Origin: Sialis fuliginosa
Lineage: Eukaryota > Arthropoda > Insecta > Megaloptera > Sialidae
Direction of reading: 5' to 3'
Assembly (NCBI GenBank): GCA_961205875.1
Contig: OY540810.1
Location: 38,130,001 to 38,194,000, forward strand
Length of the DNA stretch: 64,000 nt
A model generated the notes under the pieces. The model did not search any database. It saw only the letters and a program-made list of their open reading frames with translations, and was not told the DNA's origin. A program made the position numbers and the translations under genes. The stretch's first letter is position 1. Every line of letters starts with the position of its first letter. Below, piece after piece: positions 1 through 64,000 of this stretch.

Positions 1-329
1 AATTGTATTTTTTGTACAGAGTGTATCAAAACTCTGAACCCAATTTTTTCTAAATTTTCAAATGGAACACCCTATATATTTTCACATTTTCAAATTGCCT
101 ATGTTCTATACCTAAATCCAGCTGTTAAAAAGGTTATTTGAAGATTTAATTTAATTTGAATAAAGAAAATATCAATTTTTCATAAGTAATTTAATTTTAT
201 AAAATTTACTAAAGAGCGATTTAAATATTTTGAATATTACAATGAGTTAACCTTACAAACAAAATAAAAAATAAATGCAATATGAATTTAAATAATCAGC
301 TTAAATATATCACAATAAAATCAACTCAC
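1..329 (-). other. Adar: Adar intron 4 (partial)
   Basis: This is AT-rich intron sequence running off the window after the GTGAGT donor at 329-324. The next catalytic exon is not in it. Confidence 0.8.
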
Positions 330-592
330 CGAAAGACGTTAAATTTTCTAACTGCGTATAAAGGAAATCAATGAGACATCTCCTCGCCACTATTTCAGCA
401 TGCGTGTCATTAATAGCAGCTCCTTGAACGCTAATGTGGTCTCCAGATATACACTTCGTACCTGTTGTTACGCAGATCAGTTTTGTGCTTTCTAGTGAAT
501 AGTTTTCAGTCATCACTATGCCTGCGATTACTTTACGTTTTTGTATAGTTGTGTTATCACGAGTCAAACTGTCAAATTTTTGTAAAACCAAT
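330..592 (-). CDS. Adar: Adar coding exon 4: start of deaminase domain with intact HAE
   Basis: The acceptor is TTTTCAG before 592 and the donor is TTTCG/GTGAGT after 330. The encoded segment LVLQKF ... RKVIAGIVMTEN ... CVTTGTKC ... NDTHAEIVARRCLIDFLYTQL shows the ADAR-type deaminase fold. His and Glu of HAE are both present, so this copy is probably catalytic if the unseen exons are intact. Confidence 0.95.
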
Positions 593-2957
593 CTGAAAAT
601 TGAAAACGTTTTTATGTATTATTATGTGCAGAATTTATTTCATAAACAAACTTAAAGAAATTAAAATACAATACAAAAAAATTGTTGATAAATAAAGTAT
701 ATTTATGCCTGGTATTATAAAGAATTCGCAAATTAGCTTCCAGCTAACGCTATCTGCTAGGTATTAAATATAAATGATAATCTTGATGCGCAATAAGTAT
801 TGCCAAGTGTACCTCATAAAAAGCATAGCATTTACATTATTATACATTTATTACCACTGCTTTAAAATATCACACAATTTCATAACAATTTGACACCTAG
901 CAAATAATATATACCGGCCATTAATTTGACAAATAATGAAAATTAGTTCTTGTGGCTTCAGAAAAGAAGTTAATGTCTGATATTATTAAGAAATAACTAA
1001 AATTTGTTAGATAACAAGCACTTTAAAATGGTATAACAAACTTATTTAACAGTTCCCTTGAAGTTCCATGATGTCTATTACAGTTTAGCATATGCGTGGT
1101 AAGTAAAAAATAACGGTATTAAAATGTATACATGAAAAATATATATTACAGTCAAGTCACTAATTGAGAGAATATGAACCCCGTTCAAAATGCTTGTTAA
1201 CTTTTATTTTTGTTGATTTCTTTATATCTGACATAAAAGTAATACACCATTAATTAACTTACTCTCCAATATAGTCGACAAGCATTTGCGGTATCGTCCT
1301 TTTATGCATTAATCCTGCTGGAGATGAATTAACATTTGGCATAGAAAATGTTGAAGGTGACATGTTACAGATTTTACTTAGTGCCGCTCTTGCTGCAGCT
1401 GCTTTAGCATGTTTTTTACTTCCACCTAAATTATAATTAAATGGATTATAATGAACAAAGATTATAAATAAATTGGAATTGTATTTCATCGTATATTAGT
1501 TTAGAATTAACAATTTTCTAACCTACTACAAATATTTAATAAAACTAGAATTATTATCTTACCTGTACCAAAAAATAATTCACCTTTCACCTCAACAGAC
1601 ATTTTAAATTTTGCTACAGAATCGTTAAGAGATTCACATTCATATGTTAAGCCAGGAAACATCTCGTTCAAGATCATTACAGGTCCTTTAGCTACAACAG
1701 CAGGTATTTTTGGCGACTGAACAATATTACTTACACCATTCTTTGGTTTTTCTTGAACTATATCATCGCTAGTGAAATCGACATTGTCATTTATTGTACT
1801 AATATTAACCATAGAATTATTCTTTGGGAATTGTATAAAAGACTGTAGAGCATTTCTAGCTGCAGCAGCTTTTGCCAGTTTTTTATTTTTTCCTTCGCCT
1901 ATAAACTTTTCACCATCGATGTCTACCGAATAAGCAAACAGAGGGGCATGAGTAGGACCTGACTGACTAATTAATTGATAAGTCAACCCTTGTTTGACTT
2001 CATTTAAAATTGCCACAGGACTTTTTGTTGCTAGCGTGACTGGTGATAGTATCAGAGTTTTTTTTCTTTTCATCGACATTTCTGAATAAAAATAAAATAA
2101 TTTATAGTTTTGATATATTTTATAGGCTAATTTATAAAAGCATTTCTTATAACAAACAACAGACAGTTAATTATTATATATATATAATATATAAATTATT
2201 ATATATTATGTAATAATTATTTTAAGCCCTGTAGTATCTGTTATATTTTAAAACGATGTTTTTAACATAGTAGGTCATTAAAAGAAATATTCTTAATAAA
2301 AAGTTAAATAACATATTTCATTCATTTTATATCTAATTATCACATATAAAAATAGTATAATTATTTGATAATTCTCATGTGGTATTTGATTACTAAACTC
2401 ACCTCGAATAAAACAGTATATCATCAGTTTACAAGAAAAACACAGTAAGTCAATTTTCGACTCAAGTACAAAATTATTCCCCTCCATCAACTGGTTATAT
2501 CAAAAGATATAATTTTGCCTTAACACTGAAATTTATATAAATAGGTTTTTACCAAGTCTGAAATAAGATATTTTATGCAGAAAGAAGATATATAATCCAT
2601 TGAATATTTAAAAAAAATAGATACAAATTCATGAAAAATTTTAAACTTGTTTTTTTCAAAATCAAGTTTTGTGATTTGCTTTGCTTGTAAGCTGACAATA
2701 TAATATTTTGATATGACAACTCGAGTCAGTAACGAATTAACTTTAATATGTTAACAATGAGTAGATACGTACGTGGAGGGATAGTAGTTCTTTAAACTAC
2801 AATATGAAAATTTCAGTCAATTATAAATATAAAATAAGATGTGAAATGGGCATCCAAGGATTATATCTCTAAACTGAAGATCCATCAGCGCTTAATCGCA
2901 CGTACCTGATTGATCTTCCAAAGGACGCTTTCGTGTTTCTTTATTTCCGTTTTCCAT
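330..2957 (-). CDS. Adar: Adar, adenosine deaminase acting on RNA (5' half, four coding exons, truncated by window edge)
   Basis: ADARs convert adenosine to inosine in double-stranded RNA, mainly in the nucleus. Four exons join in frame: 2957-2906, 2081-1563, 1425-1263 and 592-330, giving 332 residues before the window ends. The order is a short basic N-terminus, dsRBM1 (about residues 39-101), a linker carrying NVDFTSDD, dsRBM2 (about 149-206, split by an intron after FFGT), then the start of the deaminase domain with TGTKC and NDTHAE. H309 (codon 402-400) and E311 (396-394), the zinc ligand and proton-shuttle residues of the family, are present. All introns have GT/AG ends and matching phases. 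This is the two-dsRBM layout of insect Adar. The remaining catalytic exons (both zinc cysteines, C-terminus) must lie beyond base 1. The start at 2957 is preferred over the internal ATG at 2079 because the small upstream exon reads in frame into it. Confidence 0.93.
593..1262 (-). other. Adar: Adar intron 3 with a decayed repeat
   Basis: No coding signal is visible. About 705-1215 resembles the dispersed repeat also seen near 4240, 31630 and 34140, which shares a GGTATTATAAAG-like end and an 'aaagtgcttgttaac' tract. It is probably an old MITE. Confidence 0.5.
1263..1425 (-). CDS. Adar: Adar coding exon 3: end of dsRBM2 and linker to deaminase
   Basis: The acceptor AATTTAG and donor GA/GTAAGT bound 163 bases. 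The exon completes dsRBM2 with the basic helix start GGSKKHAK and AAAARAALSKI. It then gives a linker with a run of Ser and Pro, and PQMLVDYIGE leading into the deaminase domain. It ends with two bases of a split Glu codon. Confidence 0.93.
1563..2081 (-). CDS. Adar: Adar coding exon 2: dsRBM1, linker and first half of dsRBM2
   Basis: The acceptor is TTATTCAG before base 2081 and the donor is CAG/GTAAGA after 1563. The exon carries one dsRBM1 with helix 1 (ILNEV), the GPTHAP loop that contacts the RNA minor groove, and the basic KNKKLAK start of helix 2. A linker of about 45 residues follows, then the first part of dsRBM2 (KGPVMILNEMFPGLTYEC ... FFGT). It is the single-copy counterpart of the giant exon at 9594-14753. 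The sequence KRKK near its start is probably part of a nuclear localisation signal. Confidence 0.95.
2082..2905 (-). other. Adar: Adar intron 1
   Basis: AT-rich intron between the N-terminal exon and the dsRBM1 exon. A short TA-rich palindrome lies near 2178-2215. No gene is seen. Confidence 0.6.
2906..2957 (-). CDS. Adar: Adar coding exon 1 (N-terminal 17 codons)
   Basis: This exon is too short for an ORF scan. It is bounded by an acceptor TTTTATTAG (exon begins at 2971) and a donor CAG/GTACGT (last exon base 2906). It encodes a basic, KRP-containing N-terminus starting MENGNKETRKRP and ends in phase 1. Spliced to the exon at 2081 it reads straight into MSMKRKK. Joining this exon makes the Adar start match the family's basic, nuclear-localisation-like N-terminus. 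The call rests on splice signals and frame, not on transcripts. Confidence 0.78.
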
Positions 2958-2970
2958 TTTTGATTCAGCC

Positions 2971-3430
2971 TCTAATAAAAGTAAATATCAAATTTATGAA
3001 CAGTTTTATTAAAATGCTTAAGGTAGTAAGTAATATTATGTAAATATTAAAATCTATTTTTTACATAATATTAACTTTCATATTATAGTACTTGTGTTTT
3101 TTTAATAAATAACATTGACCATTATAAGATTACATCAATGTATATTTTGCACTTACCTTGTATTTAATTTATATACTTATAAATAAACTTTATATTTTCA
3201 GATACAAGTTTGATCAATGCTTCCCAAAATATACATCAATAGTAAAATAATGATTACATTTTATTTAAATAAACATAACCTGATTTCATTTTATTCTTCA
3301 TAGTTTTATTTATCTTCTAGAAAATTAATTCACGATTTTTAGGAAGCAAAATAAATATACAACTGCTATCACATAAAATCGTACAACGATTATAAATATA
3401 AATAAAATAACAAACAGCACATCTACAGCA
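2971..3430 (-). promoter_or_regulatory. Adar: Adar 5' block with probable 5' UTR exon
   Basis: A strong donor AAG/GTAAGT (last exon base 3157) lies upstream of the start exon's acceptor at 2973-2972, which suggests a 5' UTR exon ending at 3157. The stretch 3240-3430 is clearly homologous to 16200-16390 upstream of the expanded paralogue; shared words include 'aagcaaaataaatatacaac' and 'aataatgatta'. The conserved block is therefore probably leader or promoter DNA copied with the gene. The transcription start cannot be placed. Confidence 0.5.
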
Positions 3431-4034
3431 TTAACTTTTATTCGGCTACTGCCCTCTATGTTATATTTATCAACTAACTTGCAATCTGTACACAACTTCA
3501 ATTCTATTAAAATTAGGCTGCGGCCACACGTATTGCTCATATACGCAGTATTAATTAAATGCAAGTTAAAAATCGTTATTGAATCTAACCGGCCACTCGT
3601 ACAATACACAATACAACATCGTGTTATTTGATTCGACAAGCTTGTGAGTGGGGATAGCCGAACAGAGTAGCGACTGGGCCCGATAGGACACGATCGTTCG
3701 GAATACGCTACTCTCGCTTATCCGAATATATATCGCTATCCACAAGTTTTTTCAGATCAAATCGCCTACCATACATGAACAGATTTATCCAACGGATAAT
3801 CCGCTGAATTAATGAGTGGGGGGGGGAAGTACGCTTCTCCCCGCTTCGCCTATCACCTTACAAACACTCGCCTTCCTCTCATACCTCTCCTAACGGAATC
3901 GGATCAATCCGCTCGTGTGTGGTAGGCTAATCACTCGAGGTCCGCTTGAGTGTGCGCTCTGCTCTATTGATTTTATATTTTGTTGTGTGTGTATTACGAA
4001 GTACACTTACGGTGACCATACGTACTATTATATA
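3431..4034. other. GC-richer intergenic stretch upstream of Adar
   Basis: The region is less AT-rich than its surroundings, with a poly-G run near 3819-3827. Palindromic words such as 'gatagccgaacagag' and 'gctactctcgcttatccg' suggest a decayed TIR element. Promoter sequence for Adar may be mixed in. No gene is supported. Confidence 0.3.
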
Positions 4035-4159
4035 CAGTTGAACCTCGTTAGTACGTACATTTTTTTCTATAGTACGTTGTTTTTTTTTAGTTATGTACCT
4101 GCATTCTTCCATGAGACCCCATGTTAAAAGTAAAAAAACGTACTAACGAGGTTCCACTG
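4035..4159. mobile_element. pogo/Tigger-like MITE
   Basis: The ends are inverted copies: CAGTTGAACCTCGTTAGTAC at the left and its imperfect complement ending GAGGTTCCACTG at the right. A TA dinucleotide precedes the left end. The same family occurs at 58799-58938. It has no coding capacity. Confidence 0.75.
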
Positions 4160-4295
4160 TGTAATATAATAGAATTTTATTTTGAATGTTTGTAGTTTAT
4201 TTTCGACTAATGTATAGCTACTATAAATATGATTAATGTTCGGTATTATAAAGAAGCTAACAAATTAGTAAGCTTGCAAGTACTTTCAAATGTGA

Positions 4296-4424
4296 GAGTA
4301 GCGTAGTAATGCGGGGGAGTTTGACCCCCCCCCACCCCGAAATATTCAGTGTTCTAAAAAACGTATTAAAAAAATGTAACTTATATGTATCCCCTCCACG
4401 ATAATTTTTCTTACTACGCCACTG
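4296..4424. mobile_element. 'GTGGCGTAG' MITE, hAT-like, decayed
   Basis: The left end 'agtagcgtagtaa' and right end 'ttactacgccactg' are inverted. The body has G and C runs. It belongs to the same family as 16702-16876 and 18290-18644, where 8-bp target duplications are visible. Confidence 0.6.
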
Positions 4425-5329
4425 AAATTTGGTATTAATTCTGTGATAGTATTTATAAATAATAGTAATATATTTAACCCTTTGAATTATTTTTTAATAT
4501 ACATCTATCAGTACTGTTTGTAAGTTATTTAAAAAAAAATGTTATTCATTTTTACTGAGGAACAATACATAAAATATTTTTTTATTACGAAAAAAATATT
4601 AATGCTGTTTAAATTTTTTGTTTCGAAGTTTCCATTCGAAAGAAAAAAGAAATAACCTTTACCCACTTTCCGGATATATTTACTTATGTAAAAATAAATA
4701 TAAATAATTCTTAAAAAAAAAATCACAGACCGAGACTTTTTGATATTTTTATTGTTGATGGTCATCATATACTACTGATATTCATTTTGTTCGTATTTAT
4801 ATCTATATATATCGTGCAAGATTACATTTTTCATTTGCTGTGTAGCGTGTAGAAAAACGCACACGCATAGAATTCGAATATAATATGCAGATGTAAACAG
4901 ATGTTGTGATTTTTATCAGGTATATATTTAATAGCTTCTGTTCCGTTAAATATTACACAGTAATAAATAGAGATTGGAAAAATAGTTTTTCAACTATTGC
5001 GTAAAAATGCATTTAATGTAATTTTTATTACATATCTCCACCGTTTTCAGAAAACTGGTTTGATTGAACACAATTTGAAATCAACTATTTGCAACTACCT
5101 TACCAACTATTTTTAAACTTTTGCGACACTTTTTACTGCTTCGTTTGCACTAATTATTATTAAATCGTAAAAAAACTATTTACCAACTATTTTTCGAAAA
5201 AAAATTCAACTAGTAACTATTTCATTGAAAATAACAACTATTTCTCCAATCTCTAGTAATAAACAAATTATTAATATTATTTTATACTTGGGTTACTCAG
5301 CGTTGTTATTTGCAAAAAAAAAAAATGTA
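4425..5329. other. Intergenic DNA between the two Adar copies
   Basis: AT-rich. It contains degenerate repeats of 'caactatttttcaact' type at 4970-5255. No later ADAR catalytic exon for the upstream paralogue can be recognised here. Confidence 0.4.
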
Positions 5330-5337
5330 TTGACATT

Positions 5338-5866
5338 CAGGCGCGTATACAGCCTCACTTCTCGGAGGGGGTCATACAGAAAAAAATTATAAATTTAACT
5401 TTCTAATACGAGTAAATCTCAAAAAAATTTTATCGTTTAGTTTTTATAAAAAAAAATATTCCAGAACAGTACCTATACTTACAAAAAAATGTGTTATATT
5501 CTTGACTGCAAATTCTTTAATTGTTTATTTTACAAACTCGAATTTTGCAATAAACGGAAGTAGAGAGAGATGTACAATAGGGCAATTAGAAATGAAGTCA
5601 AATCAATTTCCTATAACTCATATAAAATAATTACTAATTAGGTATATTAAAAATAGTATCTTCATTTCTACGCGTCAAGGAACTAATTATCAAAATATAA
5701 ATTTTTTATTCAAATGATTTTGTAATTGACAATTTATTAATACATCGTGATTTGAACTCATCTGACTACTTAAAATAACTTTCGGATTTCTTCATAATAT
5801 CTAGTGTATTTTTTTAATTCTTGAGGGGGGCATGACCCCTTGACCCCTCTCTTGTATACGCGCCTG
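5338..5866. mobile_element. hAT MITE with exact 8-bp target duplication
   Basis: The ends are CAGGCGCGTATACA and TGTATACGCGCCTG. They are flanked by identical ttgacatt at 5330-5337 and 5867-5874. The exact duplication indicates a fairly recent insertion. Confidence 0.9.
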
Positions 5867-5888
5867 TTGACATTACCCATGCTACGAC

Positions 5889-6025
5889 CAGCGATGCACC
5901 TAATTTTTTTTGTAATTATATGTAATTTTAATTTTTACAATTGTTAAATTAATTAATGTATATTTACATATAAGGAGGGGGGGAGGGTATTACCCCGAAC
6001 CTCTATATCCTTGGGTGCGCCACTG
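5889..6025. mobile_element. hAT MITE ('CAGCGATGCACC' family)
   Basis: Inverted ends CAGCGATGCACC and GGTGCGCCACTG are flanked by gctacgac/actacgac (7 of 8 matching). A related copy lies at about 20636-20787. Confidence 0.75.
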
Positions 6026-6557
6026 ACTACGACTGTATAATATATATATACGTTAGATTGCTACAGAAAGTTTGACCATGTTGTTCTCTATCGTTACTTT
6101 AACAAAGATCATAGAATTTATTGTCAGAATTAAATTAAGAAAATATTCATACTTTCATTGCAATCTAAAAAACCGCTTTAACTTTTAGATCCTAAGTTCT
6201 GTGGTGGTTTTTAAACAAAATGAAGAGCCATGATAGCGTTATACACTTATTTAATCTTAAATGTTTTACATCAGCTGTATAAATGTTCTTATAAATAAAT
6301 AAACAGGCGTAAGAAGTGCTAGCTGGGGGCCATGTGAGGGACATTGGCAAATAAGACAACTGCGTAGAGCCCCAAGGAAAGGGGAAGGCTCGAACAGATG
6401 GTTATTTAACTTTGGATGCTGTAGAGCAAACAAAAAAACTCATACATTATTGTGATAACCTAACCTAATACATATTTTAATAATTTTTTTTCTTGTTTTT
6501 TTAAGAAATGGAAAAAAATCTTTCCAATGAGGGTATCAAAATGTGCAAAAAACTCAC
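6026..6557. other. Gene-free stretch beyond the last visible exon of the Adar paralogue
   Basis: If the GTGAGT donor at 6557 is not used, the paralogue frame runs on to a stop at 6460-6462. No catalytic exon and no other gene is seen. A possible ATTAAA polyadenylation word occurs on the minus strand near 6255. Confidence 0.35.
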
Positions 6558-6790
6558 CGAAAGACGGTAAATTTTCTAACTGTTTGCGTAGGAGGTCAAT
6601 GAGATGTCTTCTTGCTTCAATTTCAGCACGTATGTCATTAATACCTGTCTTCTGTACGTTAATGTCTCCAGATTTACATTCCATACTTGTTACATACGTC
6701 AGTTTTGTGTTTTCCGGTAAATATTTTTCATTCATTGTAATACTAGCAATTATTTCATGTTTTTTTATAGTCGTATTTGTGCATGTTAAT
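6558..6790 (-). CDS. Paralogue deaminase exon, zinc-binding His lost (RAE)
   Basis: The acceptor ATTTTTAG precedes 6790 and the donor TTTCG/GTGAGT follows 6558, at the same sites as in Adar exon 4. It is 30 bases shorter than that exon but ends in the same phase. The protein aligns throughout (NTTI, ENTKL, VTS, GIND, ARRHLIDLL, QLENL, SFG). TGTKC has become TSMEC and NDTHAE has become NDIRAE: CAT to CGT at 6630-6628 changes His to Arg, while Glu (6624-6622) remains. Without the His ligand the zinc site should fail. The frame is intact, so this looks like a retained non-catalytic segment rather than a decayed exon. Confidence 0.88.
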
Positions 6791-9700
6791 CTAAAAATAC
6801 ATATTATTTTTAGTTTTTTTTTGGTATAAAAGTCTACGAACACTAAGGCCCAGTTTCTCAATATAAGTTTAACTTCAGATTACGTTAAACTTCACCTGAG
6901 GTTTAAACTTCACATAATGTCTAGTTTAAACCAATTCAGTTTAACTCTTGCGCATGCGCAGTAGAGCTTTTTGTTACATTAATCTAAAAATTAACTGTAC
7001 TTTATTTTGTAATACTAAATATCGACGCTCCCCACGAAAAGTAACATGTTTCAATTCTCTGACGAATAGTAACATGTTTGCGATTTTCGCGGTTTGAGAC
7101 GTAAACTAGCACGTTTCAAAATTTATTCGACAACTAACACGTTTGAATTTTAGCCACGAAAACTAACATATTTCAATCGTAGCCACGAAAACTAGCACGT
7201 TTGAAATCTTTACTACGAAAACTAGCATGTTTCAACTTAGCTTGCGGGAGAAATTGGATAAATGATTCGCTTAATAAGTAAGCAAGGGCTTTTACTCTGA
7301 TAACAATTTTTCATAGATGAACAACAAATTTTTTTCTATGCTCAATCCTTCTTTAAAAAAATTTTTTTTTTTCAATTTTCAAGTTGAAACATTCGAGAGA
7401 ATTCAATTGAAACATTCCGATTTCAATTTTGTTCAAATAATTTTTTCTCCAAACGAGTTAGTTTTCGTGATGAAAACTCGAATCGTGCTAGTTATCATTA
7501 TAAAAACTCGAAACGTGCTAGTTTTCGTCTGAGAATTGAAACGTGTTACTTTTCGTAGGGAGCGTCGATATATACTATATATATATATATACAATTATTG
7601 CACTAGTATAACTAAATAATTATAATTATTTAGTTATACTATGTTATTTAATGATAAAATCATAACAAATTGTGCTATTATAAAGTTAAACCTCATGTGA
7701 GGTTTAACTTTTTTAGTTAAACTTCACATGAGGTTTAACTAATATAAGAGCACAATTTGTTATTATTTTATCATTAAATAATTATAAAAACACAATAATT
7801 GCAGTAGTATAACTAAATAATTATAATTATTTAGTTATACTATGTTATTTCATGATAAAATCATAACAAATTGTGATATTATAAAGTAAAACCTCATGTG
7901 AGGTTTAACTTTTTTAGTTAAACTTCACATGAGGTTTAACTAATATAAGAGCACAATTTGTTATTATTTTATCATTAAATAATTATAAAAACACAATAAT
8001 TGCAGTAGTATAACTAAATAATTATAATTATTTAGTTATACTATGTTATTTAATGATAAAATCATAACAAATTGTGCTATTATAAAGTTAAACCTCATGT
8101 GAGGTTTAACTTTTTTAGTTAAACTTCACATGAGGTTTAACTAATATAAGAGCACAATTTGTTATTATTTTATCATTAAATAATTATAAAAACACAATAA
8201 TTGCACTAGTATAACTAAATAATTATAATTATTTAGTTATACTATGTTATTTAATGATAAAATCATAACAAATTGTGCTATTATAAAGTTAAACCTCATG
8301 TGAGGTTTAACTTTTTTAGTTAAACTTCACATGAGGTTTAACTAATATAAGAGCACAATTTGTTATTATTTTATCATTAAATAATTATAAAAACACAATA
8401 ATTGCAGTAGTATAACTAAATAATTATAATTATTTAGTTATACTATGTTATTTCATGATAAAATCATAACAAATTGTGATATTATAAAGTAAAACTTATT
8501 ATTAACCTAAAATTAATTTCAAACTGACAGTTCATCCGTCAGTTAAAAGTTAATCTTAAGATTAACTCATAATTTTTAACTGGACATTGAGAAACACATA
8601 TTTTGTTTAAACTTTAGTTTAACTGGGACATGGAGTTTAAACTCATATTGAGAAACTGGGCCTAACAATAAGTACTTACTTCCAGTAGAAGGGGGGGCTT
8701 CTTTGGGCTTTAATACGAAACCACAGACGTGATTTCTGGGAAGTTTCAAATACTTATAATCAGGCCCTGAGAGAACTTCAATTGGACCCGGGCCAAAATC
8801 ATTTTCTAACTAATTCTTTCTATATGTATTATCAATGAATTTAGTTTGAACTCGTTTTATGTAAGATAATATAATTTATAAATATTTATGGCTCTTCTAA
8901 CCCCCCCTCTATCTGGGTCTACTTATAATTATTTTTAACAGAACTACGATACATTGAAAAAGTGCCACACTAATTTTGACCGATAGTGTACATTTGTTAT
9001 ATTTTATAAGTTTAAGAGAACCCCGTGATAAATATGGTAGAATGAATCTTGGCTTCTGGATGCAAGCCGCGTCGATTTGGTCATGTTATCGGCCAACGTT
9101 TCGTCACACATTGCAAAATAAGAGCCCTGAAGATGTCCACTGCAACGTGTGACGAAACATTGGCCGATAAGACGATAAAATCGACGTGGCTTACACCCAG
9201 AAGTCAAGATCCATATCAAGATCACCGCGGAAGCCTCAAGACTTGTATAACATGGTAGTATATTTATAATAACATTCATTTGCTTACCTTTTTTGCGTGT
9301 ATTCCAAAGCAGATGAATTAACATTTGGCATAGAAAATGTCGATGGTGATATGTTACAAATTTTACTTAGTGCTGCTCTAGCTGCAGCTTCTTTAGCGAG
9401 TTTTTTACTTCCACCTAAAATTAAATTAAAGTGATTATATTCAACGAAAAATATCTTTGTATTTCATGATGTATTATCCTAAATTAATAATTTTTGTACG
9501 AGTTTTTGCCAAAAAAAAATTATTATAGGCAAGCATTATAAGCAATACCCTACTATAAATATTTATGTAATAGGATTAGAATTGTTATCTTACCTGTACC
9601 GAAAAATAATTCATCTTCCACCTTGACAGTCATTTTAAATTTTGCAACAGAATTATTCAGAAATACACACTCATAGGATAAGCCAGGATACATGTTGTTT

Positions 9701-12700
9701 AAGATCTCTACAGGTCCTTTAGCTGCAGGAAATTTCGGCGGCTGATTCAGAATGATACAACCTCCTTGGGACGTTGGTTTTTCAAGAACTGTTTTATCAC
9801 TAGTGGCATTAACAGTGCTTTTTATTGAATTTGTATTAATCTTCGAATCATTCTTCGGGGTATGTATAATATACAGTAGAGCACCTTCAGCTGCGGCAGC
9901 TTTTGCAAAATTTTTATTTTTTCCTTCGCCTATAAACTTCTTACCATCGATTTCAACCGAATAAATAAATATGGGAGCGTTTTTTGGACCTGACTGACCA
10001 ATGAATTTATATGTTAACCTTGGGTGAATTTGATTTAAAATTGTTACAGATCGTTCAGCTATAATTTCAGGTAATTTTGACGATTCATTGCCATTTATAC
10101 AAATCGGTTTATCATGAACACCAGTATAATTGACTTTACTTGTATCAACCGTCAAATCATTCTTTCGGGAATGTATAATAGACTGTAAAGCACGTTCAGC
10201 TACTGCATATTTTGCTAGATTTTTTTTTTCCCCTTCGCCTATAAACTTTGTACCATCGATTTCAACCGAATAAGTAAATATAGGAGCATTTTTTGGACCT
10301 GACTGACCATTGAATTTATATGTCAACCCTCGATGAATTTCATTTAAAATTGATACAGATCGTTCAGCTATGATCGTAGGCAATTTGGACGATTCATTGT
10401 TATTCATACAACTTTCTACTTGCATTGGTTTATCACGAACTTTATTATCCCCTGTAAAATTAACAGTGCTATCTATTGCATTTATATTTATTTTCGAATC
10501 ATTCTTCGGGGAATGTATAATAGAAAGTAGAGCACATTCAACTGCAGCAGCTTTTGCTAAATTTGTATTTTTTCCTTCGCCTATAAACTTCTTACCATTG
10601 AATTCAACCGAAAAAGTAAATATAGGGGCGTGTTGAGGACCTGACTGGCTAATTAACTGATACGTTAACCCTCGTTGAATTTCATTTGAAACTACTACAG
10701 ATCGACCAGCTTTGATGGTAGGCAATTTTGCAGACTGATTGTGATTGATACAACTGTCTCCATATATTGGGTTTTTATGAACTGTATTGCCACTACTGAA
10801 ATTGTATGTATTATTAATTGCAGTTGTATTAATCATCGAATTATTCTTCGGAGATTGTATAATAGATTCTAGAGCATATTCAGCTGCGGCAAATTTTGCC
10901 AGACTTTTATTTTTTCCTTTGCCTATAAACTTTTTACCATCGAACTCAATCATATAAGTAAATATAGGGGCGTGTTTAGAACCTGACTGCCCGATAAACT
11001 GATAAGTCAATCCTTGTTGAATTTCTTTTGAAATTTCTGCAGAAGGTTCTGTTTCAATGGCAGGTAATTTCGGCGACTGATTTTGAATAATACAACCTTC
11101 TTCGATCGTTGGTTTTTTACGAACTTTATTACCGCTAGTAAAATTGTCTGTGTTATTTATTGTATTTTTATTAATCTTCGAATTATTCTTCGGGGAATAT
11201 ATAATAGATAGTAAAGCACGTTCAGCTGCTGCCGCTTTTGCTAGATTTTTATTTTTTCCTTCGCCTATAAACTTCTTACCATCGATTTCAACTGAATAAT
11301 TAAATATAGGAGCGTTTTTAAGACCTGACTGATCAATGAATTTATATGTTAACCCTGGATGAATTTGATTTAGAATTGTCACAGAACGTTCAGCCATAAC
11401 GTCAGGTAATTTTGACGATTCATTGCCATTAATACAAGTCTCTCCTTGCATTGGTATATCAGGTACTTTATTGTCATTAGTGCTATTTAATGCACTTTTA
11501 TCAAACTTCGAATTATTCTTCGGGGAATGCATAATATAAAGTAGAGCATATTCAGCTGCTGCATACTTTGCCAGATTTTTACTTTTTCCTTCGCCTATAA
11601 ACTTCTTACCGTCGAATTCAACCAAATAAGTAAATATAGGGGCATGTTTAGGACCTGACTGACCAATGAATTTATATGTTATCTTTCGGTGAATTTCATT
11701 TAAAATTGCTACAGATCGTTCAGCTATGAATGTAGGTAATTTCGACAACTTTGGTTCTTCAAGAATTGTTTCATTACTATTGAAATTGGCAGTGTTCTTT
11801 ATTGCACTTGTATGGATCGTCGAATCATTATTCAGGGAATATTTAATAGACAGTAAAGCGCATTTAGCTGCGGCAGCTTTTGCTAAATCTTTAGTTTTTC
11901 CTTTGCCTATAGATTTCGTACCTTCGTATTCAACTGAATATGTAAATATACGGGGTTTTTTAGGACCTGACCGACTAATTAATTTATATTTTAACCCTTG
12001 ATAAATGTGATTTAAAATTGCTAAAGTTCGTTCAGTTATAATTTCAGGTAGTTTAGGCGATGTATTGTGATTCATACAACTTTCTTCTTGCATTGGTTTT
12101 TCATTAACTGTATTATCACCAGTAAAATTGACAGTGCTCTTTATGTTACTTGTATCACCCGTCGAATTATTTCTAAAGGAATGTATAATAAATTGTAAAG
12201 CACGTTCAGCTGCGACAGTTTTTGTTAGATTTTTATTTTTTCCTTCATCTATCAACTTCGTACAATCGAATTCAACCGAATAAGTAAATATAGGGGTTTC
12301 TTTAGGATCTGACTGACCAATGAATTTATATGTTAATCCCGGATGAATTTGATTTAAAATTGATACAGATCGTTCAGCTATAACTTTAGGTAATTTCGAT
12401 GATTCATTGTCATTTATACATTTTTCTACTTGCATAGGTTTATCATGATTTGTATTATCACCAGTAAAACTTACAGTGCTATTAAGTGCACTTGTATCAA
12501 CTGTCGAATTAGATTGTGGAGAACATTCAGCTGATGCGGCTTTTGATAGATTTTTCTTTTTTTCTTTGTGTATAAACTTTATACCATCGAATTTGACAGA
12601 AAAAGTAAATATAGGGACATGTTTAGTATCTGGCTGATTCGTTTCTTGTTTGATTTCTTTTGAAATTGTAGCAGAAGGTTCGGTTTCAATGGCAGGTAGT

Positions 12701-14753
12701 TTCGACGACTGATTCTGAATGATACAACCTTTTTCGCTCGTTAGTTTTTCATGAACTTTATTATCGCTAGTAAAATTGTCAGTGTTTTCTATTGCATTTG
12801 TATCAATCTTGGAATTATTATTTGGAGAATGTATAATAGATAGTAGAGCACATTCAGCCGCGGCCGCTTTTGCTAAATTTTTTGATTTTCCTTTGCCTAT
12901 AGATTTCGTACCTTCGTATTCAACTGAATAAGTAAATATACGGGGTTTTTTAGGACCTGACCGACTAATTAATTTATATTTTAACCCTTGATAAATGTGA
13001 TTTAAAATTGCTAAAGTTCGTTCAGCTATAATTTCAGGTAATTTAGGCGATGTATTGTGATTCATGCAACTTTCTTCTTGCATTGGTTTTTCATTAACTG
13101 TATTATCAGCAGTAAAATTGACAGTACTATTTATATTATTTGTATCAACCGTCGAATTATTCCTAAAGGAATGTATAATAAATTGTAAAGCACGTTCAGC
13201 TGCGGCAGTTTTTGTTAGATTTTTATTTTTTTCTTCATCTATCAACTTCGTACAATCGAATTCAACCGAATAAGTAAATATAGGGGTGTCTTTAGGATCT
13301 GACTGACCAATGAATTTATATGTTAATCCTGGATGAATTTGATTTAAAATTGATACAGATCGTTCAGCTATAACTTCAAGTAATTTCGATGATTCATTAT
13401 CATTTATACATTTTTCTACTTGCATAGGTTTATCATGATTTGTATTATCACCAGTAAAACTTACAGTGCTATTAAGTGCACTTGTATCAACCGTCGAATT
13501 AGATTGTGGGGAACATTCAGCTGATGCGGCTTTTGATAGATTTTTCTTTTTTTCTTTGTGTATAAACTTCGTACCATCGAATTCGACAGAAAAAGTAAAT
13601 ATAGGGACATGTTTAGTATCTGGCTGATTCGTTTCTTGTTTGATTTCTTTTGAAATTGCAGCAGAAGGTTCGGTTACAATGGCAGATAATTTTGGCGACT
13701 GATTCAGAATGATACAACCTTCTTCGCTCGTTGGTTTTTCATTAACATTATTATCGCTAGTGAAATTGGCTGTGTTTTTTATTGCATTTGTATCAATCTT
13801 GGAATTATTCTTCGGGGAATATATAATAGACAGTAAAGCACATTCAGCTGCGGCAGTTTTTGCTTTTATTTTATTATTTCCTTCGCCTATAAACTTTTTA
13901 CCATCGAATTCAACCGAATAAATAAATGTAGGGGCGAGTTTAGAATCTGACTGACCAATGAACTGATATGTCAACCTTTCTTGAATTCTACTTAAAATTG
14001 CTACAGATCGTTCAGCCATGATGGTAGGTAATTTCAACGATTCATTTTCGTTTATACAACTTCGTTCGTGCGATGGTTTTTCGCTATTTTTATGATCGCC
14101 AGTAAAATTTACATTGCTATTTATTTCATTTATATTAACCACCGAATTATGCTTCGGGAATTGTATAATAGACTCTAGAGCACATTTAGCTACGGCATAT
14201 TTTGCCAGATTTTTAGTTTTTCCATTGCGTATAAACTTTTTACCATCGAATTCAATCAAATAAGTAAATATAGGGGCGTTTTTAGGACCTGACTGGGTAA
14301 TGAATTGATATACTAACCCTGGATAAATGTCATTTAAAATTGCTACAGATCGTTCAGCTATAATGTCAGGTAATTTCGACGTCTGATTATTACTGGTACA
14401 ATCTTCTTCGAATGTCGGTTTTTTAAGAACTGTTTTATCACTGTTGAAATTTGCTGTTTTTTTTATTTTACTTTTTTTAACTATCGAATTACTCTTCGGA
14501 GATTGTATAATAGATAATAGAGCACATTCAGCTGCGGCAGCTTTTGCTAAGTTTTTACTTTTTCCTTCGCCTATAAACTTCTTATTATCGAATTCAACCA
14601 AATAAGTAAATATAGAGGGATTTTTCGGACCTGACTGATCAATGAATTTATATGTTATCCCTTGCTTTATTTCATTTAAAATTGTTACAGGACTTTTCGT
14701 TTCTTGTGTGCCTGGAGATGACGTTTGAGTTTTTTTCCGTTTCCTCGTCATTT
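6558..14753 (-). CDS. Adar paralogue with 16 dsRNA-binding motifs and a defective deaminase start
   Basis: This is a tandem duplicate of Adar. Three exons join in frame: 14753-9594 (ATG at 14751), 9414-9288 and 6790-6558, together about 1839 codons without a stop. Domain order is a basic start (MTRKRKK), 15 copies of dsRBM1 plus linker, one dsRBM2 split by an intron at the same codon as in Adar, a shortened linker, and an ADAR deaminase segment with RAE in place of HAE. Such a long open frame in AT-rich DNA is not expected without selection. dsRBMs bind A-form RNA, so the protein should bind long dsRNA very strongly. The altered zinc site and missing later exons argue against editing. It may act as a dsRNA sink, a competitor of Adar or Dicer, or a scaffold; these roles are inferred. 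The 3' end is unknown: it may stop at 6460 by intron retention or splice into exons not recognised. The upstream exon encoding MENG in Adar has no visible counterpart here. Confidence 0.9.
7020..7570. mobile_element. Nested TIR element with 'acgaaaactagcacgtttc' repeats
   Basis: The outer arms run from TATCGACGCTCC to GGAGCGTCGATA. Inside both arms are short direct repeats of about 30-40 bp around 'cgaaaactagcacgtttc', at least five in the left arm. Related fragments occur at 25420-25650 and near 26030. Confidence 0.78.
7592..8495. repeat. 201-bp palindromic tandem array, about 4.5 copies
   Basis: Units start near 7592, 7792, 7993, 8193 and 8394. Each contains the self-complementary word 'aacctcatgtgaggtt', the palindrome around 'aattataatt', and paired arms 'acaaattgtg' and 'cacaatttgt'. 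In RNA every unit could fold into a long hairpin. Copies are nearly identical, so the array is young. Confidence 0.9.
8663..9287. other. Intron of the paralogue with an inserted MITE
   Basis: Intron between the dsRBM2-completing exon and the deaminase exon. No extra exon is recognised. It holds the inverted-repeat element at about 9045-9245. Confidence 0.5.
9045..9245. mobile_element. MITE with 'cttctggatgcaagccgcg' arms
   Basis: The left arm 'cttctggatgcaagccgcg' and right arm 'cgtggcttacacccagaag' are inverted, and 'gacgaaac(g/a)ttggccgata' occurs in both halves. A fragment recurs at 22560-22600. It sits beside the changed donor of the paralogue exon at 9288. Confidence 0.7.
9288..9414 (-). 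CDS. Paralogue exon: end of dsRBM2 and shortened linker
   Basis: The acceptor TTTTAG precedes 9414 and the donor AAG/GTAAGC follows 9288. It completes dsRBM2 with GGSKKLAKEAAARAALSKIC and shares SPSTFSMPNVNSS with Adar. It then diverges (ALEYTQKR) and ends 12 codons earlier than the 163-base Adar exon, at a different donor. Both exons leave two bases over, so the reading phase is kept. A MITE lies just beyond the donor (about 9045-9245). Confidence 0.88.
9594..14751 (-). repeat. Tandem dsRBM array, 16 units, mostly 342 bp each
   Basis: Unit limits read from the protein (minus strand): 1 14751-14368; 2 14367-14026; 3 14025-13684; 4 13683-13378; 5 13377-13036; 6 13035-12694; 7 12693-12388; 8 12387-12046; 9 12045-11734; 10 11733-11404; 11 11403-11062; 12 11061-10720; 13 10719-10378; 14 10377-10069; 15 10068-9727; 16 9726-9594 (dsRBM2 type, completed at 9414). 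The typical unit is 114 codons. Units 4 and 7 (102 codons) lack the GLTY strand and the end of helix 2. Units 9, 10 and 14 have shortened linkers. The array lies inside an exon and must have grown by in-frame unequal exchange. Confidence 0.93.
9594..14753 (-). CDS. Giant single exon: 15 tandem dsRBM1 units plus first half of dsRBM2
   Basis: The acceptor TTTCTTTAG precedes 14753 and the donor CAG/GTAAGA follows 9594, exactly as in the Adar exon at 1563-2081. Residues 1-1719 plus one base are encoded. Most units keep the RNA-contact features: helix 1 (ILNEI or ILNQIH), the SGPKNAP loop, and K-x-K-x-LAK at the start of helix 2. Each linker repeats NFTSDN-like and C-I-N-x-N-x-S-x-KLP words, showing that dsRBM1 and its linker multiplied together. 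The N-terminal 20 residues match Adar's MSMKRKKT...TKSP closely. ATG at 14751 is taken as the start because no upstream coding exon is visible. Confidence 0.95.
11734..13683 (-). repeat. Recent 990-bp in-frame block duplication (units 4-6 and 7-9)
   Basis: Units 4-5-6 and 7-8-9 are nearly identical. On the plus strand the word 'tttttctacttgcatagg' starts at both 13411 and 12421, exactly 990 bases apart, and the following 130 bases differ at only a few positions. Both copies carry the same damaged units (4 and 7), so the damage came before the duplication. This shows a three-unit, higher-order step in the growth of the array. Confidence 0.92.
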
Positions 14754-16146
14754 CTAAAGAAAAATAAATTAATATTTGTTTTAATAATTTAATTGGTAAT
14801 CTCCCTTTTTCCCCCTAAAAAACTTAAGAGCTGTGTGAAATGTAGATTAAACACATAATTACTTGATATTTGTGTTCCCCCAAGGTATATAAAGACAAGG
14901 TAGTCTCAACAATTTCTTGACCAATCAGCGTTGGCGCGGGAATTGACGTCACCTGGGGGATCTATTCAAATGTCATACATTTTTAATAGAATATTAATTA
15001 CAAAAAAATCCTTTATTTATTCTTGTTTTCGTATTTTTTGATATTTTAACAACACATACCTACAATCAAATAAGTACAAATTCGACATAGCAAAATTATA
15101 AAAAAGCTGTCAAAGACAATTTGGTCAATTCGGGAAGCATAATTTTTACCATTCTTAAGTTGGCAATACGTTATATGATTCTGACAGCACTTTATGATTT
15201 TGCTATGTCGAATTTGTACTTATTTGATTGTATGTGTTGTTAAAATATCAAAAAATACGAAAACAAGAATAAATAAAGGAATTTTTTGTAATTAATATTC
15301 TATTAAAAATTTATGACATTTGAATAGATCCCCCAGGTGACGTCAATTCCCGCGCCAACGCTGATTGGTCAAGGAGATCTTGAGACTACCTTGTCTTTAT
15401 ATACCTTGGTGTTTCCCATAAATATTTTTTTAATATAATTTTTAATAATACCCGTAATCTCAATAAAGTTACAATATTTAAGTTAGAAATAACAGCAACT
15501 ATGTATATTCACTATGGTCAGTGACTACTCTGCCACCTGCTGGATAAAACTTGAACCCTAGCTTCTATATTTCCCAAACAGCGATTTGAAAGTTTTAAAT
15601 ATAATGTAAAAATTATGTTAATAAGTAATTAAAATTATTAAAATACAATCAAGAATAAAAACAAAAACTATTTTTATCAATATTTTTTGCAAAATCTTAT
15701 ATTAACTTATATTAACAGAGAGACAAAAAATATAATTTTAAAGATTAAAAAAATTAAGTTTACTCAAAAATTACAGCCTGTACACTAATTCGAAACAAAA
15801 AAGTCACTTATACCCGTCCCTCTTGGCCTTCCCCCACCCCAACCAACCCCCTACCGAAAGCCGGCGATGGGTACAACTATAATAATGTTAAACCGGTCAA
15901 ACTATGTATATTCATAATTCTTATCTTACATTCCAAGGGTCAAATCACTGCACTGTGGTTATAGTGCATTCTTTATTTTCGCCAATATTACATTTATTTA
16001 TATTTCCTACGTAATCAATTTATATTGATATTTTGTATTTATATTCAATACATTTCAAATTACTTTAATTTAATAAATTATAATAATTAATGTTCAACGT
16101 AAAAAACACTTGAGAATGTGCTAATTCTTGTATATTAACCGTTTAC
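14754..16146 (-). other. 5' intron of the Adar paralogue
   Basis: It lies between a probable 5' UTR exon (donor GAG/GTAAAC, last base 16147) and the giant exon. No counterpart of Adar's MENG exon is seen. It contains the foldback element at 14880-15409. Confidence 0.5.
14880..15409. mobile_element. Foldback element with arms of about 230 bp
   Basis: The arms (about 14880-15113 and 15181-15409) are near-perfect inverted copies beginning CCAAGGTATATAAAG, with a loop of about 67 bases. They include 'gacgtca' and 'ccaatcagcg'. There is no coding capacity. A shorter relative lies at 23041-23173. If transcribed in the paralogue's intron it would form a dsRNA stem over 200 bp long. Confidence 0.9.
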
Positions 16147-16390
16147 CTCTTATTTAATTTAGGCACATACTGTTGTACATTACAAAAATAACAAAATGTA
16201 GACAAATATCGAAATAATGATTATATTTTATTCAAACTAACTTTTATTTTTCATTGTTTTGTTTATTTTTTATCATAAATGAATTCATAGATATTATTTA
16301 AGAAGCAAAATAAATATACAACCTTTACCAAATAAAATTATTTAGTAATTATTATTAACATAAATAAAATAACAAAGTTCAATATGATGA
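16147..16390 (-). promoter_or_regulatory. Duplicated 5' block of the Adar paralogue
   Basis: 16200-16390 is homologous to 3240-3430 upstream of Adar, and a donor-like GAG/GTAAAC matches the Adar leader donor position. It is probably the paralogue's 5' UTR exon and flanking promoter DNA, which marks the upstream end of the segmental duplication. Confidence 0.5.
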
Positions 16391-16701
16391 TCACTCACTT
16401 TTTCCAGATTTCAAGTTGGCAATAGTGCAGGTAAAGGTTTAGTCACGTTTAATTGCCATTTGTACATACCATATGAACTAAGTGCTATTTTGAAACAGTA
16501 AAAATAAATGTGTATTAACTTACTATTTAGTAGGTACGTGGTAGGAATCAGTCACAAAAATATTAGCTTCACTGAATAATAAGTAATAACTCACTCATAG
16601 AACAATAAAAATAAGTAGGGATGCTTTCTTATAGAACTAAATATACATAAGTGACACCCAATGTTATTTTTCTGAGAACTTTCACGATGACAGTTCTGGT
16701 T
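16391..16701. other. Gene-free AT-rich stretch
   Basis: Nothing recognisable apart from low-complexity AT tracts. Confidence 0.5.
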
Positions 16702-16876
16702 CAGTGGCGCAGTTAAAAAAAATTTCAGGGGGGGGGGATAATACTATAATACACATGAGTAAAATTTTTTTAAGTTATTTTGAATTGATGTTTTCTCAAA
16801 ACATAACTTTTTTAGAACACTGAATATTTCGGGGATGGGGGAGGGGAGAGGTTCCCCCTCCGTTACTACGCCATTG
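16702..16876. mobile_element. hAT MITE, 'GTGGCG' family, exact 8-bp duplication
   Basis: The ends are CAGTGGCGCAG and CTACGCCATTG. They are flanked by ttctggtt at 16694-16701 and 16877-16884. Confidence 0.88.
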
Positions 16877-16975
16877 TTCTGGTTACATCAACCAGAAAGC
16901 AGGATACATCCACCAATTTCAGAACAGCTTACAAATATTTGAAATATAACTTTAGATTTAGAAAGTTTATAGATA

Positions 16976-17254
16976 CAGGGCCGTAACTAGAAGCTCGGGG
17001 GGCCCGGGGCAAGAGGTGGCTAAGGGGCCCCTAGAATATGCAAAAGAATGACTTTTTTTTATCATAGTTAACAAACTGTAGTCTACTCCTTATTAGTAAA
17101 AAAAATTTATAATAATTAAAGACTTTTTTTTGTTCCTAACTTACACAATTTTTCCTATTTACTTACTTCTTTCAATTTTTACGCTGCGGAGGCCCCCTAA
17201 CTTCTGGGGCCCTGGGACGCTGCCCCGGCTGTCCCGGTGGTAGTTACGACCCTG
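16976..17254. mobile_element. hAT MITE, 'CAGGGCCGTAACTA' family
   Basis: Inverted ends CAGGGCCGTAACTA and TAGTTACGACCCTG are flanked by tatagata/tatggata. A shorter relative is at about 55293-55396. Confidence 0.85.
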
Positions 17255-17399
17255 TATGGATACATAACAAGCCATCTAATTCCAGGGTCGTCTTAACAAA
17301 TTCGAAAAAAAATGGCTCCTTAATTACATTAATTGAGTATAATTTTAAACAATTTTATTTTAAAATATGTTGACATTGCACATATTTATAATATAATAA

Positions 17400-18030
17400 A
17401 GGTAGTCAAAAAATCTGAAAAAAAAAAATTAGGAACGAGGCTTTGGTGGGACTACGAACGACAAATACTAAAGCCAACAATATAATTTAAAATTTTGGAA
17501 TAATAGGGAGGGGCGTCATAGAATTTTTTATTTTTATTTTTATATCTAAGCATGTGGGGTGTCGAAATGTAGATCTCAATTAGTAGAATATGACACTATT
17601 TCTACTCAAAAATACACTTGTGGATCCAAAAAGTTTACGTAGTACGTACTTCGGAACCCTTATGGCCAAGGCTTCGAACCGGAACTGAACCGAAAACCGA
17701 AAAACCGTTATTTTTGCTAGAACGAAAACCGGAACCAAACCGAAAAAAAATCGTTTTTTTCGATTCGGTACACGTTAAAATGATCTTATTCTCCACTTGT
17801 CGTTCGGGCTATCATACAAGTACCATAAAATGTTCTAAATTATCGTAGAAAAAATTTGTTTAATACAAATAAAATTATTTTTTAATTAATCACTCGGAGC
17901 TGAACAGAAAACCAGAAAAAACGGAAAAACCGTTATTTTTTTCAGAACGAAAACCGGAACCGAACTGAAATATATTTTTTTACTCGAACCGGAACGAAAA
18001 CCGAAACGAAAAAAAAAACAGTTCGAAGCC
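17400..18030. repeat. Two dispersed repeats
   Basis: 17410-17660 matches 49318-49575 (shared 'aggctttggtgggactac' and 'atagggagg'). 17660-18030 is an 'accgaaaaaccg'-rich tract bounded by 'ggcttcgaaccgg' and 'cagttcgaagcc', which suggests another TIR element. Confidence 0.55.
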
Positions 18031-18289
18031 CTGCTTATGGCATAAATCCGTATATGTATGTCTAGATTGAATTATTTAGTTTAAGCGTCAGAGTGCCCGC
18101 ATCAAAAACGAGATTTTTGTGTGGACACCATGAAAAAATAAATGGTGTCCGCCGCCCGGCCGGTATTCTAGAATGTGCTGTTGGGTATAAAAAGGTTGGA
18201 GACCCCTGACATAAAGCATGGACCACGCACATAATAGTATAAGATTTCTCCAAAACAATGAGAGAGATGCGGTAGGTTTGGGATATATC

Positions 18290-18644
18290 CAGTGGCGTAG
18301 GAACGGGGGGGGTTTTGGGGTCGAAACCCCCCCCGAAATTTTAAAATATATGAAATTAGTATAACAATTTGGAATTTTTGTGACAATAACCCCCCCCCGA
18401 AATTTGTAATGCTGTTAAAAATTTCGAACCAAATATAAAAATTTCGAACCAAATGACCTTTTTTTTTTTTTGATCATATAATTCATTGTATTTAATTAAA
18501 TAACTAAAAATAATAATAATAATAATAATTTTCAATCGTGTGACCATTTTTTTTTTTTTTTATTACTTTTTCAATCAAAAAAAATTTCGCATATTTTTTG
18601 AAATATCAAAACCCCCCCCGAAAATTTTTCTTACTACGCCACTG
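18290..18644. mobile_element. hAT MITE, 'GTGGCGTAG' family, exact 8-bp duplication
   Basis: The ends are CAGTGGCGTAGGAA and TTACTACGCCACTG. They are flanked by gatatatc at 18282-18289 and 18645-18652. The body has long G and C runs. Confidence 0.9.
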
Positions 18645-18652
18645 GATATATC

Positions 18653-19662
18653 TATCTCTTTTTCTAATAAGAATTAAATATAAATTCCTGTTTAAAAAAG
18701 GACAAGTATATCCCAAACCATTTTCTGTTTCTTTTAATTCACACGACTCTGTTTTCGAATCTCTGCTCTATATCTATGTTTATACCTACATTTTTTTAGA
18801 ATCGCTTTCCCCTACAACATTTTCTGAATCTGTCCCTGTAAAATGTATCAAAAGTCTGTGGAAGTTTTTGAAATCTGTAAAATAAATTATTTAATTTTTT
18901 AATTGTAACTTAAGAAGTTGAAATATGCCATACTTGATTTATTTTCTTTTGCACAAAAAAACACTAAGAGTTCTATGAAAAAACTCAAAATAATAAAATA
19001 TTATTGTATTGTTGCCAGACTTATTCAAGACAAATGATATTTATTAATGTTGCCAGAGTTTGAAATAATTAATGTTTTTCTTATATAATACCTGAATGAT
19101 ATTATGTGCGAATTTAATTATGCTCTGACGGTTTCAGATAGCGCATTATAGGTTCTATCTTTTTATAAGATTACCACAATCTGCCCCTATCTCCTAGATT
19201 ATGAAGTACGCTTTAGTTATCTAAAATATTAACAATTAGCTGACGATTCATTGTATTGTTTTCAGATCCGATGACAGAAATATTGATTTATTTTCAAAAA
19301 TAAGTCGAAATACTAAATACTAATGATATTTATAAAGTATTTTATTACAAACATTTAAGTAGGTCATGAAAAACAAAACTTGTTAAACAAAAATCATAAT
19401 AACTACAATCACAATAACAAATGAATATTTGAAAACAATAATCTATTCCAAAAAAAATATTCTTACTTTTTTTCGAAAATACATAAATATGACAAGTTAC
19501 ATATCGTTGTAAAGTAAAGTTATAGTTTTCTACGGAACCAAAAAAAATATTTTCCCAGCGCGTGGTGGATGATATTTATTATGTATTTTATGATATTAAA
19601 ATTAATTTAACTTTTGAGAAAAAAAATTAACTGAAACAATGAATATATTTTTGTTCAACATG
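18653..19662. other. Gene-free stretch downstream of the Vps62-domain gene
   Basis: AT-rich with no supported gene. On the minus strand AATAAA at 19668-19663 is a plausible polyadenylation signal for the Vps62 gene. Confidence 0.4.
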
Positions 19663-19668
19663 TTTATT
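19663..19668 (-). terminator. Likely polyadenylation signal AATAAA of the Vps62-domain gene
   Basis: AATAAA on the minus strand about 195 bases after the stop codon. It is the best-placed hexamer, but there is no transcript evidence. Confidence 0.4.
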
Positions 19669-19863
19669 TATGAAAACAATTTAAGCTTGGTTACATAATT
19701 CTTATAAAAACATTTACATAGAAAAATAGGTACACAGTACACACATATTATTATATATATGATATTGCAATATTCTATTATTTGATTTTTTCCCATTCGT
19801 GCAAATGTAGAGACAATCCATACAACACACGTGTATTTAAAGTTGCCTATGCTGATCAAAACT

Positions 19864-20528
19864 TCAACAATGGAAATGTGGCTTTTTTAGTGGAAGACCT
19901 TTAGGCCCATCTACATATTTACATATATCGAACCCTAATTTCGACAGGGGGTGGCAGTTTTCTTTGGGATTACCCCACCGACCTCTGAAAACAAACCATT
20001 CAGGTTCTTCAGCATCACTTCTAATAATTTGTAAATTTTTCCAAGTGTGCCATGGATATCCAAATCCATTCAAGTCATATAATCTAGGGACTTTAACATA
20101 TCTATGTTTACCAGGTGCTGTCCATAGCCCATGCGATCCTTGGGCTGAGAATAGTATTGGATGTTGACCATAAAGGGATATAGTTTTCGGGAACGCAGGC
20201 TTTTGTATTATTCCTTTTCTGGTTTCATCCATTGCGAATAAAAATGTCCCAACGCTGGGTTCATAGTTATAATAAGCTCCTGCATCGTGAACTGATACGT
20301 AGATAGAGGTAGGTCGATCTTTACCAGAGAAATACATGCTCACATGTTCCCAATCACCTACGTGGTGACCGTATTGGCGATATTGTCCTAAACATTTTTG
20401 GAAGACTTTGGGAATTGGAAGATGACCTAGAATTTTCGTATCGAATGTGCAAAGAGTTTTGCCTTGGTTGAATGGGTAGAACATCCAGTAGGTTACGTGA
20501 AATCTTGGATAACGTATTCCCCAAGAAT
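19864..20528 (-). CDS. Vps62-domain gene exon 3 (main domain, C-terminus)
   Basis: The acceptor ATATTATAG precedes 20528. It encodes the last 220 residues with the HVTYWMFYPFNQGK and GDWEHVSMYF motifs that define the family. The stretch before 20528 in the same frame is hydrophobic AT-rich intron translation and is excluded. Confidence 0.9.
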
Positions 20529-23500
20529 CTATAATATAAAAAAATGTTATAAATAAAATTATACAGTAAATAATATACATATAACAGAAAATATTTTGAA
20601 AAAAATAAAATAAAAACACACAATAAAAACAATATAGTAGCGTACCCAGAAAAAAATTCGGAGGGGGGGGGGTAATTATTTTTTTTGTATCACAATTTTA
20701 CAATTGTTAAATTAAATAAAGTATATTATGAGGAGGGGGGGGGGCTAAACCCTAACACCTCACTTTGTCCCTTTGGGTGTGCCACTGGATAAATATTAAA
20801 TCATTTTGAGTAGCTTGTAATTTTTGAATAACTTTTAAGAATTTTATGTAAACATAAGACCTAAAATTTAGTAAATAACAAAAAAATATACATGAGATAT
20901 CGCTTGCGTGAAATTAAGGCTAAATAGCAGCTGTAAGACATAAAATCCATGAAGAAGAAGAGGTTAGGTAATACAGATTTCTGTTATGATAGTCGATAAA
21001 ACAGGTCGCGCGTACAAATTTTACTCCCATTTTTCGTCATACAAAGTAGCCTATTTCCTTCCTCAGAATACAAGCTATCTCCCTGCCAAATTTCATCAAA
21101 ATCGGTTCAGCGGTTTAACCGTGAAAAGGGTACAAACAGAGAGACAGACAGACACACTTTCGTATATTGGTATGGATACATGGTTCATCTGAAAAAGTAC
21201 AACAAATCCAAAAATAATTTTATCTTATTACATGCTGATTTCTTTTTTAGCGCTGATAAAACAAGAAAAAAAGGGAAAGTCAATATTAAGGAAAAAACAG
21301 TTTTTATTGATCTTTTAATTGACGTTTTTTCTATAGATAACACGTTCACCTACCTGCAAGTCTATATTTTTCATCCCTCCCTTTTCATTAAATATATCCA
21401 CATTATATGTCCACTCCTTAAATCTACTTAACACTTTATAGGCCAGTTGGAAATTCTGTTATTAATTATTTTAAATATATTGTTTGTATTTTAGTTGATA
21501 GCAATATTATATACTCATAAATAGTATAAGTTATGGCAGCTATATGAGCAAGGTTTACTGTTTTTGTGATTGACGGGCTTCTTTCTGTAATTCTCATCAG
21601 TGGTGTAGATAGCTTTTTGCGATGGGGGGGGGGGGATTTTCTTGTATTTTAGTCGATATTTGTATGACGTGTTGAAGTTCACTGCAGGAAATTTTACTAA
21701 AAAATTTTGAATTTTTGATTTCGTTAAAAGTATGTTTATTGTATAGAAAATGACGTGAAAAGTTGAAATTTTCAAACCGCAGGTCTTTATCTCAAACCGT
21801 TCTCGAGATATAGCCTCTCAAAGTTTTAGTTTTTTCAAATTTTTGGAGAAAAAAGGTCATAACTTTTGAACGCGTGATCGGAATTGATTTTAGTTGACGG
21901 ATTTGAAATCAGCGTGTCAAAATCTATATAATGACATGTATAATACTTTAAAATCCGACAAAAAAAATTTGGCCAAAAATCGACATTTTTTTAAGATGTA
22001 TATTGAATTTTTTTGATTTTTCGTGAAATTTTTTTTTTCGAATTTTAAGGTATTATACATGTCATTATATAGATTTTGACACGCTGATTCCAAATCCGTC
22101 AACTAAAACCAAGTCCGACTACGCGTTCAAAAGATAGAGCCATTTTTCTTCAAAATTTTGAAAAAACTGAAACTTTGAGAGGCTATATCTCGAGAACGGT
22201 TTGAGATACAGACCTGCGGTTTGAAAATTTCAAATTTTCACGCCATTTTTTATACAATAAACATACTTTTAACGAAATCAAAAATTCGAAATTTTTTGGT
22301 GAAATTTCCTGCAGTTGTAAAAGTTAATTTGTGTAGTTGAAAAATTGCAAGTAAAAAATAATAAAAGGTTACTATAATTTGTAAGAGAGAAATATACCAA
22401 GTGTATAGAAAAAAGTAAAAAAAATAAGGTATTTGCTGCTGAGAAATTTTCTTAAAATAACCCATAAATATTTCTAATTCAGTACATTTAATTAAAAAAT
22501 AGCCATTACTGGGGTCATATCCATGACTAGTGCCAGTACCTTATTCTTTTATAGAGAGTCGTTTGACGAAACGTTGGCCGAAATAACGATCAAGATTTTT
22601 TTCGATTTGTATTTTATCCTACTGGCCGGTAAAGTGTTAATATGTTTTCAAGATTGTATAATAACAAACGACAGTGCTCACCATCGATTGTGTTATCGAG
22701 CGTGTTCTCGTCAGGCTGTAGGAGGTGGTGGAGTTCCTTCCCCCACGAAGACTTACACTCTGTGACCACAGCGTAGACTGGCACTGAAGACAATTGGGGG
22801 TTCCTCCCGTGGAGAAAACTGCTCGCATTACGAAGCATCGTATCTGGAACGATTATCTGATGTTTATTGCGTGCGAGTGCGTGCGTGCGTGAGTGTGAGC
22901 GTACGTGTGCGTGTGTGATTGTGGGCGTGAAGTTATGTAAAGATGACCACTCATGGGAATGATTTTTTATTAGATTTTTGTATTTTTTGTTTATAGGTTA
23001 AATTTTACTGATTTAAAAAAAATGCTTCAAAGGGTTTTAAACAAGGTAAGTTAATGTACAGGTTGCCTCAGTAGTTTTTGACCAATCAGCTTTTTACTCT
23101 TCACATTTGGGCACCCCAGATGACGTATTTCCCTCTCTCGCACCGAGCTACTGAGGCTACCTTGTACTTTACATACCTTGGTATTTAATTATGTTAAACT
23201 TGATATAAAATTAAATAATGAAAAAGATAACCGATGATGTTTGTTTTAATATTTTTGTATCTGTTGTAAGCGATTCTGACCTTTAGGGTGGCAGACGACT
23301 TCTGTAGCCCATAGTACATAATGTGTATGCTTTACTTTAGGAAGTGGGAGTAAAGACTGGAGAGAGATTAAATAAAGATAAATCGGGTTACGAGTTGTTT
23401 TTGTTTAGATCCCGGTAATTCAGTTATAAGAGAGTACTGGTCATGTAATACTTTAAGCGTTTGCAGAGAAAGAATTAAATAGGTATTGTTTATCTCTTTT

Positions 23501-26500
23501 AATCTTGATAAATATGTGAGGTTGAAGATGATATATTTGAAATGATAAAATTAATTTTGTTTACATTTTTTATGTGTAGGATAACTCCTATTTTTATTTA
23601 AAAAAAGTTTTTCTTTTTTATACATGCATGAGATGTACTGTATATGACGCTAGTGGTTTTTCACAATTATTTCAATATGGAAAAATGTATAACAAACAAC
23701 AGACAAAAATTATGGTTATGACTTATCAAATACAACGATAAAACCATAAAAATTGTAAGAGTTTAGACGTGTTTCAATAGCAATGCTATCATCATCAGAG
23801 TCTTAATGACACTAAAAAAGTGTTAGTGTCTTTAAGATTCTGATGATGATAGCATTGCTATTGAAACACGTCTAAACTCTTACAATTTTTATGGTTAGGG
23901 AGTTAGGGGATTTGTATTTGAAAAAAAATTAATACACTAAAATATCAAGAAGTCTCCATGATTTTTATAAAATAATGCATTGTAATCAGTGACGTAACCA
24001 GCGTAATGAAAGAGGGGGGGGGGGAATTGTGACATTGCTTTATATGTAAAACTGTTTTCTCTACATTTTTATTCCAATAAAATATTTTCATATAAGTGAT
24101 ATTTATAGAAATTTCCGCTTGATATTTGAAATTTGAACCTAAAATATGACTAAAGAATTTTGATTTTAGATTTCGTTAAAGTATATACAAAAGTTAATTT
24201 AAAACATGATATGTTAAATTATGTCACGAGCGTGATCGGACGTGAGAAAAAAATACAATTCGTGAGCAAAAATTACCCACCCGTTAAAATGTATTTTTTT
24301 AACAAGATCAGTATTTTGCTATTGATTTATAGCTGTACGAGTATAGTAGAAAACATTGTCCTAGTAAAAGAATATAGCTATTATTTATACTTGATTAATG
24401 TATGTGTATAGAGTAATATTGGGAAAGTTTCATTCGAATAACATCGAAAATGAATTTAGTATACATACTGATATCAATTTCAACATTATGACTGTTAAGT
24501 AGATATATTAAATTATCCTAAAGGCTTGTTTACACGGAGCCAGTAATTTAGTAGTTTAGTCAAGTGACAAGTAATTTTATACGTGTAAACAGCAAGGCAA
24601 GTAGAAAATCAAGTTAAGTAGTAACTAAACGGTTTAGTGATTTAGTGGACAGTAGAATAGAATATGTTCTATTTTTCGGTTTAGTAGCGGTTGCAAATGG
24701 CCGCCAGAGCTGTCAAAATATATAAGTATTATTTATTCGCGATATATATTTATTGTTATTATTACTAGTGAAGCTGATTCATTGTAAGTTATTATTATAT
24801 TTATTATATATTATTTATTATATTAGTTCAAACAAAGATCAGATCAAAAATCCTTCACTAAATACTTGCCAACATGTAAACGCACTATCTTTACTTGACG
24901 ATTTAGTTGACTACTTGTCACTTTACTAAACACAAAATTACTGGCTCCGTGTAAACAAGCCTTAACGTCCAGTATTATCAAGTATAACTAAATTCTCCTT
25001 TAACTAACTGTCATATTATTAACAGAACCAAGCATAATATATTTAATCAAATGAGATTTTAATTTTCTACACTATGTTTTTACAACGTATATTATGTACA
25101 TTTTTCATTGAGAGCCTTAATATTCATTTAAATCACGTTTGTTATAGACAAAATTTAGGTTAAAGGAGCTTTAAATTGATTGATAATACCGGGCATAAGT
25201 GTCAAAATTTATTTAATCAATGAAAATAAGAAGTATATATCTACTTTATTATTTAATTGTTATTTATTTATTTATATTTATTTAAAAGTAATAGCATTAA
25301 TTAAGAATGATATATTTAAACAAATAATACCCAGAATAATGTTATTATGGTCAGTGGCCTAATTTCAGAGAAGAAAACTGAATGTTTTATATCAGATCAA
25401 AACAACGCTAATTATACGAAGATTAGCACGTTTCAGTTTTATATCGAAAAAATAACATTCAACCTTTTTCACCACGAAAACTAGCACATTTGATATTTCG
25501 CCGCGAAAACTATATATAAAGGTTGGTTCGTTTTGGGATACACATATTTTAAGAGCTGATTCTTTGGCTCATTGTGAGTAAAATATTGTACGGAGGTATA
25601 TATGATTTTTAACCACGAAAATTATCACATGTGAAAAGTAACGCATTGAAATATCAATGAAGAAAGCTTCTATGTTTTAAGCAGAGAAAGATGGGGGGCG
25701 GGAGGATACTACTTTGTAAAAAAATTGTTTATTGATTTAAAATTTTAAATGATCCCTAAATTTATTTTTGCCAGTAATTCGAATGCGGCTTTCAAACTTA
25801 AATAGCGTTTTTCTCGAAACCATGTTTTTTGAACTGACCGTACGATAAAATGACCCTTGATTTTGCGCTCACAAGGTAGTATTCCCCCCCCCTTAAATAA
25901 TAAAATTTTAACTAATCTATAGATACACAAAAAAAATTAAATCAAATACAAATGCTAAACGTGTAAATCTATATAATATTTCTATAAATTTCAAATGTGC
26001 TAGTGTTCATTTAATAATAATAAGAAGAAGATACTTTTCGTAAGAAAATTGAAACGTAATAATCTTTGTAAAGGGCTCTATACACCACCCAATTTTCAGA
26101 GCCGATTTGTAGGGAAGTACATAGAATGGGGGTAAATCGGGTACTGTTATAGTAAGTAGCGTTTTTTATATATAATCGCCCCGACTTGCCTATACACAAC
26201 CAGGGGCGCCGACTCCATGGGGCTTAAGGGGCTCAAGCCCCCCCAATAAATGATGAATATTTAAGTTTATACATTAAGATTTAACGGATAATTTTATATA
26301 GGTTGCCAATACATATGTTAGTGAGTATATTTTGTAAAATCATGTTGTCATTATGAAAAATTATTAGAATTATGGAGATTTTTGGAAAGTTAACCGTTTA
26401 GGCAAGTGAAATATATAAAATATAAAAATTTATTTTGTACACAAATAAAGGCACAATAAAACGTAATGAAGGAGTTTATTTGCAGAATTGTTGTAGATAT

Positions 26501-29500
26501 TTTAATAGTTGATAACATAGTATACAAAATAATTAGATCAGGAAAAATTGTTAATGAAAAAAGCTTCTTACGTCAACTTTCTTGGGGGGTGGGCGGTACA
26601 CGGTATTATTATTTTGTCTTATATAAGGGAAAAGGGAGTCCAAAAAAATTGAGCCCCCCCAATATTTTTAACAAGTCGGCGCCCCTGTACACAACCCAAT
26701 CTGCAGGAATCCTGCAGATTGATTGTCAAATTCAGTGGTCTCTAGAGGCCTTAAGAGCGTCAATATATATGGGTCGTTTCAAAATTTGTTACAGATAAAC
26801 TTGTCCCAGAAGAAAAAACATTAATTATTGTTAGTTACATTCAAACTTAAATAATACATATTTTGGAATCAACAAACAAAGCACCGTATTATAAAACATC
26901 TTTTATAAAAAAAAATAAATCCCACTTAAAATTTTCCATTTTTCTTTATATAGAAGACAACTTTGTTACCTTTATTGACCACTATGTTACTTCACAAAAG
27001 TAATAAAATTTTAAGTGGGATTTATTTCTTTTTATAAAAGATGTTTAATAATACGGTGCTTTATTTATTGATTCCAAAATATTATCTAATTGTAAGTTTG
27101 AATGTAACTAACAAAAATCTTCTGGGATAAGTTTATCTGCAACGAATTTTATATATGTATATTAGGGTGTTTTTTTTATTTTTATTTTTTCGGTCCCGCA
27201 GGCCTATGTTTTAGCTTTAGATCAAAAGTTAATTGTTCCAAAATTTCAGACTCATGGATCAAACCTGTGGACGGCGCAAACTGAGTCTTTTTCCCATTTG
27301 ATTAACATGGGAAAAATTACTTTTTTACTTATGCATGAATATCTCGTTGAAAAATGTATTTATTTTAATTTCTTACAGTAGCATATCATAGATAATTAAA
27401 TTTCTTACAAAAAAGATCAATCGAATATTTTTAAAGATATGTTCGTTTAAACATTATCATAAAAAGTAAAATCCAATTTTTATGATAATTTTTAAACAAA
27501 CATTTCTTAAAATTTATTGGATTTATGAATTGAACACTTAATTCTCTACAAAATATTCCCTTGAGAAATTAAAAAAAATTTTTTTTTCAACAAGATTCAC
27601 GCCTAAGAAAAAAATTTTTTTCCCATGTTAATCAAATGGGAAAAAGACTCGGTTTGCGCCGTCCACAGGTTTGATCTATGAGTCTGAAATTTTGGGACAA
27701 TTATTTTTTAATCCAAAGCTAAAACATAGGCCTGCGGGACAGAAAAAAAAAAAAAACACCCTAATAATATATATACAATGTATTTTTTTAATTTAGATCA
27801 CAATTCACAATTGGTATTTTAAACGAACCGATATTTTTTGGAGTGACCAAATAGGTCTCCTCGGAATGTTGTCCGACCGGAAGAGACCTGAGTGAGGTGT
27901 TTCCGTTGTGCGATGGCGTCATGTTCTCCAGGAACTCTGTAACACTGCTTGGGAAGTAACGCTCTCCGGGCGCCAGCCAGACCATAGGCGCCCAGCGGCG
28001 CACCAACTCGGACACTGCAAACAAACAAATAAATTATCGTTGGGTAGTTATAAAAAAAACATTTTTATTATTATAAATCATGAGTTTCCAAGATTTTACA
28101 TATAGTATATCATTATTCATTTTCTCTTTAGTTCTCTTCTTAGAACGAAATAAATAAGTTGAGGTCAGATTTTTAAAAATATATTATTCTACAAACTAAT
28201 ATTATGAAAATCGAAAAAATAGACAATGTATGAAATATAGAAAAAAATATTCTACATATACAACTTTTATTTAAATAAACGGTATTATTTATTTTATTTA
28301 AAAAAAATAGTTTTACATTCCCGGGAAAAAATTTCAGACCTGAAGTGATCAAATCAGATCTTGATAGATCTGCATTTTGAGACATCATATTTTTTCATTG
28401 GTTTTTGATCTGTAGAGATCTACAAAGATCTACTGAGATTTCTAAAGATCGTTGAAGATCGTGATAGAGATTGAAACGTTGAAATTTCATGAAATTTCAA
28501 CGTTGAAAGTTCTTCAGAGATCTTTGTAAATCGTTGTAGATCTTTGCAGGTCTCCACAGATCAAAAACCAGTGAAAAATATGATGTCTCAAAATGCAGAT
28601 CTATCAAGATCTGATTTGATCACTTCAGATCTGAAATTTTTTCCCGGGTTATTAAAAAAGTTTTCTGAAAAAATTAATAGAATATAAATACTAGATAAAC
28701 AGATATAATAATATTTTTTACAACTTTTATTAACCCTCTCCACTTTGGAGATTTTTAGGGGCCTTGTCAACAAGTTTCAGTATGGGGGCCCTGTTGTGTG
28801 TCCTAAGTGTACAAAGAGTTAAAAACATTTTGCTTTCTCCCCATATCTGATGGAGTAGGGGAGCTATGTGATCATTTTTCAAATAAGAAAAAAAATTGTT
28901 TTATAAAAGTATTTAAATTTTTAAATACTTTAAAGCTCGATGTAAAACGTATATTATTATTTTATTATACGAACAAAAAATTACTATAAAGTGTGATTTT
29001 ACCTTGGGCATTTAATTTCCGCAATTCGTTAGGCGTACTATAATTATCCTGAAAATGTTAAACACGTGATTGTTTTTCCATGTACCGTGACCCAACTCTA
29101 TTATTGTTGGTATACTGATTTATGGATAGGAGGGGCTACAACCATAGGCTGCGTTTAAAATACACGATACAAAAATGTACTACCTCTATATAACATTATT
29201 TATAATCCGATTTTTGTAAAATTAAATGTACTGCATAATAAAATATAAAGTAAAAAAATTCGAATTAAAATTTGTAAGGGTTTCTGAATCACGTTCGACC
29301 ATTCAAAAAAGAAAAAGATAGAGTGTGCGTTGGATTATATTTATATCATCTCTACGTTTACTTATGTGAACCAAATTTTACACATTACGGTAATGTAGAG
29401 TGCGCAGTTCTTGTCTCTATGTCTATCTATGTGTATAACCATTTTCACAATGACGTCTGTGGGTCTGTCTTTCGGTTTGTAAAAACTCTACAGTTAATAC

Positions 29501-32500
29501 AATGAAACATACAAATATGAAGTTTTAAACTTAAGATTGCACCTCCTAAACCAGAAACTAATGTTTACTATTGTCAATTTTTGAATTTTTCTGATTATTT
29601 TTTTAAAAACGGTACTTAGAATAATATATAATAATTATAATAACAATAATATATAACAAAGTCCCCCTCCGCGTCTGTCTGTGCACGATTTTTTCAGTAA
29701 CTACTGAACCGATTTTATTCCGGTTTTCACTAATGAATAGAGTATTTCACGAGGAAGGTTAAGTAAATAATTTATGGATATTCATGAAAGTGGAACTAAA
29801 CAATCGTCGAAGGAAGTTTATTACAGATTAAATTTATATCCCCGAGTAACACCGGGTCCAATGCGCTAGTAATTTATATTTTAAAATGATTTTGGAAACG
29901 GTTGGCAATAAAAAAACTTGTGGTGGCTGTAACAGTTTTTTTTCAGAATTACACTAATTAGTGTCTTATTTTTATCAGGATATTAAAAAATGTATTTCAA
30001 AACGTAAAATTGTAATTAAAACGTAAATTATAATTAATATTACAAAGTTTTAAATTTACATACATGAACAACTTTTCATTTTCATTGTAACTAAATACAC
30101 CTACGGTTTCCCTCTAAATTAGTATAGTTTATATTAAAATCAATGCCCAAATTGTTTTTTTCCCTTGATGTTATTTTAATTTTTTTTTCGATTACGGTTC
30201 GGTGTAAATTCAATTAATTAACCTTTCTGTGAAATATTTTTCTACCCCTATAGTAAACACGCGTAGGTTGTGAACCAATATTATTTCATTTAATATATCT
30301 ATATACAGTAGAAATAACAGAATTTCGATAATTTGCGTTTGTTTTGTTAACTGTCATTGGGAGCGTTTACGTCTGATCAAAAAACGGAACAACGAGCTTT
30401 GATTGGTTGATTCATGGAATTTCTGGTGGAATGTACCAGAAATTAAAAGAATGCCATTTTTTAAGCGTGTGAGAAAGAAGTAACTAGAAAGAGATAGAAA
30501 CTAGTGACCAGGCTAACCAAAGAACTTTTATGTTCACTTCATCTTGAGTGTTTCTGCCAGAACACTAGTTTCTATCTCTTTCTGGTTACTTTTTTCTCAC
30601 TTCCTTACACGCTTAAAAAATGACCTTCTTTAAATTTCTGGTACATTCCACCAGAAATTCCATGAATCAACCAATCAAAGCTCGTTGTTGTGACCAATAA
30701 CACGCCGTTATATTATAAATGCGGAAATGTCTCTGTCTGTCTGTCTATTTATTACCTCTTCACGGCTAAACCGCTGAACCGATTTTGATGAAATTTGGCA
30801 GGGAGATAGCTTGTATCCTGAGGAAGAACATAGGCTTCTTTGTATCCCGAAAAACTTATTAGATAAACAAAAATGGGTAATAATTTTTTGTCGTAAACAC
30901 CTAACAAGCAAATGCGAAACTAAAAACCTGTTTTATCGACTATCATAATAGAAATCTGCATTACCTAATATAAATTCTACGCGAACAATGTCGTGGGTTA
31001 CAACTATCAAAATTTAAAGAATTCCAAAATTGATAAGAGCCAATATTCGTTTCCAGTTGTAAAATAAATTAATCTTAAATATAAAATTTCATTATCCTAG
31101 TTACCTACCGTGTTTACAGACAGACAGCATGGCGAAAATAGTCAGAATGGATTAAGGGGAGGTCAAAATGGATAATCCTATCTCGAATTCGAAAAAAATC
31201 GATTAGCAATACTCACTGTACTTCAAACGTATAAGAAAGTTAAAATATGAGTCACATTATTGGATATTAAAACGATCAGTTTTTTATGTTTTTATAAGTA
31301 AATAATACATAAATGGAACAAACAAAAAAATGAAAGATCAGTTTTAGAAAGCAAACATATTGATTTGTGTGAAAAATAACACAAACAATTTAATAACAGA
31401 TACAGCCTGAAATGAGAAAAACTGAATCGGAATAAAACCATTTGTAGAAAAAATAAATGTTTAGGAAAGTATAAAAGTTTCAAACTTGGATAATTTTTTC
31501 GACCAGAACCGGTTCAAAATTTATACAGATTCGCGAACTGTGTTATAATAAGTTGAAGTATCACTGTTCTAAATTTCATAGCTAATCCATAGATACTATC
31601 ACATAATTAATACCCCATTTGAAAGTGCTTGTTAACTAGCAAATTTGTTAGCTTCTTTATAATATCGTACATAAATGTAGAGCAAAAAAAGGTCACTATA
31701 ATTTGTAAGAGAGAAATATACAAAGTGTAGAGTAAAAAAAAGGTAAAATACTGGCACCAGTTATGGCCGCTATAAGAGCAAGGTTGACTGTTTTTGTGAT
31801 TTACGGGCTTCTTTTTTGTAATTTACATGAACTCATGTTATAAAACAAGTAACTCTTTATTTAATCTATTTAATTACCAAAGTCCCCCAATATAGTTTGT
31901 TTTTTAAATTATAGCATTTTATTTTGTTTATGTTTTTTCTTCAGTAATGGATAAAATAAAACCAGTAATGAGTACGCAGTTATGGACACTTGCTAATGAT
32001 TACAAAATGATAAGTACTACGACACAAAAGATATAAAAGAAATAATCGTCAAATTTGAAACAATATAAAGCAGTTGCTATGATAATATAATAATTAATAA
32101 ATAAATCATACTAATAATTACTTTAAATGTCCATCATTTTGACACCTATTGGCCGATTTTCATCAAATCACGCTATAAGACGGTTAAGTATATATAGATT
32201 AATATTCAGAAATGGTAGTAATCAAATATCAACAAATATTTCTGATTCAGTACATTTAATTTAAAAATAGCCATTACTGGGGTCATATCCAAGACTGGTG
32301 CCAGTACCTTATTTGCACTTGAAAATTTTTATTAAAATAACCTCTAGTATGTATGTATGCCCCTGATTAAAAGGCACATAGTAAAAAGATTTTATTAAAA
32401 AATTCACTATATTGTACACAAAATTATTTTATGTATAAAGCTAGGGAAAGCCGACCCTTTTCTTTACTGTATTTTCTGTCTTGCCGGCACATTTTACACA

Positions 32501-34459
32501 TCATTTGAAAGAAAACGATTTTCTTTAAATAAAAGATTTGTTACAGCAACGCTATAAGTTTTGTAGATTGAGATATTCCTTAAGCGTTTTACAGGCGATG
32601 AAATGTTTACTTTTTCAACAGTACTGCAATAGTCTGGAGAAAAATCATTTTATTACTCTTTACACTCGAGCATTTATCTTATTTTATTATGTTGCTATAT
32701 TTATTTTATATTTTTAAATCAAGTAAAATATTATAACAATATAGTGGTAATGTTTTTAATAAAATAAAATAAAAAATAAAAATATTTTTTAATATTGACT
32801 TTTATCATTGTTGGCGGCTATTACACTATCAAATAAATATGTCAAAGATCTTTGACAAAGATTTGATCATATTTCTTTGATAAAATACGAGATTTTGTTT
32901 TATTACACTACATAAAATATTTGATAATATTTTCTCAATATTATCTAGGGATATTTTCTTCTTTTTTGATGCCTTTTGAATATCAGTGCGTGGATGTTCG
33001 TCAATTGACGCGATCGAGGTTTGAATTTACAACCGTGTATTGTGGTTTTTATAATCAATAAGAAGTTTATCATATAATACTGGATTTTGTTGATATTCAT
33101 ATATTAATAATTATGTAACTGTAACTGTCAGTGATAACTTGGTAGTCTCCATTTTGTTTTTGACGTCAAAAAACTTTGATCAAATATAAGAGACTGTCAA
33201 TATCTATGATCATATAAATATTATGAAGGTAAATATTATAAAAGTTGACTTATTACACTGTCATATTTCTTTGATCAAAGAAATTTTATCATATTTCTTT
33301 GATAGTGTAATAGCCGCCTAAGATATCATTTCTACTAGTGTGGTGGGCGTTAAGTTGGATTTAATCAAATTTTTTATGAGAGCAGGGCTTATTTTAAGAA
33401 AATTTTTCAATTGCATTTACCTTTTTTTTGCTCTACACTTTCTATTATATATTTATCTCTTACTTTTTTATATTTATCATTCTACTTACAATTTTGCAAC
33501 TACACAAATAAGCTTTTACAACTGCACTTTTAATTTTTAGAACTGCAGAAATAAGCTACAACTACTCACTGAAATTACCCCTCCACGAGAGAGACCCTTT
33601 TTTCACATTGTTAAAACTATTATGAATTTATATTTACTTTTAGTTGTACCATTTCTTTGCTTGACGTTTTCTATGTACCATTTACCTTTTAAAATAAACT
33701 AATATTATTATTATAGTATTATATTTATTATACTAATATAACTGCATTTACACATTCTACATATAATAGCATTGTTTGTATTATAAAATGATTAAAAGTG
33801 TCACTTTGAGCATTGTTAAATTGACCTTTCAGATTAATAATTTTTTATTTGTGCTTTTTTTACATATTTATAATAAATATTTTCTTTTTTTTTACTCAAA
33901 ATAAAAATTTCTTTGTTATAATCATAACAATATAATTTATGATAATATAAAAGAACAATTCCAATTAAATTCAGCCTAAGGGTATTAAACTTATATAAAT
34001 ATATATGACAGTTCTCTTAGAGATTTTGACAGATAGTTGCATGCATAGTAATTAAAAAATCAAGGTAAAAATAGTAAAAAACCAACTTACTGCGTATGCA
34101 ACTATCTGTCAAAAACTCCATATAAGTTTGATACCCAGTTTGAAAGTGCTTGCAGTTAGCAAATTTTTGCTAGTTAATCTGTAATACCGGACATTTTAAT
34201 TGTAAAAAACTAGTAAAAACAATAGAATATATTTCATAGCCGTGTACAGAAATATAAAATTAAAAAAGAAAAGTCATTCTATTCCAAAAATATGTCAAAG
34301 GGAATTATAAAACTAAAAATAAATATAAATAAACTTACATTTACTTTCATAGTTGTCTTCTTCCGTTTTACAGTCCTCAATATTATTCGTTTCCGGTGTA
34401 CAAAGTGCGTTTAAATTCGCACACCACACAATCACCACAAGTGCAGTCAATACGCGCAT
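19864..34459 (-). CDS. Secreted Vps62-domain protein (three exons)
   Basis: Exons 34459-34339, 28014-27829 and 20528-19864 join in matching phases to about 323 residues. Exon 1 gives a signal peptide, so the product probably enters the secretory pathway. Residues from about 42 on match the Vps62 family: LVRRWAPMVWLAPGERYFPSS, then YWMFYPFNQGK, HVGDWEHVSMYF, VSVHDAGAYYNYE, YGQHPILFSAQGSHGLW and GRWGNP. The family is named after a yeast vacuolar-sorting mutant, and its molecular role in insects is unknown to me. The introns (7.3 and 6.3 kb) are filled with MITEs, Helitrons and foldback repeats. The donor after 27829 (ATCG/GTTCGT) is weak, so a small extra exon cannot be excluded. Stop codon is at 19866-19864. 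Confidence 0.85.
20636..20787. mobile_element. MITE related to 5889-6025
   Basis: The start 'agtagcgtaccc' and end 'gggtgtgccact' are inverted. The body shares 'acaattgttaaatta' with the 5889 copy. Confidence 0.6.
20970..21185 (-). mobile_element. Helitron 5' fragment
   Basis: On the minus strand it starts near 'ccatatcaatatacgaaag', with 'gtctgtctgtctc' and 'ccgattttgatgaaatttgg'. The same module is at 30700-30985 and 37893-38215. Confidence 0.6.
21677..22315. repeat. Foldback element, arms of over 230 bp
   Basis: It runs from 'ctgcaggaaattttac' to its complement 'gaaatttcctgcag'. Words such as 'ctcgagatatagcctctcaa' have their complement in the other arm. The centre is itself palindromic around 'tgacatgtataat'. 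No coding capacity. Confidence 0.85.
23041..23173. mobile_element. Short relative of the 14880-15409 foldback family
   Basis: The right end complement, ccaaggtatgtaaagtac, matches the longer element's terminus. The left half keeps 'ttgaccaatcagc' and the right half a 'tgacgta' word as in the long copy. Confidence 0.7.
23743..23896. repeat. Near-perfect inverted repeat, arms of about 70 bp
   Basis: The arms run from 'accataaaaattgtaagag' and complement each other almost exactly, meeting near 23815-23825. A small foldback MITE in the Vps62 gene intron. Confidence 0.88.
24532..24962. mobile_element. Harbinger-like MITE with TAA duplication
   Basis: Ends AGGCTTGTTTACACGGAGCC and its complement are flanked by taa at 24529-24531 and 24963-24965. 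Confidence 0.85.
26201..26687. mobile_element. hAT MITE with exact 8-bp duplication
   Basis: Ends CAGGGGCGCCGACT and AGTCGGCGCCCCTG are flanked by tacacaac at 26193-26200 and 26688-26695. Confidence 0.9.
26790..27142. repeat. Foldback element
   Basis: The left arm contains 'caccgtattataaaacatct' and 'aaatcccacttaaaatttt'. The right arm holds their complements. Arms are about 160 bp. Confidence 0.82.
27161..27765. repeat. Foldback element, 605 bp
   Basis: The ends attagggtgttttttt and aaaaacaccctaat enclose inverted arms with 'gtccacaggtttgatc', 'gcaggcctatgttttagctt' and their complements. It lies only about 60 bases from Vps62 exon 2. Confidence 0.85.
27829..28014 (-). CDS. Vps62-domain gene exon 2
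   Basis: The acceptor TTTGCAG precedes 28014. It encodes SELVRRWAPMVWLAPGERY, a conserved N-terminal Vps62 motif with Pro-Ser-Ser after the Tyr, and ends YLVTPKNI before a weak donor at 27828. It is GC-richer than its flanks, as expected of a coding exon. Confidence 0.82.
28320..28648. repeat. Foldback element centred on a perfect palindrome
   Basis: It runs from 'cccgggaaaaaatttcaga' to its complement, with 'agatct' sites in both arms and the centre 'gaaatttcatgaaatttc'. Confidence 0.85.
29640..29869 (+). mobile_element. Non-autonomous Helitron remnant
   Basis: A 5' part with 'gcgtctgtctgtgcac' and a 3' end 'caccgggtccaatgcgctag' followed by T, the CTAG-T end of Helitrons. Confidence 0.6.
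30388..30689. repeat. Foldback element
   Basis: Arms start 'caacgagctttgattggttg' and contain 'ctggtggaatgtaccagaaa' and 'ctagaaagagatagaaacta' with complements in the other arm. The loop is about 50 bases. Confidence 0.85.
30700..30985 (+). mobile_element. Helitron 5' module
   Basis: It starts near 'tattataaatgcggaaatg', then 'ctgtctgtctgtct' and 'ccgattttgatgaaatttgg'. Complementary to the copies at 20970-21185 and 37893-38215. Confidence 0.6.
32812..33318. mobile_element. MITE with 'GGCGGCTATTACACTATCAA' ends
   Basis: Inverted ends GGCGGCTATTACACTATCAA and GATAGTGTAATAGCCGCC. No coding capacity. A second copy in opposite orientation, interrupted by a Helitron, is at 43027-44336. Confidence 0.85.
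33975..34140. repeat. Small foldback MITE
   Basis: The arms 'gggtattaaacttatata' and 'tatataagtttgatacc' are inverted. Inside, 'gacagatagttgca' pairs with 'tgcaactatctgtc'. Confidence 0.7.
34339..34459 (-). CDS. Vps62-domain gene exon 1 (signal peptide)
   Basis: ATG at 34459. MRVLTALVVIVWCANLNALC is a typical signal peptide with likely cleavage near residue 18-20, followed by an acidic segment. The donor T/GTAAGT follows 34339 in phase 1, which fits the exon at 28014 (split Leu codon). Found from frame and splice signals; it is too short for an ORF scan. Confidence 0.75.
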
Positions 34460-34879
34460 TTCTCACGTCAATGGCGTGTTTCTTTTGCGCACACACTGTA
34501 CAATAACTCATACTTGCACTAATTCTTGTGCCACAGCCGACCCGATCGCGCTAAATGTTGCGCTTCTATTTTATCAGCACTGTTTTGTTTTACTTCTGTC
34601 TATGGATTTTTCGTGTAACATTTTTCTCTTCTGATGAAATAATATTATTGTATAATTTTATCTCAGTTGTGCTTTGTTTTCGATGCGTATTTTTTACTTG
34701 TCACGGCGTACTTTTTTGTAGATAAGTAGCTATTATAAATTAGGTGCTATTGTTATACTCAGTTGCAGGTGAGAATTGGAGAAATTTTCTGTGGAACAAA
34801 TAAATTTTTATTAGTGTATAAAATCACCCTTAATAATATAATAATAGTAACGTTAAATATACTAAATTAATGATAATAA
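34460..34879 (-). promoter_or_regulatory. Upstream region of the Vps62-domain gene
   Basis: A GC-richer stretch lies just upstream of the ATG, which fits a 5' UTR and promoter. No specific element can be assigned. Confidence 0.3.
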
Positions 34880-35532
34880 CATATATATAAAAAGTTCAAC
34901 GTCTCTCTATCTGTCTGTCTGTTCGTTAGTGCACTTATGATTCGAGAACCACTTATCTGATTTATGTGTTTTTTTTTTAATTCATAGATATATTTTGTTA
35001 CGTTAGGTAACATAAGGAATAAGCAGTGACGGTAATAGTAAATCAAGTCGGAAAAAAGTTTGCCGCCAGCGCGTTCTTTTGCAATACGCTGCCTAAACCG
35101 TTATATATTGAACAAAATAATGTAGTAAAGAATTGTGTAGAATCAAAAGATCTAAAATAAAGTCCACGATACCATATATCTCACTTTTATATCTAAGCCA
35201 CAATGACTGCTTTTATGTTACAAAGAAAATTTAAAATATTTGAGTTCTATTTACGGTAAAATATTATAAATAACACGCGAACTGAAGAACAAGTGCCGCT
35301 AGCTCCTCGGCTAGTTGTTTATTTTGTTTTCAATAATTAACTTTTAAATTTAAACAGAATAAAAATAATTTGCACTTTTTGTTCTGATTCGTTTTTTTTA
35401 GGTAATTTAGGTATTGATCAGTTATTATTACAATAATAACTAATTGTATTTGTATTTAATTCAACTATATTTTTCAAAAATCCTAAACAATAATTTCGTA
35501 GTCCACGCGAGCGAAGCCACGGACACAGCTAG
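34880..35532 (+). mobile_element. Non-autonomous Helitron
   Basis: The start region has 'ttcaacgtctctctatctgt' and the end is 'cgagcgaagccacggacaca' followed by gctag-T. It matches the copy at 43227-44041 in opposite orientation. Confidence 0.78.
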
Positions 35533-37892
35533 TATTTTATATTTTCAAAATCGATATTAACAAACATTCCTGATGACGAATGAAATATCAACGTTTCTTC
35601 ACGCGGAAAAAATAAAACTTTAATATTTCACAATTGATTATAAGATTGAAAAGAACGATAAATATTATGTAAGGTACATTATACTGAGTGATTAATCGAT
35701 AAGTATTTTATAAATATAATTGATTATAAAAATTATCTGCAGTCAATCACATTAAATCTAAATTTATACAGGTGTTCCATAATACTGGCACAATATGTAC
35801 TTTGTATATTTTTGATTTTTCAGTTTTATAGACACTTTAATGAAGATATTGTTATGCTCTTAAGCCTTGACACTTTACAGAAACGGTATCCGCCACCTAA
35901 TCTATCTATATGTGATTCAATACAAGTGGCATGTTAGCTGCGACGAAACGGCGCTGCGTTTTGACGCAGCTAACATGTAATAAAATTGCAAGGTTGACGC
36001 GAAGACAGAGACCGTTTCTGTAAAGTGCCAAGGCTTTACGGAGCACCCAGTTTAAGTTTCGATAAACTGCAGTTAATATTTTATCAAACATTTTTTGTAG
36101 TCATAAAATATAAAATAAAAAAAATTCTGTGAAAAATTTGGATCAATTTTTAAGTTTTTACTGGCCGAGATTTTACGCAGGTATTTTATAACCGACACTT
36201 TCGTTCTGGAATTTAAGTCGGTATTGTTTAATATTACCTAGTCAATTAAGTCAGTCTCGTGCGATTAAAAATAGTCGATATTATAACATTATGATTGCAT
36301 GTAAACGTTATACATAATATAAAAATACACGCCTTGTTATTAATTGCTTTAAATAAGTTATCCACTAAAGAATCATAAAAAATATAAAAAATATGTAGTA
36401 TTACAGTAAGACCTCGATTATCCGAAGTAATGTAAGGAGTATATTACACTATAGCTGACCCGGCAAAAATTGTTCTGCCCAGGGACGTAAAACCGAAACC
36501 CGAAAAAAAAATTATTTTTCATTACCGTGAACCTGAACTGAAACGCTTTATTTCAATGTCAACGAACCTGAATCTAAATCCGAACGTTTTCATAGATGAC
36601 CGGTAACTTTATATTTTTAAAAGGTTCAATAAATTATTTTTAATCTCCAATGATTTTTAAAAGAGATTATAAAATGTACTAACTGGAAATCTGTTTGAAT
36701 TTTATGGTATGACGTGACTTATCAAAATCTACTACTAAAATTTGCATATTTTTTACTTTGTTTTTTATTCTAAAACTGAATTATATTTCAATTTACAAAA
36801 AAATCTGAAAAGTAGAGATTTCAATCTTTAAAATGTAATTTAATTTTTTACCCTTTTTATAGCAATATTTTAATGGCTATGCATGTTTTTTTTCTTCTTC
36901 AGAAAATGTTTTATTTGTTAATTATTATTTAATTATTAATTTTCTTTCAATTACAAACTTGAACCCGAACCCAAACCTGAACCCTAAAAAAACAACGATT
37001 TTTAAACCCAAATAGTTTTCACTATGCTGAATCCAAACCCGAACCCGAAACATAAATAAATTCCGGTTCAACTCTCTGGTTCTACCTAAAAATAAGACCA
37101 TACTGGGTTCATTTTTTGTAAAAACATTTCTTTCCACGTAACTAACATATATTCTGAATATGAGCCAAATCAGACCATAAATACAATTTATCGAAATATC
37201 TCGGAACCAGCGCCACCTACCGGGTCAAAAAAAACTTATCGGAGCACCAAACGAACATATGGTGTGAATATGGCACCGATACGTCCAGTGGTTTAAGCGT
37301 GATGACATGACATACATATACACCAATGTTTTTGTATATTATAAGATAGATACATAAAGAAAGAAGAATATGTACACTTCTTTTGTAATTATCAAAGTTA
37401 ACGCTGTGAAGTAAATAATAAATTAATTTCATATATAAAAATTCTTTAACACAGTCCTGCTATTCATAAAAAGTGAATATACATCCATCTCTATCCATTA
37501 CTTTAAAAATGTAATTTTTCATAGTTGAAATACGTAGCATACAAATAGTAAAAAACATCTCCGAACAAATCAAATAAGTCGGGGTAAGGGTTTGGGTGTA
37601 AAAGCTCTGAACTTGTAATTTGAAATTCATTTATGCCCTTACAAAAGTACTGTATCGAGTTTCACTTTTCTAACAATTGTAAAAAAACTGTCTGAAGCTT
37701 TTACTTCTAGTTCATTACCTATAAAAGTTTTCATACTGTTGATAATAGTATTCAGAAAATTTGTTTTGTATTTAATCAGTGGCGTAGTATATTTTTTTCT
37801 AAAAAAACATTCAAATAACAAATGACAAACGTTATTATGTTTTGTTCGAAAAAAAATTATGAACTATTTCAAATCTACATTTTCATATTTAG

Positions 37893-38215
37893 CTTTTACC
37901 CGCGAACTTCGTTCGTGTGGAATTTAGGCTAGGTATAACTGTCACTCAACAAGAAAAAGAAGTAGAAGAAGTAAGGTAAAACAGAGTTCTGTTATAGACG
38001 ATAAAACAGGTCGCACGTACATACAAATGTAACATCTAATTTGTTTTATTTAATACATTTTTCGGAGTACAATTTTCGGAATACAAAGTAGCCTATGTCC
38101 TTTCTCGAGGAACAAGCTATCTCTTGCCAAATTTCATCATGATCGGTTCAGCGGTTTCGCCGTGAAAAGTTAACAAAATGACAGACACACTTTCGTATTT
38201 ATAATATTAGTATGG
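37893..38215 (-). mobile_element. Non-autonomous Helitron, nearly full length
   Basis: The minus-strand start is TCCATACTAATATTATAAAT and the end lies in 'ttcgcgggtaaaagcta', with the 'gaaatttgg' module inside. The start is at 38215 or nearby. Confidence 0.7.
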
Positions 38216-39104
38216 AAGTTGGATAATATGGATTTTATAGTATTTATTTATACGCAGGTATATATTTTGGAACGACTGGAAAATTGCGTTCTAATAAACT
38301 TAATATGTAGGTATATAGAAATAAGATAATTACAAAAACATTATATAATTTTTTTTCGAACTTTAAGATACATTAAATAAATATGGTTTCATTAAAATTA
38401 TATTCTGAATCCATCTCTGCTTTTAGAATTCAATAGGAACATTAATATATATTTTATGTATCATTTAATCTATAATGTGTATAATTTGGCAAAGTTATTA
38501 TTTGGTTGTAAAATACCAATAATTTATGATTTATTGATGATCGTAAAATAAATATATATTATATATTTACTATGGTTTCGGCTCTGTTATAATACATTAG
38601 TCGATAAGATTATCACATGTAAAAAAATTGATTGAAATAATAATTTATACTTAATTATTATTATGGTAGGTGTCAATTTTATTTGTTTTTTCGATAGTAT
38701 TGGATATTTCGAAGGAAATGATTTTTATTATTTTAAATTTATTTCAATATGAAATTGCAAATATTAAAAATGCCTATTCATTTTCATGAACTGAAAAATA
38801 TAAATTTTGGGACTTGAGGCGTAAAATAATAATAATGTCTATAGCAGGTGAGTCGGGGAATTTTTTTTTTAGTTAACAGTCACTAAGCCCCTGTTCTGAT
38901 GAGGCCCCCCATCTAGCACATTATACGCTTGTTTATAAGAACGGCTCTGAACCTTATATCAATAGATCGTTATCAACTATTGTTTTTGTATGTTAACATA
39001 TTATATGTTTATCAAGTTCATCTTATTTGCAGGCAGCAGTTAAATAATAAATATGTGAAACTAATAATTAATTACTATCACTGCATTATGTAATAATAAA
39101 ACGG

Positions 39105-39710
39105 CCAAGTGCGTGTTGGGCACGCACATGATAGGTTTCCGTAGTCATTAAATTTATAAACAAGAGTTATTTCTATTTTTTTTATAAACTATTCTAGCTA
39201 CAGTGTTCGTTTCAAAAATCTTATCATTTCTGTTTTTGTGTTATCAGTCTTCGTCCATATACCAAATTTCTTTAAGGTTTCCTAGTTTTCTACGGAAACC
39301 TAAAAAGAGTTATTTCTATTTTTGCTACAGTTTTTGTTATAATTTTCATTGAAAGTACTAATTAAAAGCTACATTCTGTAATATTTTCAGATTTTCTACA
39401 ACAATAGTTTAGAAATTAGAAGGAGGGAACGCTCTGATAATGACTTTGAAAGCAAATATATCGTGAGTGAAGGGTTAAAAGGTTCTAAAAAAAATCGCAT
39501 TTAAGGAGATCTAACTAAAAACAACCCACTTAATGGGGCAAGTGAAAAAAATTTGAGTACACTTTTCAATCAATAGGAGGGGGTTCAAAATATATTTTTA
39601 CAAAAATTTCATCATTTCTGTTTTTGAGTTATCAATTTACGTCCGTATACCAGACAGATAGACGGACAGATAACGGTTCCTAGTTTTCTAAAGACCTCTA
39701 AAAATAAGTA
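39105..39710. repeat. Dispersed repeat, inverted relative to 45880-46770
   Basis: It carries 'ggccaagtgcgtgttgggca' and 'cctagttttctacggaaacc'. The complement of the same modules makes up 45880-46770. Confidence 0.7.
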
Positions 39711-40659
39711 TGATTATTGAATCATTGCGCTCCTAATAACAAATTAAATTTTTTTATGGAAGGTAAATCGGTCCCAAAGAATAATGTTTCAAAGTTAACG
39801 AAAGTCAAATCGTCTATAATTTTTATTTTTGAATTCATATTTCATTGACTTTTACAAAAAATATATATGGATCCTCTGACTGTCCTATTAAGCATAATAA
39901 ATGTAGCATCTGACATTTTTTTCAAAATTGAGTTAAGCACAAAATAGCATTATAAAATATATATCTTCCTGCGTCTTACTAGTGTTAATAAATATGGTAA
40001 TATACTTGTTTTTTCTAATAAAAATCACATTTTTTGTTCACCGTAATCACATTTTAAGCTAAATTACTAGATTATATTGTTGTATCTGCAGTTTACTAAG
40101 AATTTTTTTCTATCTACTGTAGATACAATTTTTAATATTCTATTGACAATGTGACAAAAATTATTCATGTCTTTTAAATTTAAAAATTAATATAAACCAG
40201 GTTTAATGCAGTTTTACTTAATTAATTTTTAGAATATTTAATATAGATACAATAAAAAAAAAACAAGCTAAACAACTAAAATTTATTAAGCCGTTTTCAC
40301 GTAATTAGGCATAAATATGGTATCTACATGCAGATACCATAATTATGTAAGTAAAGAGTAGTTACAGTAAAGTAGCTTAGTAAAATCAAGTGGGTTTTCA
40401 AATCTGTAAAATGTTAACTACTTTTTTAATAGGAAATATTCATTCTATCATATTTATAATTTAAAAAATGAAATCACCTACAGAAAACACTATAATTTTT
40501 AGCAAGTATTAAATGCAGGACAACAATTTAAAAATACAAACTGAATTTTCTCTACTTTCATCTAAATGCAGATACCATATTTGGGCAGTTCAGGAAGGGA
40601 GGTTGTTATAAACCGCTTTTTTGCAATTATTTATGGCCAATGAAATAAAATCGAAAGTG

Positions 40660-41036
40660 CCAATTCCGCCCACGTACCTAAATTTCAATTAAAACAATTA
40701 TTCTCGTGAAGTAATCATGTATGTGTCCCACAATTTCAATCAAGAGTGCCGTTGCATGTGTTTGCCCGAGGAAACAGCGCGGTAACGGTTCACAACATAG
40801 TGCTGCTGCCTCCCGGCGAAACGCAAAACTAAACAAACAACACCGACCGACCGAGTCAGGTGATCAAGTGCACTGTGCTGTCTATAGAGGTCAGTGGTTA
40901 ACCGTGAAGTTAACCGCGGTCTGCTATGGAAAAGTCTTTGTTACGTGTACTATTATACATAGTGGCCGTTATGAGTTTAAATATTATAAACTATAATTTC
41001 CCAGCGGCTTCGTCCGCGTGTATTTTACAAAAGTAA
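40660..41036 (+). other. Candidate first exon with signal-peptide-like ORF (unproven)
   Basis: A GC-richer stretch (40680-40925) precedes ATG at 40926. The frame begins MEKSLLRVLLYIVAVMSLN, which looks like a signal peptide, then runs into a Helitron-end-like 'cagcggcttcgtccgcgtg' and a stop at 41034-41036. No convincing donor or downstream exon was found. It could be a real 5' exon, a remnant or chance. Confidence 0.2.
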
Positions 41037-41040
41037 ATTT

Positions 41041-42079
41041 ATCTACGTACGACTGGTTGCTCTAAAAAAAACTATGATGGTTTATTAAATTTACATCACA
41101 ACTGCAAACTGCGATTGATTATTTTTTTCATTTTTAAATTTTAAAATTTATTTTTTTAAGATTTATTTTTATTTTTTAAAATAAAATTATTTTAAATGTT
41201 AATTTTAATTTTTAACACAATGTTCACTCAACTAAAAATTTTGTTTGCGGATTAATATTTTGATAAACAAACGAAAATTTCCTATCTGATTGAATTCTAT
41301 TACCTACTTTAAGTATTTAAAAAAGTAAAACGTATTTTTATCAATTCCATGAATTTGAATAAATAATTTTAAAATTAAAGTTTGGGATTTAAAAAAAAAT
41401 TCATCAAACTTTTATTTAATTTTTTTCACAAGTATATTATAGAATGCAGTATTTCACATATATACATGAAATACATGTATTGGGCAAATTAGTGAAACTG
41501 GGCCTTATCCTAAAAATCTTATAATGATATTTATAAGATTATTTTAACCCAGGAGTGCTGGGCCTCTAACAAAAAGTAAATAGATGGAACCCGAGGCAAT
41601 CACATAGGTTTGCCCATTGGTAAAAACTGCCGCGTTTTTGCTATTATTTTATTATGTATACAAAATCGCAATGATATTTATTTCCTAGTAATTAAGAAAT
41701 GAAAATATATCTGTTACGTAATATTAAAGAATCACAATACAAAGAAAAATACGTCAGCTGTTAGAAGTAAAAGTCACCGTTGGCTATTTTGGATAATAAG
41801 TTAGGTACTTAAGTACTAAAATTTAGGTCAAATTTCCAGGCTTCTAACCAAAGTTAATAAAAAAGTGTAATAAAACTATTCACTTTACGAACAGAATCTA
41901 GTAAAATTATAGGTACCTACTTGGCTATTATATCCCCGGTGATTTGAAAAAAACATCTGCAAAGTAAATGCACAGTGCTTCCTCGTGCTAAATTCACCAA
42001 AGGTAGTTAATTATTGAACAATTTAAATAAAAACCGATAGTGTTTAGATATTATAGAATTTTACTGAAAATTTTACGTA
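41041..42079. other. Gene-free AT-rich stretch
   Basis: Nothing recognised beyond AT-rich low-complexity tracts. Confidence 0.4.
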
Positions 42080-42639
42080 CAGTAGAAACCGGTTATAACG
42101 ACATCGAAGGGAACGGAATTTTAGGTCGTTATAACCGATTGTCGTAATAACCGATAATTCGATTTTTTAAGGTAATTTATCGGAAAAACTAAAAATTTCA
42201 TGAGTATGCTGAAATTATGTAAAATTCACCATCTGTGAGTGAAGATATCGTCAAAATAAAACTAAAAGAATAATAAAATATAAAACATGTACGAATACTA
42301 TATGATATTCAGAAGCGACAGAAGCAACACTCAACGTTATTTTACGGAAACATAGTTTGACATTACGAGGTGTGTTCTGATTGGTTACACTCCACCAATC
42401 ATGTACGTATACGATTTGAAATCTACATCTGTTTTCTGTTTTTTAGAATTAAACCTAACCTACAAAACATGAAAATATTGTAAACATAGTCGTTAAAACC
42501 GGTATTTCGTTGTAAGCGATGTCGTTATAAACGGTATATTATAAAAGGCAATCATATGGGATTCAGCCGGGACTTTTATTCTGCGTCGTTATAACCGATA
42601 CGTCGTTATAACCGATGTCGTTATAACCGGTTTCTACTG
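42080..42639. mobile_element. pogo/Tigger-like MITE with TA duplication
   Basis: The ends CAGTAGAAACCGGTTATAAC and GTTATAACCGGTTTCTACTG are exact complements, flanked by TA on both sides. 'gtcgttataaccgat' recurs within both ends. Confidence 0.92.
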
Positions 42640-42687
42640 TATATTTTTAATTTTTTGATAATTTTAATCGAAATCTAAATTTATGCA

Positions 42688-42784
42688 AACGTCAAAATGA
42701 CATTTAAAACTTCAAAATGACATTTAAAACGTCAAAATGACATTTAAAACGTCAAAATGACATTTAAAACGTCAAAATGACATG
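42688..42784. repeat. 20-bp tandem repeat, about 4.5 copies
   Basis: Unit gtcaaaatgacatttaaaac with very little divergence. It is a simple minisatellite. Confidence 0.9.
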
Positions 42785-43026
42785 TCCAAGAAAAATATCA
42801 ATTTAGAAAAACAAAACACGAATTTTTAAAATAAATTGAGATAAATTTTTGTAAGGGAATATTTTACAACAAACATTGCAGACCCATATTATAGGAAATT
42901 GAATGCTCTACAAAAAATATTCTATAAAATATTCACATAACATGTGTCGTTCTTGAGATATCTTGAAAAAATAAATACTTTGGGATGTCACCCCTCCCCC
43001 TTAGGGGAAAAGAGGGTAATGGGAGT

Positions 43027-44336
43027 CACTATCAAAGAAATATGATACAATTTCTTTGGTCAAAGAAATATGACAGTGTAATAAGTCAACTTTTATAATA
43101 TTTACCTTCATAATATTTATATGATCATAGTTAATGACAGTCTCTTATATTTGATCAAAATTTTTTGATGTCAAAAACAAAATGGCGACTGCCAAGTTAT
43201 CACTGACAGTTACATTTATATAACTACTAGCAGTGCCCACGCGGCTTGGCTCGCGTAGACTACGGAATTATTGTTTAGGATTTTTGAAAAATATAATTTA
43301 ATTAATTAAGTACAAACACGATTAGTTATTATTGTAATAATAACTTATCAATACCTAAATTACCTAACAAAAACGAATCAGAAGAAAAAAATACAAATAA
43401 TTTGTGTTCTGTTTAAAGTTAAATGTTAATTATTGAAAACAAAATAAACTCTAAACGATCAGCCGAGGGAATCCGAATATCTACCGAGCGTAACCTTTAT
43501 AAATTTATTTTAAGATATTTTCTAAACTATACGACCAAATTGGATGCTGTAAAGGGCAAATTATATCTACATTAAGTACTTATGACGATGAAATCATTTA
43601 TTTCGATAAGGATTAATGTTTTGCAGGTCATAAATCTATGTAAACAAAACCCAAATATTGTATGTTTTCTTTGTAACATAAAAGCAGTCATTGTGGCTTA
43701 AATATAAAAGTTAGACATATGGTGTCGCGGACTTTATTGTACAACTTTTGATTCTACACAATTCTTTAATACATTATTTTGTTCTACATTGAACGGTTTA
43801 GGCAGCGTATTACAAAACAGCGCGCCGATGGCAAAATTTTTTCCGACTTGATTTACTATTATCGTCACTGCTTTGTTGTTATGTTACCTAACGTAACAAA
43901 ATATAGCCTATAACCTGGCCAGAGAACGTACCTATGAATTAAAAAAAACAACGTAAATCGGATAAGTGGTTCTCGAGTGATAAGCGCACAAACGGACAGA
44001 CAGACAGACAGAGAGACGTTGAGCTTTATATATATTAAGGATTAATATATTAATATCAACATAATCCAGTTTTATATGATAATCTTCTTATTGATTATAA
44101 ATACTGCAATACACAGTTGTTAATTTAAACCTCGATCTCGTCAACTTACGAATATCCACGCACAGATAATCAAAATGCACCAAAAAAGAAGAAAATATCC
44201 CTAGATAATACTGAGAAAATATTATCAAATATTTTATGTAGTGTAATAGAACAAACTCTTGTATTTTATCAAAGAAATATGATCAAATCTTTGTCAAAAA
44301 TCTTTGACATATTTATTTGATAGTGTAACAGCCGCC
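43027..44336. mobile_element. MITE copy of 32812-33318, inverted and split by a Helitron
   Basis: The right end is GATAGTGTAACAGCCGCC and the left end is truncated at 'cactatcaaagaa'. The interior follows the 32812 copy in reverse orientation on both sides of the inserted element at 43227-44041. Confidence 0.85.
43227..44041 (-). mobile_element. Non-autonomous Helitron with A/T insertion site
   Basis: On the minus strand it starts TCCTTAATATATATAAAGCT and ends 'gtgggcactgctag'. Flanks are A and T, as expected for Helitrons. It interrupts the surrounding MITE cleanly. Confidence 0.85.
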
Positions 44337-44439
44337 TTAAGCGAGAATTCAAATAAAAGCTTATTTAAAAATAAAATCTTTATTGCAACAGTCTAGTAAC
44401 AAAATTTACTTATTCAGCTATCAATTGAGATCAGTTTTA

Positions 44440-44640
44440 GTCACTTTGGCAATCAACTTTGGAAATAATGACAGTTTAAAAAAACATATTGATTCCCATT
44501 GCACCGAGGTGGGGGCAATAGTAGTCACCTCTGTGGATAATCAGAGTCAAATAAATTTTAATACATATCGCAGACATAACCTTTGGATGAATCCCATGCG
44601 TGAGCCCACAGCCCATCACGTATATAGTTATTCAGAATAG
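44440..44640 (+). other. Candidate coding segment, unidentified
   Basis: This segment is less AT-rich than its surroundings and open to a stop at 44638-44640. It encodes SHCTEVGAIVVTSVDNQS and NLWMNPMREPTAHHVYSYSE. An AG/ boundary near 44474 could be an acceptor. I do not recognise the family. It begins about 100 bases past the MITE end. It might be the last exon of an unknown gene or old transposon coding. Confidence 0.2.
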
Positions 44641-45879
44641 AGTTCATTTTATTTGATAGAATTATTCAAAAACAGTTTGTTGCGGCGGAGATTGAATCCC
44701 TGTTTTTAACCTAACGAAAACTAACTAATCCAAAAGTAATCAACTCGATTTCGCCCCAATAGATTGCCTTAACCAAGGACAGTTAGAGCTATTATTCAAA
44801 AATAATGAAAAAATGTAATACCTATATAAATATGAATATTTAAACTAATAGTACACACTTTACTCTCATGGGCGCTAATCAACATAACACCTACATGACA
44901 CTTGCCTATCTGGTTATTTTATGTTCCTAGTGATTTTAGTTTTTTTAAACTGCCGGGGATATAATAGACAAGTACCAATTAACTCAACTATATTTACTCA
45001 CAGAAAAATTCACTTAACACTTGTTTCGATACAAATTAGAAGTCTTCATCAGGTGCGAACTGTTCAAATACTAACATACTGGATTCTAAAAGATACCGCT
45101 ATTTTGAATAAAAAAATCCCACTTCTCCCTTGCTTCAAATACGAAATTGTACGTGAGTTAACTATACTTATTTATTGAAGGAAATGTAATCAAACTATGT
45201 CCTAATAGAACACTATATTGGTAAATAAGTAAAAGTAACTAGCTTACTACTGCTATAACTTCAGGCGATTGCCAATATTTAGGTTGGCAATATGTATATC
45301 ATGTACGTGTTTATATTAATATTGATTGCACATTGCTATTAAATGTAATGGAAGTTAGTAATAGCGGATTACTAAATACAAAAACGTGAAAAGTTTAATC
45401 GTAGGAAATATTATATAATGTGTAACATAAAATTTGTGAAAAAGATGAATTGTGATTGTTTATTTATTTAAATTAAGAACATATTAATTAAGAATTACTT
45501 CCGAAAGTCGTTTCTCTTGTTAATTATATTTTAACGATTTTTATTAGTTTTATTAATATGATTGAGAATATATATTATCTAATTTTAAATAATCATTTAC
45601 ATATTTATTACTGTTATAAAAAACCAGGTATGATATGGAAAAGTGTGAGGGGGATCCATTCAAGGAAAATTGCAGCTGGAGCATCCCACCTTATTGAAAA
45701 TAATTCAGCTAGAATAAAAATATGAGATTCGATTGGAATTTAATGGATTGTTGTTACAGAATACAGAAAATGTCATCAGTATACAATATTTTTGTATTTT
45801 TAGGAATCTATTGTATTGCATTTGAAATGAGTTTGTTATTATTACGAGTATTTTCTTTTATGTAGCATTTTTAGGTTTC
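44641..45879. other. Gene-free stretch
   Basis: AT-rich; no supported gene or clear element. Confidence 0.4.
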
Positions 45880-46770
45880 CGTAGAAAACTAGGAAACCTT
45901 ATAGTTTCACCATGTTTGTCCTCAAAAAATTTAAGCCGATTAAGATGAAATTTGGTGTACGGGACGAAGACTGATAACACAAAAACAGAAATGATAAGAT
46001 TTTTGAAAAAACATTTTTTTGGACCCCCTTTCTATAGACTGAACAGTGAACTCACATTTTTTTTTCACTTATCCCATTGAGTGGGATGTTATTAGATAGG
46101 TCTCCTAAAGTGCAATAAAAAATGTTATATGACATTTTAATTTTAATCCTTCAGTCACGATATATTTGCGTTCAAAGTCGTGGTCAGAGCGTCCCCCCCT
46201 CTTAATTTTTAAACTATCTATTCAAAAAATCTGAAAAAAATTTAGAATGTAGCTTTTAATTAGTACTTCGTCGTTATCAGAGCGTCCCCCCCTCTTAATT
46301 TCTAAACTATCTTTTCAAAAAATCTGAAAAAAATTTAGAATGTAGCTTTTAATTAGTACTTCCACTGAAAATTATAACGAACACTGTCAAAATTATTTTG
46401 GACCCCCTCCCATAGACTGAAAATTGTACTCACATTTTTTTTCACTTACCCCATTGAGTGGGGTATCTTTAGATAGGTCTTCTAAAATGCAACAAAAATG
46501 TTATATGACCTTTTGATTTTAACCCTTTAGTCACGATATATTTGCATTTAAATGTCGTTATCAGAGCGCCCCCTATCTTCTTCGACTTTCTTAACTATCG
46601 ATGCAAAAATTCTAAAAAAAAATCCAGAATGTAGCTTTTAATTAGTACTTTCAATGAAAATTATAACGAACACTGTAGCTAGAATAGTTTATAAAAAAAA
46701 ATTGTTTATAAATCGTAATGACTACGGAAATCTATCATGTGCGTGCCCAACACGCACTTGGCTGTTTTAT
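45880..46770. repeat. Dispersed repeat, inverted relative to 39105-39710, with internal tandem duplication
   Basis: It runs from 'aggtttccgtagaaaactag' to 'gcccaacacgcacttggc'. A module of about 90 bp with 'cagagcgtccccccctctta' is tandemly repeated at about 46179-46360, and a third diverged copy follows at 46560. Confidence 0.75.
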
Positions 46771-47205
46771 TATTTATGAATGTGTTGTTTGTATTAAAAA
46801 TGGAAAGTTGTTTATTATTTTATTATTATTAAATTTTTAAAGACTTTTTCTCAAGTTCGAAGGACTATGTAATATTTTGTAGGTATTGTAATCAAGTTTT
46901 GCTTTCTTTAATGCTTATTTACCTATCTAATCTAATGACAGAAACACAAATATCGCTTCGGGCCGATCAAAGTAAAAACAGACAACAAACATAGTAGAAT
47001 TAGTAAACATTATTATCATGGATTATATATCCTAATAGGAAATTAGAGTTTTGTTTAATGAAATTAAGCCAGAAACTGGGATTGCAAGAACTATAGTATA
47101 ATTGTACAACTAACTTCTCTTAAATCATTTAGGGTCGATCCAGACTATCGTGCCAGTCCCGGTCTGGTCTCGCTCCAGTCACACTCTAATACAGTCAGAG
47201 CCGGC

Positions 47206-47830
47206 CTTTGCGATTCTGGCGCCCCAGGCGAGATTTTTTAGAAAAATGAAAAATACCTTTAAATACACTTTTTATTAATTCATTAGTGTAATATAATAAT
47301 ATAATATAAGATATAATTGATAAATAATATATAATATAACTAAAATTATATAAAAGATTTCTTCCTGGCTTTCATGTCTGCAAAATTTTCGATTGCTGTC
47401 TCAAGATTGAGGTTTGCTACAACTTTATTTTCAATTGAAAGAATAGCCAAATTATTCAACTTATCTTCTATTATAGCCGATCGGAAATAAGTTTTTATCA
47501 ATTTTAATTTACTAAATCTTCTTTCACCACTAGCTACACTAACCGGAATTGTTACAAGAATCCGCAAAGCCTCCCATAGATTTGGCACTGTGCTTTTCAA
47601 GTTTTGTAAAAAAATTTGTAATAAATAATTTATTTTTGATATTAAGCATTTTATTAAGTAAAATGAATTATTTTGCAGAAACAATCAAAACTATTATTCA
47701 AAAAATATATACAGCTTAAATTTGGCGCCCTAGAACAGAACATAGATAATAAGTTTAAAACAATTGGCGCCCCCACGAAATTGGCGCCCCAGGTTGTCGC
47801 CTGGGTCGCCTGGCCGTTCGGCCGGCCCTG
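47206..47830 (-). mobile_element. hAT element with exact 8-bp duplication and transposase relic
   Basis: The ends CAGAGCCGGCC and GGCCGGCCCTG are flanked by aatacagt at 47198-47205 and 47831-47838. It carries the C-terminal transposase fragment described separately. Confidence 0.9.
47346..47684 (-). pseudogene. hAT transposase C-terminal fragment
   Basis: An open frame of 112 codons carries the hAT dimerisation signature VSVASGERRFSKLKLIKTYF and LNNLAILSIEN. This is only the last part of a hAT transposase. The catalytic core is absent from the 625-bp element, so it cannot move itself. The frame is still open, suggesting recent insertion. Confidence 0.85.
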
Positions 47831-47895
47831 AATACAGTAGTTACTAAATAATACTGAAAATTTGACCGGACCGGCACGATAGTGTGGACCAGCCC

Positions 47896-50876
47896 TTAGC
47901 TACCGAGGTTAAAAATGAAACCCACTTTTTTTCATTTTTAAAGTCCGTGTTGTATCTAGGGTGACCAGATTTTAGTTAGTAAACCCTGAGATGTAAATGA
48001 AGACCTCTTTTTTATTTTTATTTTATTCTTTTTATTTTTTTCATAAAATTTGTTACCATAATCTGCACTGTTATGTCCTCTGCTCTATTTTTGACGACCT
48101 TTTTTTTTTTTTTTAGTCGTTATTTTTTGCAAAACCCAGAGAAATTGCACCCAAACCCTGAGCCCGGAGATCCAGTGTGCAAACCCTGTCTGGAACTGTT
48201 AGGCTCCTGATGAGGACTTCTTGTGAAGTCGAAACACGTGTCGAGTGACATTGTTTTATTGTGGTTAAGGTGTATTTTTTAGTTTAAGTGACTAGAAACC
48301 ACAGTTTCTCCGTTTTTCCAGTAGTAGAATGAATTTGTATCGTTAACTGTCAAAAAACATTAAAGATTTGTACTTTATGTTTCACTTTTACCCCAGTTGA
48401 CTCTACTAATTGTAATTAAATAAGTAGTAATAAATAATATCAGAATACTTATTTTAGTAATACATTTACTTAGTACTTATAGTAATATATTTAATTACCT
48501 TGGGGTTTCATAGATATTCAATTAATCTTTTACATGTTCAAAGTTAGTGTTAATGATAAAATATTAACCCAAAAACGTTTTTTCTTACAGCACAATCAAG
48601 TCCATTGTTAATACAATGTGTATCTAGCACAGTAAATAAAACTTCAAAGTGTTGAAATAGAAATGTCTTGTTAGAGAAATGTGTTAACATTTACCTATTT
48701 AAATACAATAAAAATGTTGTAAGACAATATGGCCACTACATCCTATCGCGGGCCCCCAGGCTAGAATTTTTGGCAAGCCTCTTCCCGCTAAGACATATAA
48801 GAATTTTTTTTGACGACGACAAAAGAAAAAAAATATATTGTTGATCTGCCACACTGGGCCCTATCAGCCCCCCCCCCCCCCTTCTATGTCACATTACCAC
48901 CGGTTTGGCTAAAAATGGTGACATTGTAATTTTTTTAGGGTTCCGTCCGCTCTTTTTAGTCAAAGCAAAATTTATAAGCTAGAAACTCGACATTTTTATT
49001 GAACATGTAAAATGATGTACTCTAGTAAAATATATACTTTGTTGAAAAAATCATATTTCAAGGGGAGGGGGGCTAAGGAGCTACAGCTAGGTAAAAAAAA
49101 CTTTTTTTTTTATACCAAGGCATGTGGCACGTCAAAATGTATTTATAATGTATTTAAATCAAAAATGGCGTCTGCAGGGGGCTTTAAAGCAAATCAAAAA
49201 TTGTATATCAAGATGTGTGGGGTATCAAAATGTAAATCTCAATCAGTAGAATTTGATTCCATTTTTTAACTCAAAAATGGCGCCTGTAAGGGACTCTAAG
49301 CAGTAATTAATTTTGGCTCAAAAAATCTGAAAAAAATTTGGTAACGAGGCTTTGGTGGGACTACTAACGATAAATACTAAAGTTCATATCAATTCCAATT
49401 TTGGAGAAATAGGGAGGGAGGGGGGGGGTCATAATATTTTTTTTTATATTTAGGCATGTGGGGTGTCAACATGTAGATATTAATTAGTAGAATATGACCC
49501 TATTTTTATATTTTTTAATGCACCCATAAGTAGCTCCAAACAGTCCACGTAGTATGTACTTCGGAACCATTATGGCATACACCTATGTATGCCTTGACCG
49601 AAATTTTTATTTTAAAATGCTGATATAAATATCGTTTTTAAATTGAGATCATCTCATATTGGATAATTCATTTTAATACTAAGTTTTCTAATTTTAAGAA
49701 TAATATTGGGTAATTTTATTAATACACTATTTCTACATTAACACTTAAATGTCAATGCTATCTTCAACAACTACTTTTCAATTGTTGCATAGTGCTTTCT
49801 TTTTTTAATCCGCTGATTACAGTACACAGTTTATATGCATCTGTTGCAAAGCAATAATATGTTATATATTATAGATGCCAAATAGTTATACAATTTATAG
49901 TTATTTGAGGAATACTTTATTAACCCATTAATTCCCAGTGTTCTATTTTAATTTAACATTGTTCATTTGATTTACATTACTAATGTGTTGTTCAACTCTC
50001 ACTACTTACAATAAATTTCATGGACACCTCTAGAGTTCATTCAATGACAAATTATAACCCTTTTAGAGTAATCGTGTTCTATGCCAGCTAGCCGACTTTT
50101 ATAGTTAATTTTTTTCCACTTAGTAAAGTGTTTTTAAATTAATGAAACTATATATAATATTACTTATGAGAGTGTAAATAAAGCAAAATAATATCAATAC
50201 ATTTCAAAAATAAATCCAGGTACAGACTGTCGTCGTTAAAATGTGCTATTCTATAAATATGACATTGGGAACCCATGGCAATAATCTAGTACTGTGACTG
50301 ATTATATTATTATTATATCTTGTATTGACCCCCCCCCCCCCCCCCCCGCCGAACAAGTCAATAGGTTTTATTTTTTACATATTAAGCTGGTATCACCCCT
50401 GTTTTTTGAACGATAGAAAAAAATATGTATTTTTTTAAATAAATAGGATGGTTATCACACTCTTTAATGACCAAAACATTTTTTTACATATTTTACTCCC
50501 TGGGAGCTTAAAATAACCAAAAAAAGGAAAATAGGCTTTATTTTTTAAAATATTTCACGGGTATCACCCTCAATAGAGTGACACCCGAGGTGCCCCCCCC
50601 CCCCTTAGTGACGCCACTGGGTGTGACTACTGGACTACTCCAGTAATGAAATGTTAGATTGCATGAAAGCCGGTCCAGAACGAATAGATTAAAATATTGA
50701 CTGTCACTTGAAAAAAACTCAAACTAATTTATGGGTTTAAATGTTTAAATTCTATTAATAAATCACATTTTTTGTTCAAAAACCACATATTGCATAATAC
50801 AAAAATATAAATCGTTCAAAACAGTCATTTCTAATCAGTGACCTGCAAGAAACATTATATTTTGCTATAATAGAAA
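47896..50876. other. Gene-free, repeat-rich stretch
   Basis: It contains a repeat at 48190-48340 whose second half recurs at 55440-55540 ('gaaaccacagtttct'), a repeat at 48930-49580 shared with 17410-17660, a long C run at 50331-50347 and 'gtgacgccactgg'-type MITE ends near 50620. No gene is supported. Confidence 0.45.
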
Positions 50877-51093
50877 TGTGTGAGTTCCAAAACTCGTTTG
50901 TTCATTTAAAAAAAATCAGTGGATTTTGAAAGAATTTTTGGCATTATTTCATATTCTAATGTTGCTTCATATTATGATAGGAGATTCTTACTTAAAAGTG
51001 ACATTACAATATGAAATAATACCGAAAATTCTTTCAAAATCCACTGACATCTCGATTTTTTTTAAAAAACGAACGAATTTTGGAACTCACTTT
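50877..51093. repeat. Inverted repeat, arms of about 85 bp
   Basis: 'gagttccaaaactcgtt' and 'atcagtggattttgaaagaa' have complements in the second arm. A small foldback element. Confidence 0.8.
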
Positions 51094-51563
51094 CTTAAAT
51101 GCTAGTGGAAGGTTACTCATATACCGAGTGGATACAAAATATCTAATTTATAGTGACATAGAACGTTAAAACTATAAATCATAGAAACTATGGAAGAGAT
51201 TTAAATCATTCGTCATATAGTCTAGTATGTTGTATTCAAATTTCAATTTATTTCGACGAGGCAGTTATAGCCTTTGAAGTCAGGTACACCAGATTCGAAG
51301 AGCATGTGGGTTAATTTACTAGGTCGATGTTAATATTGTAAACAAAATAGAAAGAGCAGCTTCCCGATTATTTGCATACCTTATTATTATGTTTGAAATG
51401 AATTCATACTAATGTAATAAATACGAAAGTAACTCTATCTGTCTGTCTGTTTGTTTGTAAAATTTAAATATCCATGGGTAAAAATAATTTTCATAACTAA
51501 AAAATTATTTATTGATTAGTTAGTAATTAATGTCCTTTTTTAAAAAGCATGTTCACCCTAAAG

Positions 51564-52032
51564 TAGCGTTTCTCAATCTTTTAGTATTTGCGACCCAATT
51601 TTCAATCACAATTCTCATCCCCCCCCCCCCCAACCCTCATACAATATCGTGAAATCGTGCTGTAATTGTTATATAAGTTTCTATTTAATTTAATTGTATT
51701 TTTTTTTGAAAAACTTTGCTCTGCCCAAGGGAGTCACTAATAATAATCTTGTTTTCTTTTTTTAAATTAATATTGATAAGTTAATTATTAAATACATTGT
51801 GCAGTACTGATACAATCCAATTTATAAGTGTAAGTATTATATCAGTGTAAATGTAAACGTATATTTTATTTTTGATTATGTCAGAATGTATTTTATTGCT
51901 TTTCTTTCAGTAAATTAAATAAATTTTTAAATATTTTTTCTCATTTTTTTCTCGACATGCTCGCGCCCCCCCATTTAGTTTTATCACGCCCCCCTAGGAG
52001 GGCGCTCCTCACAGGTTGAGAACCGCTGCCAT
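51564..52032. mobile_element. hAT MITE, 'TTCTCAA...TTGAGAA' family, copy 1
   Basis: Ends 'agcgtttctcaat' and 'ggttgagaaccgct' with near-matching 8-bp flanks (cctaaagt/cataaagt). The interior 'cattgtgcagtactgataca' is shared with copies 2 and 3. Confidence 0.8.
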
Positions 52033-52404
52033 AAAGTTCAAACCACCTACATGCACCGGTCTAAAATTAGTCGAACACAAATTCTAAATATAATTGTATA
52101 GAGTCGAGTTACAGAGTTCAGACTATATATTTAATTACATTACACTAGTTAATTAGAACGCCCGCGCTACTCTCTGTATTTAGATCGCGTTTGTGCAAAT
52201 ATTAGATTAATTTATCATTACATTTAGCGTCTGTGTTAGAAACACGCGATTAGATTATGAAGCAAATGTTTTTTTTAAATTAATGATATATAGGTATTGT
52301 TGTAACACTTATAGATGGGTTTATTTGATTTTAATTAGTAATTAGCAATATGTAAATAATAAGTAATTAGAATTCGTACGATAATATTTTAAATATACAG
52401 GATG

Positions 52405-54635
52405 ATTTAGCACACCAAACTTGAATAGTAAATTAAGAAAAATATTTTAAGCAAAAATCATTATATGAACATGTGTCCGGAAATATTTCGTGAGAGGGTT
52501 ACATAGTCCTCGGTCCCGGCTTTAAATTTTGAAATAAAAAATACTCCTCTGAAACTTCGTGAGTGAATTCATTTTGGCGTAACCTACAACTTTTTTATCT
52601 TCGAAAATTCTGAGAATTGGGGCGTTTTTGATGTGGCATGCGTCAAACATGTCAATTTAACGATAGTTATAGGAAATTTACGAATAACCTTTTCTTTTTT
52701 ACTTGAATTACAAGATTTTAAAATGCAAACATCGGGAAATATATTGGGGCATTTAGCGAGACCTACTCTGGGAAAAATAAAGACGGTTAAGTCGCCCACT
52801 TTGGGGCCCAGGATTAGTAATCAAATTATTTGGATTGCTCGTAACTCTAATTTTACGTAACCTCGTATTTAGACTAGAAATACGTCATCAAAATGATGAC
52901 GTCAGAGAATAGTATCGGTTAAAAAACCTATAAATAATAATGTAAGCAAAAATTTGAGTTACGGCTAAACTCATTTTAAGAATATTTAAGTAAAGATGTC
53001 GAGTACAGTTAGCAAAGATTTGAGTTACAAATAACTGTAATTCTAGTTTACTCTTTCTATTTTTCGGTTTCCTTAACTAAAAATCAGTCCTATGCTTAAT
53101 CAAATGTAGGTAGTCTGTAACCGTGAGTTGTTTCCAATGTAACCCAAAAAGAGGAATAATTCCTGATTGAGATTCGAACTTGTATAATTTACATCTTCTG
53201 TTTCAGTTTCTCACTTTACTAAACCATTTTAATAGTTCTAAAACTTATCAACTGGTGTAAAGAAATTGTCTAAGTAATTCCAGATTAGAACAATATTTTT
53301 ACTCCAATGAATAGGCTTTAGAGCTATTAAGATAATTTAGTAAAGTGAGAACTGAAACAGAAGATGTAAATTATACAAATTCGAATCTCAGTCAAAAATC
53401 ATTCCTTTTTTAATGTTAGATTCAATATCCACTCACATCCAAAAGCAACAATACATGTAATAAAAACAACACATAATATACGAGCAGAATTTCTTAAGAC
53501 CTAACACCTTTCCTCCTTTACGGGTAGCAGGAAATCAAAATTTAAAACTTGGATCTTTCATCCAAACCATTTATTAATAATACTGGAAGTAAAGAACATT
53601 GCGCGTATGTTGCTTCCACAAGATCAAAAGAAGAACTAACAAGCCACACCTATCTAAAATAGATATGTCGGTTACTGAATCCGTAACCGTGATTTTAGAT
53701 TAAGCATACCTATTTCTGAATTCAGGAATTGATAATTCAGAAATAGGTATGTTTAATTTGAAACTACGATTACGGATTGAGTATCCGTAATTTTAGATGT
53801 GACAACCGTGCTTATCCGTGACGTCACAGTTCTCTCTTAAACGATATTTCTATTTGATACCGCGTAAATGAAAATCGTAATTAGCTATTCCATCTATTTC
53901 AAAGATGTTGAAGTTATACTAGTCTATTCTTTCAATTAGTTCTGTCGATATTCAGTTACGCAAAGATAATTTTCACTTAAGGGACACTAACCAAAATGCA
54001 AAGCTGCTTAACTATAAAAATAACGGCCAAAATTTTTCCCAGAGTACCCACTCAACATGTCAAATTCATGATGCTATGTAATTTATAAATATCCGGCTGA
54101 CTTTTGCTAGATAAATAATAGTAAAATGTTATGGTTTTACTGGCCTACAAAAATCATGCCACATTAAAAACGCCCCAATTCTCAGAATTTTCGAAGATAA
54201 AAAAGTTGTAGGTTACGCCAAAATGAACTCGAAATTTCAGAGGAGTATTTTTTATTTCAAAATTTAAAGCCGGGACCGAGGACTAACACCCCTTTAAAGA
54301 TTTTATTAAAAAATAGTTTTTATTTAATATCTTGAGAACCATTGTGCTAAAGTTACGAAATTTGATACAGGGTTTAGTATTAATACAACCCTGGTCAAAA
54401 TGACTTTTAGTTGATACTGGATATCGATAACACTTATTAATACTACTAAACTCTGTATCAAATTTTATAACTCTAGCACAATGGGTTCTCAAGATATTAA
54501 ATAAAAACTAATTTTGAGTAAAAACTTTGAAGGGCTGTAGTCCTCTCATGAAAAATTTCCGGACACATGTTCATATAACGTTTTTTGCTTAAAAAATTAT
54601 TCTCAATGTACTGTTTAAGTTTGGCATGACAGTGT
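52405..54635. repeat. Large inverted-repeat element, 2.2 kb
   Basis: The left arm 52410-52650 pairs with 54150-54285 and 54536-54625. Words such as 'gtaacctacaacttttttat' and 'ggaccgaggac' occur in complement. The right arm is split by a foldback at about 54286-54535. Inner inverted repeats lie at 53160-53410 and 53690-53770. No coding frame is recognised. Confidence 0.8.
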
Positions 54636-57600
54636 TGAATCTCTTACGCATAACCGACGTAAAGTGACTTCTTTTATAGATCTACTCACGCACATGACAC
54701 AATCTTAGTGTTTCATCTTTAAAACGTGTCGAATATTAAAATCTGTCGAGGTCATTCCAATTTACTAATCTCGCTAAAAAAAGTTTCACTTCAAATTAAT
54801 TATAGTTTTTATATATGAGGTCCTACCCTGATGCAATATTTAAAATTAGTGCAATAATTTATGCATTACTGATACTCATAATAAAATTATTATTTTTGAT
54901 CATATAGGTTACCTATGAATATTAGCACATTTTCTATAAAATTTAAACATAATTACTGTCGGAAAAAATAATTTGTACTTGATCTTTCTGTTATGTTGAA
55001 ACGTAGACAGACATAGATAAAAACATTAAGAAATATTTTTTACTCTGTACACATTTAATGCATTTATTAAAAATTAAATTATATTTAATGCCAAGTTGCA
55101 ACATATTTCACAAACTATAAATCTAAAATAAAAACTAAACATATTAAGAAACAGATTAATCTACTTGTTTTGTAATATTTTTGGGTATTTATTTTACCTT
55201 GAAATTTTCATTTTTATTATTTTACACCTATATAAACTTTTATGTACTTATTTTACTCAATAAAGTATTTTTTTTCTATTATATTAATAATACAGGGCCG
55301 TAACTATCACCGGGGCAACCGAGGCAATGCCTCCGAACAAACGAAAGAGGGGATACAAAAATACTTGCTGCCCCAGAGCCTCTAGTTACGGCACTGTAAC
55401 AATAATCAAATATTTACTTAAAACTAAATGTTTACCTACACCTTAACCGCAATAATTTATCGTGGTTAAAGGTGTAAGTTGCATATTTAGTTTTTAGTGA
55501 TTACGAAACCACAGTTTCTTCGTTTTTCAGTAAGAATAACTAAATCTAATTTAAACCTACCAATAAAACATATTACACTTCTATTACTTCATAATAAAAA
55601 CAAAACACAATAAATCACGTAGCTTTAACAATACAAACGTATTTTTTTAACAACGTATCAATTAAAATATTACATGAAAACAATAATTGGATTACAAATT
55701 ACACACATGTATATTTACGTACTTCACTTGAAATTAACAAACCATTTAAATGTGCAATGAACCATTAAATAACGCACTCACCTACACAAAAAATATTACA
55801 ACAATCAAAAAAATGTTTTTAAATTTTATAACAATGCAAGGTGATGGTTACTCGGTACTTTTCCCGCGTAATTAACGGACTGGAGCCAGTAGCACAATGC
55901 AACAACTGCAGGCGACAAATTCCCCACATTGAATCATCATTACTACTTTCTTCTTGAACACTCTATCGCTATAAGAAGGAGTGTACAATGTTGAAAAAAT
56001 ATGCAGATACTGGTTTCTTTAAGTTACAATAAGTATTTATATTATATTGTCTCAACTGTCTGTCGATTATTATTTATATTATCAAGGCCTATTAATTTCG
56101 TCGGTTTTTAGGCCCTGGTTAAAATGTACCTCTATAAAAATATAATTAAGTAGAAGCTAGATTCAATTGTTTTTTTTTTGGGAAATGAATAAATCTTTAT
56201 GCCAATATACAGTGTATTCCAAGTTGATTAATTAAGACATAGGAAATTTAACATGGGGACAATTAGAAATGTTGTAGTAACCTTTGGTCAAATTTAACGA
56301 TGTGTCATTGGTGCATTTTGAAATGCCGCCTCGAAACTAACTGATAAATTTTAAATTAATCAACAGTATTTTGTTTTCAATTTTAATAAAGAATAAAATA
56401 CACTAATGAAATTAAAGTAAGCATCCTAGATAAAATTATAATAATATTATTTGGCAAAAATAAATTTGAAAACAAAATACTAATTACTATTTTATAAAAT
56501 TTTGTGACGACATTTCAAAATGTACCAATGACATATCGTTAAATTTAACCAAATTGCATAGTATCGCTTATGGTCGAAATTCGACCAATATTTTACCTGC
56601 CTTAACGGTAACATACACACATGATTTTTTTTTGCCACATCTATGGCACAGTACCTAACCTAACCTAACCTAAACTGCTTTTACAATAAGATTTCCAAAT
56701 AAAAACACTGCAATTAAACGCGAATTGAAATCTGTATACTCTATACGCATTCTCTACGTTTGACAGAAACCCGAAATTATTTATTTTTGCCGTTTGATGG
56801 CGCTAGGAGTATTGCTATGCTGTTGAACGATGCGAGAGGAAATAAACAAACAGCGAGAGGGGAAATCATGTATGTATGTTAACTTTATTTTACCTGCCTT
56901 AACGACAACATACACATGCTTTTATTGTGCTCATCTATAGCACTGTGCTTTTCGAATAAATACTAAAAAAAATTAATATTTTAATATATATGTATAGATT
57001 AAACAAGATTCTATTAAAATTCGATGGTCAATTTAAATCACCAAATAAAATAGATTGTTTATTTATTGAAATATAATTATAAGTATTAAACATATTTTAA
57101 ATAAAAATAACTTACAACTAATTAATGTCAAGTCATCATAATTAGCTATATTTCTTTCACTTTTAACACCAGTATATGTATAATTTATTTTACAGTTTAT
57201 TATGTTTTAAAGTAACATTTTTTTGTAGCAGCGTAAATTGTATATAAATAAAAAATATATGCGAATAATTAAAAAAATTACAAAAGCAGTAAAATTTTAT
57301 AATCTTAAAATGCTTTTGTTCATTTCAAGCTAAATAAAGTTAAAATGATTTTATTTTTAATCAAGACTGACAAGCAACATAATTAAAATACTCAAATAAA
57401 GGTTTAACGAACCTTTTTTTACGAATTAAGTTTGGTTAATTAAAGGAATCTACGTAAATAAAACCAGTACTACCACCATGATAAACAAAAAAAGATAAAA
57501 GCTAAATGTCGTCCTGCCCGTATTTAAACCCACAGGCATTAAAACTCTAACTTGTTTAACGAGTTAGAAAGAGGTGGCATTGTTTACAGGATATCCGGGC

Positions 57601-57840
57601 TCGAGAAGAGTTGGCAGCCCTGTCAGCAGCCACTTCCGTATAGCTTCGATGTGTCTGTCACTTGCTAAAAAACCTAACGTAATCTGTGTCCCACATTCCC
57701 CACATTGTTGTAACCGAATGAACTGAATCAAGCCACATAATTAAACGGTACACAGTATTACCAACTCAATATAACTGTCACTTTCCAAACATGAACTGCG
57801 AACATTCTAATTATGGATTGTTATTATTAAGGGATGAATG
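54636..57840. other. Gene-free, repeat-rich stretch
   Basis: It contains a small hAT MITE (55293-55396), short (CCTAA) repeats at 56655-56674, diverged repeats at 56200-56560 and a GC-richer tract at 57540-57780. No gene is supported. Confidence 0.45.
55293..55396. mobile_element. Short hAT MITE, 'CAGGGCCGTAACTA' family
   Basis: Ends CAGGGCCGTAACTA and TAGTTACGGCACTG with flanks taataata/taacaata. Related to 16976-17254. Confidence 0.75.
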
Positions 57841-58212
57841 CAGCGTTTTTCAACCTTTTAGTATTTGCGACCCAATTTTCAATCATAATTCTCACCCCCC
57901 CCCCCCTCATACAATAATTTTATTAAACCTTTTTTCGAAAAATTTTGCCCTGCAAGACAGGCTCAAGGGAGTCAGTTAGTTAATTATTAAATACATTGTG
58001 CAGTACTGATACAATCCTATTTATAAGTGCATTATATCAGTGTAAATGTAAAAGTGTATTTTATTTTTTATTGTCAGAATGTATTTTATTGCTTTTCTTT
58101 CAGTAAATTAAATAATTTTTTTACTAATATTTTTTCTCGATATGCTTGTGCCCCCTATTTAGTTTTATCACGCCCCCCTAGGGGGTGCGCCCCACAGGTT
58201 GAAAATCGCTGG
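57841..58212. mobile_element. hAT MITE, 'TTCTCAA' family, copy 2
   Basis: Ends 'cagcgtttttcaacc' and 'ggttgaaaatcgctg', with the interior shared with 51564-52032. Confidence 0.75.
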
Positions 58213-58798
58213 ATTAAGGAGATTGGGTAGTTACGTCAAAGCAGTAGAAATAAGTTGACATTTTTTACAATTGTTTAAACAGTCAAAATGAATGAAATAT
58301 TGAAATTAGACTTTTTGACCAATTCGTTTTTGAGAAAATAAATTTTAAATTTCAATTGTAATACATGGCGTTAAGTGGCAGAAAAATGTTAAAAATCAAT
58401 TTAAAAAACAGTAAGATTGATTTAACAACTAAGAAATGCGTAATATGGCAACAGTGCTGATATTGTAAAATGACATATACATAAGTGCAAGTGAGAAAGA
58501 CAGGTCGTCATTTTGGCAACAACGAACACTGCGTCCTACCCCACCACTTGCCCCTCAAAAGTAACTTCCCCATGTCCTTAAGGAATTCAATAATTTTTAA
58601 ATACTTTTTGTTTTACATAGGTGGGATCCAGTGGCGCTGGAACCAATTTTTTTTCTGCTGGGGGGGGGGGGGGGGGGGGTAGTAAAAACCTCTGACCTAA
58701 CTTTACTTGGCGTTCTTAAAATTTAAAATTGACTTCAATTTTCTTTAGCTTGATTAATATCGTGTTACTTGTAAAAAAAAAAGAAATACAGTGGAACT

Positions 58799-58938
58799 TC
58801 GTAATTACGTTTTTAAAGGGACTTGAGGAAACACGTACAAACGAGAAAAACGTCCTAACGAAATATTTTAACATGGGGTGTTATGGAAGAATGCCGGGAC
58901 CTAAAAAAAGAAAAAAACGTACTAACGAGGTTTCACTG
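58799..58938. mobile_element. pogo/Tigger-like MITE with TA duplication
   Basis: Ends CAGTGGAACTTCGTAATTAC and GAGGTTTCACTG flanked by TA on both sides. Same family as 4035-4159. Confidence 0.85.
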
Positions 58939-61650
58939 TACTCATTTTTTTCCTCTGACTAGATTCGTGGTTACATTTTATAATTTGTTTGTGAGCTCTT
59001 ACATAAATTTACAAAAATTAAAGAATTTTTAAAAGTAAAAAAATTACAGAAAACAGATTTTTATAATTGCACGTCGCTTCAAACCCGCCCTAAAAACAGG
59101 ATCCAAATTTTGAGAGGGCAAAAAAAAGTAGTCATTCCCCCCCCCACCCTTAAAATTTTGTGGGAGCAACATTTAGATGACATTTTTTAGATTTTTGGTT
59201 GGGTATTTTTTTAATAAAATTAATAAATATTATAAAAAAGAATTGTTTTTATATTATCTGGCTAGTTCTAATAAATTTTTATTCTTTGCTTATTTTTATA
59301 AAAGTTGATCCTTTAATTAAGAGATAAACAAAATAATAAATATAAACATAGAATATTTGGGTGCCCTTTAGAGCAAAAATTATAAATTTTATTAGGTTGC
59401 ACCTATTACAACTTTTGATCAACATACTTTAAACTATAATTTCGTCGTGTTAAAAAAATTTCAACCAAAAAGCAAAATTGATTAGATTTGTACGGAGTCT
59501 TTTCTTTTGCTCTACTTCTGAAACGGCTTGAAAACAATATTTTCTCTTGTTTAAATTATAATATTATAGCCATAGATTACAATTAGGATATTGGCATCAC
59601 AATAAGACGGGCTTGTCTGATTTAGTTATGGTCTATACCTCCTCTGAAGTTATGTCACCATCAGTCGTGGGTATTTACATTCAGTCTCAATGAATAAGTA
59701 CATTTAATGCTTGTTAAAAAAAACGTTTTCACAAATGTAAGTGTGCATGGAATTTCTTGCTTACTTTAAACATTGCAGAAAGAGGTAGATGTATTGATGT
59801 GTAGCTTAATTTATAGTGTTGTTACCTTTTATTCTATGCATTTATGTGTTTATGTACATGTACTGCATGGTTAAATTTAACTTTCACTATATTGCAGTAG
59901 GTACAATACCAAAATTGTATTTCCCAGTGTTACGAAATTCGCTCTATAAAGTATATGCGATTATAAAATTGCTGTATCTTCTTTGTATTTTTTTTTAGAT
60001 CATTTAACACAGGTCCGTATTAAGGGGGAAAGACACTGTGACAAAAAAAAATCGATTTAAAAAAATATGTTTAAAAATTAATATAAGTTAAAATTCCGAA
60101 AATTTACCAAGTAATGCAGCTGGTTCTGAACTCCAGAAAACTTTAAACGCATTTTTCTGGAAACGACTTTTTTCGATCTTGTCCCAGAAATTCCTCAAAA
60201 ACTAATGAACCGTTTAATTTTTTTTCTAAATTTTCGTAATCGCAGTGGCTAAGTCGGTGCGTAGTCGTTTTTTTTGAAATTCTGATAGTTACTATTCTTT
60301 AAAACCGCTGAAATAAAAAAATAAATAAAAATGAACAAAAAAAGACCGTCGCCATTTTGTGAAAAAATAAAATAAATAAAACGGCTACGCGCAACCATAG
60401 CTACATTCATATAGATACTGATAATTTGTTTTTCCAATAATCCATCCCGAAATTTCGATGCGACAATGGAGAAAAAAATGTTTTTTGATTGCACATCGAG
60501 GCTCATAAATTTTAATTTTAATATTTTTCAATAAAAATTGGTATTGATTTAGTTAAATATATTGTTAATAAAATGTTCTCTACCCGATCTTAAAATAATT
60601 AGCTATACCTGTGAAAAAAATTCCCAAACATTGACAATATTTTGACCCGTCAAAATGGCTTTCTCCTTTAATGAATATTACCAGAATCAAAAAAAAGTTA
60701 ATTTTAACCTAAAATAGGTTTTTTGCGCTCAAATTTGCTATTTATCTAATGTTATTTCACTGTTTTAAATACACACACCAAATTTAAACCATATTAGACT
60801 TTTTGATTTTATGAATTTTGTGTTACCATGTACTGACCTAAATATTCCAAATTTTTGTGTAAAAATATTTTAATTAAAATATAAGATGATGTGAGATTTT
60901 TAGACCGCATAAAATATGTAATATAATATAAAGTACAATACTTTCTAACAATGATATATGACAAAATAATGTCTTATAAATGTTTAAAAAGAGATAAAAA
61001 TGCGAAATTGTTGAACTACATAATGAAAATGTACAAGTTTGTATAATTTAATTTAATAGTCTACTGATTTCAGTTACAAAACATAAAATAACGTTTAAAT
61101 TAAAACAATGTTAAATAAGTTCATAATTCACTTTAATTAAAATTATATGACTATCAAAAACATTAGAGTATAGTGGGTGGATTGGAGAAAAAATATGCTA
61201 ATATACTCTACTACTAACTATTCTAATGTAATCGAGGCTTTATGTGTAATAAATACACATAATTATAATACTTGTACTTCGAGACCCCCATCCCCTATTA
61301 TTAACAAAATAAAATTGATAAATTAACAAATAAGTTGAATAGTTAATACCTCAGCTTGGCGCGATCCTGCAGACTCCAATTTTTTTTAAATATAGCTTAC
61401 ATCATTAACTTTAAGACTATCAAATTCCCTCAAACTGTCGAGAACTTGTACTTAAGTAAATTTTTTGACAATAGCAGTTGTATTGTAGTAGGTACATTTT
61501 TTATATTTGTGCACATATTTGTCGGTAGTTCGTGGCGGGTTTTGCAGAACCTCTAATTTCTTTTTTTATACTGTCAAATTATAAAACTGCATGGGAAATC
61601 AGGCAATACATCATATGGACCCAAACAGAATTATAATATTAACATATTAT

Positions 61651-62069
61651 CAGGCCCGGATTTAGAAATTTGCCGCCCCTAGGCAGTTACGATAATTGCC
61701 GCCCTCCCCCTCGAAACTAACAGTTTAATAAAACTTTTTTTTAATAAAACTCAGGACCTTTTTTCTTTTTTTGGTCGCGTCGGTTTCAAATTTTATAAAT
61801 TTTATAAATAAAGTTACATTAGGAGACACTGAAAGACCTTCTTTTTTTTAGTCCTGCTTGAGTTACATGTATAGAGAAATTATTGCTTATGGGTTGAAAT
61901 TTTTACGTCTCGATTTTCGGATGGCAAACTCATCGATAATGGAATCAAAATCAAATTCAATTCCCACGAATATAACAAGTTTTCAAAGTTTCCACCAAAA
62001 TTTGCCGCCCTTCAATTTTTGCCGCCCTAGGCAGCTGCCTACTCTGCCTGCATGGTAAATCCGGGCCTG
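61651..62069. mobile_element. hAT MITE with exact 8-bp duplication
   Basis: Ends CAGGCCCGGATTTA and TAAATCCGGGCCTG are exact complements flanked by catattat at 61643-61650 and 62070-62077. Confidence 0.92.
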
Positions 62070-62605
62070 CATATTATTGTATTATTTTGGACGATATATT
62101 GATAGCACAAGAACAAAAAAAATGAAGAATACAACTTTTGTTAAAGCTTAAAACCTGAAACCGATTCTGACTTACTTTATGAAACAATTTCCAAATCCCA
62201 CAACTTTTCCTTCGGGTCATCAGAATATGAATAAGGTGTGCAGAAATCTGAAAACGCAAAATAAACTTTAAATAACATTTTTAAGTTACCTTCCTATTCC
62301 TCCATCCCTTCTGTAGCACAATCTCTAGAACGCACATATACGAAGTTTATAATATGTTTTATCTGAATGTTCGCCTGAGTACACTTTGTATTTGTTACTT
62401 ATATTTAGCTTGTTCGTGGTTTCAATGTAATATGTATTGTATGTAATTGAAAGCGAAGTCGCTGCTAGAGATGAAGTACTCGTGAGTAGAAATCAATAAA
62501 AAGTAATAAGTAAATGATTAAAGGTACATGCAGTAGCGGATTAGTTAAATTTGGAGGGCTTAGGCGCAAACTGCTTTCGGCACTGATCTGGTATTATTTA
62601 ACATA

Positions 62606-63000
62606 CAACCAGCATTTCTTAACCTTTTAGTATTTGCGACCCAATTTTCAATCACAATTCTCATCACCTCTCCCCCCCCCCTCTCATACAATAATTTTCA
62701 CTGAAATGAATATCTAATATTAAACCTTCTTTCGAAAAACTTTGCTCTGCAAGACAGGCTCCCCAAAGATGTTACTAATAACTATTAATCTTGTTTTAAA
62801 TTTAATATTGATAAGTTAATTATTAAATACATTGTGCAGTACTGATACAATCCTATTTATCAGTGTAGATGTATACGTATATTTTATATTTTATTATGTC
62901 AGAATGTATTTTATTGCTTTTTTTTCAGTAAATAAAATAATTTTTTTAATAATATTTTTTCTCGATATGCGCGCGTCCCACAGGATGAGAATCGCTGATT
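62606..63000. mobile_element. hAT MITE, 'TTCTCAA' family, copy 3
   Basis: Starts 'cagcatttcttaacc' and ends 'ggatgagaatcgctg', with the interior 'cattgtgcagtactgataca'. The right part is shorter than in copies 1 and 2. Confidence 0.72.
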
Positions 63001-63203
63001 TAACTGGATAATGGATGCCTATGGAATTACTACTAAACCGGATGATTAATTTTCATACTGCTTGTAACAGTCTCTTTCTCCTTTGCGCATGCGCCAGACA
63101 GATTTTTAAAAATTGATTATTATAATATATACCTAATACTTTTCAGTGTTTTTTTTAAGTCGATTTTATTTACTTATTTAAGTTTCTTTATTATCTATAA
63201 TAA

Positions 63204-63821
63204 TCTATATACATACTCTGATTGACTTATTGACTGACTGACTGATTCATCATCGCCGAGCCGAAACCCCTGAACTTCCTTTTATGACATAACCCTTAGT
63301 GTCTTCAATAAAAATAAAAATTTCGACATTCAACAGTGGGTGGGTTTCTACAGTTTTTAACTAATTGTAAGTTCCGAGATATTTACGATTTTGTATAGGT
63401 ATTGAATAAACATAAATAATTATTTAATATTACATCCTCTGTCACATATGGAGGGTTGTATACAATTTCATTTGATCCGGCGGGAAAAATACTTCAGGGG
63501 AGGGGATTCTAGGGGGAAAAACAACTCCCTATCTTGCATATATAGGAGCCGAGATATTTACGATTTTGTATAATAAATAAAAGTTAAACAAAAAAAAATT
63601 ATATTTCACCCCCTGTTACTAGAGGGTTGTAATCAATTCTATACGATCCGGCGGGAAAAAGGAGGTTTATGGGGGAAAACAACCCCCTATCTTAAATAGG
63701 AGCCGAGATATTTACGATTTTGTAGAATCAATAAAAACAAAAGAAAAATTAAATATTTCACGTATGGAGGGTTGTAATTAGTTTCGATATCCACGTGAGC
63801 GAAGCTGCGAGTATCAGCTAG
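63204..63821 (+). mobile_element. Non-autonomous Helitron with internal tandem repeats
   Basis: It starts TCTATATACATACTCTGATT after A and ends 'gcgagtatcagctag' before T, with a hairpin-forming 'cacgtgagcgaagctgcg' just before the end. Inside, about 63375-63790 holds two and a half copies of a unit of roughly 165 bp ('gagatatttacgattttgta', 'gatccggcgggaaaaa'). Confidence 0.85.
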
Positions 63822-64000
63822 TCATTAATAAAGTACTCAAGTTTAAATATATTTTTAAGAGTATAGTCAAAATAACATCACACATGTATATCTGGTTGCA
63901 ATATATTCTTACCATTTTTTCAAATAAGTAAAAGTTGTATCGGATTACCGTAAGATGGCGCCACATTCGATTATATTAACTATACAAAACATTGTTAGAT
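63822..64000. other. Short unannotated end of window
   Basis: Nothing recognised. Confidence 0.4.

Follow-up and report, generated by a model that had tools for sequence, protein, structure and literature searches.

The DNA analysed here, referred to as the window, is a stretch of 64,000 nucleotides (C2:38130001-38194000) of the 392 Mb Sialis fuliginosa genome. It holds the first exons of a canonical Adar and, upstream of these, a second ADAR-derived gene, the array copy, in which dsRBM1 is repeated many times within one exon (Table 1). This exon, aA, is made up of 2 nt, an ATG at 14751, a 16-codon leader, 15 units of dsRBM1 plus linker, each 102-115 codons long, and the start of dsRBM2. The first-pass annotation had described a single open frame of 1,719 codons in one giant exon with 15 dsRBM1-linker copies and dsRBM2; the frame is confirmed, running on the minus strand from the ATG at 14751 to the splice donor after 9594, and all 15 copies are present, with units 4 and 7 degenerate and below the Pfam cut-off. 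The start of dsRBM2 is also found there, but only about its first 41 residues are encoded by aA and the domain is completed in exon aB (9414-9288).

Table 1. Features of the array copy, of canonical Adar and of their surroundings (positions within the window; PF00035 scores are given for single units).
Feature	Position	Strand	Remarks
Candidate duplicated 5' untranslated exon, array copy	16147..16376	-	GT donor after 16147; aligns with 3157-3414
Foldback (hairpin) element	14880..15409	.	Between candidate 5' exon and array exon; copies elsewhere in genome
Array exon aA	9594..14753	-	5160 nt; AG acceptor before 14753, GT donor after 9594; stop-free
Unit 1	14359..14703	-	PF00035 37.5 bits
Unit 2	14017..14358	-	PF00035 26.5 bits
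Unit 3	13675..14016	-	PF00035 33.8 bits
Unit 4, degenerate	13369..13674	-	PF00035 13.3 bits, under cut-off; 5- and 7-codon losses
Unit 5	13027..13368	-	PF00035 27.3 bits
Unit 6	12685..13026	-	PF00035 37.5 bits
Unit 7, degenerate	12379..12684	-	PF00035 13.4 bits, under cut-off; 97% DNA identity with unit 4
Unit 8	12037..12378	-	PF00035 27 bits; 96% DNA identity with unit 5
Unit 9	11725..12036	-	PF00035 36.6 bits; 86% DNA identity with unit 6
Unit 10	11395..11724	-	PF00035 42.9 bits
Unit 11	11053..11394	-	PF00035 42.4 bits; AlphaFold dsRBD fold
Unit 12	10711..11052	-	PF00035 40.7 bits
Unit 13	10369..10710	-	PF00035 35.2 bits
Unit 14	10060..10368	-	PF00035 37.8 bits
Unit 15	9718..10059	-	PF00035 44.4 bits; best PDB sequence match ADAR2 dsRBMs
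dsRBM2, N-terminal part	9594..9717	-	32/43 residues identical to canonical dsRBM2
Array-copy exon aB	9288..9414	-	dsRBM2 C-terminal part and shortened linker
Array-copy exon aC	6558..6790	-	Deaminase start; RAE for HAE, TGTK lost
Candidate 5' exon, canonical Adar	3157..3414	-	GT donor after 3157
Canonical Adar exon cA	1563..2081	-	Single dsRBM1 and dsRBM2 start
Canonical Adar exon cB	1263..1425	-	Remainder of dsRBM2
Canonical Adar exon cC	330..592	-	Deaminase start with HAE

Canonical Adar lies downstream of the array copy on the same strand, with 12.7 kb between the exon starts of aA and cA, and its exons D-G continue beyond the window, from C2:38124069 down to about C2:38105645. It encodes 599 residues with the HAE, PCG and SCSD motifs and matches human ADAR2 at 8.4e-149. 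A search of the genome for A_deamin listed seven matches, confined to C2 and C11, and among these the canonical Adar on C2 is the only complete ADAR-type gene. The deaminase gene on C11 was rejected as canonical Adar: its frame opens with a Met right before the deaminase, none of the PF00035 matches listed falls nearby, and its first exon matches ADAR2 at merely 1.1e-15. By eye we take it to be ADAT1-like; no ADAT1 chain is among the nine matches of its first exon. Array units account for ten of the 24 PF00035 matches listed genome-wide. A dsRBM-like frame at C11:18134235-18134801, ADAR/NF90-like by eye, matches unit 11 weakly (E 0.07 and 0.5), and a dsRBM match at C14:10454989-10455147 contains two in-frame TAA codons and may represent either a dsRBM copy in decay or an exon whose reading runs on into an intron.

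Beyond aA, the array copy has its own versions of the next two Adar exons. Exon aB measures 127 nt compared with 163 nt in the canonical gene (36 nt less), with its donor moved and the phase kept, and 34 of 43 aligned residues are identical to the canonical ones; exon aC is 30 nt shorter than its canonical counterpart, again with the phase kept, and shares 46 of 77 aligned residues. AG or GT is present at all six exon borders, and the joined exons aA, aB and aC give 1,839 codons in frame with zero stops. The intron between aB and aC carries, at window positions 7591-8495, a 201-bp tandem repeat of 4.5 copies that are 98% alike; by eye, a palindromic core can be seen in every copy. The two candidate 5' exons (3157-3414 and 16147-16376) both end in AG|GTAA and are 71% identical over 199 columns in their best block, a divergence close to the synonymous-site level, so that the pair gives no evidence of constraint. 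Later deaminase exons of the array copy were not found in the 104 kb searched. With its own aB and aC and no such later exons in the stretch searched, the array gene is, as judged by exon content, a partial duplicate that arose in tandem and covers the 5' half of Adar. Hence, the first-pass annotation was right about the ADAR origin of the gene, but a stand-alone full paralogue is rejected in favour of a 5' duplicate with a broken deaminase start.

In exon aC, the catalytic HAE motif has become RAE through a change of CAT to CGT, and loss of this zinc-ligand His should abolish ADAR editing. When human ADAR2 is used as the outgroup, the array side shows changes at 18 of the 77 sites in aC and the canonical side at none; among 85 sites of dsRBM2, eight changes fall on the array side and two on the canonical side. 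Clear constraint on aC was considered and rejected: once changes are polarised against human ADAR2 and the two branches are modelled separately, the pairwise omega of 0.33 is seen to come mostly from the canonical branch. A full deaminase domain with HAE and two Cys zinc ligands is not encoded by the exons of the array copy found in the 104 kb, which supply about 77 residues of the domain and not a whole deaminase-like domain, and on these features the copy cannot be classed as an ADAR enzyme. It does combine ADAR-derived dsRBDs with lost catalytic residues, and by its sequence it would behave chiefly as a catalytically dead relative of ADAR, with far more domains than known members of that group have.

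These exons could also be read as an alternative 5' cassette of a single Adar locus, spliced into shared downstream exons, a layout that would resemble gene clusters in which the first exons vary and the last ones are constant. Joined as aC-D, the full-length product would be a pseudo-ADAR, inactive and about 2,124 residues long; if aC were skipped (aB-cC), the product would be an active ADAR, about 2,134 residues long and carrying as many as 16 dsRBMs. All four joins tested (aC-D, aB-cC, aA-cB and aC-cA) run in frame to the canonical stop, although such phase matches are expected by duplication alone. No deaminase exons past aC were found for the array copy in the 104 kb, yet its aC donor is intact, and canonical Adar, read in the same direction, follows next downstream. 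To reach D, cC or cB, a join would nevertheless have to bypass nearer canonical acceptors, and the changes in aC (18 to 0) would remove catalysis from any product that uses this exon for its deaminase. We regard a cassette as the main rival reading, possible but on the unlikely side; if spliced to the shared exons, the locus would produce the ADAR with the largest known dsRBD array.

The repeated domains are for the most part recognizable dsRBDs of the ADAR type. Scanned singly against PF00035 (Pfam dsrm, cut-off 23 bits), 13 of the 15 units pass with 26.5-44.4 bits, canonical dsRBM1 reaching 50.2 bits, and a scan of the whole protein returns 12 stretches at E 0.001. In units 4 and 7, codons are missing at two places, 5 of them near strand 1 and another 7 near helix 2. 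Two units, 11 and 4, were modelled with AlphaFold: unit 11 shows the alpha-beta-beta-beta-alpha fold with a domain pLDDT of about 90 and has ADAR2 dsRBM1 as its best PDB match, and unit 4 yields no confident model (mean pLDDT 42.8).

RNA contacts were examined in 11 columns taken as homologous to those of ADAR2. The last of the three region 3 lysines is present in 15/15 units and the other two in 13/15 and 14/15; the loop Lys is found in 14/15, the loop Gly and loop Pro in 10/15 each, and the helix-1 Glu in 7/15. In units 3, 4, 5, 7 and 8 the binding-loop Gly is replaced by Asp, and the domain charge is -1 in unit 5 and 0 in unit 8. The first-pass annotation had taken GPKNAP and K-x-K-x-LAK to be conserved in most units and had seen in this a sign of selection for RNA binding. 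In their exact forms, however, GPKNAP occurs in 3/15 and KxKxLAK in 7/15 units, with GPxxAP in 5/15 and a looser binding-loop pattern in 7/15, and the contact columns are as variable as the other domain columns (2.7 versus 2.5 changes per column, p = 0.88), which weakens the motif argument; contact-site conservation thus fails as proof of RNA binding.

Does the array then serve as a protein-protein scaffold in which the dsRBDs, like those of type B, are kept for their fold and not to bind RNA? Variation is lowest in columns that are for the most part hydrophobic or fold positions, together with some lysines, and the helix-1 Glu and loop Gly are variable, which would suit such a role; the retention of the region 3 and loop lysines and the pI above 8.5 in 11/15 units argue against it, and we consider a scaffold of this kind quite improbable. 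From the residues present, about half of the units appear likely to bind RNA; binding is uncertain for those with the loop Asp (3, 4, 5, 7 and 8), of which units 4 and 7 are unlikely binders.

The unit sequences also record how the array grew. Apart from the pairs 4/7, 5/8 and 6/9, unit pairs share 66-85% DNA identity, and the near-identity of units 4-6 to units 7-9 indicates that the last step was a three-unit duplication, the likeness of which drops in the linker of unit 9 (76/105 positions). The duplication of Adar itself is not recent, given a dS between the array copy and canonical Adar of about 0.38 for dsRBM2 and 0.93 for the deaminase exon. In the history that we favour, the 5' half of Adar, comprising the candidate 5', dsRBM, dsRBM2 and first deaminase exons, was duplicated in tandem, and in the upstream copy the dsRBM1-linker segment was multiplied in frame to 15 units, probably by unequal exchange; this copy retained its open frame and splice sites and, as predicted from its sequence, lost deaminase function. 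An origin of the repeat unit in which dsRBM1 and dsRBM2 exchanged sequence at helix 1 is not supported: 11 of the 14 unit starts are clearly nearer to array unit 1 or canonical dsRBM1 than to either dsRBM2 start, and for the starts of units 2, 5 and 8 that of array unit 1 is nearest by DNA.

Selection on the array was assessed by stop codons and by codon models. In 2,000 runs that simulated neutral change under HKY on the midpoint-rooted DNA tree of the units, starting from their consensus, stops numbered 31.4 on average and 11 at the least, and on average 1.9 of 15 units were left stop-free, whereas 0 stops and 15/15 stop-free units are observed. Omega, fitted by a purpose-written codon-model script, is 0.66 for all columns of the 15 units (2dlnL 16.54), 0.60 for the domain part (2dlnL 14.12) and 0.74 for the linker (2dlnL 3.73, not significantly below 1); with units 4, 7, 8 and 9 excluded, the values are 0.70 (p = 0.0014), 0.61 (p = 0.00097) and 0.82 (p = 0.26), respectively, the linker value again not being significantly lower than 1. 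For the newest duplication omega is 0.41 between units 4-6 and 7-9 (p = 0.0011) and 0.34 between units 4-5 and 7-8 (p = 0.021), and by NG86 dN is lower than dS in 96 of the 105 unit pairs; gene conversion among units could bias the omega values. On the array branch, omega is 0.43-0.60 for dsRBM2 alone and 0.45-0.67 for the deaminase exon alone, and a value of 1 is not rejected for either (p from 0.06 to 0.24 over the two); tested jointly they give p 0.007-0.052, varying with the omega assumed for canonical Adar. Taken as sequence statistics, these results indicate that purifying selection on the array is weak but real and that the deaminase piece is evolving near-relaxed. They support selection that keeps the array coding, and the dN/dS comparison among units, a check proposed in the first-pass annotation, indicates weak purifying selection.

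The modest departure of omega from 1, the two degenerate units and a deaminase exon indistinguishable from neutral on the array branch would also be compatible with a non-functional relic before decay, or with satellite-like amplification that kept its frame by chance. Such an origin is improbable in view of the missing stops, the selection detected since the newest duplication, the splice sites and phase retained through exon shortening, and the age of the split from canonical Adar implied by dS. An assembly artefact, for which the near copies 4-6 and 7-9 might be taken, is very improbable, since outside this block the units differ by 15-34% in DNA and the assembly rests on HiFi reads at 65-fold with a QV of 63.7, as reported in PMC11549539. 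The same report refers to public poly-A RNA-Seq data for S. fuliginosa (ERR11496096).

Building on what can be read from the DNA, namely the anatomy of the gene, its frame and splice sites, the loss of the catalytic His and the weak purifying selection on the array, we tentatively favour the view, without giving it even odds, that the array copy encodes a multi-dsRBM protein, catalytically dead, which binds dsRNA and acts as a competitor of, or a buffer for, Adar and Dicer-2. The copy would be transcribed and translated, and its 13 sound units together with dsRBM2 would jointly bind dsRNA with high avidity. Like ADAR3, ADR-1 and squid ADAR/D-like, the protein might hold long endogenous or viral dsRNA, leaving it less accessible to Adar and to the Dicer-2 sensor; the role as a dsRNA sink, scaffold or antiviral factor suggested in the first-pass annotation is an inference. 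Published observations bear on several of these steps. The affinity of ADARs for dsRNA is reported to rise with the number of dsRBDs (PMC11120146), and squid ADAR/D-like is described as inhibiting sqADAR2, and not sqADAR1, in vitro (PMC10278661). In flies, inactive Adar makes active ADAR less able to rescue, and in the view of the authors the inactive protein averts some of an immune induction that Dicer-2 mutants show; loss of editing alone nonetheless leads to immune induction with the inactive protein present, according to the same source (PMC7101428), so that at the normal level dsRNA binding cannot fully stand in for editing.

A narrower version, possible though doubtful, is that of a dedicated dsRNA chelator in which up to 14 working dsRBDs mask long-duplex endogenous dsRNA from Dicer-2 and Adar. 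It would have been selected in a genome with dispersed long-hairpin elements and would mask by binding and not by editing. The foldback element beside the array exon is 530 bp long with arms of about 230 bp. A genome search gave 1,804 candidate places, and the best 40 of these, when scored, yielded 84 matches, including 41 full-length rows with 95-100% identity and opposite-arm rows of mostly 92-96%, with one at 82%. Foldbacks including their spacers make up 11% of the window and, across 17 non-random loci of 10 kb each, 0-32% of the sequence; with this coverage long-hairpin RNA is a plausible load on dsRNA-binding proteins; a causal link from hairpin load to evolution of the array would be speculation. 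Upstream of the array copy, an open frame at 19864-20619 on the minus strand weakly matches Vps62 (E 0.00016; 20.6 bits, under the curated cut-off of 22.1).

The array was also considered as a stand-in for lost RNAi proteins, but no sign points to such a loss, as RNAi-type genes are found in the genome. These include two Dicer-type places and frames named by eye as Staufen-, Loqs/R2D2- and Pasha-like. The Dicer-type places come from three PF03368 matches (C14:12565119 and C2:13130961-13132447), the one on C14 lying inside an open frame of 1,638 codons.

We know of no dsRNA-binding protein with as many dsRBDs as the array copy, the usual count being one to about five, and the 15-fold array beside an intact parent gene suggests that the number can far exceed this range. 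The closest relative is insect Adar (ADAR2 type) at the same locus, with which the array copy shares dsRBM1, the linker, dsRBM2, the first deaminase exon and the exon junctions; it differs in having 15 dsRBM1 where Adar has one, and a broken deaminase fragment where Adar has a complete domain with its catalytic residues. Insects are described with a single Adar in PMC10937787.

Catalytically dead ADAR-like proteins are the second group for comparison. Vertebrate ADAR3, C. elegans ADR-1 and the ADADs belong to this group, whose members retain a complete deaminase-like domain with only a few dsRBDs. Squid ADAR/D-like is likewise presented as catalytically dead in PMC10278661. As in ADAR3, ADR-1, the ADADs and the squid protein, ADAR dsRBDs are combined in the array copy with a deaminase activity that is lost, here as predicted from sequence, and competition with active ADAR has been demonstrated or proposed for such proteins. 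In contrast to them, the array copy holds in its own exons only the start of the deaminase, and its dsRBM1 is multiplied. The array therefore offers a test of whether the editing-independent dsRNA masking of ADAR can be split off into a protein of its own, as well as a natural tandem-dsRBD series for avidity studies.

Further parallels concern dsRBD number and the absence of an enzyme domain. Aedes Loqs2 is also an insect dsRNA-binding protein that arose by dsRBD duplication under relaxed purifying selection, with omega values of 0.44 and 0.49 and some positively selected sites; as described in PMC10809485, it is derived from loqs and has two dsRBDs and no array. The Staufen-type protein of PMC6477676 binds dsRNA without an enzyme domain, as the array copy would, and differs in its domains and in their number, about five; a Staufen-like gene, named by eye, sits separately in the S. 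fuliginosa genome. A search for array relatives in IMG/VR gave 523 pattern matches, of which 0 were confirmed. The first-pass annotation had stated that no protein with 16 dsRBMs was known, and in keeping with this no comparable dsRBD array was found in searches of the open-access literature on ADAR and dsRBDs. The number of dsRBDs varies between lineages among ADARs with extra copies and in fish PKR: one to three are reported for fish PKR, squid ADAR2 has one extra, and Hydra ADAR has five, the latter cited as unpublished data in PMC11334849. The highest count in these systems is thus five, compared with 15-16 in the array copy of S. fuliginosa.
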